From positions 1 to 37,505 of the forward strand of contig JAGXRQ010000052.1 of the NCBI GenBank assembly GCA_018335675.1: a stretch of DNA of 37,505 nt. Reading direction: 5' to 3'. Origin of the DNA: Bacteroidota bacterium (lineage in GTDB: Bacteria; Bacteroidota; Bacteroidia; Bacteroidales; UBA7960). Positions 1 through 37,505 of this stretch are shown one piece after another (position 1 is the first letter of the stretch; every line of letters starts with the position of its first letter). The translations under genes and the position numbers were made by a program. The notes beneath the pieces were generated by a model. It had not been told where the DNA came from. It saw only the letters and a list, made by a program, of their open reading frames with translations, and searched no databases.

Positions 1-165
1 AAATAAAATCATAATGCCTGTTTATCTGGTAGTTACGTTTGAAAAAGAGTAAAATTACTTTTTAGTCGGATAATAGTGAAATGATTTATAATTATTGTAA
101 TGTGGTTAAAAATGAATGCCTCAAATGTAATTAATATTCTTTAATGTTTTGTTAAATTTTGATGT

Positions 166-200
166 AAAAAAAAGAGGGGCTCAGATGAACCCCTCTTTTA
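166..200 (-). terminator. Rho-independent terminator of the giant adhesin gene
   Basis: A perfect 10-bp stem (170-179 with 190-199, GC-rich AGAGGGG core) encloses a 10-nt loop. Read on the minus strand it ends in a run of eight T. It lies 26 bp beyond the stop codon of the minus-strand adhesin gene. The plus-strand T run is only four long, so it works mainly for the minus strand. Bases 1-165 hold nothing else I can support. Confidence 0.9.
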
Positions 201-225
201 ATACGACTGTTTAAGTCGAGTGTTA

Positions 226-3200
226 TTACTTGTTAATTTGAAGCTTCAAGGTAGAAGTTCCGTTTTCAGTAGTAACTTTTACAAAATATATTCCGGTTTC
301 AATACCGCTTATGTTCAATTCAACTACATTACTGTCGGTTGAAGCAGTGTAAACTACTTTACCAATCAGGTTGAAAACACTTACTTCAGAAATTTTCACA
401 TCAGAAGTTACAGTGAAATTACCCCTTGATGGGTTTGGATATAAGCTTATATTGAATACAGAAGGATCAATAACTGCAGGTTCAATTTCGAATACAGCAG
501 TTAGAGTAAGGTCAGCAGCTGGCATATCGAATGTATATGTAGCTTCAGTACTAACAACTACGTCGTCTTCGTCAATCCAGTTAATGAAAATATAACCTTC
601 AGCAGCAGTAGCAATAACTGTTACTTCTTCGCCTTCTTCATAATCACCTTCGCCTGTAACTGTTCCGGCATCAGCAGGAGTTACTTCGAGTGCTAGAGTA
701 TAAGTAACAGCAAAGATGTTAGCAGTTGTTGTTGGAGCACCTGCAAGTGATAGAGTGTAATTAGCAGCAGCAGCACCAGTAATGTTTGCGCTAGTAATGG
801 TTACAATAATATTATTGCCAGGGCCTGCATTAGCAAATGTAGCAACAACATTAGCAAGAGTTACAGTTTCTGCACCTACAACGCCAACAAGAGTTAAGCT
901 GTTGTTAGTAATTGTTGCAGCAGTTGTGCCATCATAAACTTTATTAGCAACAGTGAAAGTACCTCCAATTGTAAGTCCTTTAGCAGTAATATTAGCAGTT
1001 AATCCTGCAGGTTGAGTTAATGTGTAGTTAGCTGCATGAGTTCCAGTTAGAGTCATAGCAGTAGAAACAGCAATACCTGTTCCAATACCTGCTTGAGCAA
1101 AAGTACCGGCTGCATGGTTAGCAAGAGTTACAATATCTCCAACAATAGCACCTGATAATGTTGCACCTGTAATAACCGCAGCAGTAGTGCCGTCATATAC
1201 TTTGTTTTGTGCAACAGCACCGGTAACAGTAAGAGCTTTAGCAGTGATGTTAGCAGTTAGGCCGACAGGCTGAGTTAAAGAATAATTACCTGCATCAACA
1301 CCTGTTAATGTCATAGCTGTAGAAACAGCAATGCCAGTTCCAATACCTGCCTGAGCAAATGTACCTGTTGCATGGTTAGTAAGAACAACTTCATCATCGC
1401 CAATTACTCCAGCCTCTAGAGTTGCTCCGGTAATAACAGCCGCAGTAGTAGCGTCATAAACTTTATTTTGTGCAACAGCACCGGTAACAGTAAGAGCCTT
1501 TGGAGTAATATCAGCAGTTAATGTTGGCTGAGTTAAAGTATAGTTGTCTGCATCAAGACCTGAAATAGTCATAGCAGTAGTAACAACTAAGCCAGTTCCA
1601 GCAGCAGCCTGAGCAAATGTACCTTCAGTTTCATTTTCAAGAACTACATCGTCAGGAGCAATTACGCCTGTTAATACAGCACCTGTAATTTCGGCAACTG
1701 CACTTCCGTCATAAACTTTGTTTTGTGCAACAGCTCCTGTAACAGTAAGAGCTTTTGGAGATATAGTTGCAATAGCAGTACCAACAGTAGAAACTAAAGC
1801 ATAGTTAAGCATATCAACGCCACCACTAATAGTAATTGCAGTATAGTTAACGTCTTTATCAACTTCAGCATTTTTATCTTCAAAAGCAGCCGTAAAAGTA
1901 AATGCTAAAACGTTGCCTGCAATACGGTCATCAGCAAAGCCTGTTCCTGTTACAGCAGTAGTTCCATCATACACTTTGTTGTTTGCTGTGAAAGAACTTA
2001 ATGTAAGCGGACGAGCAGTGATGTTAGCAGTTGTAGTTTGATTATTGATAATATATTTATCAGCATCAACACCTTCTAAAGCAAGACCTGTAACAGTCAC
2101 GAGTTTTCCAACACCAACATGTCTGTTATTGAAAGTAGCAACAGCAGCAGTAGTAACCAATGAAACATCATCGCCAATTTCTACTCCGGTTAATGTTCCA
2201 AAGTTAGCAATTGTAGCAGCAGTTGTGTTGTTATATACTTTGTTATCGGCAACCAAATCTACTAATGTAAGAGTGATTTTATTAGTAACCGTTAGAGTAC
2301 CGTTTACATAAGTAATGTCATAATTGTCAACCCCAACGCCAACAGCATCAGAAGGAACGATGTCATAATCACCAACTACAGCACCTGCTACAGCACCGTC
2401 AGATGTTAATGTTACAGAAGCAACATCGTCATCACCATAAAGAGTGCCTGTATAAGTAAATTCTGTCCCAATGAATGTCAAGTCAATTCCAACGGTTTTG
2501 CTGAAGCTTTCAGCCGTAATAGTTAGAGGAGCTTTTTCAATAACTAGGCTAGCTATTTCAACACCTTGGTAGTTGTCGTCAACAATAGTAACCACAACTT
2601 CGTATGTTCCTGCTTCTACCGGAAGGTCTGCTGATCCATCATATGTGATTGTATATACTAAACCACCAGGATCTGTAACTACAGTTGCAGATTTTGCTGT
2701 GTAGTCATATACATAATCAAGATCTGAAATTGTAATATCCGCAAAAGCTTTGTTAACAATAACATCAACAGTACCATAAACAGGGTTGTTGCTTTGGTAA
2801 GCATTTGGAGTAAACATTACATCAACATTCCATGTGCCTGCACTTGGTGCAACAGCCGTGGGGTTAACAAAAGCAAATGTGCCTGCAATTTCAGTAACAC
2901 CATCAGCAGGGTCAACAGCTAATCCGTTTTCTAATACTGATTCACCAAAAGCTTCACCAAAATAAATATCAGTAGCAGTTGGCCATGTAATTATAGGCGT
3001 ACGATTGGTGATAGTAACTCTTAAGAAAGACTTATCTCCATTATCAAAGTTAACTGTAAAGAACACTTGAGTTCCAGCAGCCATGCCAACGAAATAATCA
3101 GCTTTAATTGAAAGTAAATCAACATCAACTGCAAACTCTGTAGCTTCCAGAGGAGTTCCGCTTTCTACAACAGATGCAATAGCAGTTGCACTTCCCCAAG

Positions 3201-6198
3201 TAATGTCAACTTCAACATCATATTGGTTATATATATCGTAAGTTGCGACAACCGGGCTTATTAATGCTTGTTCAACATCAAGAGCTCTGAATTGACCAAT
3301 GTTTATACGGCTAGCATTTGCACCTGTACCTCCAACTATTTGGATTACAAGTTCGCCAGGTAAGAAGTTTTTCACTTCACCAAAGTAGTAAACGAATGGT
3401 TGATAAACCTGATATGCATCAAAGTATGCTTTGTTAATTGTTCCGGCTAAATCCCATGTAGTACCACCGTTATAACTAACATTAATGTCTCTGTTAACAC
3501 CTTCGCCTGTCATCCAGTCTCTTAACTGGAAGCTAAAGCCAATCATATCTTTTGCAAGTTCATTATTAGTAACGGTGAAAATTCCTCTGTCTCTCATTGT
3601 ATAAGGAGAGCCATCATAAGTTAATTCACCGGCATCAGTTGGAGTACCTCTTACAGCAGCAGTACTATGGAAGTACCATTCACCTTCAGTGTATGTTTTT
3701 TCATTGTAGCCAGTCCAAGAACCACCCGGGTTGTTCCAGCCTGCTTCGATACCAAAGGCAGTAGCAAAAGGAACTTCAGAAAGTTCTAGTTCTTTAAATA
3801 CAAATTGAATGTTCCAGTCGCCAGCTATACCATAAGCTGAAAGCGGCGTCCAAGCTCCTGCTCCAACTCTCGACATATTACTAAAATTGTCTACATTAGT
3901 TGTAGCATCAATACCAATTGGGAATGTGGCAGCAATACCTACAACATTCAATCCAACCCATAATTCTTGGGTTGTGTCAATTTCATACGGAGTATTAAGT
4001 ACAACAGTATTCCAAGAATTTGCAACAGGAGTAAAGGGTTGCGAATACACCTCGGTAGCTGCATTTGCGCCTTGCCATATTTTTATGGTATGCGAAGTAA
4101 CGAGCTGTGCAATGTAAACCCTTACATGGGTAATTGAACCTTCACCATGTATAAACTTACCTTCAGGGAGGTAACGAATTGCCGCATCGAATGGGTTAGC
4201 ACCGGCTCCTATGGCGTTATTATTAGTCATATCGTCATAGTGCACGATAATATCAGCATAAACGTTGAAATTGCGTGATATCATATTGTTGCCGATGTAC
4301 TCATCGCTCGCCCATACAATTTCAGCCGTTGCGCTATAGCTACCTACTGCAAGGTTGAATGGCATGAAATTGATTACTTGCGATGTACCTGAGGCCAAGT
4401 TGGTTACAGCAACGGTTTGGGTTTCCACAACCGCCATCTCAGAGTTGTAAACGTTGAGAATTACATCGAAACTGGCTATGTTAAGCCCATTGTTCTTAAT
4501 AGTTGCTGCTGGAACAATATCACCAACAGTACCGTATATGCTTTTTAAATTGAAACCTAATACTGCAGCATCGTTATCAAATACTTCTGTTAATGAAATA
4601 TCGTCGATATGGATTGCCCACATATCAGCAGCGCTGTAGCCGTGGAATCCAAATACAATATTTTTAGAAGCATCGGCTATGAATACGTGCTCTACAAGTA
4701 CATAGGTTGTATTCTGGAAATCAACAAGGTTTACAAGCGGGGTAGCATCCATTGCGGTATTTGTTTGTTGGCTACCAACATGCACTTTTAACCTTTCGTT
4801 ATAGGCACCTGCAGCTCTATAATAGAAAGATAAATTATACCTTTTGCCAACTTCTATGCTTATATGTGGTGTGAATAACCAGTCGTTTGAAGCCATTGCT
4901 GAATTGTATAAAAGTCGAACACAATTTGGTGCAGATCGAGGATTGGAAGTAGAGGTTACCCAAACATTTGCATCTCCGTTGAGGTTTTCTCTTGCCCAAC
5001 GAGCTGGTAATGCTGGAGCTGTAACTGCATCAAATTTTTCAACAAATGGAACAGTAAAAGGTGCAAATATGGAAACGGTTTTGCTAAACAAATCGTTAGT
5101 AGCATCTTCGTCGCCAGGGAGGTTGGTATTAACTGCAACAACGTAGTTTTTAACTTCTGAGAAGTTAAAGTTTTCGAAAATTGTAACGTTAGCAGTGGCG
5201 TTGTAAGCCAATGAGCCAGTCCAGTTGTATACGCCGGTTACCCCATCAATATCGTAATGGATAGGACAGGCGGTTAGCTCAGTTGTACCAAAATTCCTAA
5301 GAGTTACAACAACATTTTGAGTTCCTGCTAAGCCGTTAACAGGTGATGTTATTGCTGTAATTCCGGCATCAATAGCCGGCGGAGTAATTGGGGTGTAGCG
5401 GAACACTAAGCCTGAAGTAGGCACAACTGTTGCAGTTAGAGCGCATGTAGCATTGTTTGCGACACCAGCTGTTGTGGTTGCCCAATTGGTTGTTGTTGTT
5501 CTATTGTAGTAATCAACGTTTGAGTCTCCTCTTAAACCAACCTGCGCTGCTCGTGCATTTGCATTTTTAGTAAAAGCGCCGTATACTAATTCAATAGCAT
5601 TGGTGGTTTCATGAAGTCTGATTTGAAAGTTGAAATTATCTCCAGTATCCAAATATCTTTGGAAATCTGTCCATTGAATTACAAAAATCCTGTTGGGTGC
5701 TACGCCTATCAGCTCGGAGCGTAATGATGATCCAGCGTTACCAACTAAATCGGCACCTAAAGCTGCAATAACTCCCGGAGGGTTTTGGGTATGGACGCCA
5801 CTTATTGGCGCATATCCTGCAGATCCGCTATATGCGGTTCCACCAAGCCTTAAAAAGCCGTTGGCATTAATTCCTAGTTGGGTGTACGTTAAGCCGTTAA
5901 ATGTGAAGGTAAACCCAATGTTAACTGCATTGTAATTATTATCGTCAACAGTTGTACCGCTTCCGTGAAGAGTGCCACCCGTGATTGCTGTGTAAGTAGC
6001 AGCATCTTGTGCAAATGCGTAGTTAATTGTCCATGCTTTAGGGGCATTCTTGTCAGTTACATCATTACCAGCTAGCATTTCAAGCTCTTTTTCAGAAAGT
6101 TTCTTGCTTTCAATTGAGTAGGCTTGCTGTAACTGCTGTGCACTAAGCCAGCTTATAGCTAACAACATTGTTAAGGTAAATGTTAATATTTTTTTCAT
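226..6198 (-). CDS. Giant secreted YDG/MBG-repeat adhesin with T9SS type A sorting domain
   Basis: A 1990-residue cell-surface or secreted protein, probably adhesive or structural; no catalytic domain is visible. It starts with a signal peptide (about residues 1-20, ending AIS-WLSAQ). A beta-sandwich region follows (about 45-265), then a CARDB-like domain (about 270-375), a cleaved-adhesin/jelly-roll domain (about 380-535) and a second CARDB-like stretch. MBG-type domains span about 1065-1300, and six YDG repeats of about 85 residues (each with a KVYDGTT-like core) span about 1305-1830. One InlB B-type repeat (about 1833-1900, YEEGEEV core) precedes the C-terminal T9SS type A domain (about 1914-1990, LYPNPSRGNF motif). 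In known T9SS proteins this last domain directs outer-membrane export and is removed. The start ATG is followed directly by the Lys-rich signal peptide. The gene is monocistronic, with its own terminator at 166-200. The domain order is read from sequence; the adhesin role is inferred. Confidence 0.88.
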   Translation of the reverse strand: MKKILTFTLTMLLAISWLSAQQLQQAYSIESKKLSEKELEMLAGNDVTDKNAPKAWTINYAFAQDAATYTAITGGTLHGSGTTVDDNNYNAVNIGFTFTFNGLTYTQLGINANGFLRLGGTAYSGSAGYAPISGVHTQNPPGVIAALGADLVGNAGSSLRSELIGVAPNRIFVIQWTDFQRYLDTGDNFNFQIRLHETTNAIELVYGAFTKNANARAAQVGLRGDSNVDYYNRTTTTNWATTTAGVANNATCALTATVVPTSGLVFRYTPITPPAIDAGITAITSPVNGLAGTQNVVVTLRNFGTTELTACPIHYDIDGVTGVYNWTGSLAYNATANVTIFENFNFSEVKNYVVAVNTNLPGDEDATNDLFSKTVSIFAPFTVPFVEKFDAVTAPALPARWARENLNGDANVWVTSTSNPRSAPNCVRLLYNSAMASNDWLFTPHISIEVGKRYNLSFYYRAAGAYNERLKVHVGSQQTNTAMDATPLVNLVDFQNTTYVLVEHVFIADASKNIVFGFHGYSAADMWAIHIDDISLTEVFDNDAAVLGFNLKSIYGTVGDIVPAATIKNNGLNIASFDVILNVYNSEMAVVETQTVAVTNLASGTSQVINFMPFNLAVGSYSATAEIVWASDEYIGNNMISRNFNVYADIIVHYDDMTNNNAIGAGANPFDAAIRYLPEGKFIHGEGSITHVRVYIAQLVTSHTIKIWQGANAATEVYSQPFTPVANSWNTVVLNTPYEIDTTQELWVGLNVVGIAATFPIGIDATTNVDNFSNMSRVGAGAWTPLSAYGIAGDWNIQFVFKELELSEVPFATAFGIEAGWNNPGGSWTGYNEKTYTEGEWYFHSTAAVRGTPTDAGELTYDGSPYTMRDRGIFTVTNNELAKDMIGFSFQLRDWMTGEGVNRDINVSYNGGTTWDLAGTINKAYFDAYQVYQPFVYYFGEVKNFLPGELVIQIVGGTGANASRINIGQFRALDVEQALISPVVATYDIYNQYDVEVDITWGSATAIASVVESGTPLEATEFAVDVDLLSIKADYFVGMAAGTQVFFTVNFDNGDKSFLRVTITNRTPIITWPTATDIYFGEAFGESVLENGLAVDPADGVTEIAGTFAFVNPTAVAPSAGTWNVDVMFTPNAYQSNNPVYGTVDVIVNKAFADITISDLDYVYDYTAKSATVVTDPGGLVYTITYDGSADLPVEAGTYEVVVTIVDDNYQGVEIASLVIEKAPLTITAESFSKTVGIDLTFIGTEFTYTGTLYGDDDVASVTLTSDGAVAGAVVGDYDIVPSDAVGVGVDNYDITYVNGTLTVTNKITLTLVDLVADNKVYNNTTAATIANFGTLTGVEIGDDVSLVTTAAVATFNNRHVGVGKLVTVTGLALEGVDADKYIINNQTTTANITARPLTLSSFTANNKVYDGTTAVTGTGFADDRIAGNVLAFTFTAAFEDKNAEVDKDVNYTAITISGGVDMLNYALVSTVGTAIATISPKALTVTGAVAQNKVYDGSAVAEITGAVLTGVIAPDDVVLENETEGTFAQAAAGTGLVVTTAMTISGLDADNYTLTQPTLTADITPKALTVTGAVAQNKVYDATTAAVITGATLEAGVIGDDEVVLTNHATGTFAQAGIGTGIAVSTAMTLTGVDAGNYSLTQPVGLTANITAKALTVTGAVAQNKVYDGTTAAVITGATLSGAIVGDIVTLANHAAGTFAQAGIGTGIAVSTAMTLTGTHAANYTLTQPAGLTANITAKGLTIGGTFTVANKVYDGTTAATITNNSLTLVGVVGAETVTLANVVATFANAGPGNNIIVTITSANITGAAAANYTLSLAGAPTTTANIFAVTYTLALEVTPADAGTVTGEGDYEEGEEVTVIATAAEGYIFINWIDEDDVVVSTEATYTFDMPAADLTLTAVFEIEPAVIDPSVFNISLYPNPSRGNFTVTSDVKISEVSVFNLIGKVVYTASTDSNVVELNISGIETGIYFVKVTTENGTSTLKLQINK
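716..2290 (-). repeat. Six-copy YDG-domain repeat array inside the adhesin gene
   Basis: Six units spaced about 250-260 bp apart each encode a KVY[DN] core. On the plus strand the cores lie near 941, 1190, 1455, 1707, 1965 and 2226. The three middle units share an identical 15-residue opening, ALTVTGAVAQNKVYD, and nearly identical DNA, while the outer units are more diverged. This pattern suggests recent unequal exchange in the middle of the array. Boundaries are approximate. Confidence 0.85.
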
Positions 6199-6335
6199 AG
6201 TTTAAAAATTTGGTTAATAAAAATTAATTTATAAAAATTTGTTTTCGAAATTTTGTTTTTAATCAAAGCTGTGTTCAGGGGCAATAAGTAAATCATTTTA
6301 AAACTCCCCTTTTTGTTTCATGGGCAATCCTCCTT
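6195..6335 (-). promoter_or_regulatory. Leader with Shine-Dalgarno, 7-codon mini-ORF and overlapping 33-codon ORF
   Basis: Upstream of the adhesin gene the minus strand carries a strong AAGGAGG (6329-6335). Seven bases later comes an ATG (6319-6321) opening a 7-codon ORF, MKQKGEF, which stops at 6298-6300. A second ATG (6294-6296) opens a 33-codon frame whose TGA (6195-6197) overlaps the adhesin start codon as ATGA. The sequence ATTGCCC occurs twice in the leader. Canonical Shine-Dalgarno sites are uncommon in Bacteroidota, which makes the site notable. Leader-peptide control is an inference; the small ORFs may be chance. I see no gene or hairpin in the AT-rich remainder of this 408-bp gap (6336-6529). 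Confidence 0.35.
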
Positions 6336-6529
6336 TTCGTTTAAAATCGTTATTTGTACTATGTTTTATAATATAATAACTAAAATATCTAATATTTCAA
6401 CTAGCAAAGTAATTTAAAATTTTTGTTAATGTCAAGTATTTTGTCAAATTGTTTGTAATATAATACCAATTAAGGGAAAATATTTATGAATAAAATATGA
6501 GGATTTCAAATAATAATATTTGGGTTTTG

Positions 6530-6568
6530 AAAAAACAAAAGCGCGAAATGATTATCATTTCGCGCTTT
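6530..6568 (-). terminator. Rho-independent terminator of the endonuclease gene
   Basis: A 13-bp perfect stem (6538-6550 with 6556-6568, core GCGCGAAATG) has a 5-nt loop. On the minus strand it is followed by TTTTGTTTTTTC-like sequence, counting the end of the stem. It lies about 40 bp beyond the endonuclease stop codon. Confidence 0.93.
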
Positions 6569-6606
6569 CAGAATAAACAATATTTTTAAACATTAGCTTA
6601 AAAATA

Positions 6607-9600
6607 CTATTTTGTAATTTCTAATATCATATTTATTAGATATGTTAAATCTGCAATAGAGATAAAACCGTCATTATTCACATCTGCATTATCATAGTTG
6701 AAATTAACAGGAGTAGAGCCATTTAAATGTGAAATCAGCCAAACCACATCTAAAACGTTTACAATTCCATCATTGTTAACATCTCCGAGATTTGTAGGTC
6801 CTCCCCATATCATATTTGCAAATGAAGGATTGTCGATAAATGGATTTCTATTTCCTTGAATGCCATATATCGCATTATTTCTTTCTATTTCTTTCTGACT
6901 TACAGGGTCGTTGTTATGCCATTCTAAAAGCATATCCAAAGCCCAGGTTTCAAAAGCAGGGTAGGATGTGCCATCTAGTACATTTTCTGCATTAGGATTT
7001 GAAGCCCACGAAGCAACTTTGGTATTATATCTTGCAACCATATAAAAATACGTTCTTGCAAAATCTCCTTTATATTCATCAATAGGTTCGAAAGCGGTGC
7101 CTGTATATCCGGTTCCATAAGCATTATTGCCTAGTTTTCCTCCATTTTGTGATGTCCAAGAAGGTGAATTTACTTTTCCATATGGCCAGTTGTCTCTTCT
7201 TGCATTTACCCATTTGTCAGATGGGTATAATTGATATAAATCTGTGTACATGGTGTCTGTTGTACTTCCTCCCCACCAGCTTGCAGGCCATGAATGTTCA
7301 CGGTTATAGTAAAGCCCTTCAACTGTTGCAGGCAATCCGGTGTCCTGATGAACACCAAAAGTGTATTCATATGGAGGTTCAGAGCATTGGATATCTGAAT
7401 AATTATCCCATACTTTGCCATTAAATTTTGTGTCTGTTGCTTCAAAATGCGTCCAAATTGAAGCATAAGATACGCGATTATGGCCTCTAATAATTTTATG
7501 CAGTTCTGTTAATAAAACATTTTCAGTGCCTGTAGCAGTTGAATAATATCCGGCAGGAATCTGATTCGCAATGCCTTTTCCAGCTACGGCAACATTTTTT
7601 GTTGTTGCTCCATTTGAAGTATGCACAATATTTCCTGTCTTGTCTCCTGTAGTTGAAGGATTAAACCTTACGTAAACTTTGGTTGATGTCACTTCACCAT
7701 TGTTAGGGGTGAGGCTTAGCGAACTCGCAAATCCTGTATTGCAGTTTAGTGAAACAAGAAAATGTTGAGGCGCAGTGATAGTAAGATTTGAAATAAGGTC
7801 AGTAGCGCTAGTGTAATAAAACTGAACATTAGAGGTATTTCCTGTGTAAACATCTTTGAAACTGTATAATGTTCCTGAGGTTAATATTTCGGGTGTTCCA
7901 GTTGATAAAACTGCAGTTACTTTATAATATTTTGTTGTAATGCCATTTTCAGCTATCACAGTAACAACTATTACATCATTTTGAATAATTGGTTGTGTTG
8001 CCAAATTACCCTCTGCTATTGGTATTCCGTTTTTTGTAACTGTTCTGCTTGCACCGGCACTAGCTGTTGTGGCAACAATACCGTTAAACCCTGTAAAGTC
8101 AATAACCGGCAGTATCGCTCCCGGGTCTGCAGCCGGATCATTAACCACAACTCCGCTAAGTCCTAACGAATTAAGACCACCAACAGTAAATGCAGAAAGA
8201 TTTGCATTACTATCTGCAACAACAGTTGAGCTAACTACCTTAATATTATCTATGCGATTGTTTCCGGCATCTGCAGTTGCGCCAGAAAGTATTATTCTAA
8301 CTGCAAAATTTGGGTTGTTATTTACTGCAGTAATTCCCGCAAAATCAATTGTAATTATCTGGTAATCTCTCCAATTATTTTCAAAAGTAGAAATATTAAA
8401 AGTTTCTTTATTAATCCAGTTTGTTCCGTTAGTAGTATATTGAATTTCATGATGAGTAAAGCCGGAACTAGTTCTTCTGGTAGGGTATGTTATTTTGATG
8501 TTTTCATGACCGGATGTAGGCACTGCAATTGTAAAATATCCTCCATTGTTTTCGGTACCTACGCCTCCTCTTGGGCAGAAACTACCTCCGTTTACTTCGC
8601 CGACAACACCATTAATTGTTGTTCCGGCAAATGTATATGCTTGAGTAAAAGTATATGTAATTTGTCCAGTTCCTGTTGTTGCTAAAATTGGAGTGCCCCA
8701 GTTGGTGTCTGTTGCAGGAACATTATCGTTAAAATTCCAGTAGGCAAATAATGTATCTTCTCCGGCAGTTTGACTGAGAGTAACTTTATAATAAGCTACA
8801 GAGCTATCTTCTGCTGTAACAGTTACAACAACGATGTCGCCATCATAAAAAGGTTGAGTAGCGTAATTTGCAGGTGAAACAATACTGCCATTTCTTGTGA
8901 TTTCAAAGGTTGAAGCAGTATGAGTGGTAGTAGCAGCTACTCCTTGAAAACCTGTAAAATCTGCAACCGACAGATTTGCTCCAGGGTCGGTGGTTGGATT
9001 GTTTACTAATAATCCGGGCAATGCCAAAACACTTTGACCGTTAAGGCTGAAGGTTGTAAGTGTTGCATCACTGCTAAGAGAATTAAAGTCGCTTAGGCTT
9101 CTCGCAGTTATTTGAAATACGCTATTAAATTCTCTTACTATGGCAACAATATCTTGTATATCCATAGGAATTGGCAGACCTATATAATCAGCTTCGTAAA
9201 ATTCAGTTCTAAATGTTCCAAAACCAGAGGGGTCGTCTATTGTGTAGTTAGTTCCGGTGGCATAGTTCAAGCCTGAATACATAATGTCAAAGTAAATATC
9301 ATTTATTTTCACCAATCTCCCTTGATCTGCTTCAGAAAGTGAAGCTAAAGTACGTGAAACAATCACAGGTGTATTGCCTGTAGAGCTGGCAGCACCAGGG
9401 TCTGCAACAGGTTGAAATTGCAGCATTCCATTATTGCGATTTAAGGTTCCAATAATTCCGGTGATACCATCATTTATATTGTATGTTGTTGTGATTTTTG
9501 GTGGATTAGGGTCGTCAATTTCGATGCCGGCGTTTGCATCCTGAATCCACTTTTTATTTCTAAAAGTTTGCTGGTATGTTAAAATTGCTTGTCCGGTAAG

Positions 9601-10473
9601 TCTATAAACGGTTCCATCCGTTAGTCCGCTTCTTAAGGCTGAGATATTTGCTACATCAACAACAGTTGGAAAGTTGTAAACTGCGGTAGCTACATTACTG
9701 TCGTCCATTCCGGATTTTGCAGCATAAGCCCATAGAGTTGTGTTTGAAGATAGATTTATTGCTGAACTGTATGTTGTCCATGGACCAGTATTGCTTGTTG
9801 TGCTATAATATACAGTTGCTCCGGAAGTTCCGGTTGATATAGATACATTAATTGGAGAATAATAAGTGCCACCCACAAGTGAAAATGCGGGAGTTTCAAC
9901 TTGTTCGCCTCCTCCGGTTATACCATATACATTAACATCGTCAATGGTTATTCTTGTAGCATTAACCGGGCTTGCAGGCACTGAAAGCATAAATCTTACC
10001 CTTACATTTGCAAACTCACCCGTTGCACTTATATTATATGTGTATTCTGCAGCAGCAGTTGTAAGGGTAAATAATGTTTCACCTACATAAGAAGTTCCTC
10101 CATCTGTTGAATATGAAACTCTTACATTGTTTCCTGATGTGTTTAATGCCTTGAAAGTTACTTTTGTAACATTTGCAAGATCAAAATTCATAAAAGTATA
10201 TCCAAGATTTGACGGATTAGCTGTGTAGAAGCGCATCTGCATAGACATACTTCCTGCTATCGGACCTGTTGTAGATGCTGTGCCGTAGTAAGTCCCCCAT
10301 TGTTGTCCGGCAGGACCGTCGTATTTTATAGTAGTGTTGTTATAAACGGTTGCGGCTGTAAAGCCTTCTCCGGCTTCAAATCCTGTAGTGTAGATTACAG
10401 ATTCCTGGGACATAGAAGTGTAAGATAGCAATAAGGCAATTATCATTATTGCCATTCGTAAATGTTTTTTCAT
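6607..10473 (-). CDS. Secreted multidomain endonuclease I with C-terminal dockerin pair
   Basis: A 1288-residue extracellular nuclease. After the signal peptide (about 1-22) come a jelly-roll-like domain (about 25-190), a chitobiase C-terminal-like beta domain (about 190-265) and a DUF5689-like OB-fold region (about 270-465). A repeated cadherin-like unit follows (two copies, near 470-565 and 765-865), flanking another jelly-roll-like region, then an Ig-like domain (about 870-970). The endonuclease I domain (His-Me finger family, about 970-1221) shows NREHSWP, TDLYQLYPSDKWVNARRD, GDFAR-YFYM and the closing Q-NRNPFID motif. These enzymes cut DNA or RNA non-specifically, so a nutrient or biofilm-DNA role is likely. 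The C-terminus (about 1225-1288) is two dockerin type I repeats (GDVNNDG and ADVNNDG calcium loops) instead of a T9SS domain. The gene stands alone with its own terminator. Confidence 0.9.
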   Translation of the reverse strand: MKKHLRMAIMIIALLLSYTSMSQESVIYTTGFEAGEGFTAATVYNNTTIKYDGPAGQQWGTYYGTASTTGPIAGSMSMQMRFYTANPSNLGYTFMNFDLANVTKVTFKALNTSGNNVRVSYSTDGGTSYVGETLFTLTTAAAEYTYNISATGEFANVRVRFMLSVPASPVNATRITIDDVNVYGITGGGEQVETPAFSLVGGTYYSPINVSISTGTSGATVYYSTTSNTGPWTTYSSAINLSSNTTLWAYAAKSGMDDSNVATAVYNFPTVVDVANISALRSGLTDGTVYRLTGQAILTYQQTFRNKKWIQDANAGIEIDDPNPPKITTTYNINDGITGIIGTLNRNNGMLQFQPVADPGAASSTGNTPVIVSRTLASLSEADQGRLVKINDIYFDIMYSGLNYATGTNYTIDDPSGFGTFRTEFYEADYIGLPIPMDIQDIVAIVREFNSVFQITARSLSDFNSLSSDATLTTFSLNGQSVLALPGLLVNNPTTDPGANLSVADFTGFQGVAATTTHTASTFEITRNGSIVSPANYATQPFYDGDIVVVTVTAEDSSVAYYKVTLSQTAGEDTLFAYWNFNDNVPATDTNWGTPILATTGTGQITYTFTQAYTFAGTTINGVVGEVNGGSFCPRGGVGTENNGGYFTIAVPTSGHENIKITYPTRRTSSGFTHHEIQYTTNGTNWINKETFNISTFENNWRDYQIITIDFAGITAVNNNPNFAVRIILSGATADAGNNRIDNIKVVSSTVVADSNANLSAFTVGGLNSLGLSGVVVNDPAADPGAILPVIDFTGFNGIVATTASAGASRTVTKNGIPIAEGNLATQPIIQNDVIVVTVIAENGITTKYYKVTAVLSTGTPEILTSGTLYSFKDVYTGNTSNVQFYYTSATDLISNLTITAPQHFLVSLNCNTGFASSLSLTPNNGEVTSTKVYVRFNPSTTGDKTGNIVHTSNGATTKNVAVAGKGIANQIPAGYYSTATGTENVLLTELHKIIRGHNRVSYASIWTHFEATDTKFNGKVWDNYSDIQCSEPPYEYTFGVHQDTGLPATVEGLYYNREHSWPASWWGGSTTDTMYTDLYQLYPSDKWVNARRDNWPYGKVNSPSWTSQNGGKLGNNAYGTGYTGTAFEPIDEYKGDFARTYFYMVARYNTKVASWASNPNAENVLDGTSYPAFETWALDMLLEWHNNDPVSQKEIERNNAIYGIQGNRNPFIDNPSFANMIWGGPTNLGDVNNDGIVNVLDVVWLISHLNGSTPVNFNYDNADVNNDGFISIADLTYLINMILEITK

Positions 10474-10568
10474 AAAAGAATGTTTTGAGTTATTATATAA
10501 GTTTGAAAATCTTAATTAGCAATTAATGTTAAAAAATTGTGGACTGTAAAGCTAGTGAAATTGTGATT

Positions 10569-10621
10569 ATGTGAGAGGTTAAATTTGAAAAATTATATCA
10601 TAGTGTTACATCCTCTCACAT
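10569..10621. repeat. 10-bp inverted repeat spanning the LuxE-like stop codon
   Basis: ATGTGAGAGG (10569-10578) pairs perfectly with CCTCTCACAT (10612-10621) across a 33-nt loop. One arm is inside the last codons of the LuxE-like gene and the other lies beyond its stop. No T tract follows on the minus strand, so it is a poor classical terminator. It could be a 3' mRNA hairpin or a protein-binding site. Confidence 0.5.
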
Positions 10622-11564
10622 CGCTCGCATCCATTCTGCCTGTGACTTCAAAAGAGCCGTCTTTATAGACTTTTCCCAGGTCATCAGTGGCGATAAATGA
10701 GCAGGAGTTGATATTTGCAAGGTCGATTATGTTTATAGCTCCGGAAGCTTTTGAAGGTAAAATGTTTAAAGGGTCGTAAACATCGCGTATCATAACTTTC
10801 ATCCAAGGTGTACATTCAAATAGTCCATCTCCTTTGCTGTATGCCTGCGAAAGTAACTCTGTCATGCCATATTCCGAGTGAATTTTTTCAACTCCGAAAC
10901 CTTTACATAGTATATCATGTAGTTCTTTTCTGACAAGTTCTTTTCCTCTGCCTTTCATTCCGCCGGTTTCCATAATTATAGCATCAGGTATAGAAACAGT
11001 ATGCGATTTTGCCATTTCAAGAAGGGCAAAACTTACTCCAATTAAAAGGGTTTTTTGTTTGTCAGACTGAAGTTCAAGAAGTTTGTTGGACAATTCTTTA
11101 ATGTTATGAAGATAAAAACCACTGTCTTTATGTCTGCTTTTTTCAATAAGGTTATTTACCATATGAACAAGAGAAGATCCTTCACGCTCGAGGTAGGAGG
11201 GAAGAAGTGCCAATATGCAATAATCTTGAATATTGCCATAGAAATGTTTAAATCCTTCAGAAAAGCTTTTTTCATAAATTTCCAAATCGGTTACAAAATG
11301 CTTTGATGTGTTTGCGCCGGTTGTGCCTGAACTTAAAAAAACAATTTCTTCATTTTTGCCTTCACAAATAATTTTGTGATTTTTAAAAAAACTGATTGGC
11401 ATGAAAGGGATATCTTCAATCTTATTTACAGATTTAGGATTTCGTTTAAGATTATTGCAAAATGTTTGATATAATGAATTGTTATTGTATTGATACTCAA
11501 AAACATTCAACGCATTTTGGTTGAATTCATCGGGGGATGATATTTGGAATATTTTGTTTATCAT
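10593..11564 (-). CDS. LuxE/PaaK-like acyl-protein synthetase (acyltransferase)
   Basis: A 323-residue cytoplasmic protein of the LuxE acyl-protein synthetase group in the ANL adenylating superfamily. It shows the SSGTTG phosphate-binding motif (near residue 78), a METGGMKGRGKE segment and the EYGMTEL motif typical of this superfamily, and ends in GRMDASDVRGC, like Bacteroidota homologues. LuxE proteins activate a fatty acid as acyl-AMP and transfer it to a protein cysteine. No luxCD or luciferase genes are nearby, so the substrate here is unknown; the context suggests lipid or polyketide-like chemistry at most. Its ATG overlaps the gpmI TGA as ATGA, so the two are very probably translationally coupled. 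The C-terminal domain is short compared with full acyl-CoA ligases, as expected for LuxE. Confidence 0.82.
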   Translation of the reverse strand: MINKIFQISSPDEFNQNALNVFEYQYNNNSLYQTFCNNLKRNPKSVNKIEDIPFMPISFFKNHKIICEGKNEEIVFLSSGTTGANTSKHFVTDLEIYEKSFSEGFKHFYGNIQDYCILALLPSYLEREGSSLVHMVNNLIEKSRHKDSGFYLHNIKELSNKLLELQSDKQKTLLIGVSFALLEMAKSHTVSIPDAIIMETGGMKGRGKELVRKELHDILCKGFGVEKIHSEYGMTELLSQAYSKGDGLFECTPWMKVMIRDVYDPLNILPSKASGAINIIDLANINSCSFIATDDLGKVYKDGSFEVTGRMDASDVRGCNTMI

Positions 11565-13081
11565 ACCAACACATTCCCTGTCATATCATTTGGAATATCA
11601 ATTCCCATTATTTTTAATATTGTTGGCGCCAAATCAGATAATCTGCCTGGATTTATTTTTTTATAATCTTTATCAATCAGCCAGCAAGGAACGGGATTCG
11701 TTGAATGAGCGGTATTTGGTGAACCGTCAGAATTAATTGCGAAGTCTGCATTGCCATGGTCTGCTGTTATAAGTATAGAATAATTTTTCTCAATAGCAGC
11801 ATCAACAACTTCTTTCAAACAAGCATCTACGGTTTCAACGGCTTCCTTTATTGCCTCATAAATGCCGGTATGTCCTACCATATCAGCGTTAGCAAAATTG
11901 AGGCAGATGAAATCATGCTTATTGTTATTAATTTCATTAATAACAGCTTCTTTCACTTCGGGAGCACTCATCGCAGGCTGCAAATCGTAAGTTGCAACTT
12001 TTGGAGAAGATACCATTACTCTTTCTTCCAATGGGAATTTATCTTCCCGGCCGCCACTAAAGAAGAAAGTAACATGAGGGTATTTTTCGGTTTCAGCAAT
12101 TCTAAGCTGGGATTTGCCATAAATGGAAAGGATTTCTCCTAATGTGTTTTTAAGGTCATCTTTCTCGTAAATAATTTCCACTTTCTTAAAAGATTCATCA
12201 TACCTTGTCATAGTAACATAATGCAGAGGAATAGTTTTCATGCCATGCTCAGGCATATCTTTCTGAGTGAGTACGGTAGAGATTTCCCTAAGTCTGTCGG
12301 TGCGGAAATTAAAACAAATTACTACATCATCTTCTTCAACTTTTGCCAATGGCTTTCCTGTTGAGTCTGTTATCACTTTAGGTTTAATGAACTCATCAGT
12401 AATATCTTCTGCATAGCTTGATTCCATAGCTTCTTTAGCAGAATTGAATTTTTCACCCTTTCCCTCCAAAAGCATATCATAAGCTATCTTTACTCTTTCC
12501 CATCGCTTGTCTCTGTCCATTGCATAATATCTTCCACAAACAGTGGCAATTTTTCCGGCAGAGTTTTTAAGGTGGTCTTCAAGTTCTTTAATAAATCCCA
12601 GTCCGCTTCTTGGGTCTGTATCCCTGCCATCAGTAAATGCATGTATGAATAAATCTTCAAAGCCATGTTTTTTAGCGGCATCGCAGATTCCAAAAAGGTG
12701 ATCCATAGCAGAATGCACGCCTCCGTTTGATACTAGTCCGAATAGATGCACTTTTTTAGAGTTTGCATTGGCGTAGTTAAAAGCTTTATTTAAGACCGGA
12801 TTTTCGAAAAAAGAGCCGTCTTTAATGGCCAGACTAATTCTAACCAAATCCTGATAAACAATTCTTCCTGCGCCAATATTGAGATGTCCCACTTCAGAGT
12901 TTCCCATTTGACCTTCAGGTAAGCCAACATCTTCCCCAGAAGTAAGAATAGTAGTATTAGCAGCTGTTTTATATAAGCTTTTAGTAAAAGGCACATTTGC
13001 ATTATAAATAATGTCAGAATTATCATGCCTTCCTTCGCCCCATCCATCAAGTATTACCAGTAAAAATTTCTTGTTCATCAT
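11561..13081 (-). CDS. gpmI: 2,3-bisphosphoglycerate-independent phosphoglycerate mutase
   Basis: Interconverts 3- and 2-phosphoglycerate in glycolysis and gluconeogenesis, using two metal ions and a phosphoserine intermediate. The 506 residues match the usual family length of about 510. Visible motifs are the N-terminal DGWG metal site, the catalytic serine in MGNSEVGHLNIGAGR, the substrate loop GGVHSAMDHL, TDGRDTDP, and the C-terminal metal motif TADHGNAD followed by AHSTNPVP. It starts at MMNKKF; either ATG is possible. Its 3' end overlaps the LuxE-like gene by 4 bases. The 5' side faces a 7-bp tandem array that begins about 80 bp upstream of the start, where promoter elements would be expected unless it is transcribed with the upstream ABC genes. 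Confidence 0.97.
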   Translation of the reverse strand: MMNKKFLLVILDGWGEGRHDNSDIIYNANVPFTKSLYKTAANTTILTSGEDVGLPEGQMGNSEVGHLNIGAGRIVYQDLVRISLAIKDGSFFENPVLNKAFNYANANSKKVHLFGLVSNGGVHSAMDHLFGICDAAKKHGFEDLFIHAFTDGRDTDPRSGLGFIKELEDHLKNSAGKIATVCGRYYAMDRDKRWERVKIAYDMLLEGKGEKFNSAKEAMESSYAEDITDEFIKPKVITDSTGKPLAKVEEDDVVICFNFRTDRLREISTVLTQKDMPEHGMKTIPLHYVTMTRYDESFKKVEIIYEKDDLKNTLGEILSIYGKSQLRIAETEKYPHVTFFFSGGREDKFPLEERVMVSSPKVATYDLQPAMSAPEVKEAVINEINNNKHDFICLNFANADMVGHTGIYEAIKEAVETVDACLKEVVDAAIEKNYSILITADHGNADFAINSDGSPNTAHSTNPVPCWLIDKDYKKINPGRLSDLAPTILKIMGIDIPNDMTGNVLV

Positions 13082-13160
13082 ATTATTATCATTTGTAAGT
13101 TCTTGTAAATCAAAAGCTAATATGTAATCATATTATTCTCTTCTCTTCTCTTTCCTTATA

Positions 13161-13250
13161 CCCTATACCCTATACCCTATACCCTATACCCTATACCCTA
13201 TACCCTATACCCTATACCCTATACCCTATACCCTTATACCCTATCCCCTA
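13161..13250. repeat. (CCCTATA)n heptamer tandem array
   Basis: Ten perfect consecutive CCCTATA units run from 13161 to 13230. Three degenerate units follow up to 13250: one 8-bp unit with an extra T, one ending in C, and one partial. On the minus strand the array reads TATAGGG repeatedly and starts at the stop codon TAG of the MacB-like permease (13248-13250). The rest of this intergenic gap (13082-13160) is AT- and pyrimidine-rich with no recognised element. The perfect units suggest recent or ongoing copy-number change. Confidence 0.97.
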
Positions 13251-14498
13251 ATTATTAGCCCTTATCGCCTCCACCGGATCTAAATTTGCGGCAGAATACG
13301 CCGGCAAAAATCCCGATACTATTCCTATAATAGCAGAAACATTTAATCCGAGTAAAATGTTTGACCATGTTAAAACAAAACTAAGGTCGAATGCACTGGA
13401 GATTATCCAGGTAATTAAGAAAACAATTATAAGTCCTAATGCACCACCAATTATACTTAGTAAAACAGATTCAGCAAGAAATTGTATAAGAATAAAAATT
13501 TTCTTAGCACCCAAAGCTTTTTGTAAGCCAATTATAGAAGTTCTTTCTTTCACAGAAACGAACATAATATTGGCTATTCCAAACCCACCAACCAAAATTG
13601 AGAACCCACCAATAATCCAACCTGCTAATGTTAATATTTTAAAAAGTCCGTCAAATCCACTGGTTAGAAGGCTAACTTCATTAAGGGCAAAGTTATCATC
13701 TGCAGCAGGTTTAATTTTCCTAACAGATCTCATTATTCCGTTAAGTTCGCTTTTCATCTGATCAGTCGAAACTCCCTCTTTTCCTTTAACCATTATGTAT
13801 GGATTGTTTCTTTCATTATTAACATCAACAAAAGAGGCAAGATAGCTCACAGGCACAAGGGCTAGTTTGTCGTTGGAGTCTCCCATCATGTTGGTGCCTT
13901 CTTTTTCAAAAACACCAATTATTTCAGCCCTGCGACCAAAGAACTTTATGTATTTACCAATTGGGTCTGTGCCTTGAAATAAGTTCTCTGCAATGTCATT
14001 ACCTATAACCACCACATTTCTGCCTCCTGCAAATTCAACAGGAGAAATAAAGCGGCCTTTCTGAAGTTTAAAAGATCTGACCTTTTCATAGTCACTGGAT
14101 ACACCTAGAATATTTGTATTTGCAATATTAGCATTTTGATATTCAATAGTTCTTGTAACAGTAGAGAAGAAAACAGCTGCTTCGGCAATTGTTGCCCTTC
14201 TCATAATTTCATCAACTTCTTGGAATTTAGGAACAGGTCTGTTTAAATATGTCCACCATGGATAATCTCCACCAAAAGCCCATGACCATTTCTGAACAAA
14301 AACAATATTATCGCCCAATGAAGCAATGCTAGAACGAATCTGCCTTTCCATTGAATCTACAACAGAAAAAACAGTTATAATTGCAAATATCCCAATTGTA
14401 ATACCTAAGAGAGTTAATATAGTTCTAAGCTTATTTGCAACTATTGCGGTAAAGGCAAAAATTACACTTTCTTTGAGCAGCTTAATAAAAAGAATCAT
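13248..14498 (-). CDS. MacB/FtsX-type ABC transporter permease
   Basis: A 416-residue inner-membrane subunit. It has one N-terminal transmembrane helix (about 20-45), a large periplasmic MacB-PCD domain (about 46-270, with FxxxDPIGKYIKF and GRFISPVEF elements) and three C-terminal helices forming the FtsX domain (about 285-405, ending in GFLPAYSAANLDPVEAIRAN). That ending is characteristic of MacB-type permeases, which act as mechanotransmitters in efflux or lipoprotein-type systems. The usual partner ATPase is not fused or encoded immediately next to it; the nearest is the MlaF-like ATPase, 43 bp upstream on the same strand. The stop codon forms the edge of the 7-bp tandem array. Confidence 0.92.
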   Translation of the reverse strand: MILFIKLLKESVIFAFTAIVANKLRTILTLLGITIGIFAIITVFSVVDSMERQIRSSIASLGDNIVFVQKWSWAFGGDYPWWTYLNRPVPKFQEVDEIMRRATIAEAAVFFSTVTRTIEYQNANIANTNILGVSSDYEKVRSFKLQKGRFISPVEFAGGRNVVVIGNDIAENLFQGTDPIGKYIKFFGRRAEIIGVFEKEGTNMMGDSNDKLALVPVSYLASFVDVNNERNNPYIMVKGKEGVSTDQMKSELNGIMRSVRKIKPAADDNFALNEVSLLTSGFDGLFKILTLAGWIIGGFSILVGGFGIANIMFVSVKERTSIIGLQKALGAKKIFILIQFLAESVLLSIIGGALGLIIVFLITWIISSAFDLSFVLTWSNILLGLNVSAIIGIVSGFLPAYSAANLDPVEAIRANN

Positions 14499-14541
14499 TA
14501 TAGTGTTGTTTGGGAAGTAATATCTTTATAAAGTCAAACGA

Positions 14542-15294
14542 CTAGCTTTCTTTTTTCAATTTTCTCATTAATTCTGATGCATAAATAAAATTGTTGAGCT
14601 CTTTATTGTCAGTTTCAAGTATAGCATTTCTATCTCCTTCCCACCATAATTCTCCCAGGTGGATAAAGGCAACTTTATCTCCAATTTCCATAACTGAATT
14701 CATGTCATGAGTATTGATAATGGTTGTCATATTATACTCTTTTGTAATTTCACTAATCAGATTATCAATAACGATAGCAGTTTTAGGGTCTAGGCCGGAG
14801 TTTGGTTCATCGCAAAAAAGATATTCCGGATTATTTGCAATAGCTCTTGCGATAGCAACTCTTTTTTTCATTCCACCACTAAGTTCTGCCGGAAATAGTT
14901 TGTTTACATTTTCAAGGTTTACTCTTTTTAAACAAAAGTTAGCTCTTTCAATTTTTTCATCTTTTGTCATGTTGGTAAACATATCCAACGGGAAAATAAT
15001 ATTTTCTTCAACATTTAAACTGTCGAACAAAGCTCCGCCCTGAAACAACATTCCTAGGTTTTTTCTAATTACTTTTCTTTCAGAAAAAGATAAATTGGCG
15101 AAATCGAGATCGTCATACAGTATTTGGCCTTTGTCTGCTTCAACCAATCCTACCAGGCATTTCATTAAAACAGTTTTGCCGCTTCCGCTTTGCCCTATCA
15201 CAAGATTTGTTTTGCCTTTTTCAAATGTTACAGAAACATTTTTCAAAACACTATTACCCTCAAAGGATTTATACAAATTTTTTACTGAAATCAT
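14542..15294 (-). CDS. mlaF: MlaF-like ABC transporter ATP-binding protein
   Basis: A 250-residue cytoplasmic ATPase that would power an MlaE permease in phospholipid transport between the membranes. It shows Walker A GQSGSGKT (near residue 34), signature LSGGMKKRVAIARAI, Walker B YLFCDEPNSGLDP and the switch histidine in INTHDM. The signature and the short D-loop context are typical of the MlaF/Mkl group. Its ATG overlaps the MlaE stop as ATGA, so the pair is coupled. No MCE-domain (MlaD) gene is present in the window. It could also serve the MacB-like permease downstream, which lacks its own ATPase. The symbol rests on family assignment, not on a proven pathway. Confidence 0.88.
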   Translation of the reverse strand: MISVKNLYKSFEGNSVLKNVSVTFEKGKTNLVIGQSGSGKTVLMKCLVGLVEADKGQILYDDLDFANLSFSERKVIRKNLGMLFQGGALFDSLNVEENIIFPLDMFTNMTKDEKIERANFCLKRVNLENVNKLFPAELSGGMKKRVAIARAIANNPEYLFCDEPNSGLDPKTAIVIDNLISEITKEYNMTTIINTHDMNSVMEIGDKVAFIHLGELWWEGDRNAILETDNKELNNFIYASELMRKLKKES

Positions 15295-16031
15295 GCCAAC
15301 AGAATTTGAGTAAGAATTAAGTTGAACAAAATAATGAATATACTGCTGAATACAACAGCTTTTGTACTGGATTGTCCTACTTCAAGTGCTCCTCCCTTTG
15401 TATTATATCCAAAATATCCTGAAATTGTGGCAATCAAAAAGGCAAAAACTATAGTTTTAATCAAAGCATAAGTAATGTCATAAAAAGAGAATTCAAGCAA
15501 TATTCCTATAATGTAGTGTGCTTCAGGAAGAATTCCTCCGAAAACTGCAGCAAACCAACCCCCAAGAATTCCTAGAAGCATACTTATTATAATTAAAACA
15601 GGGTTTATAATCATAGATGCTACAACCTTTGGCAGAATCAAATATCCGGCAGAATTTATACCCATAATTTCCAGAGCATCTACTTGTTCTGTAACTCTCA
15701 TGGTGCCTATTTCTGAAGATATCCTACTTCCTACTTTTCCTGCTAAAACAAGACTAATAATAGTAGGAGAAAACTCAAGAATGATAGATTGCCGCGTTGT
15801 ATAGCCAACAGCATAAACAGGCATAAAAGGGTTGTCGATGTTAAATACTGTTTGAATAGTTACAACAGCACCCATAAAAACAGAAATAATTGCAACAATT
15901 CCAATGCTTTTAAGTCCAAGATTATCCATCTCAACGATAATCTGCCGCATATAAATTGAAGCTTTTTCAGGCCTTTTAAATACTTTGGCCATTAAAACAA
16001 AGTAACTTCCAAAATGATAAAAGAGATTCAT
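15291..16031 (-). CDS. mlaE: MlaE-family ABC transporter permease
   Basis: A 246-residue inner-membrane protein with an N-terminal amphipathic segment and about five transmembrane helices. Conserved MlaE features are GAVVTIQT, the LVLAGKVGSRISSEIGTMRVTEQ core with the following VDALEIMGI, and FGYNTKGGALEVG near the C-terminus. In Gram-negative bacteria MlaE and MlaF form the inner-membrane engine of a phospholipid transporter that maintains outer-membrane asymmetry. It is the first gene of the minus-strand ABC block. The 202-bp divergent region to the small lipoprotein gene must contain its promoter, but I see no convincing -7 box on this strand. Confidence 0.93.
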   Translation of the reverse strand: MNLFYHFGSYFVLMAKVFKRPEKASIYMRQIIVEMDNLGLKSIGIVAIISVFMGAVVTIQTVFNIDNPFMPVYAVGYTTRQSIILEFSPTIISLVLAGKVGSRISSEIGTMRVTEQVDALEIMGINSAGYLILPKVVASMIINPVLIIISMLLGILGGWFAAVFGGILPEAHYIIGILLEFSFYDITYALIKTIVFAFLIATISGYFGYNTKGGALEVGQSSTKAVVFSSIFIILFNLILTQILLA

Positions 16032-16209
16032 ACAACCTATGTTGATATTAAAGCTTAAAGAATTTGTGCGAATTTAGTCATATAATTTGGAATTTTGAAA
16101 ATGATATTTGTATAATTTATTAAATCATAAGCATATTATATGACCATTTGCGCAATTTTATGAGAATTAAAAAGTGAAATAAAATCTAAGTTTTATGCGT
16201 TGTTTTTTA

Positions 16210-16217
16210 TACTTTTG
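16210..16217 (+). promoter_or_regulatory. Candidate Bacteroidota -7 promoter box
   Basis: TACTTTTG matches the TAnnTTTG consensus used by the Bacteroidota primary sigma factor. It lies 16 bases before the lipoprotein start codon, giving a short leader. No good -33 TTTG is found at 19-bp spacing, so support is moderate at best. Confidence 0.35.
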
Positions 16218-16233
16218 AATAAACAATTCTACT

Positions 16234-16437
16234 ATGTTAAAAAGAATTAAAGATACAGGATTTACAATAATTATTTGTTCTTTCGTATTGTTGATGTTTG
16301 TATTAACTTCATGTTCTGTAAAAAAGAATAGTAAGAAATGTAATTGTCCGTCATGGGGTTATAATATTGAAGAAATTGACACAAATAATGATGTATTAAC
16401 TGATTATAGCATTGAATCATCTTCAGAAACTATATAA
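16234..16437 (+). CDS. Small lipoprotein
   Basis: A 67-residue protein with a basic N-terminus, a hydrophobic stretch and a lipobox LTSC placing the lipidated cysteine at residue 27. The mature part is only about 40 residues, Lys-rich at first, with a CNCPSWG motif, then acidic. I recognise no function; small lipoproteins with such a C-x-C-P motif occur in Bacteroidota. The 3' end overlaps the SprT-like gene by 26 bases, and the four plus-strand genes from here to the S46 peptidase are closely spaced, so they are probably cotranscribed. Confidence 0.75.
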   Translation: MLKRIKDTGFTIIICSFVLLMFVLTSCSVKKNSKKCNCPSWGYNIEEIDTNNDVLTDYSIESSSETI

Positions 16438-17053
16438 GCATTTGCCTACCGAGGCCGTTGAGGTTGTTTTTAAGTTTATCAATGACTTTAATATCACTCT
16501 TCGCATTACATCATCACGTAAAACAAAGTTAGGCGATTATATGCCTCCGCATAAGAATTCAAAATCTCATAAAATTTCAGTTAATGGGAATCTACCTCCT
16601 GATTTTTTTCTTGTTGTATTTATTCATGAACTTGCACATTTAATGGTGTGGCACAATTTTAAAAGGGCGGCAAGCCCTCATGGTAAAGAGTGGAAAGCAT
16701 TTTATGGCGAGCTTATTCGAGATTTTCTTAATAACAAATGTTTTAATGAAGAAATGAATGAGTTATTGTACAAATTTTCTTTTAAGCCGAAAGCTACATT
16801 TGCGAGCGACCATAACTTGTGGAAATATCTGAAGAAAATTAGTCAGCCCGAAAGCAACAATATTTATATTGGAGATTTACCGGAAGGTGCTATGTTTACT
16901 ATTCCTTCAGGAAGGCTATTTCAAAAAGAAGCCAAAATTAGAACAAGATATAGATGTAAATGTGTTAAAACAAAACGATGGTTTCTATTTCATCCACTTG
17001 CTGAAATTTATCCTTTGTCGGTAATGGAAAATCAATTATGTTTGGTGAGTTAA
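16412..17053 (+). CDS. SprT-like zinc metalloprotein
   Basis: A 213-residue protein with a SprT-like domain. The zinc motif HELAH (His72, Glu73, His76) is followed by the SPHGKEW motif that supplies the third ligand in this family. A C-terminal CKCVKTKRW segment may be a reduced zinc ribbon. The eukaryotic relative Spartan cleaves DNA-protein crosslinks; the bacterial role is poorly defined, so a DNA-repair protease is only a possibility. The start codon is TTG (16412-16414) inside the end of the lipoprotein gene. No ATG occurs before the conserved GDYMPPHK region, so the TTG is the best choice. There is a 17-bp gap to manC. Confidence 0.85.
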   Translation: MNHLQKLYKHLPTEAVEVVFKFINDFNITLRITSSRKTKLGDYMPPHKNSKSHKISVNGNLPPDFFLVVFIHELAHLMVWHNFKRAASPHGKEWKAFYGELIRDFLNNKCFNEEMNELLYKFSFKPKATFASDHNLWKYLKKISQPESNNIYIGDLPEGAMFTIPSGRLFQKEAKIRTRYRCKCVKTKRWFLFHPLAEIYPLSVMENQLCLVS

Positions 17054-17070
17054 ATTAAACTATAAATACC

Positions 17071-18162
17071 ATGGATAAAAATAATGTTGTAGTTATTATG
17101 GCTGGCGGCGCCGGAGAAAGATTCTGGCCAATGAGTCGCGATGCCAAACCCAAACAATTTATCGACATCCTTGGAACAGGCAAAAGCCTAATCAGGCAAA
17201 CATACGAGAGATTTCTTAAGCTATGCCCGCCGGAAAACATTTATATTATTACCAATAAGAATTACAAAACTCTTGTTCAGGAGCAAATACCTGAAATTCG
17301 CAGTGAAAACATTTTTTGCGAACCAACAAGAAAAAACACAGCACCTTGCATTGCTTATGCAGCCTATAAGATTTACGCCGCAAATCCTGATGCAAATATG
17401 GTGGTAGCACCATCAGATCATATAATTTTGAAAGAAGATGCATTTTGCGAGATAGTTACAACTGCTCTTAAGGCTTCTGCAGGCAGCAACAAGCTAATCA
17501 CACTCGGCATTACTCCATCTCGACCTGACACGGAATACGGATATATTCAATTTATTCAGGATTCTATTAATAAGGAAGATAAAAGAATGAAGAAGGTGAA
17601 AACATTTACCGAAAAGCCAAATAAAGAATTAGCTGAATCATTTATTCAAAGCGGTGATTTCCTTTGGAATAGCGGAATATTTGTATGGTCGGCCAAAACA
17701 ATAATTAATGCTTTTGAAAAGCATCAACCTGAACTAAACTTTGTTTTTAAAGAAGCTATACCTCATTATAATACAAATAGTGAACTGGATTATATGAAAA
17801 CGGCCTATGAAGCTTGCAAAAGTATTTCTATTGATTATGCAATAATGGAAAAAGCTGAAAATGTTTTTGTATTTATCAGCGATCTTGGATGGTCTGACCT
17901 TGGCTCTTGGAGAGCTCTTTTTGAGTATAGGCCCAAAGATTCTACAAACAATGCAATTTGCGGAAATAACATTTTAGTTTATGATTCAAAAAATTGCATT
18001 ATTACAATGCCTAAAGATAAAATGGTTTTGATACAAGGCTTGGATGACTATATTGTTGCAGAATCTGATAATGTTTTAATGATTTGCAAAAAATCACAGG
18101 AAGGCCAAATTAGAAAATTTGTAAATGACATAAAAATTAATACTGGCGAAAAGTATATTTGA
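17071..18162 (+). CDS. manC: Mannose-1-phosphate guanylyltransferase
   Basis: Makes GDP-mannose from mannose-1-phosphate and GTP for polysaccharide and glycan synthesis. The 363 residues cover the nucleotidyltransferase domain, with the signature MAGGAGERFWPMSR followed by KPKQF, the APSDH motif, FTEKPN, and SGDFLWNSGIFVWS in the substrate region. It lacks the C-terminal phosphomannose isomerase cupin found in bifunctional ManC/AlgA enzymes, as is usual for the short form. The ATG lies 17 bp after the SprT-like stop, and the gene is followed after 26 bp by the S46 peptidase; this spacing supports an operon. Confidence 0.93.
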   Translation: MDKNNVVVIMAGGAGERFWPMSRDAKPKQFIDILGTGKSLIRQTYERFLKLCPPENIYIITNKNYKTLVQEQIPEIRSENIFCEPTRKNTAPCIAYAAYKIYAANPDANMVVAPSDHIILKEDAFCEIVTTALKASAGSNKLITLGITPSRPDTEYGYIQFIQDSINKEDKRMKKVKTFTEKPNKELAESFIQSGDFLWNSGIFVWSAKTIINAFEKHQPELNFVFKEAIPHYNTNSELDYMKTAYEACKSISIDYAIMEKAENVFVFISDLGWSDLGSWRALFEYRPKDSTNNAICGNNILVYDSKNCIITMPKDKMVLIQGLDDYIVAESDNVLMICKKSQEGQIRKFVNDIKINTGEKYI

Positions 18163-18188
18163 TAAGTTTTACTAACACTCTAAATTTT

Positions 18189-20351
18189 ATGAAAATGATA
18201 AAGAAAATTCTACTAAGTTTTGTTGTTGCTTTTGTGATGCTAATGCCGGCATCTAAAGCCGATGAGGGCATGTGGCCTCCTTTCCTTATCCCTAAAATGC
18301 TCTTTAATGAGATGTCGGATATGGGGTTGAATATTACACCCGAGCAAATGTTTAGTTTTGCTGAAACATCTCTCAAAGACGCTATAGTTAGCTTTGGTGG
18401 GTTTTGTACAGGTGAAATTATATCAGACAAGGGCCTAATACTCACAAACCATCATTGTGGTTATGGACAAATTCAGTCGCATTCTTCTCTTGAAAATGAT
18501 TATCTTAATAATGGTTTCTGGGCAATGAGCCTCGAAGAAGAATTGCCAAATCCAGGTTTATATGTGAGGTTTCTTGTTAATGTTGAAGATGTTACTGCTA
18601 AGATTCTTGACGGCATTAAATCTAATATCACTGAAGACAAAAGGGATTCTATTATTAATGCACGTTCCAGAGAATTGACCGCTAAAGCTATTGAGGGAAC
18701 TCACTATAGAGCCAACGTCAGGTCTTTGTATGCCGGCAATTTCTATTATTTATTTCTATATGAAGACTATACAGATGTAAGGCTTGTTGGAACTCCACCC
18801 AATTCTATAGGTAAATTCGGAGGCGACACTGACAACTGGATGTGGCCTCGTCATACAGGCGACTTTGCTCTTTTCAGAGTCTATACAGGCCCTGATGGAA
18901 AACCAGCCGATTATGCTAAAGAAAACATTCCACTTAAGCCTAAACATTTTCTTCCGGTTTCTTTAAAAGGAGTTAAAGAGGATGATTTTGCTATGATATT
19001 CGGATATCCTGGTAGAACAGAAAGATATCTTACATCTTATGGTATAGAATACAATCTTGAAATGATGTATCCTATAAGAATTGATATTCGCAGAAAGAAG
19101 CTTGACATTATGGAAGAAGCTATGCTGAAGAGCGATAAAGTTAGAATTCAATATGCTTCTAAGCATGCCAGAGTTGCTAATTTCTGGAAAAATTTCATCG
19201 GCATGAGTCAGGCTCTTAAAAAGCACAAGGTTGCTGATAAAAAAAGAGAATTGGAGCGTGAGTTTATAGCTTGGGTTAATAAGGATAAAAAGAGAAAAAC
19301 GGAATACGGCTCTACTATGAAATTATTTGAAGAATCATACGCCGGTGAAAGAAAGGCTCAATCATTTTTATTTATACATTCTGAAGCTTTATCTTCAGGC
19401 CCTGAATTATATCGCCTAATGCAAATGGGTGAGAGGTTTTTGACTTCTTTAGAAGAAAACTCAGATTCTCCCGAAAGAATTGAAATGCACGCCCAAAGGC
19501 TGAAAGCTGGTGCAGAAAGAATATATGAAAATCTTGATCTTGATGTTGATCGAAAGCTTTGGGCTGCCATGATGGAAATGTATTATGAAAACGTTGCTCC
19601 TCAACTAATACCTGAGATATTTAAAGATATTGTAAGAGAATTCAACAACGATTTTAATAAGTTTGCTGATTATGTCTATGCAAATTCCGTGTTTGCAGAT
19701 ATCAATAAGCTTAATGCATTTATTGAGAATCCAGATGCTGAGGCCATTAGAAAAGACTGGGCATACAAGGTTGTTGTGGCAACTTCCGAAAAAGTTGATG
19801 AGGTTGCGGAATCTTTAGAGCAATATCAGGTTATGCGCTCTAAAGCTGAAAGGCTTTTCTTAAAAGGATTAATGGAAATGAAGCCTGATATGAATTTCTA
19901 TCCGGATGCTAATTCAACAATGAGATTTACATACGGGTCTGTTGGAGGATATTATCCTGCAGATGCAGTTTATTATCACTACCTAACTACTATTGAAGGT
20001 ATAATGGAAAAGGAAGACCCAACGCATCATGAGTTTGTTGTTCCTGCTAAGTTGAAAGAGCTATTCGAGAAAAAAGATTATGGCGATTATGCTGAAAATG
20101 GTGTTTTATATGTAAACTTTATTTCTAATAACGATATTACAGGTGGTAATTCTGGAAGTCCGGTTATTAATGGCGATGGACATTTAATTGGTTTGGCTTT
20201 TGACGGAAACTGGGAAGCAATGAGCGGCGATATTTTATTTGAACCGGCCGTTCAACGCACTATTAATGTTGACGCAAGATACATTTTGTTCATAATTGAC
20301 AAATTTGCCGGTGCTGGATATCTGCTTGATGAAATGAAGATTGTTAGATAA
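18189..20351 (+). CDS. S46-family dipeptidyl-peptidase, DPP7 type
   Basis: A periplasmic serine exopeptidase that removes N-terminal dipeptides from oligopeptides, feeding peptide catabolism. I chose the start MKMIKK, which gives a clean signal peptide (720 residues); a TTG 30 bp upstream is possible but adds a non-signal extension. From this start the triad is His89 (TNHHCGYG), Asp225 (RHTGDFA) and Ser655 (GGNSGSPV), with the GGDTDNWMWP motif between. The specificity residue is Gly673 in FDGNWE, where DPP11 enzymes carry Arg. Glycine there is the DPP7 pattern, which prefers hydrophobic residues at P1 rather than Asp/Glu. Length is as expected (about 700-730). It is the last gene of the four-gene cluster, and a strong terminator follows. 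Confidence 0.95.
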   Translation: MKMIKKILLSFVVAFVMLMPASKADEGMWPPFLIPKMLFNEMSDMGLNITPEQMFSFAETSLKDAIVSFGGFCTGEIISDKGLILTNHHCGYGQIQSHSSLENDYLNNGFWAMSLEEELPNPGLYVRFLVNVEDVTAKILDGIKSNITEDKRDSIINARSRELTAKAIEGTHYRANVRSLYAGNFYYLFLYEDYTDVRLVGTPPNSIGKFGGDTDNWMWPRHTGDFALFRVYTGPDGKPADYAKENIPLKPKHFLPVSLKGVKEDDFAMIFGYPGRTERYLTSYGIEYNLEMMYPIRIDIRRKKLDIMEEAMLKSDKVRIQYASKHARVANFWKNFIGMSQALKKHKVADKKRELEREFIAWVNKDKKRKTEYGSTMKLFEESYAGERKAQSFLFIHSEALSSGPELYRLMQMGERFLTSLEENSDSPERIEMHAQRLKAGAERIYENLDLDVDRKLWAAMMEMYYENVAPQLIPEIFKDIVREFNNDFNKFADYVYANSVFADINKLNAFIENPDAEAIRKDWAYKVVVATSEKVDEVAESLEQYQVMRSKAERLFLKGLMEMKPDMNFYPDANSTMRFTYGSVGGYYPADAVYYHYLTTIEGIMEKEDPTHHEFVVPAKLKELFEKKDYGDYAENGVLYVNFISNNDITGGNSGSPVINGDGHLIGLAFDGNWEAMSGDILFEPAVQRTINVDARYILFIIDKFAGAGYLLDEMKIVR

Positions 20352-20413
20352 GTCGAAAGTCGTTAGTCGAAAGTCGAAAGTTGGCAGTCAAAAGTCGGCA
20401 GTCTTAAGTTGCT
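20351..20413 (+). repeat. Degenerate AGTCNNN heptamer array
   Basis: Nine consecutive in-phase 7-bp units start at the last base of the S46 stop codon: AGTCGAA, AGTCGTT, AGTCGAA, AGTCGAA, AGTTGGC, AGTCAAA, AGTCGGC, AGTCTTA, AGTTGCT. The last units form the left arm of the following terminator. On the other strand the unit reads GACTTTC, almost the same as the GACTTCC array at 27901-27933. Confidence 0.88.
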
Positions 20414-20437
20414 TTAAGTCTGCCGACTTTATTTTTT
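20391..20437 (+). terminator. Rho-independent terminator after the S46 peptidase
   Basis: An 11-bp perfect stem (20391-20401 with 20420-20430, AAAGTCGGCAG) continues after one T-T mismatch with five more pairs around a six-base loop. A six-T run follows. The left arm is built from heptamer units of the repeat array. Confidence 0.92.
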
Positions 20438-20487
20438 CGATATTCACAATTTAAATGATTATTTTTCGATATTTGCAAAAAAAAATT

Positions 20488-22905
20488 ATGTTGAAACAAG
20501 TTTCTTTTAAAGCGGTTATTTGCTTTGGTTTAATTTCTTTTCTGTTTTTGTCATTTGCAGAGGTAAAATCCCAAACAGCTCAAAGGCATACTATTAGTGG
20601 ATATGTTTATGAAAAAGGCAGCAAGGAAACTCTTATCGGGGTTAATGTTTACATAAGTAAAATCAGAAGTGGCACAACAACTAATAATTATGGTTTTTAC
20701 TCTATTACTCTACCTTCAGATTCAATAGAGATTGTTTTTTCTTATGTTGGCTATCAAAGTATTGCCGAGAAAGTATTTCTGAATAGAAATATAGTGCTAG
20801 ATATTGAATTAGAGCCTGTTATCTCACTTTCTGAAGTTGTTGTTGAATCTGATAAAGTTGATAGAATTAGCAATACAGCTCAAATGTCGAGGATTGAGGT
20901 ACCTATCCAAAATGTAAAAGCCATCCCTTCTCTTTTAGGTGAAAAAGATGTTTTTAAGATAATTCAACTATTGCCGGGTGTTAAACAAGGTGGCGAAGGC
21001 AGTAGTGGCTATTATGTTAGAGGTGGTGGTCCTGATCAAAACCTCATTATTCTTGATGATGCAATAGTTTATAATGCCAGCCATTTGTTTGGATTCTTTT
21101 CTGTTTTTAATGGTGATGCAATTAAAAATGTTCAGTTGTATAAGGGTGGTTTCCCCGCCAGATTCGGAGGAAGGTTGTCGTCAGTTTTGGATATAAGCAT
21201 GAAAGACGGCAACAAACAAAAATATTCAGGGGAGGCTGGTATTGGAATTATAGCAAGTAGATTGTTGCTTGAAGGACCTATTATAAAAGACAAAGCGTCT
21301 TTCCTGATTTCAGGAAGAAGAACGTATCTTGATGTTTTGATGAAACCATTTATGTCGTCGGAAGCATCCGTGGGTTATTTCTTTTATGATTTGAATGCAA
21401 AATTAAATTATGATATCGATAGAAAAAACAAACTATTCCTTAGTGGCTATTTTGGTAGGGATAAGTTTTTTACGGATATGAAGTCGGGGTCTAATGAATT
21501 TGGAGCCGGACTTTACTGGCAAAATGCCACTACCACACTGAGATGGAACAGGCTTATTACTGACAGGTTTTTTGCAAATCAAAGTTTTATTTTCAGTGAC
21601 TATACATTGAAAATATACATGGACCAAACATTTGAGGGTTACAAATATCAGCTCTCTTATTCATCAGGAATTCAGGATTTTGGCGCTAAAACTGATATGA
21701 GCTGGCACCCGAATCCGTCAAATCTTGTTAGATTCGGATTGCAGTCAACTTACCACAGATTTACTCCCAGTGCATTTGTTATGAGAGATGATTATTTCAA
21801 TGAATTTACAAGTGAAGTTAAAAACATTGATGTTGTTGAATCAGGACTCTATGTCGAAGATGAAATCAAAATAGGAGATAGAATAGTTGTTCATCCCGGC
21901 TTTAGGCTTAGTCATTTTGTTCATGAAGATAAGCATTATTTTGGGCCTGAGCCCAGGTTTTCCACGGTTGTAAAAATAATGGACGACCTTGCATGGAAGG
22001 GTTCTTATGCTTTGATGAACCAATATGTTCATTTATTGAGCCCCACAGGTATAGGATTGCCTACAGATCTTTGGGTGCCTTCAACAAAGAACATTGCGCC
22101 TCAACAGACGTGGCAGATAGCAACCGGCTTTGCCAAAGATTTTCTTGGCCAAAATATTGAAGTTTCAATTGAAGGATATTATAAAAAATCTGATAATACG
22201 ATTGGTTATAAGGAAGGAGCATCGTTTATGCTAATCGACGACCCTTCTAATGCAGAAGAAGTTTCTTGGGAAGATAATATTACTTCAGGTCAAGCATGGT
22301 CATACGGAGGTGAGCTTTTTATTCAGAAAAAAGCAGGGAAATTTTCGGGATGGATAGGATATACTTTGTCATGGACTCAATTGCAGTTTGATGATGTAAA
22401 CAATGGTCAGAAATTCTGGGCCAGATATGATAGCAGACATGATATTTCTTTGGTTGGAATATATGAGTTTTTACCCAATATCCAAATATCTGCTACTTGG
22501 GTATATTCCACAGGAAATGCAATCACTTTACCAACTGGCGAATATGCCTTAGTTACACATAACCCGCTTGGAACTTCTGCTCCTTACTATCATGATAACT
22601 TTTTTGACCAAAATGGAACTCCTTTTCAGTTTTCCGGATATAACTGGATTAGTGATTATGGCGATAAAAACAGTTTTAGAGCAGCTCCCTACCACAGAAT
22701 GGACTTAGGTGTGCAGTTTAAAAAGAAACGCTACATTAAGCAACGCCTGATCGAAAGAACTTTTGAAATAGGAGTTTATAATCTTTACAATAGGAAAAAC
22801 CCATACTTCTATTATATGGGATATGATGATTCTAATCAAAGGGTTTTAAGACAAGTTTCAGTTTTCCCGATTTTACCATCACTTTCTGTTAATTATAAAT
22901 TTTAA
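20488..22905 (+). CDS. TonB-dependent outer-membrane receptor
   Basis: An outer-membrane beta-barrel for energised uptake of an unknown ligand. I prefer the ATG at 20488 (MLKQVSF) because it starts a normal signal peptide ending near KSQ; the in-frame ATG 33 bp upstream adds an untypical MIIFRYLQKK extension. The mature protein opens with a CarboxypepD-regulatory-like domain (HTISGYVYEKGSKETLIGVNV, then GFYSITLP), followed by a plug domain (about 125-235, with YYVRGGGPDQNLIILDD and FPARFGGRLSS) and the barrel, which ends in an aromatic residue (NYKF). The length of 805 residues is moderate and the protein is not a SusC. The partner DUF4249 lipoprotein starts 5 bp after its stop, the usual arrangement for this receptor type in Bacteroidota. 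Confidence 0.93.
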   Translation: MLKQVSFKAVICFGLISFLFLSFAEVKSQTAQRHTISGYVYEKGSKETLIGVNVYISKIRSGTTTNNYGFYSITLPSDSIEIVFSYVGYQSIAEKVFLNRNIVLDIELEPVISLSEVVVESDKVDRISNTAQMSRIEVPIQNVKAIPSLLGEKDVFKIIQLLPGVKQGGEGSSGYYVRGGGPDQNLIILDDAIVYNASHLFGFFSVFNGDAIKNVQLYKGGFPARFGGRLSSVLDISMKDGNKQKYSGEAGIGIIASRLLLEGPIIKDKASFLISGRRTYLDVLMKPFMSSEASVGYFFYDLNAKLNYDIDRKNKLFLSGYFGRDKFFTDMKSGSNEFGAGLYWQNATTTLRWNRLITDRFFANQSFIFSDYTLKIYMDQTFEGYKYQLSYSSGIQDFGAKTDMSWHPNPSNLVRFGLQSTYHRFTPSAFVMRDDYFNEFTSEVKNIDVVESGLYVEDEIKIGDRIVVHPGFRLSHFVHEDKHYFGPEPRFSTVVKIMDDLAWKGSYALMNQYVHLLSPTGIGLPTDLWVPSTKNIAPQQTWQIATGFAKDFLGQNIEVSIEGYYKKSDNTIGYKEGASFMLIDDPSNAEEVSWEDNITSGQAWSYGGELFIQKKAGKFSGWIGYTLSWTQLQFDDVNNGQKFWARYDSRHDISLVGIYEFLPNIQISATWVYSTGNAITLPTGEYALVTHNPLGTSAPYYHDNFFDQNGTPFQFSGYNWISDYGDKNSFRAAPYHRMDLGVQFKKKRYIKQRLIERTFEIGVYNLYNRKNPYFYYMGYDDSNQRVLRQVSVFPILPSLSVNYKF

Positions 22906-22910
22906 ATGCT

Positions 22911-23843
22911 ATGGAAAAGATGAAACAAAACTCTAATATATATATAGTGAAGCTGTTTTTGAAATCAATAGCTATTGTCACTTTTCTAATGCTATTATTT
23001 CCTGCCTGTTCAGATTTGGTAGCAGATATTGAACTGCCTGATTCGGAGCCGAAAATCGTAGCTCATTCTTTTATTTGCCCAGCCGACTCTGCAGTTATGG
23101 CACTGCTCACATGGTCAAATCCGATTAACAGCAATCAGAGTCATTCAAATCCTAAAATTATAGAAAATGCAGTAGTTAAAATTGCTGAAAAAGGTGGAGT
23201 ATTTTCTAATCTTACGTTTTATCCCGAAAGAAAGCTTTATTCATTATCAACCGATATCTTTCCTATAATTGCAGGCAAAAGTTATGTATTAAAGGTTGAG
23301 CTGCCCGATGGGCAAAGTGTTGAGGCAGAATGTTATGTGCCCGGCAAAAACGAGACACTGGAATTGAAAGAGGCAAAAGTTGTGCAGTATAATGAATATG
23401 AAAGGGCCTTCCAGGTTGAATATACATTTGATGACAATGGCTCAGCTGAAACTTATTACTACAGTGCAGCATATCTTGATTCGAGGTTTTTCGACTATAG
23501 AACATTGGAATGGGTTTATTACCAGGAACAATTATGGCCTACCTATGGCAATTCTTATATTCATGCAAAGGGTGAAAGGCCGAAAACTTATTTAATTAGA
23601 GCAGAAACATACATGTATAACGATGAATATGAGGAAGTTCCATACGAAGATGACAGATATGTGACTCTAATGCTTTTGCAAACTGATGAGCATTATTATA
23701 AGTATCATATTGACTTAGAATTCTATTATCCTGATGACTTTTTCTCAGAGCCTATACATATCTATTCTAATGTAAAGGGTGGGAGAGGAGTTTTTGCAGG
23801 ATACAATAAAACGGAATTGAAGGTGTTAGTTGATATTGATTAA
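22911..23843 (+). CDS. DUF4249 outer-membrane lipoprotein
   Basis: A 310-residue lipoprotein with a lipobox FPAC (Cys33 from the first ATG; an ATG nine bases later is also possible). It opens with DIELPDSEPKIVAHSFICPADS and shows the beta-rich DUF4249 pattern: a first domain carrying ENAVVKI, Y-L-V--PDGQ-VEAECYVP, then the YTFDD region. DUF4249 proteins usually sit next to TonB-dependent receptors with a carboxypeptidase-regulatory domain and are thought to be surface or periplasmic accessories; the ligand is unknown. It is the second gene of the receptor pair. It converges with the alkaline phosphatase gene with only six bases between the stop codons, so no intergenic terminator fits. Confidence 0.88.
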   Translation: MEKMKQNSNIYIVKLFLKSIAIVTFLMLLFPACSDLVADIELPDSEPKIVAHSFICPADSAVMALLTWSNPINSNQSHSNPKIIENAVVKIAEKGGVFSNLTFYPERKLYSLSTDIFPIIAGKSYVLKVELPDGQSVEAECYVPGKNETLELKEAKVVQYNEYERAFQVEYTFDDNGSAETYYYSAAYLDSRFFDYRTLEWVYYQEQLWPTYGNSYIHAKGERPKTYLIRAETYMYNDEYEEVPYEDDRYVTLMLLQTDEHYYKYHIDLEFYYPDDFFSEPIHIYSNVKGGRGVFAGYNKTELKVLVDID

Positions 23844-23849
23844 CCTCAA

Positions 23850-25265
23850 TTATCTTTTTCCCCAAAGCAGGAATATCAATTGCGCTATTTCTGTGTTCTG
23901 AATAAAGGGACCTCTTTTAGGGTCATATTCATCGGCAAAAATTTCGAACAACTCAGCTCCAGGCCCTTTTGCAAAAAATGGCACAAGCTGGTTTGTGTGA
24001 TCTGTTGAGTTCCACTTCATTAAAGGAAGATTTCCTTTTCCTGTGTTTTTTACTTTAGAATTAACTATTTGCGGATGTGAAGGTCCTGTAAGATAACCAC
24101 ACTCGTGATCGGCAGTTACAATAATCAAAGTTTCTTCCCAACTGCTATATTTTTCAACCCATTCTACAGCAGCCTTAATAGCATTATTAAACTCTATCTG
24201 TTCTTCTATAGTCCTCTGAGAATAATTGTCATGACTAGCCCAATCAATTGTTCCACCTTCTATCATAGCAAAAAAACCATTTTTATTTTTACTCAATATA
24301 CTAAGTGTTGCTTGAGTCATCTCTTTTAGCTGAGGAACATTTTCGTTAAAAGGATTGTCGTAGGGAAGAAATTCTTCATTAATAAATTCACGATTGCTTT
24401 GTAGGGCATTATAAGCTTGCGCTACTCCCAATATTCTATTGTGTAAAGGATTTTCTATTAATGAAATAAACTCTTCTCGTGTTTGAATTAAATGCCAAGG
24501 GTCAGGCTTTCCATCCCCATTGGCATCTTTAACATAAAAAGTATCTTCTCCTAAAACAAACTGCAATCTTTGGTCATTTATAAGAAGTTGATCCCACAGT
24601 TCACGTCCACCAACGTATTTTGCTTTGCTATTGTATTCTTTTCCGGAGTTATTATAGTCCGGATTGCCCGATCCCATAATAATATCTGCGTATGACCTAA
24701 ACAACAATGATTTTGCAATTTCTTCATAATTATCACGATTGACATTATGAGTTAAAAATCCAGCCGGTGTGGCATGTGAAATAGGAACCGTTGTTGCAAC
24801 TCCAATGCTTTTGCCAAGTTTTTTTGCAATTTCGCTTATGTGTGTTAAAGTATCTCCAAATATTCCAATTCCGATAGATCTGTCAAATGTTTTTTTGCCC
24901 GTAGAAATTGCTGTTGCTCCCGCTCCGCTGTCGGTATGTCCGGTTTTCAGGTATTCAGAATCTGTCCATGCCTTATAAGGATTGTAGCCACCTGCAAAAA
25001 TTGTATCACCTCCTTGTATTTCAAGTACAGCATTATATGTAGCCATTGCAAACTTTACCCAATCATTTTGCTCATAAACTTGAGAATTTGCCTCCCCATG
25101 CTCATAATAATTAGCAGCAAGTATATGATTATAACCCATTCCATCTCCAATGAAGATAATTATGTTTTTAGGATAAGGGAGTGTATCTTCTGTGTATTTG
25201 ACTGATGAGCAGGCATTAAATATGCAACAAACAGATATGAGTAGTGTAGCTTTTAGAAAATTCAT
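23850..25265 (-). CDS. Alkaline phosphatase family lipoprotein
   Basis: A 471-residue metal-dependent phosphomonoesterase that releases phosphate from organic esters outside the cytoplasm. The lipobox IFNAC gives a lipidated Cys19. Metal and active-site motifs are FIGDGMG, TDSGAGATAISTGKKT (the serine is the nucleophile), EGGTIDWASHDN and TADHECGYLTG, with a later STDHTNQLVPFFAKGP segment supplying the last histidine. The gene starts 28 bp after the stop of the P-loop gene and may be cotranscribed with it. No pho-box-like element was recognised. A DxDxDG-like stretch (DANGDGKPD) in the middle could bind calcium. Confidence 0.95.
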   Translation of the reverse strand: MNFLKATLLISVCCIFNACSSVKYTEDTLPYPKNIIIFIGDGMGYNHILAANYYEHGEANSQVYEQNDWVKFAMATYNAVLEIQGGDTIFAGGYNPYKAWTDSEYLKTGHTDSGAGATAISTGKKTFDRSIGIGIFGDTLTHISEIAKKLGKSIGVATTVPISHATPAGFLTHNVNRDNYEEIAKSLLFRSYADIIMGSGNPDYNNSGKEYNSKAKYVGGRELWDQLLINDQRLQFVLGEDTFYVKDANGDGKPDPWHLIQTREEFISLIENPLHNRILGVAQAYNALQSNREFINEEFLPYDNPFNENVPQLKEMTQATLSILSKNKNGFFAMIEGGTIDWASHDNYSQRTIEEQIEFNNAIKAAVEWVEKYSSWEETLIIVTADHECGYLTGPSHPQIVNSKVKNTGKGNLPLMKWNSTDHTNQLVPFFAKGPGAELFEIFADEYDPKRGPFIQNTEIAQLIFLLWGKR

Positions 25266-25293
25266 TTTATAGTACTTAATTCTTTACAAAAAA

Positions 25294-25848
25294 TTAGGCA
25301 TTTTTCTTTTTAATATTGCCTTTGATGTCAGGCAGTTTAATCTTGTCTAATGCTGGTTTAAATTTCTCCCCATCATTTTCAACTATTATATCGGCAAATT
25401 TTCTAACCCTTGAAGATGAGTTCTTTTCCTTTTCTTCAGATTGTTTGCTGATAAATATAAATGATGCCGGCTTTATAATATCAATAATTGAGTTGCTTTC
25501 GCAAACTACCATCTGTTTGTCGCCAATTGCCTCGAGGAATAAATTAAATCCCTCTTCAAGTGTTTCTCTCATCACAATAAGACGATAAACTGCTCTTGCA
25601 CCTGCAGCATACATCTTGTCGGTACTCTTTGTTCCTTCTTGAGGTTCTTCTTTTACCATCCAATAATCATCAAGCATAAAATCAGCCTTGGTATCTCTGG
25701 AATCATTAATATCATGACAACAAACTTTCAAACAAATAACAGGCCCGCTTTTCATTAATTTCTTAATAATATGGCAAGCAACATCAGTCTTTCCGGATTG
25801 ACGGTGTGAGCCGCCAATTACAATCATATTGTCGAATTCTTTTCGCAT
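25294..25848 (-). CDS. P-loop protein, MobB/BioD-like SIMIBI NTPase, unknown function
   Basis: A 184-residue cytoplasmic protein. Its Walker A is GGSHRQSGKT (residues 12-21) with five residues between glycine and GKT, the spacing seen in dethiobiotin-synthetase and CobB/CobQ-type nucleotide-binding sites. A following VICLKVCCHD segment and a later VVCESNS strand fit a MobB-like fold, where a conserved acidic strand precedes a glutamate. The C-terminus is Lys-rich. It lies 149 bp downstream of a molybdate/tungstate-type ABC ATPase on the same strand, so a link with molybdenum or tungsten cofactor is plausible but unproven. Homology is weak and the true substrate is unknown. A candidate -7 box occurs 84 bp before the start. 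Confidence 0.7.
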   Translation of the reverse strand: MRKEFDNMIVIGGSHRQSGKTDVACHIIKKLMKSGPVICLKVCCHDINDSRDTKADFMLDDYWMVKEEPQEGTKSTDKMYAAGARAVYRLIVMRETLEEGFNLFLEAIGDKQMVVCESNSIIDIIKPASFIFISKQSEEKEKNSSSRVRKFADIIVENDGEKFKPALDKIKLPDIKGNIKKKNA

Positions 25849-25931
25849 TTTTAATCTGTTTTAAACTATAACGATGATAATCAAATTGTTATAGAGGATT
25901 AGAATAGCTTAATTGTTTTATTTATCTTCTG

Positions 25932-25939
25932 CAAAAATA
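25932..25939 (-). promoter_or_regulatory. Candidate Bacteroidota -7 promoter box for the P-loop gene
   Basis: On the minus strand this reads TATTTTTG, matching TAnnTTTG. It lies 84 bp before the P-loop gene start, in the 149-bp gap after the ABC ATPase gene. There is no clear -33 TTTG at standard spacing. It suggests that the P-loop and phosphatase genes can be transcribed separately from the ABC genes. Confidence 0.3.
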
Positions 25940-25997
25940 CTTTCTTTTTTACTAAATTCCTATTCTGTTATAGATAAGATCAATGTGTGATTTTGCT

Positions 25998-27059
25998 TTA
26001 TCCATTCAATGTTTTAACAGCAGATGCTTTAAAAGTAATCCAAAGCTCTTTCCCTTTTTCAATATTCATTTTTTGAAATGATTCCTGACTTATTACAACA
26101 GAAAAATCGACTCCTGTCTCAATAATCACTTCCATGCCAAATCCCATCTGATAAAACTCCTTTACAACTCCTTTAAATCTGTTTAAAGCTGAAGTTTCCA
26201 GCATAGCTTCAGATAGAATAATATCTTGTTCAGGAACAACTATAAAACCTTTGTGATAATCTATTTTTTCATTTAGCAAAACAGCAATTTCATTATTAAT
26301 TCTTGCTATATTATGATTTTGAGAATTAACTCCTGACTCAAACGTGCATTTGAACAGGTTCTTATATCCTCTAAAACGTGCAACAAATTCATTAACAGGG
26401 TGTCTGAAAACATCATCCGGACAACCTGTTTGTATTAATACACCATTCTCGATTAATGCCACTTTATTACTTAATGTTGCAGCTTCGGTATAATCATGGG
26501 TAACGTGAATAATTGTTTTGCCGCTGAGATTTATTTTTTTTAGCAACTGCCTTAATTCGCTTTTTAATTTAACATCTAGGTTAGACAAAGGCTCATCAAG
26601 AAGCAAAACCTCAGGGTTGGAGGCCAAAGTTCTTGCAAGGGCCACCCTTTGTGCCTCTCCTCCCGATAAGCTTTTGGGATATCTTTCTAGTAAATGAGAT
26701 ATCTCCATATGTCCGGCAAGCTTTTCTAATGTTTTGGATTTTTCCTGCTTGCTGAATTTTTTGTTTTTTAATGGATATAAAATATTGTCTGCAACAGTAA
26801 GATGAGGAAACAAGCACAAATCCTGATAAACTAGTCCAATTCGCCTGCCCTGAATATTTTTATTTGTAATATCCTGGTTGTTGAGTAATATTTTTCCGGA
26901 ATCCGGTCGTTGAAGACCTGCAATAATTTCGAGCATTAAAGTTTTACCTGCTCCCGACATTCCTAAGACAGTAAAGTAATCCCCTTTTTCTACCTTTAGG
27001 GATATATTTTTCAGGGAGAAGCCCGGAAAGCTGACAGAAATGTTGTTAAGCTCAAGCAT
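25998..27059 (-). CDS. Molybdate/tungstate-type ABC transporter ATP-binding protein
   Basis: A 353-residue importer ATPase. Walker A is GMSGAGKT (residues 33-40), the Q-loop lies in GLVYQDLCLFPHLTV, the signature is LSGGEAQRVALARTLA, Walker B is VLLLDEPLSNLD, and the switch histidine is in HVTHDYTEA. The C-terminal 120 residues form a regulatory TOBE-like region (about 235-353), as in ModC and WtpC, which can sense the oxyanion. The first eight bases overlap the permease gene end, so the two are coupled. Among importer ATPases (sulfate, iron, oxyanion), the molybdate/tungstate assignment rests mainly on the partner permease. Confidence 0.85.
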   Translation of the reverse strand: MLELNNISVSFPGFSLKNISLKVEKGDYFTVLGMSGAGKTLMLEIIAGLQRPDSGKILLNNQDITNKNIQGRRIGLVYQDLCLFPHLTVADNILYPLKNKKFSKQEKSKTLEKLAGHMEISHLLERYPKSLSGGEAQRVALARTLASNPEVLLLDEPLSNLDVKLKSELRQLLKKINLSGKTIIHVTHDYTEAATLSNKVALIENGVLIQTGCPDDVFRHPVNEFVARFRGYKNLFKCTFESGVNSQNHNIARINNEIAVLLNEKIDYHKGFIVVPEQDIILSEAMLETSALNRFKGVVKEFYQMGFGMEVIIETGVDFSVVISQESFQKMNIEKGKELWITFKASAVKTLNG

Positions 27060-27834
27060 CAGACTTACTATTTGATAAAACTCTCATTACAATAAAAACT
27101 ACAAGACAAACAATTACAAATACAGCTGCAACAGGTCGCGCATAAGCAAGGCCGAAAGAGGTAAATCTTTCCCAGATAAGCACCGGTGTTATCATTGGAT
27201 GATATGCAATAATGATTACGGCTCCAAATTCACTTAAACCTCTTGCCCACATCATGCTAAGACCTGACAAAATATTCTTCTTTGCCATTGGTAGTGAAAT
27301 TGTAAAAAACACTCTCCACGGCGAAGCACCAAGATTAAGGGCTGCTTTTTCCAGTTTTTCGGGCACTGCTGCGAAGCCGTCGCGGGCAGCATTTATAAGA
27401 AAGGGGATACTAACGAATGCCATCGCAACAACAATACCGGCTATTCCGCCAACAAAATTAATCCCAATGCTTTCGCCTGCCTGCCCTACTAAACTTCCTC
27501 TGCTCACAATTCCTAATATTGCAATACCTGCTGCTGAATGAGGTATCACAACTGGAAGATCAATTATGCCATTAACAACACTTTTTAAAGGAAATTTTTT
27601 TCTTGCAAGTATATATGCCAAAGGAATTGATGCAATCCCAAAAATTATTGTTCCAAGAAAAGATGCCCATAGAGTAAGCCTAATGCTGCTCATTACTTCT
27701 GCATCTGCCAAGGTTTCTTTATACTGCGGAAGGCTTGTATGAAGAAACATGCCGGCAAGTGGCGCAATAATAAAAAGTAAAATAAGCCCGCTCAAAAGCA
27801 GAAACACAATTTTTATGGAATTCTTATTTGTCAT
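27052..27834 (-). CDS. Molybdate/tungstate ABC transporter permease (WtpB/ModB-like)
   Basis: A 260-residue inner-membrane permease with about six transmembrane helices. Recognisable features are LPVVIPHSAAGIAILG, the EAA loop (EKAALNLGASPWRVFFTISLP) that docks the ATPase, RGLSEFGAVIIIAYHP, and the ending ERFTSFGLAYARPVAAVF, typical of WtpB/ModB permeases. It would form the pore for molybdate or tungstate together with the adjacent ATPase. No periplasmic binding protein (ModA/WtpA) gene precedes it: the next gene upstream is the C69 peptidase, separated by a repeat region. Anion specificity cannot be read from the sequence. Confidence 0.87.
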   Translation of the reverse strand: MTNKNSIKIVFLLLSGLILLFIIAPLAGMFLHTSLPQYKETLADAEVMSSIRLTLWASFLGTIIFGIASIPLAYILARKKFPLKSVVNGIIDLPVVIPHSAAGIAILGIVSRGSLVGQAGESIGINFVGGIAGIVVAMAFVSIPFLINAARDGFAAVPEKLEKAALNLGASPWRVFFTISLPMAKKNILSGLSMMWARGLSEFGAVIIIAYHPMITPVLIWERFTSFGLAYARPVAAVFVIVCLVVFIVMRVLSNSKSDA

Positions 27835-27867
27835 GTTCTATTTTCATCAACAGCTTGTCTCAGCCTT

Positions 27868-27933
27868 CAGTCAACAGTCAACAGTGCACTTTCCTTAGCC
27901 GACTTCCGACTTCCGACTGTCGACTTCCGACTT
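27868..27933. repeat. Heptamer repeat region (CAGTCAA and GACTTCC units)
   Basis: Three units, CAGTCAA, CAGTCAA and CAGTGCA (27868-27888), are followed after 12 bases by five units, GACTTCC, GACTTCC, GACTGTC, GACTTCC and a partial GACTT (27901-27933). On the minus strand the second block starts four bases after the C69 peptidase stop codon and reads AAGTCGG units in the direction of transcription. This matches the AGTCGAA array after the S46 peptidase gene. Confidence 0.88.
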
Positions 27934-27937
27934 AAAC

Positions 27938-29668
27938 CTACTTCTCGTAAATAAACTTATCTCCGGTTTTCTCTATTATTAATTTTAACCACCATTCCGG
28001 ATAATTTGGATGGCTAACAATTGGATATTTGCCGTATTTGTTTGTTAGGAATTTTCCGTCCACTTCTTTTTTTAGATTTCCATCAAGATACTTCACCATT
28101 AAAAATCTGTAAAGTTCTTGCCAACGTTCAACTGTCGAATTTCCCATATTTACCGAGAAATCTGTAATAAAATCAATTGCAAGTTCTTTGTCAGCCTTGT
28201 AAAGCTCGCTGGCTGCGAGATCTATAGCAGGAACTAGCTCTGCAAATCTGTTTTCAAGTTGGCTTTGAACTTTGCGAACATCATCAATTTGTAAGCTATA
28301 ACGCAGATATACGAAATGAGAAAGCTTATTGAATGTCCAGAATGCTGAGTTTTCTGAGTATTCTATTATGCTGCCATTTCCTTCTGCAAATGTTTCCGGA
28401 ACTCTTGTCATGCCAGCATACATAGGCACATATACTGATAGGTTAGTATCATCAACGCCAAACCAAATTATACCTCCTATAGGTCCGGGGTAATTTTTTC
28501 TTGATTGTGTTATGAAAGAAAATGCAGTTTGTTGTGTAACAGTTGTCCTTTCATGGAAATATTCAACACTGTCAACAGTCCATGTTAATGGTCTCCATCT
28601 AATTGGCAATCCCCACGGTCCTGCACCAATATCCTGAGTCATGTCGAACTCGGTTCCTTGTAGGTAATCGCGCTTAAAATCAATAAGGTCTTGAACCGAC
28701 AATTTTCTTTCTGGCTTTATATACAAAGGCATACGATTAGTTTTATCATAACCCATTGCATAATCTTTGTATCTTTCCATATCTCCATTAACCTTCCTGA
28801 AAGCACTCCAAACTCTTGCTTCACAAAATCTTGCAGCTCCAAAATCAAGTGGTGCATATACATCAGAAAAACTAAAATCTTCGTCTTTGCCATTATAGTA
28901 TTTTTGTTTACGAGCAAATTCTACAACGTCATGAGCATAAATAACTCTCACGTTTGGGTCGAAAAGTTTTTTAAACTCCTTATTTGTTATAGATTCTTTG
29001 CTTTTCTTTTGCGGAAATGTTGTTATTCTTGCATGATTAGCGTGAGCAGAAATGTATCCGTCAGGGATTTTTATAGCAACCCAAACAGCTCCTTTGTTTG
29101 CATTGTAAACTTTTCCTGTTTTTGGGTCTTTTTTCAAATCAGTTCCTTTACCTATAATTTCCATAATCCAAACCTCATTCGGGTCGGCAATTGAAAAAGA
29201 TTCTCCCATTCCATAGTATCCATATTCATCAACAAGCTCGGAGATTATTCTGATAGCATCTCTGGCGGTTTTTGCAGTTTGTAATGTATAAAACATTAAA
29301 CTTCCATAATCTATCATACCTGTTGAATCGTTAAGCTCATTCCTCCCACCGAAAGTAGTTTCTCCTAGTGCAACCTGCATCTCATTTATATATCCAATCA
29401 CATTATAAGTATATGCAGGATAAGGAATTTTTGCCAAAGGTTTATGGCTTCCACGATAATAAGCCTGAAAGTATGAACCGGGAGCCTTTGGGCCGCCTTT
29501 AAAATGATACAACTCACCATATCTGATGTGTGAATCGGCTGCATAACTAATCATACTTGAGCCATCAACTGATGCACCAGGAGTTACAAGATAACTAGTG
29601 CATGAAAAAGCATTGCTAATAGCTGTTGTAAATAAAATCGCAAATGATAAAAATTTTAAGTACTTCAT
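27938..29668 (-). CDS. C69-family dipeptidase
   Basis: A 576-residue N-terminal-nucleophile peptidase. The signal peptide ends AFS, leaving Cys23 (CTSYLVTPGASVDGSS) as the first mature residue; in this family that cysteine is the catalytic nucleophile. Other family features are GYINEMQVALGETTFGGR, the AKTARDAIRIISEL helix, EVWIMEIIGKG, the SAHANHARITTFP stretch, and a C-terminal region with GIIWFGVDD. C69 enzymes cleave dipeptides, so this one fits with the other peptidases here in peptide use. The AFSC site also resembles a lipobox, but family knowledge favours the catalytic role. The gene is monocistronic, and its 3' end borders a 7-bp repeat region. Confidence 0.9.
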   Translation of the reverse strand: MKYLKFLSFAILFTTAISNAFSCTSYLVTPGASVDGSSMISYAADSHIRYGELYHFKGGPKAPGSYFQAYYRGSHKPLAKIPYPAYTYNVIGYINEMQVALGETTFGGRNELNDSTGMIDYGSLMFYTLQTAKTARDAIRIISELVDEYGYYGMGESFSIADPNEVWIMEIIGKGTDLKKDPKTGKVYNANKGAVWVAIKIPDGYISAHANHARITTFPQKKSKESITNKEFKKLFDPNVRVIYAHDVVEFARKQKYYNGKDEDFSFSDVYAPLDFGAARFCEARVWSAFRKVNGDMERYKDYAMGYDKTNRMPLYIKPERKLSVQDLIDFKRDYLQGTEFDMTQDIGAGPWGLPIRWRPLTWTVDSVEYFHERTTVTQQTAFSFITQSRKNYPGPIGGIIWFGVDDTNLSVYVPMYAGMTRVPETFAEGNGSIIEYSENSAFWTFNKLSHFVYLRYSLQIDDVRKVQSQLENRFAELVPAIDLAASELYKADKELAIDFITDFSVNMGNSTVERWQELYRFLMVKYLDGNLKKEVDGKFLTNKYGKYPIVSHPNYPEWWLKLIIEKTGDKFIYEK

Positions 29669-29707
29669 ATAAATTATTTTTTGGTTAATAATATTCTGCT
29701 TATGTCA

Positions 29708-29715
29708 CAAAGATA
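29708..29715 (-). promoter_or_regulatory. Candidate Bacteroidota -7 promoter box for the C69 gene
   Basis: On the minus strand this reads TATCTTTG, a full match to TAnnTTTG. It lies 40 bp before the C69 start, giving a leader of about 35 bases that contains TTATTAACCAAA. No -33 TTTG is seen at 19-bp spacing. The divergent M14 gene begins 138 bp away. Confidence 0.45.
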
Positions 29716-29852
29716 TATTTTTTAAAGATTTCAGGTGTTTAATTCAGTCGTTTCAAATGTTAAGCTTTAATAAAATTCAGCTTTTATTTTTTTCTTCACA
29801 TAATCAATTTTAACTTTACAAATTCTTATTACTAATCAAACATTTATCAGTC

Positions 29853-32009
29853 GTGAAAAGTTTTAAAACACCTTTCTTTTTTGTTGTATTATTTGCCATT
29901 GCCTTATTTGCAAAAGCGCAATCTGCTGAACAAGTCACTAAAGCTTATGAAATCTTCGAAAACAAACCTGAGGTTTACCTTAGTTTTGACGCATCTGAAA
30001 TGAAAGAAATACTAAATTTTTATCTTTCGTATGATTATCAAAAGGAAGACAGAATTTTTGTATATGCCAATAAAAGTGCTTTTGAACTGCTTTTAAATAT
30101 GCAAATTGATTTTAAAGTAGAAAGAAGCCCCGGTGATATCGATTTTGACCCAAACATGAAAACATGGGAAGAGATTCTGGCGAAGGGCAATGAGAAAAGC
30201 TGGGACTTTTATCCTACATACAGTGGATATGTAAACATGATGTACCAGTTTCAAACAGATTATACTAACCTTGTAAAAATCTATAATATTGGTGAAACAG
30301 TTCTTGGCAGAGACTTACTCTATGCAAAGATTACTTCAAACGTTAACCAGCAAAAAGCAGTTCCAAAATTTATGTATTCATCTACTATGCATGGTGATGA
30401 AGCAACGGGATTTGTTTTGATGTTGAGACTAATTGATTATTTGGCAAGTAACTATGGAACTAACCCTGATATAACTTTCCTTTTAGACAATTTGGAAATT
30501 TACATCTGCCCTAATGAAAATCCTGATGGCACTTATACTAATAACGACAATACAGTTAGCGGAGCCACCAGAAGCAATGCAAATGGGGTAGATCTTAACA
30601 GAAATTATCCAAATCCTGTCTCTCAGCATTCTGTTAGGCAACCTGAAACTATTGCTATGATGAGTTTTACAGACACTATTAGTTTTATAATGTCTGCAAA
30701 TATTCATGGTGGAATAGAGTTAATTAACTATCCATGGGACAGTTGGACTTCTGGTGTTAAAAAACATGCTGACCATAATTGGTTTATTCTTGTTTCTCGC
30801 GAATATGCAGACACTGCTCAATATTACAGTCCTTCAGGTTATATGACAGCATATGGAGGTGTCACTCACGGTGGCGATTGGTATGTTGTTTATGGAAGCC
30901 GTCAGGACTATTTTACATATTACAAATACGACAGGGAAGTAACAATTGAGATTAGTGATACAAAAATGGTTCCTGGTGCTCAGTTGCCCGCTTACTGGGA
31001 TTATAATTACAGATCGTTCTTGAATTATATGAGGCAGTCGTTGTATGGTGTGAAAGGGTTGGTGAAAAATGCCATAACATTAGATCCTGTTGTTGCCAAA
31101 GTTGAGGTTCTTTCTCATGACGCTTTTAACTCTGAAGTTTATACAGGAGAGATGTTTGGTGATTATTACAGGCCACTGCTCGCAGGTACTTATAGCTTTA
31201 AATTCAGCGCTCCCGGTTACTATGATCAAACCATTTCAAATGTTTCTGTTACTAATTATAATACAACTCAGCTCGATGTAATGCTTGTTCCTGAAGGAAC
31301 TGAGTTTGAAGTTACAATTATTGTTGATCCTGTTGCCTCAGGCACTGTGACCGGTGCAGGTGTGTATGATTTAGGAAGCCCGGTAACTATTACTGCTAGC
31401 CCAAATGGAGATTTTGTTTTTCAAGGATGGTTTCTTGATGGTAGTCTTGTAAATTCTCAAAGTGAATATACATTCAATATGCCAATGGAAAATCTTGAGT
31501 TTACTGCTAAGTTCAGTGAGGAAATTGCGCCGGAAACTTACAACCTTACATTGCTGGTTAACCCTGCCGGAACAGGAACTGCTAACGGAGGCGGAACATA
31601 CGAGGAAGGAGAAGAGGTGTTTGTATCTGCTACACCTATTGCAGGGTATGTTTTTGTTAATTGGACTATTGGCAGTAATATTGAAAGTACATTGAGAGAG
31701 TTTCAGTTTACAATGCCAGGAAGTGATGTTACAATGACTGCAAACTTCGAACTAATTAATAATGCTGCCATCTTGTTGAGTGAAAAACTCGAGATATATC
31801 CTAATCCGTCTAATGGTGAGTATTTTGTTTCGGCCGACAACGAAATAATTGAAGTGATAATTTATAATATAATTGGGAAAGTAGTTTATTCTCAGATAAT
31901 TAATGATGTTGAGAGTAGAATTAATTTGACGGGAGTTGATGCAGGAGTGTATTTTATGAAGATTGTTTTAGATAGTAATGTAATAGTTAAAAAGATTCAG
32001 AAACTATAG
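29853..32009 (+). CDS. Secreted M14 zinc carboxypeptidase with T9SS sorting domain
   Basis: A 718-residue exported metallocarboxypeptidase. It starts at GTG (29853) with signal peptide MKSFKTP to about AKAQ. A short propeptide-like region precedes the M14 domain (about 105-390). Zinc ligands are His180 and Glu183 (MHGDEATGF) and His285 (NIHGGIEL); Glu366 (REVTIEIS) is the catalytic base. DLNRNYPNPV and the GGDWYVVYG loop are also present. A carboxypeptidase-regulatory-like beta domain follows (about 395-485), then two InlB B-type repeats (about 487-560 and 565-635), and a T9SS type A domain (about 643-718, IYPNPSNGEYFV). The tandem paralogue downstream shares this order but has only one B-type repeat and ends in dockerins. 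Confidence 0.93.
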   Translation: MKSFKTPFFFVVLFAIALFAKAQSAEQVTKAYEIFENKPEVYLSFDASEMKEILNFYLSYDYQKEDRIFVYANKSAFELLLNMQIDFKVERSPGDIDFDPNMKTWEEILAKGNEKSWDFYPTYSGYVNMMYQFQTDYTNLVKIYNIGETVLGRDLLYAKITSNVNQQKAVPKFMYSSTMHGDEATGFVLMLRLIDYLASNYGTNPDITFLLDNLEIYICPNENPDGTYTNNDNTVSGATRSNANGVDLNRNYPNPVSQHSVRQPETIAMMSFTDTISFIMSANIHGGIELINYPWDSWTSGVKKHADHNWFILVSREYADTAQYYSPSGYMTAYGGVTHGGDWYVVYGSRQDYFTYYKYDREVTIEISDTKMVPGAQLPAYWDYNYRSFLNYMRQSLYGVKGLVKNAITLDPVVAKVEVLSHDAFNSEVYTGEMFGDYYRPLLAGTYSFKFSAPGYYDQTISNVSVTNYNTTQLDVMLVPEGTEFEVTIIVDPVASGTVTGAGVYDLGSPVTITASPNGDFVFQGWFLDGSLVNSQSEYTFNMPMENLEFTAKFSEEIAPETYNLTLLVNPAGTGTANGGGTYEEGEEVFVSATPIAGYVFVNWTIGSNIESTLREFQFTMPGSDVTMTANFELINNAAILLSEKLEIYPNPSNGEYFVSADNEIIEVIIYNIIGKVVYSQIINDVESRINLTGVDAGVYFMKIVLDSNVIVKKIQKL

Positions 32010-32141
32010 CAATCTCATTTATCTGAAAGTTGACATATCGTAAAAATTTATTATTTAATATTGAACTCAATATCTTTTATTAACCAAAATGATTTTGTAA
32101 TTTTACGATTAAATCTATAATTTATTTAAAATATTTCCAAC

Positions 32142-33971
32142 GTGAAAAAGAATCTTTACAAACCACTGCTAGTGTTTTTTATGTTTACTGCAACTTTTGT
32201 AAATGGTCAAAACCAAAGCGATATTGCATTAAACATTCTTAAAGAAAAATCTGAGGTTTATCTTAGTTTCGACTCCTCGCAATTTAATGAGGATTTGCAC
32301 CTTGCTTTATCTCTTGATTATTTTCAAAACAAACTTGTGTATGCATATGCAAACAAAGAAGCTGTTAGCTTGCTGAATAGCTTAGGTGTGGAATATAAGG
32401 TTGAACGTAGTCCTGGAGATATTGATTTTGATCCAAATATGAAATCATGGGAAGAAATTGCTGCCCAAAAAGGTGAAAAAAGCTGGGATTATTATCCAAC
32501 TTATAGCGGCTATGTTAATATGATGTACCAGTTCCAAACCGACCACCCAAATCTTGTGAAGATTTATGATATTGGGAATACAGTAATGGGGAGGAAACTA
32601 TTATTTGCTAAAGTTTCTTCTAATGTAAATCAAACCAAATCTGTTCCAAGGTTTATGTACACTTCTACAATGCATGGAGATGAAACTACAGGCTTTATTT
32701 TATTACTCAGACTTATTGATTATTTGGCTACAAATTATGGGACTAACAGCAGAATAACTTATTTGCTCGACAATATGGAAATTTGGATTTGCCCAAATGA
32801 AAATCCCGACGGCACATATACAAATAATGATAATACTGTTAGTGGTGCAACCCGATCAAACAAAAATGGATACGACCTTAACAGAAACTATCCTAATCCT
32901 GTGAGTACGCAATCAGTAAGACAACTCGAAGTTATCAATATGATGAATTTTACTGATACTATGAATTTTGTGATGTCGGCTAATATGCATGGTGGTATTG
33001 AGCTTGTAAACTATCCATACGACAGTTGGACTTCCGGAGTCAGAAAGCATTCTGATCACAATTGGTATATTAAAGTTTCAAGGGAATATGCTGATACAGC
33101 ACAATATTACAGCCCTTCAGGATATATGACTGCCTATGGAGGCATTACACATGGTGGCGATTGGTACGTTGTTTATGGCGGAAGACAAGATTATTTTAAT
33201 TATTATAAGTACTGCAGAGAAATAACCCTCGAAATTAGTAACACTAAATTGTTGAGCCCAAGTTTGCTGCCCGCTCATTGGAACTACAATTACAGGTCGT
33301 TTCTCAATTATATGGAGCAAGCTCTTTACGGAATTGCAGGTACAGTGAGAGATGGTATAACTTTACAACCGGTTGCCGCAAAAATTGAAATAGTAGGACA
33401 CGACAATTATAACTCTGAAGTATATTCAAGATTGCCTAATGGTAATTTTAACCGGCCTATAATTGCCGGAACTTATACTGTTAAAGTTTCTGCAAGCGGA
33501 TATCCTGATAAGATTATTACAGGAGTGAATGTAACCAACTACCAAACTACTTTTCTTGATGTGCTGCTAGGAGAAAACTATTCTCTTACGCTAATTGCAA
33601 ATCCTTTAGGTAGTGGGATACTTTCAGGCGGAGGTGTTTATCACGCAAACGATGAGGTGCTTGTAAGCGCTACATCAAATGAGGGTTATGTTTTTAGTAA
33701 TTGGACTGTAAGTGGTGTGGAGATTAGCTCTGAACCTGAATTTACTTATACTATGCTCGGTCAGAATGTTACAATGTATGCTAATTTTCACATACTTGGC
33801 GACGTAAATAATGATGGTATCATTAATGTTCAGGATCTTACAATGCTTATCAGTTATATTTTAGGCAATAATCCTGTCGGATTTCACAGTAATCTTGCTG
33901 ATTTGAATAGCGATGGAGCAATAAATGTTGGGGATGTTGTTTTACTTATTAATCTGATAAACGGTAAATAA
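32142..33971 (+). CDS. Secreted M14 zinc carboxypeptidase with C-terminal dockerin pair
   Basis: A 609-residue paralogue of the preceding gene, also starting at GTG, with a signal peptide ending near VNGQ. The M14 domain keeps all key residues: His178 and Glu181 (MHGDETTGF), His283 (NMHGGIEL) and Glu364 (REITLEIS), with the same DLNRNYPNPV and GGDWYVVYG motifs. The regulatory-like beta domain follows, then a single InlB B-type repeat (about 482-550). The C-terminus carries two dockerin type I calcium loops (GDVNNDGIINVQD and ADLNSDGAINVGD, about 552-605) in place of a T9SS domain. The 132-bp gap to the first copy holds no clear terminator, so readthrough is possible. It converges with the GH57 gene, with 20 bp between the stops. 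Confidence 0.92.
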   Translation: MKKNLYKPLLVFFMFTATFVNGQNQSDIALNILKEKSEVYLSFDSSQFNEDLHLALSLDYFQNKLVYAYANKEAVSLLNSLGVEYKVERSPGDIDFDPNMKSWEEIAAQKGEKSWDYYPTYSGYVNMMYQFQTDHPNLVKIYDIGNTVMGRKLLFAKVSSNVNQTKSVPRFMYTSTMHGDETTGFILLLRLIDYLATNYGTNSRITYLLDNMEIWICPNENPDGTYTNNDNTVSGATRSNKNGYDLNRNYPNPVSTQSVRQLEVINMMNFTDTMNFVMSANMHGGIELVNYPYDSWTSGVRKHSDHNWYIKVSREYADTAQYYSPSGYMTAYGGITHGGDWYVVYGGRQDYFNYYKYCREITLEISNTKLLSPSLLPAHWNYNYRSFLNYMEQALYGIAGTVRDGITLQPVAAKIEIVGHDNYNSEVYSRLPNGNFNRPIIAGTYTVKVSASGYPDKIITGVNVTNYQTTFLDVLLGENYSLTLIANPLGSGILSGGGVYHANDEVLVSATSNEGYVFSNWTVSGVEISSEPEFTYTMLGQNVTMYANFHILGDVNNDGIINVQDLTMLISYILGNNPVGFHSNLADLNSDGAINVGDVVLLINLINGK

Positions 33972-33991
33972 AACAACACCCACAAACTTAT

Positions 33992-36900
33992 CTAGTTTAT
34001 TACATTGAGTTTTATTGTTTTTGTTTCATTAGTATTGATATCTCTAACTCTAATGAAATATAATCCTGAAGGAAGCCGGTTTCTGTTTAAAACAATTTTC
34101 TCTCCCGACTTGGCATCCGTTGATATTATTACTACACCCAGTGTATTTAATAGTTGTATTTCGTAACTGCTATTGTTATCATTGTTTATTTCAATAAATG
34201 CCACTGTTGTCATCGGATTTGGATAAATACTTATGGCATTAGCCAAATTATAAGAGTCATTTATTGAATTATCATCATCATCGTCATCATCGTCGTCGTC
34301 ATCATCATCATCATCATCATCGTCTTCTTCATATTTAATGGCAATATGCCAGTCTGCTCCTCCATTATTATTCCAGTTAGAACCACCATAATACAAAACA
34401 AAATCGAGGCTTGAAACAATTTGAGATGAGTTATTAAATGGTCCTATGTTTACAAACCAATAATCTCCGCTATTTTGGAAAGGAGTTTGAACAGCCGGTC
34501 CGGTGCCGGCATGTAAGTTGCTGCCTTGAGGCCAATATGCCTCAATTGGCTGTTGCCAGCCATTAACTCCCCAATGTAATTTTGAGGTTGCGGTCATATT
34601 TGCATCATTCTTAACAATTATGGTAATCTTATCATTCTGATTTGGCTCAGCAGGATACCAGCTAACGCCATTTGGGAAATCACTTAATACATTAATGCTC
34701 ATTGTGTAAGCTAATTGACTGTATCTGCCTTCGCTGTCTTTTACCCTGAAGGTGAAACTTGTTAATGGGTTGCCTGTTATGCCTACAGGAGGAGTGTATC
34801 TTAGATTAGCTACAACCGGATAATCCTGGCCGGAAGTTATAGGTATGCCATTATATGTGAGGTTTCCTTGAGTAACAGTGCTCTCAATCTTAATTCCTGC
34901 AAAAGTTGCGCCTCCTGTTCCCTGAAAATAAAAATCAGATTCAGAAAAGTCGTAATGCTGATTTACTATAGTTGTAATGCCGGCATTAGCTCCTACAGGG
35001 TTGTCTGAAGGGGAGTTGTTAATTGTTATATGATAGTCATTTCCTCCATTGTTATCCCATTCGCTTCCATTTCTTACAACAAATGCCACAGTATTAACAA
35101 CTTGAGCTGCATTATTGAATGGGCCTATTACAACTTTGAAAACACCATCTCCACTATCAGTAAATTGAGTTTCAACAGCAGGACCTGTGCCATTAAACAA
35201 AGTTGTTCCACTTGGCCAATAGCTTGCATGTGGTGTTTGCCATGATGAGCCTGAATTATTGACGCCCCAGTGAAGATATGTACTTGAATTTGCATACGAC
35301 GCAGTAATAGTTATATATTCATTCAGGTTTGGATTTTGAGGAGACCAGTTTACATTTCCTCCGCCTGATCCACTGCTGTCTCCAACCCAAACATGCTGTA
35401 TCGGCGATTTTGCAACATTTCCGTTATTGTCTCTTGCTTCAACATAATAATTAATCATAACATTTTGCAATCCTGCAATTTCTGCCGAATATTCTTTTGC
35501 TTTGTATGTTGGTAAAGGATTTGTTATAGAAGGAAAAGTTATGCCTGTCATCGGAATTTCTTGCCATTCGCTTACACCGGCTCCTCCTGAGTATGTTCTT
35601 GTTACTACAGAAGTAGCAGTATGAACGCCCTCATCAACAAGGCGATACTTAAGTTTCACGGATTGCAATCCTGAATGGTCGTAAACGTATGTCCATACTT
35701 TAAAATCAGACGACATCACACCAACAGCATCCCATTCAACATCTCCCGGATTATATGGAAATCTTTGCGGGAGATAAATTGATGGTGGGGTAAGGTCAGA
35801 ATAACTTCCACCCAATACATTTGCTGCAGCGGCTACTGCCAAGTTGCATGCTCTTGCAGGGTGAGAGTCCCACATCTCTGTTCCATCCCAATACCAATAG
35901 CAGCTTGTTTGCGCATTCAGATAGTATTTCCATGCATTTACTGTGTGTGCAGATGAAGGATTTACCTGTTGTGCAGTTTGAACAATGTTTTTTGCTGCTG
36001 TGATAATTCCCCAGCTGTTTCGGTCGGGGCTGTAATTTGGAGTACCATTATAATTGCCCGGGTCCCCATTCCATTTTTTAAACTCAGGGTCGCCGGAGTC
36101 GGCACCCACCCAACTTCCATCTTGAACATGAATAATATCATTTGGGTTGGGGGGAAACATTTCCAGGTAATCCTGTATTGTAGTGCAAACAAATCTACTT
36201 GATTGAGACCCCAGCCAGCTTACAAAATTCGAGAAATTTCCTCCGTAATATCCTTCAGAACCTCCACCGTAATTATCTCCGTCGTGGTGCAGTACTATCA
36301 ATATTGGATGATTAGGATCTGTATTATAACTTTCAAGCTGACTCATCACATAGTCATAGTTTAATGCTCCAAATCCGCCTCTGCCGTCTTCATTACCGAG
36401 GTATCTTGATGCAGGCACTGCAATAATTTTTTTAGCAGCGCCGGTTTGAGGATCTATATATTGAACATATTTTGGTTGGTGAGCCCATCTTGCGGAAACA
36501 GGCGCCGGGCACCATAACCCGTTTAAGCTTGTCCAATCGTTTGGGTTTGGATTTAATATGTCTGCCTTATTGGGCCGCTTAACTCCCGTTCCATCTCCAA
36601 CTGGAGCTCCAATAGATGCTCTCTCGAAATTGAAGTTATCTACCAAAGCCCATTCAATTCCTTCATCAACCAATGCGGGTATCATCCTTACAGAAAAGGC
36701 ATTTTCAGGAGGAAATATACCTTTTGAATATGTGTAACTAGGGAAGTTGGTTGCAAATATATTCCTGTGGTCTTGTATTGATTTACGAATATCATAATAA
36801 TCAATCAATCCCATCAATGGGTGGTGATAACCAAAGCCAACCAGGTCGATTCTCGGATTGTTTCTAACAGTTTTTTGTCCGGTTATATAATTCCAGTGAG

Positions 36901-37279
36901 ATTTCCAGTTGTTGAAACTCCCATTGCAGGCATTGGCTGCCGCAATGTTGTTAAGATTTTCAACCAATGACCCCGAAAAACTAACTTGTGCACCAAAATT
37001 TCCAAATCCTGCATTAATACCCATTTGCACAGCATTTTTTGGCCAGTCGGTATAGGGCCCGACTCTCTGATTAAAAACATCATATAAGTTAAACGAATAT
37101 GCACCGCTATTGGCTGTAGTAATAATGCTTTCGTAAGGCTTGTAAATAGGCTGATGCATGTGCCACAAAAAAGCAATGTAAATTTTAGGGTTTTTACTTG
37201 TGTCGGTTGTGTCGGTGCTTGCTTTAGAAACAATAGGCAATAATAGCGCAACCATTAAGGTTAGCAGTACTTTTTTCAT
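33992..37279 (-). CDS. Secreted GH57-family glycoside hydrolase with two CBM-like modules, poly-Asp and T9SS domain
   Basis: A 1095-residue exported enzyme, probably acting on alpha-glucans. After the signal peptide (about 1-20), the GH57 domain (about 30-420) shows the WHMHQP motif (near residue 39), VGFGYHHPLMG, the FPPENAFS region with the likely nucleophile glutamate (near 189), and the VLHHDGDNYGGG loop. Two homologous beta modules follow (about 641-750 and 869-980), each with LHWGVN, YWP-G, a GPFNN loop and a closing WNNNGG- or WDNNGG-type motif, resembling starch-binding CBM25/26. A cadherin-like segment lies between them. Then come 18 aspartates (986-1003) and a T9SS type A domain (about 1015-1095, IYPNP). 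The start ATG lies 27 bp from an IS30 transposase stop, so its promoter region has probably been replaced. The CBM family is a tentative call. Confidence 0.87.
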   Translation of the reverse strand: MKKVLLTLMVALLLPIVSKASTDTTDTSKNPKIYIAFLWHMHQPIYKPYESIITTANSGAYSFNLYDVFNQRVGPYTDWPKNAVQMGINAGFGNFGAQVSFSGSLVENLNNIAAANACNGSFNNWKSHWNYITGQKTVRNNPRIDLVGFGYHHPLMGLIDYYDIRKSIQDHRNIFATNFPSYTYSKGIFPPENAFSVRMIPALVDEGIEWALVDNFNFERASIGAPVGDGTGVKRPNKADILNPNPNDWTSLNGLWCPAPVSARWAHQPKYVQYIDPQTGAAKKIIAVPASRYLGNEDGRGGFGALNYDYVMSQLESYNTDPNHPILIVLHHDGDNYGGGSEGYYGGNFSNFVSWLGSQSSRFVCTTIQDYLEMFPPNPNDIIHVQDGSWVGADSGDPEFKKWNGDPGNYNGTPNYSPDRNSWGIITAAKNIVQTAQQVNPSSAHTVNAWKYYLNAQTSCYWYWDGTEMWDSHPARACNLAVAAAANVLGGSYSDLTPPSIYLPQRFPYNPGDVEWDAVGVMSSDFKVWTYVYDHSGLQSVKLKYRLVDEGVHTATSVVTRTYSGGAGVSEWQEIPMTGITFPSITNPLPTYKAKEYSAEIAGLQNVMINYYVEARDNNGNVAKSPIQHVWVGDSSGSGGGNVNWSPQNPNLNEYITITASYANSSTYLHWGVNNSGSSWQTPHASYWPSGTTLFNGTGPAVETQFTDSGDGVFKVVIGPFNNAAQVVNTVAFVVRNGSEWDNNGGNDYHITINNSPSDNPVGANAGITTIVNQHYDFSESDFYFQGTGGATFAGIKIESTVTQGNLTYNGIPITSGQDYPVVANLRYTPPVGITGNPLTSFTFRVKDSEGRYSQLAYTMSINVLSDFPNGVSWYPAEPNQNDKITIIVKNDANMTATSKLHWGVNGWQQPIEAYWPQGSNLHAGTGPAVQTPFQNSGDYWFVNIGPFNNSSQIVSSLDFVLYYGGSNWNNNGGADWHIAIKYEEDDDDDDDDDDDDDDDDDDNSINDSYNLANAISIYPNPMTTVAFIEINNDNNSSYEIQLLNTLGVVIISTDAKSGEKIVLNRNRLPSGLYFIRVRDINTNETKTIKLNVIN
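34271..34324 (-). repeat. In-frame GAT/GAC trinucleotide repeat encoding 18 Asp
   Basis: Eighteen consecutive Asp codons (GAT with interspersed GAC) join the second CBM-like module to the sorting domain of the GH57 protein. The mixed codons make slippage less likely than in a pure repeat, but two pure GAT runs of four and seven codons remain. Confidence 0.97.
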
Positions 37280-37306
37280 TTTATAATCCTTTTAATTCCG
37301 CTGAAT

Positions 37307-37505
37307 TCAAGTCACAAATGCAACTTTTTGTTTAATCAAATTTAATGATAAAAATTCAATTGGTGATAAGAACCCCAATTTTTTTCTTGGTCTGTTATTT
37401 AACTTGTGTTGAACATATTGAATTTGTTGATTAGTAATATTTTCAAAAGAAGACCCTTTAGGAAAGTATTGCCTGATAAGCCCATTTATATTTTCATTAG
37501 CACCT
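37307..37505 (-). mobile_element. IS30-family transposase, C-terminal end (cut by window edge)
   Basis: The minus-strand frame from 37505 to the TGA at 37307-37309 encodes 65 residues. It opens ANENINGLIRQYFPKG, continues with HKLNNRPRKKLGF and LSPIEF, and ends VAFVT. This is the conserved end of the IS30-family DDE integrase domain, with the glutamate of the catalytic triad expected in ANENING, as in Bacteroidota elements such as IS4351. The N-terminus lies outside the window. The element's inverted repeat should overlap or closely follow the stop codon (about 37285-37320). It ends 27 bp from the GH57 start codon and in the same orientation. The terminal repeat and target duplication cannot be defined from one end. 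Confidence 0.9.

Follow-up and report, generated by a model that had tools for sequence, protein, structure and literature searches.

Polar heptamer arrays with an AGTC core lie beside translation stops in the spacers of a Bacteroidota genome

A tandem repeat with a period of 7 nt begins almost immediately after the stop codon of a peptidase gene in the genome of a Bacteroidota bacterium (GenBank assembly GCA_018335675.1), and the locus raises the question of why a repeat of this kind should start where translation ends and whether it is one of many. The window analysed here is the whole stretch of 37,505 nt at positions 1 to 37,505 of contig JAGXRQ010000052.1. An initial annotation had singled out the array behind this gene, which encodes a C69-family peptidase, and another behind an S46-family peptidase gene as two copies of a dispersed element with matching orientation relative to transcription, acting at mRNA 3' ends. 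The features of the C69 locus are as follows.

27052..27834, minus strand: ABC-type permease gene (BPD_transp_1), the next gene downstream of C69 (ORF and Pfam)
27855..27937, minus strand: predicted imperfect RNA hairpin formed from both arrays of the locus (-30.5 kcal/mol, z -4.0)
27868..27885, plus strand: inverted partner block of AGTCAAC units, CAGTCAACAGTCAACAGT, facing the main array and giving two exact GACT units downstream of it
27898..27932, minus strand: main AGTCNNN array of five units, its first AGTC-register unit starting 5 nt past the C69 stop codon
27938..29668, minus strand: C69-family peptidase gene with the array at its 3' end (ORF and Pfam PF03577, E 1.4e-68)

On the minus strand the C69 gene ends in TAG (27940-27938), followed by GTTT and then by AAGTCGGAAGTCGACAGTCGGAAGTCGGAAGTCGGC, just as had been annotated for an AAGTCGG array four bases past the stop; in the AGTC register the units read AGTCGGA, AGTCGAC, AGTCGGA, AGTCGGA and AGTCGGC. 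The second block lies 12 nt from the main array and reads ACTGTTGACTGTTGACTG on the minus strand and CAGTCAACAGTCAACAGT on the plus strand. It had been taken for a different unit, CAGTCAA, and the locus for one of mixed unit types. Since CAGTCAA is a rotation of AGTCAAC and carries the AGTC core on the opposite strand, the two blocks are instead an inverted pair of a single AGTC family. A known structured RNA family was rejected as their identity, there being no Rfam match at gathering score in the window. The S46 locus and a further heptamer array of the window comprise these features.

13157..13250, minus strand: TATAGGG (sense) heptamer array of thirteen TATACCC copies, adjoining the stop of the permease gene at 13248-14498
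18159..20351, plus strand: S46-family peptidase gene (ORF and Pfam PF10459, E 2.8e-246)
20351..20406, plus strand: S46-locus array of eight units, one with a core mismatch, its first A in common with the S46 stop TAA
20391..20430, plus strand: intrinsic-terminator-like hairpin of 40 nt (-22.4 kcal/mol), its 5' arm formed by the last S46 array units and followed by a T-rich tail

The S46 array does run from its stop, as annotated, and in fact begins inside it. TRF detects both arrays of the window, which also holds ~20 ATC repeats (34271-34332) that encode an aspartate run within a 1095-aa minus-strand ORF (33992-37279).

These two arrays belong to a large population. In the whole genome (3.36 Mb, 150 contigs), exact three-unit AGTCNNN windows, AGTCNNNAGTCNNNAGTC, number 277 (138 forward, 139 reverse), as against 51 for the reversed control pattern, at least some of which probably come from CCTGAGT arrays, since these also match the reversed pattern. 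Two complementary array-start patterns, which miss some arrays, gave 57 matches (49 + 8), and a script run on 52 fetched genome stretches plus the window found 70 arrays with three or more exact units, a number that includes a few single runs split by a degenerate stretch (for example at loci L046 and L065) and that comes from a non-random sample, the stretches having been picked by AGTC patterns. The proposal of a dispersed element class is thus borne out, and the C69 and S46 loci are not a pair but two of many. Judged on these two genes, nothing points beyond coincidence in the fact that both hosts encode peptidases, as had been allowed from the start. The variable triplets of the units draw on 35 different words, the foremost being CTG, CTA, GAA, GGC, GAC, GTA, GAT and GGA, and mismatches in the AGTC core (13 in 423 units) are rare partly by construction, the arrays being defined by exact AGTC. 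Gene calls come from a home-made ORF finder (at least 80 aa, first ATG, GTG or TTG), which places starts roughly and stops more reliably; 67 of the 70 arrays lie outside the called ORFs, and 69 of the 70 are without GGG on the AGTC strand.

The arrays are positioned unevenly between their neighbours. Of the 41 arrays whose 5' side is faced by a stop codon, 34 either overlap that codon or are no more than 20 nt away, where uniform placement in the gaps would give 16.2±2.3; for the 41 whose 3' side is so faced the number is 7 (13.3±2.2 expected), a contrast with a Fisher p of 2.5e-9. The overlap of arrays with stops may be inflated, since G-rich strands carry more stop codons, and tests without overlap were hence made as well; when stop-overlapping and in-ORF arrays are left aside, the figures are 12/18 on the 5' side against 5/36 on the 3' side (p 1.6e-4). 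All such p values are optimistic, because arrays that share a genome or a gap are not independent observations. Between convergent genes, 19 of 24 arrays overlap the stop on their 5' side or come within 20 nt of it, and 6 of 24 do so on their 3' side, and 55 of the 69 arrays that have two neighbours are nearer to the 5' gene. The tabulation of strand that had been proposed turned out otherwise than foreseen, for in gaps between co-directional genes 17 arrays are sense and 17 antisense. The matching orientation suspected from the C69 and S46 loci therefore survives in one part, that arrays start in the sense direction at stops, and fails in the other, that they prefer one orientation; what is non-random is the coupling of position and orientation. 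Because orientation alone is random, the rule is one of position, an array tending to read away from the gene that it abuts. Inverted partners obey a polarity too, as at least two GACT units are found in the same gap downstream of 14 of the 70 arrays and upstream of none (in these downstream stretches eight control tetramers gave 0 to 5 of 70).

The reading that we regard as on balance probable is that these are polar intergenic heptamer repeats that grow by tandem duplication in spacer DNA, that have no obligatory function and a few of which have been recruited into terminators. The arrays would most likely be young tandem expansions in untranslated spacer that only occasionally, as at S46, came to serve as terminators. 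Arrays might arise and grow by tandem duplication, with the 4-nt core as anchor for slippage or template switching; growth would occur in spacer DNA that starts where translation ends, and a growing array would push its 3' flank away from the gene. Since the 35-triplet vocabulary is common to unlinked loci, copying between loci, which would account for it, is suggested in place of purely local growth. Pure local slippage is also weakened by the order of the words, which is not clearly more clustered than in within-array shuffles: identical neighbouring words occur at 104 of 327 junctions against 96.8±6.3, and 147 of 1000 shuffles score as high. A minority of arrays, that at S46 among them, may subsequently have been drawn into intrinsic terminators. 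More speculatively, re-annealing of untranslated nascent RNA to its template might be the reason that, across genomes, it is usually the G-richer strand that leaves the gene.

The history of the arrays can be followed by comparison with relatives. The flank comparison that had been suggested was carried out in part, with the one congener in the set (G395) and with C-terminal fragments of 33 stop-abutting genes as queries; for 11 of the 34 stop-abutting arrays, no orthologue of at least 55% identity was present among the 30 loci fetched (64 matches listed). At none of the remaining 23 gene ends does G395 carry so much as two AGTC or GACT units in tandem close to the stop, and the array-start pattern has no match in G395. 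One of these ends, the orthologue of the L078 gene, carries a different short repeat of GATT type after its stop, GATTTCGGATTTCGGATTGG.... The absence of arrays at matching gene ends suggests that they are lineage-specific gains, or else were lost in the congener. Among the loci of 19 relatives with a C69 orthologue, 0 of the 18 that include the stop region have a two-unit array within 260 nt of the stop (the 19th is cut off by the end of its contig), and 0 of 19 match the permease. The natural C-terminus lies at the homologous place in 12 of the 23 genes compared with G395 (11 by alignment, that of L073 by eye), and in about 7 of 23, as judged by eye, the last codons lie in the array or have been replaced by it. 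Eight genes are followed in both genomes by the same neighbour, likewise oriented; the array-bearing genome has the longer gap in seven of these pairs and a gap of about equal length in one, with the G395 distances running to the alignment start; a ninth pair (L031) was dropped, as the neighbour differs in orientation. Ordinary sequence at gene ends may have been the starting point of at least some arrays: at L040 G395 also has the GAG TCT TAA that forms the first array unit in the genome under study, and at L055 a conserved ending, NLSQ*, is written AGTCAATAG in that genome.

An alternative that we consider unlikely is that the arrays are selected 3'-end elements, that is hairpins or RNA signals that terminate transcripts, and do so bidirectionally where arrays face each other between convergent genes. 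Strong terminator-like hairpins derived from array units are present at S46, L073 and L036, the folds at both the C69 and the S46 locus are more stable than those of all 200 shuffles, and GACT partners are found downstream of 14 of the 70 arrays and upstream of 0. Against this, a hairpin with a T tract makes use of array units at only 6 of the 34 stop-abutting arrays, and inspection of the sequence after the C69-locus hairpin found no T tract. A terminator-like hairpin occurs within 250 nt at 14 of 34 array-bearing gene ends and at 39 of 164 control ends, a marginal difference (p 0.054) that leaves the general action at mRNA 3' ends proposed in the initial annotation unsupported. Between co-directional genes antisense arrays are as frequent as sense ones, and the orthologous ends in the congener do without an array in all 23 cases. 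Termination by Rho was rejected as a general explanation: rut sites are rich in C and poor in G, and on the AGTC strand of the 67 intergenic arrays G exceeds C in 43, about equals it in 10 and falls below it in 14. Between two congeners, G401 and G417 (L115, 2040-2210, and L121), an array region of ~120 nt, which supplies the C-terminal residues of the protein encoded upstream, is 98-100% identical; the surrounding sequence is a mosaic in which other blocks of more than 100 nt, coding ones included, are also near 100% identical and the remaining blocks are ~80% identical. Since the near-identical patches include coding blocks, recent exchange is likelier than conservation for function, and conservation is weakened as functional evidence.

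Rather improbable, in our estimate, is the possibility that the arrays are the ends of a MITE- or REP-like mobile element that inserted beside stops and before promoters, other repeats having later come to lie between facing arrays. With AGTC/GACT runs masked, the 150 nt downstream of arrays are shared across loci in 89 pairs that involve 34 of the 70 arrays, whereas the 150 nt upstream give no pairs (0 of 70), a contrast that is in part expected, as the upstream 150 nt are mostly coding. Four other repeat families have 38 copies in the fetched stretches of this genome and the window; in 28 of these, AGTC units lie upstream or GACT units downstream in the gap, and none shows the reverse order. 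The dinucleotide TA directly precedes 32 of the 70 arrays, the congener offers what might be read as empty sites, and the BrickBuilt element of Porphyromonas gingivalis is described as a MITE with inverted-repeat ends and a tandem array inside (cited passages of PMC4596501). On the other hand, no consistent target-site duplication was seen by eye, and the congener gaps are too diverged for one to be read; Rehm 2015, in the passages cited here, reports generally no association of comparable heptamer repeats with mobile elements (PMC4692102). Four matches to Y1 REP-associated transposases exist in the genome (L143-L146, on contigs C62, C117, C4 and C130 of G000), and none of these loci, of 2-3 kb each, contains the AGTC heptamer motif, for which reason, together with the other palindromes present at three of them, an origin from a RAYT/REP system was rejected. 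The palindromes in question are of GCCCTACGGGCA or GCCCTTTCAGGGC type and, with the Y1 transposases, apparently constitute a separate REP system of this genome. That the arrays reflect chance or base composition is almost certainly wrong, for although AGTC is just four bases and the reversed control has its 51 matches, the 277 exact windows in 3.36 Mb and the strong positional asymmetry stand against it and the stop-placement test refutes it.

The arrays belong to a kind of repeat that is already known. The closest that we found are the GGGNATC and GGGGA(C/T)T heptamers of Xanthomonas and Nostoc, which according to the cited passages of Rehm 2015 (PMC4692102) are dispersed and mostly intergenic and lie closer to the 5' ORF regardless of its orientation, many being no further than 50 nt from a stop (coding strand), at times with overlap, or from a start (non-coding strand). 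The aligned gaps of Xanthomonas contain sense and antisense repeats about equally often, convergent pairs are many and repeats between divergent genes fewer, and in Nostoc inverted pairs are few; the same passages treat the repeats in terms of quadruplex formation and leave their function open (PMC4692102). The AGTC arrays share with them the period of 7, the intergenic dispersal, the placement by 5' gene and stop, and the convergent pairs, and differ from them, as far as those passages go (PMC4692102), in a unit, AGTC followed by a variable triplet, that has no G tracts, and in their absence from the gene ends of a congener. With GGG absent from all arrays but one, the class is a variant of these polar heptamer repeats and not a quadruplex repeat. 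What is new is the placement at stops by repeats that lack G runs; the placement itself is already published for the Xanthomonas and Nostoc heptamers.

Other described repeats are further removed. The TAACTGA direct repeats of Beggiatoaceae, Cyanobacteria and Bacteroidetes lie mostly just upstream of start codons in the main genome studied, and close Cyanothece strains differ slightly, mostly by indels in 7-nt steps (MacGregor 2015, cited passages of PMC4679880). They resemble the AGTC arrays in being intergenic heptamers of sporadic occurrence, found in a few Bacteroidetes and accompanied in some species by other heptamers; the AGTC arrays fall outside that class in both unit and placement, on the description in these passages (PMC4679880). 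BrickBuilt is likewise a dispersed intergenic tandem array of a member of the Bacteroidota, built, as described in part in PMC4596501, of a 23-nt brick with leader and tail and situated 49-591 nt from the nearest genes, whereas the AGTC arrays have a period of 7, lie at stops and show no leader or tail that we recognised. Heptamers are the commonest unit of long simple sequence repeats in most genomes (Mrazek 2007, as cited in PMC4679880 and PMC4692102), a general class for which those citing passages give no placement rule. In open-licence PMC literature, our search for AGTC-type heptamers in Bacteroidota found nothing closer than Rehm 2015 and MacGregor 2015.

Beyond the genome under study, 84 of the 395 genomes sampled from the phylum contain the four-unit pattern, and the start pattern detects arrays in 17 of 59 relatives, that genome included. 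The reversed control is common in many genomes of the phylum, which makes AGTC one core among several; CTGANNN arrays, which match this control, are abundant in many of them (for example G179, G241 and G123) and in some outnumber AGTCNNN arrays. Among the relatives fetched the stop rule is less marked (without overlap, 9/19 against 6/33, p 0.054). G402 (L103-L112) departs from it: of the 11 arrays fetched, 6 read antisense and have an ATG 18-19 nt past their edge, in a common context GACAAA..TAAAC..ATG, like GACAAATTTTAAACATATGAAA, that is unlike the stop-abutting arrays described above. Long facing hairpins are seen at G371 (L124-L127), with arms of AGTCNNN arrays whose triplets are, by eye, largely complementary around a palindromic core, and at G158 C3 (L123) AGTC arrays with very diverse triplets lie, again by eye, inside a higher-order repeat of ~133-146 bp. 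Named GTDB genomes yielded at least 119 AGTC stretches from Bacteroidota, Cyanobacteria, Xanthomonas and others, counts that come from the matches listed (titles for 80) and are no frequencies. AGTCNNN arrays of cyanobacteria are among these listed matches. The cyanobacterial STRR heptamers presumably include the units CCCCAGT, TTGGTCA and CAACAGT, of which, if so, CAACAGT would be a rotation of the AGTCAAC at 27868-27885 and CCCCAGT one of AGTCCCC; a literature search on these unit words returned no match.

In the named set, among the matches listed, the AGTC strand is sense after stops in 32 of 72 cases against 8 of 82 without overlap. Arrays without GGG or CCC, pooled over genomes (the named ones among the matches listed), follow the AGTC-strand rule as well, with 48/94 against 13/128 (p 1.4e-11). 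Since arrays free of G tracts obey the stop rule, quadruplex formation is not needed for the placement and is no general cause of it, and with 69 of 70 arrays lacking GGG it was rejected as a requirement. For strongly C-rich AGTC units the preference seems to be reversed (2/6 against 8/13 with overlap, among the matches listed), a difference that is not significant without overlap (2/6 against 5/10, likewise among the matches listed). A related rule is found for tandem arrays that contain neither AGTC nor GACT: over three pooled sets and all periods tested, the G-richer strand is sense after stops in 26/57 against 4/63 (p 5e-7), a signal that comes mostly from the named set (period 7, 14/30 against 1/34, among the matches listed). 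Heptamers other than AGTC in the genome under study go in the same direction without significance (5/9 against 1/5). In the named set, again among the matches listed, the placement follows purine skew less strongly (54/117 against 27/91 with overlaps counted) and A-T skew not at all. Arrays of the genome under study in which C exceeds G nevertheless keep the AGTC polarity (7/10 against 2/6), and G-richness alone does not, therefore, set it.

Further tandem families occupy the spacers of this genome, and two of them tend in the same direction as the AGTC arrays, on small counts. TATAGGG arrays have a stop on the 5' side in 8 of 11 cases, within 20 nt in 4/8 on that side and in 0/5 on the 3' side, and arrays of a GTGACAG 12-mer lie within 20 nt of a stop in 4/9 on the 5' side and 0/4 on the 3' side; among five GATTGNNNN arrays none lies within 20 nt of a stop. 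Part-fixed families of this kind, GATTGNNNN with a period of 9 and GTGACAG/TTACAGG with one of about 12, occur at L033, L042, L070 and L040, where they are mixed with a palindrome, GCTCCCCCTTTAGGGGG, into spacer mosaics.

These observations bear on a wider proposition, which we hold to be quite unlikely: that it is a general law of bacterial spacer DNA for tandem repeats, of many units and in many phyla, to grow out from the translation stop with the G-richer strand outgoing, promoted by ribosome-free nascent RNA, for example through R-loops. Bacterial heptamer arrays are at present without an accepted cause, and the recurrence of the same rule with G-tract-free units in one Bacteroidota genome and with G-tract-free arrays in others suggests a cause of wider reach than quadruplexes. 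The empty orthologous gene ends of the congener make the gain (or loss) of arrays open to test. If the general law were true, the heptamer class would be the footprint of repeat growth promoted by ribosome-free nascent RNA.
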